This document shows, in pieces, positions 1-8,488 of a DNA stretch of 8,488 nt. The stretch covers positions 1-8,488 of the forward strand of contig JAUVKE010000099.1 of the NCBI GenBank assembly GCA_030592105.1, in the 5' to 3' direction. The notes below the pieces were generated by a model. The model was not told where the DNA came from and made no database searches. It worked only from the letters and a program-made list of their open reading frames with translations. The DNA is from Desulfobacteraceae bacterium (lineage in GTDB: Bacteria; Desulfobacterota; Desulfobacteria; Desulfobacterales; BuS5). A program made the translations under genes and the position numbers. Every line of letters begins with the position of its first letter. Position 1 is the first letter of the stretch.

Positions 1-171
1 CATATTCGGTATTGTACAAGCATATCCCTCTTATTCTTCCCCTCTATACTCCATGTATGGAGTAACTTTTCCCGAAGTTGCAAATTTTCTCAATATTGTG
101 AACAAGGCAATATAAAATCCATTGGATGTTAATCTTGATTTTTTCTCTTATTAATCCAGCGATTAAATAGG

Positions 172-1521
172 CTACCTCCGCTTTTGGTTGGAATTGCAGG
201 ACATTGAACACGCTCCAACGGATTGAGGTGCCTTGAGGAATAAGGCCAGTGTTCCAGCAGAACCGAAGCAAAATGCGGCGAATAAAAAAGCAATGACATA
301 ACTAACGGTCATGTCAAATATAATGCCTCCGGCCATAGATCCGATAATAGCTCCGATTCCGGCTAGTGCCCAGAGAATTCCCATAATTTCCGTAAGGTTC
401 ATGTTGCCGAAATACTTCCCTATCAATCCCGGTATCTGAGGTACCCTTGCCCCGTAAAAAAAACCATAGATAACGATAAATATAGAAAACATATAAATGT
501 TTTCTATGGCAGGGAGCCATAACAAAGCGACCGCAGTAAAAAAAGTAGCGATTATGAGCGATTTCTTCAGTCCAACCAGGTCAGAGAAGGCGCCTCCCAG
601 GAGTCTGCCGACCATGCTTATTCCACCGATAAACCCGAGACCTGCGGCAGCAGTCCCTCCAGGTATGCCTTCATTTATAGCAAAAGGAACGATATGAATC
701 ATAATGAGATGAATCGGAACAGCACATAATAACCAGATAATGCCCAATAAGAAGAACGTTTTGGTCCTTATGGCGTCCCTGGCAGTCCATCCAGTCCTGT
801 TCTGCCGGCAGGGCTCTCCTTCTATCGGGTCTTGCCCTTTTTGCCGGTCAACATGCACTGAAGTATTGAACTCTTCTTCCCCGAGTGGCCGTAGGCCCAT
901 GTCCTCCGGCTTATCCACCATAGCCAGTGCAACTATTGTCAGAACGATCCATACAAATCCCCCGATGATGAAATAGGAGGCTCGCCAGCCGTAATGGGAG
1001 ATTAAATACTGTGCTAATGGGGCCGCTACAAGAGGTCCTGCCCCGATGCCGGAAGATGCAATGCCCAGGGCCAGCCCCTTCTTTTTCGTGAACCACTTCT
1101 GGACAATTGATGTGGGAAGAGCTGTGGCAGCACCCACACCGAGGGAAGCTATCAGATAAAAGAGGTAAAAGTGCCAAAGCTCTTTAACTGTGCCGCAGAG
1201 GAAAAAACCGAGACCCATAAACACGGCGCTGACGGCAAACATCCTCTTGGCACCGTATCTGTCCGCCATTCTGCCCAATATGGGCATTGAAACAACGAGC
1301 ACCACCAGATGGAGCGAGTGTATAGTAGAGATAATCCCGGCTCCCCATCCAAACTCCCCTTGCAGGGGCTTAAAAAACACCCCCAGAGAAAAGAAAAAAC
1401 CGTAAGTCTGGGCACTGAAAAAGCAGCAAATGGCTATTATCCAGCCATAAAACAGCTTTGGTTTATTTTTTCTTCTGCTATTGGACGGTTTATTGCGAAG
1501 GCGCAAAGCCTGAAATGCCAT
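172..1521 (-). CDS. MFS transporter, oxalate/formate antiporter-like (OFA/monocarboxylate group)
   Basis: A 449-residue inner-membrane carrier with the hydrophobic pattern of a 12-helix major facilitator protein. The cytoplasmic N-terminus is basic, and the KLFYGWII stretch (about 22-29) opening helix 1 is typical of OFA-type carriers. MFS motif A follows helix 2 (GRMADRYGAKR, about 83-93). A long hydrophilic loop (about 205-250) separates the two six-helix halves, and the second half opens with a GWTARDAIRTKTFFLL-type segment common in this group. Family knowledge suggests transport of a small organic acid anion; the substrate cannot be read from sequence. The ATG at 1521 is preceded by GGAG with 8 nt spacing. 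The gene looks more G/C-rich than the kinase operon, but this may only reflect membrane-protein codon use. It lies downstream of htpG on the same strand, separated from it by a terminator, so it is probably transcribed on its own. Family certain, substrate unknown. Confidence 0.9.
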   Translation of the reverse strand: MAFQALRLRNKPSNSRRKNKPKLFYGWIIAICCFFSAQTYGFFFSLGVFFKPLQGEFGWGAGIISTIHSLHLVVLVVSMPILGRMADRYGAKRMFAVSAVFMGLGFFLCGTVKELWHFYLFYLIASLGVGAATALPTSIVQKWFTKKKGLALGIASSGIGAGPLVAAPLAQYLISHYGWRASYFIIGGFVWIVLTIVALAMVDKPEDMGLRPLGEEEFNTSVHVDRQKGQDPIEGEPCRQNRTGWTARDAIRTKTFFLLGIIWLLCAVPIHLIMIHIVPFAINEGIPGGTAAAGLGFIGGISMVGRLLGGAFSDLVGLKKSLIIATFFTAVALLWLPAIENIYMFSIFIVIYGFFYGARVPQIPGLIGKYFGNMNLTEIMGILWALAGIGAIIGSMAGGIIFDMTVSYVIAFLFAAFCFGSAGTLALFLKAPQSVGACSMSCNSNQKRR

Positions 1522-1602
1522 GGAAAGTTCTCCAAGAAGTAGGCTGATTATCTCCTTTTAAAGCGGCAAACAACACTGATAGCAAGCATTTCTAAATCAA
1601 AA

Positions 1603-1637
1603 TTAATCCACTGCCGGTATAGCAGCCGGTGGATTAA
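1603..1637 (-). terminator. Rho-independent terminator of htpG
   Basis: An inverted repeat pairs TTAATCCAC(TG)CCGG (1603-1617) with CCGGTGGATTAA (1626-1637), giving a 12-bp stem with a 2-nt bulge and an 8-nt loop. On the minus strand it is followed by TTTTGATTTA. It starts 8 nt after the htpG stop codon, so it most likely ends the htpG transcript before the MFS gene. Confidence 0.75.
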
Positions 1638-1644
1638 TAGTTGT

Positions 1645-3576
1645 TTAGATCTTTATAGCCTTAGACATTATTGCGCCGATGTCCTTTGAAAATTGCGCAG
1701 GATTTTCTATCTTATTGCCTTCACTTATAAGGGCTAAGTCTAACAGCAGGTTGCTATAATCAGTTATAAGAGGATTGGCTGCGTCTTTCTCAAAAAGAGC
1801 TTTTATTTTAGATATAACAGGATGATCGATATTTAACTCCAGGACTCTTTTTACTTCCGGGGGGTTCTGCCCGGCAGCCTTAATGATTTTTTCCATATAG
1901 GCGCTCATCTCGTATGTCCCTTCCGATAGACAGGCTACCGAATCTTTAAGCCGTGTCGACGGTTTTACCTCCTTGATTTTATCCTGGAGTTTGGTTCTTA
2001 TAAAATTGAAAAGATCGGTATACTCGTTCTTTTTCTTTTCATCTACCTTTTCCAGATCAAGATCCCCCTTTTCCGCGCTTTTCAGTTTCTTCCCGTCATA
2101 CTCTGTGAGAGACTGCACAACCCATTCATCAATCGGGTCGATCATTAAGAGGACTTCAAAATTCTTTTCTTTTAATTGTTCAAGATGGGGGCTGTTTATT
2201 ATGGCGGAGAGATTATCTCCGGTAATATAGTATATATCCTTTTGCTCTTTATCCATCCTGTCTACATATTCTTTCAGAGAGACTAATTTGTCTTCTGACC
2301 TGGTCGTTTTGTATCTGACAAGCTCGGCGATCTTGTTTTTGTTTTCAGGATCTGAGTGGATACCAACCTTAAGAACCGAACCGAATTCATTATAAAATTT
2401 TTCGTATTGCTCCTTTTCCATGTTCGACAGGAGATCGAATATTTTTTTCACAAGATTTCTGCGGATATTTCTTACAAGGCTGTTTTGCTGGAGTATCTCC
2501 CGGCTTACATTAAGATCCAGGTCTGGAGCGTCGACAACACCTTTTATGAATTTTAAGTATTCCGGCATCAATTCCCTGCAATCATCCATAATAAAGACCC
2601 GTCTGCAATAGAGTTGCATGCCGTGTTTTGTTTCCGCAGAAAAAAGATCGATAGGGGCCTTGGACGGGATATACAAGAGGGCGCAATATTCGGTCGTTCC
2701 TTCAAATTTCAAATGAAGATGGGTAAGGGACGGATTCCAGTCATGGCTTAGATGCTTGTAAAATTCTTCGTAATCTTCATCGGAAACCTGGCTCTTCTCT
2801 TTAGCCCATATAGCCTTCATGGAGTTTAGGGTTTCCTCGCTGATAACCTTTTTAGTCGTTTCTCCTGTCGGTTTACCGTTTTTATCAAGAAGCTGGTCTT
2901 CCTTTGGAATCGGTTCCTTTTTTTCCACATCCATAACAATGGGATAGCTGACAAAATCGGAATGTTTCTTTACGATAGTTTGTATAGTCCATTGATCAGT
3001 AAAATCCTGCCCATCCTTGTCGCCCTTTTTGAGATCCAAAATAATGACTGTGCCCCGAGAACTTTTTGTCGTTTCGGCTATGGAGAAGGAGCCATCACCG
3101 TGGGACTCCCACAGCGTTGCTTTATCAGAACCTGCTGCCCTTGTTATAATGGTAATCTTTTTCGCCACAATAAAGGCGCTGTAAAATCCTATACCGAATT
3201 GTCCGATCAATTCGGGTGTGAGTGAATCCTGATTTTGTGATGCCTCGATCGCTTCTATAAAAGCTTTTGTGCCGCTTTTTGCTATGGTTCCGATGTTTTC
3301 CAGTACTTCATCATAAGTCATCCCGATTCCGTTATCGGATATTTCAAGGGTCTGCTTGATTCCGTCCGGGGTAATTTTAATTTTAAATTCAATATCATCC
3401 CCAAGGATTTCGGGATCGATTTGAGATTTAAAGCGGAGTTTGTCTATGGCGTCTGAAGCATTGGAGATCAATTCCCTCAAAAAGATTTCCTTATTCGAGT
3501 ACATTGAATTGATAATTACATTCAAAAGCTGCTGGATTTCAGTTTTAAACTTATGCGTTTCTTTTTTTTTATTCAT
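1645..3576 (-). CDS. htpG: Molecular chaperone HtpG (bacterial Hsp90)
   Basis: A 643-residue cytosolic ATP-dependent chaperone, close to the usual length of about 620-640. The N-terminal GHKL ATPase domain (about 1-220) has the catalytic glutamate and adenine-pocket asparagine in [12 protein letters not shown] (Glu35, Asn39), the DNGIGM loop (81-86), the lid segment GTIAKSGT and the glycine-rich [11 protein letters not shown] motif. The middle domain (about 240-510) contains the [12 protein letters not shown] segment, which includes the arginine that senses the ATP gamma-phosphate. The C-terminal dimerisation domain follows, and there is no MEEVD tail, as expected for a bacterial form. HtpG works as a homodimer that remodels client proteins, usually with DnaK. 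The ATG at 3576 has AGGAG 6 nt upstream. No frameshift or missing catalytic motif is visible. The gene is followed at once by its own terminator. Confidence 0.98.
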
Positions 3577-3608
3577 TTGGCACTCCTGTTAAATTATTCA
3601 GTAATATT

Positions 3609-3818
3609 TCAGCCTATATAACTTAGGAACGGGGATTCAATTTTTTGACAAAAGACAAAATAGGATTCATATTTCAGACCGTTTTCTTCAAGAAAATCAC
3701 ACAATTCATTAACTGTTACATGTTGTTTTGTCTGGAGAAATACATCTTAGGATTATAAATCTATCTTTAAACCTGTCGAGACATTCATGCTTGAAAATTT
3801 TTTAAACTGTTTTTTTCG
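3609..3818 (-). pseudogene. Possible decayed Fur-family repressor remnant (N-terminal half)
   Basis: On the minus strand one frame reads RKKQFKKF..MNVS..LKI, then two stop codons (3755-3753 and 3749-3747), then DVFLQTKQHVTVNEL followed by CDFLEEN, open to a stop at 3611-3609. The order and wording resemble the start of Fur-family winged-helix metalloregulators, where a basic helix is followed by an xVFLxTxxHVTxxELYxxL segment. No recognition helix, zinc site or C-terminal dimerisation domain follows, and the stops break the frame, so no functional Fur is made. The match is from memory of the family, not from a search. The alternative is chance similarity in A/T-rich spacer. It overlaps the htpG promoter zone. 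Confidence 0.4.
3613..3640 (-). promoter_or_regulatory. Weak candidate sigma-70 promoter for htpG
   Basis: Reading the minus strand, TTGAAT (3640-3635) and TATAGG (3618-3613) are 16 bp apart, each matching 4 of 6 consensus bases, about 40 nt before the htpG start. I looked for a sigma-32 pair and for a CIRCE repeat and found neither convincingly; CCCCGTT overlaps this spacer but lacks a matching upstream box. Confidence 0.25.
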
Positions 3819-3947
3819 TGTTGGTGAATCTGTTTCACAAGTTTTATCTATTGAAAATAATAACAGATAATAATTACGAGTACGATACTTGTCAATAACC
3901 AGCATCTCAGGAAATTTTTATAAAATTGCTGATGTAGATGTTTTCAC

Positions 3948-3976
3948 TTGACATACAAGGAGTCTTTTTGCATAGA
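3948..3976 (+). promoter_or_regulatory. Candidate promoter with consensus -35 box
   Basis: TTGACA (3948-3953) is a perfect -35 hexamer. At 17 bp spacing the -10 position is CATAGA (3971-3976), only 3 of 6. If used it would give a leader of about 390 nt running through the MITE-like element into the kinase gene. Weak because of the poor -10. Confidence 0.22.
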
Positions 3977-4010
3977 TAAAAAATATTTGATATTATTTCA
4001 GGACAAAAAA

Positions 4011-4035
4011 TTAATCATCGGGGTTTAATCATCGG
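4011..4035 (+). repeat. Two direct copies of TTAATCATCGG, 14-bp period
   Basis: TTAATCATCGG occurs at 4011-4021 and again at 4025-4035. The copies are identical, start 14 bp apart, and lie about 35 bp downstream of the possible -10 at 3971. This could be a tandem operator or a small duplication. Confidence 0.6.
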
Positions 4036-4061
4036 CACTGATAAATTTTCTTAATCCGTTG

Positions 4062-4216
4062 AGAGACCGTTGCAAAACATCCTCTTTTGCTCGATTCAAC
4101 GCGTCAGGCTTAAATTTAATTCTCGAAATACAGTCTGTTTCTGTGGTTAAACCTGATGTTAAATTTGATCGCCTTCCTTGAACTTGAATGAAATTGAACA
4201 ATTTTCAAAGGTCTCT
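4062..4216. mobile_element. MITE-like element or IS remnant, about 155 bp
   Basis: The ends form an imperfect terminal inverted repeat: GAGACCGTTGCAAAAC (4063-4078) against the reverse complement of 4200-4215, GAGACCTTTGAAAATT, 12 of 16 identical. Inside is a second inverted pair, TCAGGCTTAA (4104-4113) and TTAAACCTGA (4147-4156), 9 of 10 matching, so the whole unit can fold into a long interrupted hairpin. It encodes no protein. GAGACCTTTGCAAAA-like ends resemble those of some IS-family elements, as I recall, which would make this a non-autonomous derivative or a decayed copy. I could not identify a clean target-site duplication. It lies in the kinase operon's upstream region. Confidence 0.5.
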
Positions 4217-4262
4217 TGCTGCAATAAGCTCTAAGTGACTTTTATGAATATTTCCCTTGTCT

Positions 4263-4305
4263 TTCCCCCTTTTTATCTGGAACCAATGTATAATCTTCCC
4301 CCTTT
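4263..4305 (+). promoter_or_regulatory. Candidate operon promoter: TATAAT between two TTCCCCCTTT repeats
   Basis: A perfect TATAAT lies at 4289-4294, 81 bp before the kinase ATG, with TG directly in front of it. No good -35 hexamer is found at 16-18 bp. Instead the first of two identical TTCCCCCTTT decamers (4263-4272) covers the -35 position, and the second (4296-4305) covers the expected start site. The copies are offset by 33 bp, about three helical turns. This layout would suit a promoter needing an activator, or one controlled by a regulator bound on one face of the helix. Confidence 0.35.
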
Positions 4306-4375
4306 GGGCTTGATAAGGCTTGGCAAAATTGCAAACAATTAATGTCGAAGAAATGCAGATAAATGACATATCCTG

Positions 4376-5830
4376 ATGAAAATAACAATATTTAAGCGAC
4401 TTGCATTCGGCTATGCAGCGATAATGCTGATGATTGTTTTTATGGGTGTATATCTGCCGTTTAAGCTTAAGCAGATCAATGATCTTACTCGTTCTGTCGC
4501 CGTTATAGATGGAACAAGCATAAGGATTGTCAAACATCTGCAGGAGACTATTTATGCGCAAGTGGGTTTTGGTAATAAATTTCTTATTTCAAAGGATAAA
4601 GATTTTTTTAATGAATTTAAAAAAATTCAGAATTATACCAAAGAAGATATGATAAAACTGGAGTCTCTTATAGATAACAGTAAAAAGGAAGGGGCTTTTG
4701 AAGAGGCAAAAAAATTATACCTCAATTATCTTTTCAAATTCGAGGGTGATATAAAGACACTGGAAAAGGATTCCGGCTATCCGGGCAAAAAATATATTGA
4801 GGAGAATAATCGCTTAGGAGACAAAATTAACATAAAACTGGAGCATCTTATAAAGATAGCCAGATTCGATGGAGAAAAAAAAATAGAATTGTCCAACAGG
4901 ATCAGTTCACATGTTTTTAAGGTAGCTTCTTTTATAGCAGTATTGTCAGTTATTATGGGCGTTCTGATCTCATTCTTTAATACAAAAAGCATAACGCGTC
5001 CCATACTCCTTTTACAAAAAAAAACGGAAGAAATAGCAAAAGGAAAATTTCAAAAGATCATAAATATCAATTCTCCACCTGAAATAGAAGAGCTTTCAGA
5101 TCATTTTAACAGTATGTGCGAGCGGCTGAAAGAGCTGGATAATATGAAAACAGATTTTATCAGCTATGTATCCCATGAGTTGAGAACACCTTTAACAGCC
5201 ATTAAAACAGCCGCAAGCATGCTTCGTGACGGATCCTATGCAGGCAGAAAGGACAAACAGGATGAATTGTTAGCTATTGTAAATGAAGAGTGCGCGCGAT
5301 TAATAAAATCCGTCAACCGGATCCTGGATCTGTCCCGCATGGAGGCCGATATGATGGAGTATCGTTTCAGCAAATGCTCCATTATACCGATAATTCAGAA
5401 AAGCATATTAAAGGTAGCTCCTATTGCCGAACAGAATGGAATCAATCTTGAATTAAAACCATCTCCTGATTTACCTCTTGTTATTATAGATGAGGAGATG
5501 ATAGCCCAGGTGATGGATAATCTTATAGGTAATGCATTAAAATTTACATCTGAACAGGATTTTGTGATTGTTAATCTGAGTATTTCACAAACTGAAAAGA
5601 GATTTGTAGAAGTATCGGTCTTTGACACGGGGATAGGGATTGATAAAAAACATCTTGATTTAATCTTCGATAAATTCAAACGTATTGATGAAAAAATTGA
5701 GACAGCCAGGGGAAGCGGCCTGGGCCTGTCAATAACCAAGTATATTATTGCCGCTCATGGAGGAAAGATATGGGTTCAAAGCGAACCTGGAATTGGCAGC
5801 ACATTTATCTTTACCTTGCCTGTTGCCTGA
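4376..5830 (+). CDS. glrK: Membrane sensor histidine kinase, GlrK/QseE-like
   Basis: A 484-residue inner-membrane sensor kinase. TM1 is at about 9-28, a largely helical periplasmic sensor at about 30-180 (four-helix-bundle type rather than PAS), TM2 at about 183-201 and a HAMP linker at about 202-255. The dimerisation/phosphoacceptor domain has the H-box SHELRTPLTA with His267. The ATPase domain carries the N-box DNLIGNALKF (381-390, Asn386), G1 DTGIGI (417-422) and G2 GSGLGLSI (446-453), all intact. It should autophosphorylate on His267 and pass phosphate to the response regulator of the same operon. E. coli GlrK has a similar length (475 residues) and layout; the glrK assignment rests mainly on gene order and on the regulator's similarity to GlrR. 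The ATG at 4376 is the first start after an in-frame stop (4364-4366), but no good Shine-Dalgarno sequence precedes it, unlike the two genes that follow. Kinase certain, orthology likely. Confidence 0.93.
   Translation: MKITIFKRLAFGYAAIMLMIVFMGVYLPFKLKQINDLTRSVAVIDGTSIRIVKHLQETIYAQVGFGNKFLISKDKDFFNEFKKIQNYTKEDMIKLESLIDNSKKEGAFEEAKKLYLNYLFKFEGDIKTLEKDSGYPGKKYIEENNRLGDKINIKLEHLIKIARFDGEKKIELSNRISSHVFKVASFIAVLSVIMGVLISFFNTKSITRPILLLQKKTEEIAKGKFQKIININSPPEIEELSDHFNSMCERLKELDNMKTDFISYVSHELRTPLTAIKTAASMLRDGSYAGRKDKQDELLAIVNEECARLIKSVNRILDLSRMEADMMEYRFSKCSIIPIIQKSILKVAPIAEQNGINLELKPSPDLPLVIIDEEMIAQVMDNLIGNALKFTSEQDFVIVNLSISQTEKRFVEVSVFDTGIGIDKKHLDLIFDKFKRIDEKIETARGSGLGLSITKYIIAAHGGKIWVQSEPGIGSTFIFTLPVA
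5759..5763 (+). promoter_or_regulatory. Ribosome-binding site deciding the lipoprotein start
   Basis: GGAGG at 5759-5763 lies 6 nt before the ATG at 5770, inside the 3' end of the kinase gene. It supports a start that overlaps the kinase by 61 nt. The next in-frame ATG would lose the whole signal peptide. Confidence 0.8.
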
Positions 5831-6417
5831 TATTAATATCTGTTTTTACAGGATGCGGCCATTTTCCATGCCTTTATCCAGACAAAGAGGGCCAAGCTGA
5901 AAGATATTTTACCAGAGCAGCGAAATTGATGGAAAAAGGAGATTATGAAGCATCCATAGCTGAAATTAAAAGAGTCATGCTACTATTCCCCAATAGACTG
6001 GAAAGTCAGGGGTTATTCCTTATGGGGTTGGTATATATGCATCCTGAAAACCCAGGGCGGGATTATAAAAAATCATTAGAATGCTTCATAACCCTTGGAG
6101 GTAACAGGAAGCTTGAAAAAAGCCGTACTAAAACCGAAGCATTAATTTATCGGAATTTGCTTGAGGAACTAATTGGTAAAAACAAAGAAATTAAAAAATT
6201 AAAGCATAAAATAAAATCTTTGAAAACAAAACTCATGGAACAGAAAAAAAATACTGACAAATCAAAAAATCAACAAAAAGATTTACATTCCAGGATAAAA
6301 AAACTAAAAACCCGTATAAAGGGTCTTACGGATCAGATTAAAGATCTTAAAGAAATAGATCTTGGCATTGAAGAAAAAAAGAGAAAATCTTTGGATAAAG
6401 AAACAGGTAAGCTATGA
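5770..6417 (+). CDS. qseG: Coiled-coil lipoprotein, QseG-like partner of the sensor kinase
   Basis: A 215-residue predicted lipoprotein. The signal peptide has a basic start (K4, R5), a hydrophobic core (about 12-26) and the lipobox FTGC with lipidated Cys29; Phe at -3 is slightly off consensus. Residue +2 is Gly, not Asp, which favours sorting to the outer membrane. Residues about 43-73 (AERYFTRAAKLMEKGDYEASI and onwards) look like one TPR-type helix pair, with a second weaker pair at about 77-109. From about 125 to 205 the chain is Lys/Glu-rich with coiled-coil heptad character. E. coli QseG, encoded between qseE and qseF, is also a lipoprotein with a C-terminal coiled coil and is reported to bind the kinase; this gene holds the same place. 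The overlap with the kinase and the 4-nt overlap with the regulator indicate translational coupling. Sequence identity to QseG is not obvious by eye, and the TPR-like part differs, so the symbol is positional. Role inferred: modulating kinase activity across the periplasm. Confidence 0.8.
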   Translation: MGSKRTWNWQHIYLYLACCLILISVFTGCGHFPCLYPDKEGQAERYFTRAAKLMEKGDYEASIAEIKRVMLLFPNRLESQGLFLMGLVYMHPENPGRDYKKSLECFITLGGNRKLEKSRTKTEALIYRNLLEELIGKNKEIKKLKHKIKSLKTKLMEQKKNTDKSKNQQKDLHSRIKKLKTRIKGLTDQIKDLKEIDLGIEEKKRKSLDKETGKL

Positions 6418-7763
6418 AAAAAATTCTAGTGGTAGATGATGACAAAAACATACTTAAAGTAATAAAAATGAAGCTGGAATCCGAAGGGTTCCAGGTAGCT
6501 TCATCTCTTAACGCACAAGCAGCGCTCCAAATAGCAAAAGACGAGGTTATCGATTTAGCTTTGCTTGACCTTAAGCTTAATGACAAAAACGGAATTGAAC
6601 TCATGGAAGATATTCATCAAATTAATCCGGAACTACCTGCTATCATTCTGACAGCATACGGTGCAATCGATACCGCTGTTGAGGCTATGAGAAAAGGAGC
6701 GTACAGCTATTTAACCAAACCCTTTGAGGAGGACGACCTTTTGCTGCAGATCGAGCAGTGCCTCGAAAAAGCCACGATCTCTTATGCGGTAAAGAATCTT
6801 AACAATAAAGTAAAACAGAAATACGGATTTGATAACATTGTCGGTCAAAGCGGTACAATGAAAAAAGTTATGGCCAAAGTGTCCCAGGCAGCAGCCACAG
6901 ATTCGATTGTCCATATTGAAGGAGAAAGCGGCACCGGCAAGGAATTAATAGCTAAGACCCTGCATGTGGCCAGTTCCAGAAGAGATGGCCCGTTTGTGGC
7001 TATCAATTGTGCCGCCATACCTGACAATTTGATGGAGAGTGAACTGTTCGGATATGAAAAAGGAGCCTTTACAGGCGCAACAAAACATAAAAAAGGTTTT
7101 TTTGCTCAAGCCGCCAAAGGCTCGATCTTTTTAGATGAAATATCAGAAATGCCCTTTCCCATGCAGGCAAAGCTTCTTCGGGTCATAGAAGAGAGGGAAT
7201 ATTATCCTCTGGGAAGTGAAAAAACTGTGAAAGTCGATGCCAGGATAATAATAGCATCCAATAAAGATCTTGCTAAAGAGGTGGAGAACAAGACTTTTAG
7301 GGAAGATCTCTATTACCGGATTCATGTTATCCCAATAAAGCTCCCCCCGCTTAAAGATAGAAAAGAAAGCATACCTCTGCTTGCAAAGTATTTTTTAAAA
7401 AAATATTCAAGCAAGTTAAACAAGGATGTAAGCGGTTTTTCAAAATCCGCCATGCAGAAACTTCTGCTCCACACTTGGCCCGGCAATGTCAGGGAACTTG
7501 AAAATACGATTGAATGCGCCGCAGCTCTTACCACCAAAAATATCATTTATGAAGATTTGATTCTGCAGGCCAGAGATATCAAGCCAAACGGCTTAAAGCC
7601 CTTAAAGGCTGCCAAAGAAGATTTTGAAAAAAATTATATAATTCAACTTTTTGAATTCACAAAAGGCAATGTAAGCAAAGCCGCAAAACTGGCAGGAAGA
7701 TACAGAGCCGATCTTTATGATCTTCTGAAAAAATACGGCATGAAACCTGATGATTTCAGATAG
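6414..7763 (+). CDS. glrR: Sigma-54-dependent response regulator, GlrR/QseF-like
   Basis: A 449-residue cytoplasmic regulator of NtrC type. The receiver domain (1-120) has the acidic pair Asp8/Asp9, phosphoacceptor Asp52, Thr80 and Lys102. The AAA+ domain (about 142-370) has Walker A GESGTGKE (170-177), the sigma-54 contact loop GAFTGA (217-222), Walker B with Asp241/Glu242, the FREDLYYR arginine-finger region and TWPGNVREL of sensor II. A Fis-type helix-turn-helix ends the protein. The last 45 residues (for example TKGNVSKAAKLAGRYRADLY) resemble E. coli GlrR (FELNYL...TKGNV..AARMAGRNRTEFYKLL, ending NDF) far more than generic NtrC proteins, which supports the orthology. E. coli GlrR is 444 residues. 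When phosphorylated it should drive open-complex formation by sigma-54 RNA polymerase from upstream sites. The start overlaps the lipoprotein stop as ATGA, with AGGT at 6405-6408 as ribosome-binding site. A consensus sigma-54 promoter lies about 460 bp downstream of its stop. Confidence 0.95.
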   Translation: MKKILVVDDDKNILKVIKMKLESEGFQVASSLNAQAALQIAKDEVIDLALLDLKLNDKNGIELMEDIHQINPELPAIILTAYGAIDTAVEAMRKGAYSYLTKPFEEDDLLLQIEQCLEKATISYAVKNLNNKVKQKYGFDNIVGQSGTMKKVMAKVSQAAATDSIVHIEGESGTGKELIAKTLHVASSRRDGPFVAINCAAIPDNLMESELFGYEKGAFTGATKHKKGFFAQAAKGSIFLDEISEMPFPMQAKLLRVIEEREYYPLGSEKTVKVDARIIIASNKDLAKEVENKTFREDLYYRIHVIPIKLPPLKDRKESIPLLAKYFLKKYSSKLNKDVSGFSKSAMQKLLLHTWPGNVRELENTIECAAALTTKNIIYEDLILQARDIKPNGLKPLKAAKEDFEKNYIIQLFEFTKGNVSKAAKLAGRYRADLYDLLKKYGMKPDDFR

Positions 7764-7773
7764 TTCAATCCAC

Positions 7774-7977
7774 TTTCATGAAAGCAACCGTCGGAAACAA
7801 GGATATGAAGGTGGGGATGAAATTACAGTGGAAAATCCCCGAACGTCTGTATAGCGACAACCGCACCTGGCACAGCCTTTTGAGCGCACGCCTGTTGACC
7901 ATTTCATATGTCAAATAACCTCTCCCATACCGCCCAGAACCCGGAAACATCCTCGGGAAACAAATCGTTTCATGAAA
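7774..7977. repeat. 204-bp G/C-richer block flanked by TTTCATGAAA palindromes
   Basis: TTTCATGAAA occurs at 7774-7783 (inside CTTTCATGAAAG, 7773-7784) and at 7968-7977. The sequence between is open on both strands: a 46-codon frame on plus (ATG 7778 to TAA 7918) and a 61-codon frame on minus (7950 to 7765), neither with a Shine-Dalgarno site. This looks more like an inserted or repeated element than a gene. Identity unknown. Confidence 0.35.
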
Positions 7978-8121
7978 TCCCTCAGTATTGGCAGAGGCTC
8001 TTCATAATGGGAAAGCTGTTCTGAAGAACCCTTTTCCTCAATTTCAAAAAAAGGTGAAGCAAAAAACATTCATAACAAAAATATTGTGATTACAGATAGT
8101 TAGTGTGCTTATTAGTGGAAA

Positions 8122-8135
8122 ACCAATCCATTGGT
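8122..8135. promoter_or_regulatory. Palindrome ACCAATCCATTGGT, candidate activator site
   Basis: This 14-bp sequence has perfect dyad symmetry apart from its central CC. It is centred about 123 bp upstream of the predicted sigma-54 start site, a usual distance for an enhancer-binding protein. It is not the TGTC-N10-GACA site known for E. coli GlrR, so assignment to this regulator is a guess. Confidence 0.35.
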
Positions 8136-8225
8136 GTAGGCATTTCACGTCATAAAAAACAATAGGCGAGCGTGTCGATAAAAAAATATCTATAAAATCA
8201 GATGGATATGCATCTACCCCGCAAT

Positions 8226-8241
8226 TGGCACATATATTGCT
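8226..8241 (+). promoter_or_regulatory. Sigma-54 (-24/-12) promoter
   Basis: TGGCAC-N5-TTGCT matches the sigma-54 consensus: the GG (8227-8228) and GC (8239-8240) are separated by exactly 10 bp, and all flanking consensus bases agree. Transcription would start near 8252, giving a leader of about 66 nt to the ATG at 8319. It points toward the small exported protein and stands a few hundred bases from the gene for a sigma-54 activator. Confidence 0.85.
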
Positions 8242-8318
8242 GTCCCTTAATTACTAATTGGGCTGCAAGGGTCATAAAGGCCTTTGTAAATTTAACACTT
8301 ACACAAGGAGAGCAAAAA

Positions 8319-8488
8319 ATGGAAAAAAGAATGTTTACAGGATTAATTTGTATGGTGCTGGTTGCTTTTTTGTCTGCCGTTGCGATTCACGCTGAGGGCG
8401 TTGTTATTGTAGGGACAATAATCGAGGACAATCAAATTGTTGATCAGGACGGTCAGGCCTACATAATTAAACAGAATAAAGAGGGAGA
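8319..8488 (+). CDS. Small exported protein, N-terminal part (cut by window end)
   Basis: The first 56 codons of a protein that runs off the window. ATG 8319 is preceded by AAGGAG (8305-8310) with 8 nt spacing. Residues 1-25 form a Sec signal peptide: Lys3/Arg4, a hydrophobic core (about 6-22) and a likely signal peptidase I site after AIHA (Ala25 then Glu26). There is no lipobox, so the product should be periplasmic or secreted. The mature start reads EGVVIVGTIIEDNQIVDQDG followed by QAYIIKQN, an alternating hydrophobic/polar pattern suggesting short beta strands. I do not recognise the family. It is the first gene behind the sigma-54 promoter and is therefore the likely output of the neighbouring regulator, perhaps an envelope-stress protein; that role is inference from position only. 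Confidence 0.85.
   Translation, partial: MEKRMFTGLICMVLVAFLSAVAIHAEGVVIVGTIIEDNQIVDQDGQAYIIKQNKEG

Follow-up and report, generated by a model that had tools for sequence, protein, structure and literature searches.

Genes and promoter features of the locus

The stretch of DNA analysed here, hereafter the window, comprises 8,488 nucleotides of a Desulfobacteraceae genome and displays a row of three overlapping + strand genes coding for a sensor histidine kinase, a lipoprotein-like protein and a response regulator, which is followed by a sigma-54-type promoter and the first part of a gene for a small, predicted exported protein (Table 1). The kinase is 24% identical to Escherichia coli GlrK over 298 residues (blastp, E 1.8e-24). 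The lipoprotein occupies the place of QseG in the row; it has no blastp match to QseG of E. coli within an E limit of 10, and no QseG family is found among its best 25 Pfam and NCBIfam matches. The regulator combines receiver, sigma-54 AAA+ and Fis-type HTH domains (PF00072, PF00158 and PF02954), all of which score over their cut-offs, the last narrowly (22.3 versus 22). Its best NCBIfam model is that of GlrR (NF011695; 445.9 bits, under the curated cut-off of 763), and its blastp alignment with E. coli GlrR covers 446 residues at 41% identity (E 5e-129); the HTH (KGNV..AA..AG..R...Y.LL) is similar to that of E. coli GlrR and unlike that of a second group of activators considered below. The intergenic stretch before the kinase gene (4062-4215) is 70-73% identical to stretches in the loci L052 and L142, which suggests a dispersed repeat.

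Table 1. Coordinates of the features of the window
Feature	Position	Strand	Basis
Sensor histidine kinase (HAMP, HisKA, HATPase_c), GlrK position	4376-5830	+	Pfam
Lipoprotein-like protein with TPR-like and coiled-coil stretches, QseG position	5770-6417	+	ORF; weak Pfam/NCBIfam matches only
GlrR-type response regulator	6414-7763	+	Pfam, NCBIfam, blastp
Decayed trpE-like fragment (about codons 79-135)	7894-8057	-	gaps and a frame change
Distal candidate GlrR-type activator site UAS2, TGAAGCAAAAAACATTCA	8055-8072	+	-171 from box; rank 1/8471, 13.6 bits
Proximal candidate GlrR-type activator site UAS1, TGTAGGCATTTCACGTCA	8135-8152	+	-91 from box; rank 2/8471, 11.4 bits
Possible IHF site, AATCAGATGGATA	8196-8208	+	7/9 consensus positions
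Sigma-54 -24/-12 box, TGGCACATATATTGC	8226-8240	+	pattern search, shuffles, box kept in relatives
Predicted transcript start (~8252) and 67-nt leader	8252-8318	+	-12 position rule, computed lengths
Small exported protein (predicted), first 56 codons, cut by window end	8319-8488	+	ORF, relatives

The consensus sigma-54 promoter at 8226 that a sequence-only reading of this DNA had proposed is confirmed: the GG (8227-8228) and GC (8239-8240) of the box are separated by exactly 10 nt, and both the TGGCAC-N5-TTGC form and the strict TGGCAY-N5-TTGC form occur just once in the 8,488 bases, on the + strand, where dinucleotide shuffles give 0.030 and 0.045 chance boxes per window, respectively. The earlier statement that no other full match lies in the intergenic parts thereby extends to the whole window. 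In shuffles of the intergenic region 7764-8318, a + strand TGGCAY box arises in 5 of 4000 (0.00125). When two mismatches are allowed, 7 matches are found versus 5.79 expected; these are at noise level, so that only the exact match is informative. The box begins 462 nt behind the glrR stop (7763), where about 460 had been estimated, and 93 nt ahead of the ATG at 8319, a distance within the main cluster of those seen in the family. With the transcript start predicted from its position relative to the -12 element, the computed leader agrees closely with the earlier figure of about 66 nt, and AAGGAG stands at 8305-8310 ahead of the ATG.

Conservation of the box ahead of the small gene

A profile of the small protein, searched against the 389 genomes of the order of a near relative (G001), found matches in 91 of them. 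We took 60 loci from the matches listed, picked mostly by score, and found therein 86 family ORFs (one, in L065, doubtful), of which we counted the 82 that have 200 nt or more upstream. Strict sense boxes lie upstream of 48 of the 82 family genes versus 11 of 357 other genes of the same 60 loci; on the antisense strand the corresponding counts are 1/82 and 6/357. Once similar upstream regions are removed, the strict box is retained in 33 of 60 family genes, and by kind of product it precedes 38 of 61 exported-like members and 10 of 21 others. It is also present in the nearest orthologues, namely L051, L053 and one of the two copies in L052. The 34 family genes lacking a strict box, some of which have looser boxes, were counted against conservation. 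The box first seen in this single sequence is nonetheless kept in relatives, and we conclude from the comparison of these promoters that it is a conserved feature ahead of a family of small genes with predicted exported products.

Paired palindromic sites upstream of the box

Promoters near glrR in related genomes have in common an 18-bp palindrome, TGWAGGAAATTTCCTWCA, that lies around -93 and around -171 relative to the box. A simple dyad count gave weak signals only; a palindromic motif search succeeded, recovering TGnAGGAAATTTCCTnCA from 29 sigma-54 promoters, which were hand-picked as being near glrR and include that of the window, with a log-likelihood of 213 versus 23.6-29.7 in 12 shuffled sets. 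A second matrix was made from 41 sites in the 28 promoters other than the window's, with a slight leak possible because its sites were picked with the first matrix. In the matrix scan of the window the two candidate sites take the first two ranks, the third-best position scoring 6.2 bits, and when the upstream region is shuffled 4000 times, no shuffle attains both of their scores. Both sites fall in the range of about 80-200 bp upstream that is typical of sigma-54 activator sites.

The proximal site scores at least 9 bits in 23 of the 29 promoters and the distal one in 17; the 6 without the former and the 12 without the latter were counted against a paired arrangement. The distance between the sites in the 17 promoters with both is 76-83 nt in 16 and 94 nt in one. 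Also counted against it is the fact that the sites of the window are weaker than many, with several relatives exceeding 20 bits. Orthologues that are not beside glrR retain the pair, with scores of 14.6/11.4 bits in L053, 11.4/11.4 in L051 (genome G101) and a weaker 9.4/7.9 in L052. Outside the 29 promoters, a site of at least 16 bits occurs within 500 nt after glrR in 17 of 46 loci, some of which are close kin of training loci (e.g., L153 of L154), versus 0/48, 1/44, 2/41, 1/38, 0/34 and 0/32 in six control windows under the same test; the 29 of 46 held-out loci with no strong site there count against the association. The three nearest genomes together have 93 boxes, from which 62 distinct ones, fetched with at least 200 nt upstream, were scored, the small-gene box of G001 lying outside their pattern as it ends in G. 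Both sites reach 9 bits at three of these 62: the small-gene promoters of Desulfosarcina sp. BuS5 (its identity inferred) and of G101, and a BuS5 promoter ahead of another exported protein (L249).

IHF-like sequences agreeing with the consensus at 8 or more of its 9 positions are seen in 15 of the 29 promoters, where a mean of 4.8 and a maximum of 11 arise under the null; most of the 15 lie at about -30. The copy in the window is by itself not significant, being equalled by 72% of its shuffles, and was counted against an IHF site at this promoter.

Genomic association of glrR with the promoter and the small gene

GlrR orthologues are present in 77 of the 389 genomes (E 1e-130), the closest among those searched being in G001 (89%) and BuS5 (G053; 86%). 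Both glrR and the small gene are found, among the matches listed, in 34 genomes, and in 17 of these, one of which (G215) has fragments only, glrR and a family member are no more than about 3.1 kb apart. The expectation that the exported gene would stay beside glrR in relatives is thus borne out in half of these genomes, more distant ones, and fails in the two nearest ones with glrR (G001 and BuS5), where murA and comEC stand behind glrR and the small gene lies elsewhere, adjoining a trpE-like gene (L052 and L053, respectively); these two were counted against a neighbourhood link. Overall, murA is behind glrR in 2 of 79 glrR loci, those of the two nearest genomes (L001/L140 and L141), with gaps of 17 and 56 nt by tblastn, a position that draws attention in view of the action of enteric GlrR on the synthesis of envelope precursors.

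Independently of the small-protein family, strict boxes are enriched behind glrR: they occur in the first 500 nt in 13 of 74 loci in the sense orientation and in 1 of 74 in the antisense one, with a density of 3.4 per 10 kb versus 0-1.3 in the other sense bins. The 61 of 74 full-length glrR loci with no strict sense box in this interval were counted against a general association. At the level of genomes, glrR is present in 17 of the 18 with a site-bearing family promoter versus 6 of the 26 with site-less ones only, a comparison that is not independent as many site-bearing promoters were chosen near glrR. Weighing against it is G101, a 2.2-Mb draft in which no glrR was found although its family promoter keeps the sites.

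In the window itself, the remnant of a trpE-like gene lies between glrR and the box. It is matched by two tblastn pieces of 57% and 89% identity (E 1.2e-10) and by blastn at 75-77% to L053 and L052; in L053 the full gene is divergent from the small gene, its best NCBIfam model being TIGR00564 (508.2 bits, cut-off 517.7). The fragment reaches just to the outer boundary of the distal candidate site, and the segment 8042-8488, i.e., the regulatory unit with the ORF, aligns as one block with L053 and L051. Given this decayed piece and the separation of the two genes in the nearest genomes, the closeness of glrR to the promoter is best read as a secondary rearrangement that would have spared the whole regulatory unit. 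We accordingly rejected proximity as evidence in this window, since the nearest genomes split glrR from the small gene. The link to GlrR, which the sequence-only reading had drawn from that proximity, is backed instead by the two GlrR-type sites at the conserved positions -91 and -171, which provide its strongest support. A short stretch, 8042-8058, aligns in L053 with the trpE side as well as with the promoter side, as expected after a deletion between two short stretches of similar sequence.

The small exported protein

The small signal-peptide protein reported downstream of the promoter holds up as a signal-peptide-like product: the N-terminus of the window ORF has this character when judged by eye, and three close relatives are complete at 94 residues, ending in SYELIEEQK. 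The structure model of one of the latter, P0001, is an OB fold (mean pLDDT 83.8, core blocks 95-98). Its Foldseek matches are generic OB folds (best E 1.9e-3) that include YgiW (1nnx), DUF1344 (3k6o) and potempin A (8b2m), with ssDNA-binding proteins and PriB scoring as high or higher. As the similarity does not go beyond the common OB fold, we read no function from these matches. A Pfam scan of eight family members detected no family at its cut-off: the DUF5818 model (PF19135) gives 12.8 bits for P0001 and 26.0 for the L063 member against a gathering score of 27, and some more distant relatives bear a precomputed PF19135 label. BOF, which we take to be the Pfam family of exported OB-fold proteins of the YgiW kind, is not among the matches of these eight at E up to 1. 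A sequence search of the PDB with the family profile retrieved just two chains, with E of 0.51 and 0.64. P0001 has no NCBIfam match, and no PEP-CTERM sorting signal was detected at the ends of the three relatives.

A putative GlrR-type transcription unit and its relationship to known systems

Based on the above features, we hold it highly probable that 8055-8488 forms a sigma-54 transcription unit complete in itself, of the GlrR (QseF) type and activated via paired sites. The comparative evidence supports control of the promoter by GlrR, and its dependence on both sigma-54 and GlrR is predicted. In the mechanism we propose, the kinase-lipoprotein pair would phosphorylate GlrR, which in this form would bind both 18-bp sites (-171 and -91); the DNA would be bent, possibly by IHF at about -30, and the AAA+ domain of GlrR would remodel the sigma-54 polymerase waiting at TGGCACATATATTGC. 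The outcome would be on-demand synthesis of the 67-nt leader and, in the envelope, of a small exported OB-fold protein.

This arrangement is reminiscent of the QseEGF (GlrK-QseG-GlrR) system of Enterobacteriaceae, which, in the part of the literature cited here, likewise features a kinase-lipoprotein-regulator row, several 18-bp sites, a possible IHF site and a sigma-54 box. According to this literature, QseF/GlrR regulates the sRNA GlmY and rpoE in enterobacteria; it binds three TGTN12ACA sites upstream of glmY with the help of IHF (PMC6075780, in part); its site consensus is also given as TGTCN10GACA (PMC8745638, in part). The motif recovered here, TGWAGG-N6-CCTWCA, shares its length and outer bases with the TGTN12ACA form quoted for E. 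coli, but both window sites end in TCA, and it differs in its inner bases, which are AGG...CCT rather than the C...G of the quoted QseF sites. With our motif matrix, no E. coli glmY site exceeds 3.4 bits, a result that was counted against the GlrR reading and implies that the inner site bases differ, and the TGTC-N10-GACA form is found in none of the upstream regions of the 29 promoters near glrR. Further differences from the enteric system, as far as the cited parts describe it, are: two sites at about -93 and -171 here versus three in the glmY promoter; a target that is an exported protein gene rather than glmY or rpoE; boxes that in a number of genomes here are downstream of glrR and not upstream of the kinase; and a lipoprotein without homology to QseG. 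An Rfam search of the window detected no family at its gathering score, and so no glmY. The idea of a GlrR-type output other than glmY is upheld by the comparative evidence. Thus, although the regulator scores under the curated GlrR cut-off, the kinase-lipoprotein-regulator row is, judging from these likenesses, predicted to work like the QseEGF system.

A clear precedent for sigma-54 control of exported proteins is the PEP-CTERM/PrsR system (PMC1569441, in part). The PrsK-PrsR circuit differs from ours, as the window regulator scores 399.1 bits with the PrsR model (TIGR02915), under its cut-off of 502.6, and the exported protein is one without an NCBIfam match. Closer in lineage, sigma-54 controls cell-exterior functions through many activators in Desulfovibrio vulgaris (PMC4641369, in part), a parallel from related bacteria, albeit a different bacterium, where the main text of the regulome account mentions neither GlrR nor PEP-CTERM. 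Among the open-access articles listed as matches, the titles and abstract openings hold no description of a GlrR/QseF regulon for this group. Our evidence points to a GlrR-type enhancer code that is used in a distant group and attached to exported proteins, the targets having apparently changed while the length of the sites and their arrangement in pairs remained similar. It would assign a concrete regulon to a two-component system that is an orphan among the relatives of sulfate reducers, and would supply a defined candidate binding site that can be used for searching other genomes as well as a regulatory context for an unannotated family of small exported proteins.

Alternative explanations

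The box could be a real sigma-54 promoter that is served by some other activator, for instance one of the second group encoded beside other family members. Activators in general abound in relatives, with 69, 53 and 52 activator genes in three Desulfobacteria (PMC12316311, in part), and other family members lie near ones that are only 31-41% identical to GlrR in local alignments. Moreover, family promoters without the GlrR motif have a distinct dyad of their own, GAAC-N5-GTTC, in 22 of 37 cases versus 0.12 expected. The window promoter, however, displays the GlrR-type pair at its conserved positions, and we consider another activator unlikely here. Given that GlmY is the classical output of QseF (PMC6075780, in part), it is also conceivable that the box and sites mainly drive a non-coding leader RNA rather than the exported protein. 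Against this, the 67-nt leader carries AAGGAG before the ATG, the open frame and its promoter are conserved together in other genomes and the window lacks an Rfam family at the gathering score, which together render this explanation very improbable.

The separation of glrR and the small gene in the nearest genomes, with the trpE-like fragment between them in the window, might be taken to mean that the box is a chance one by an unrelated gene or that an assembly join has united glrR with the promoter. Yet, the box and sites are kept in relatives whatever the position of glrR, the segment from 8042 onward aligns with L053 and L051 without interruption, and the gaps and frame change in the trpE-like piece bespeak decay rather than a fresh join of intact genes; we accord chance or a join only the slimmest probability.

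Other outputs near glrR and a possible second enhancer code

Strict boxes within about 4 kb of glrR also precede genes for other proteins, whose naming as FnIII-like or CheY-like reflects our reading of the sequences: 1) Exported FnIII-like proteins in L143, L146, L154, L160 and L162, with CFI-box-CTERM tails in the first four and a choice-of-anchor domain in the last; no paper on CFI-box-CTERM was found among the open-access articles searched. 2) CheY-like single-domain regulators whose genes immediately follow a sigma-54 box located downstream of glrR (L172, L174). 3) Other small exported proteins behind boxes near glrR (L178, L194). The proposal of a lineage-specific GlrR output therefore stands insofar as the output is other than glmY; it is not a single one, as several outputs are found near glrR.

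An activator gene is present in 37 of the 60 family loci, and the tree of these activators shows two groups. Members of the second group have weak receiver-domain scores and are often near promoters without the GlrR motif, in which the dyad takes the forms GAAC-N5-GTTC and CGGAA-N7-TTCCG. Paralogues with sigma-54 boxes of their own (L054, L056, L063, L068, L078 and others) include some that are exported and some that are apparently cytoplasmic. We tentatively suggest, as a possibility about which we remain rather doubtful, that paralogous small exported OB-fold proteins constitute a standing secreted sigma-54 output in Desulfobacterota, with copies wired to different activators and enhancer codes, namely the GlrR code, TGWAGG-N6-CCTWCA at -93/-171, and that of the second group, GAAC-N5-GTTC or CGGAA-N7-TTCCG. 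GlrR might then regulate the cell surface at large, through OB-fold, FnIII/CFI-box and small exported proteins, and the OB-fold protein could perhaps act back on the periplasmic kinase-lipoprotein sensor.

The L249 locus of BuS5 (400-1200) presents a second promoter with GlrR-type sites ahead of an exported protein, and a segment of about 30 bp that holds a site-like sequence is repeated there in three tandem copies.
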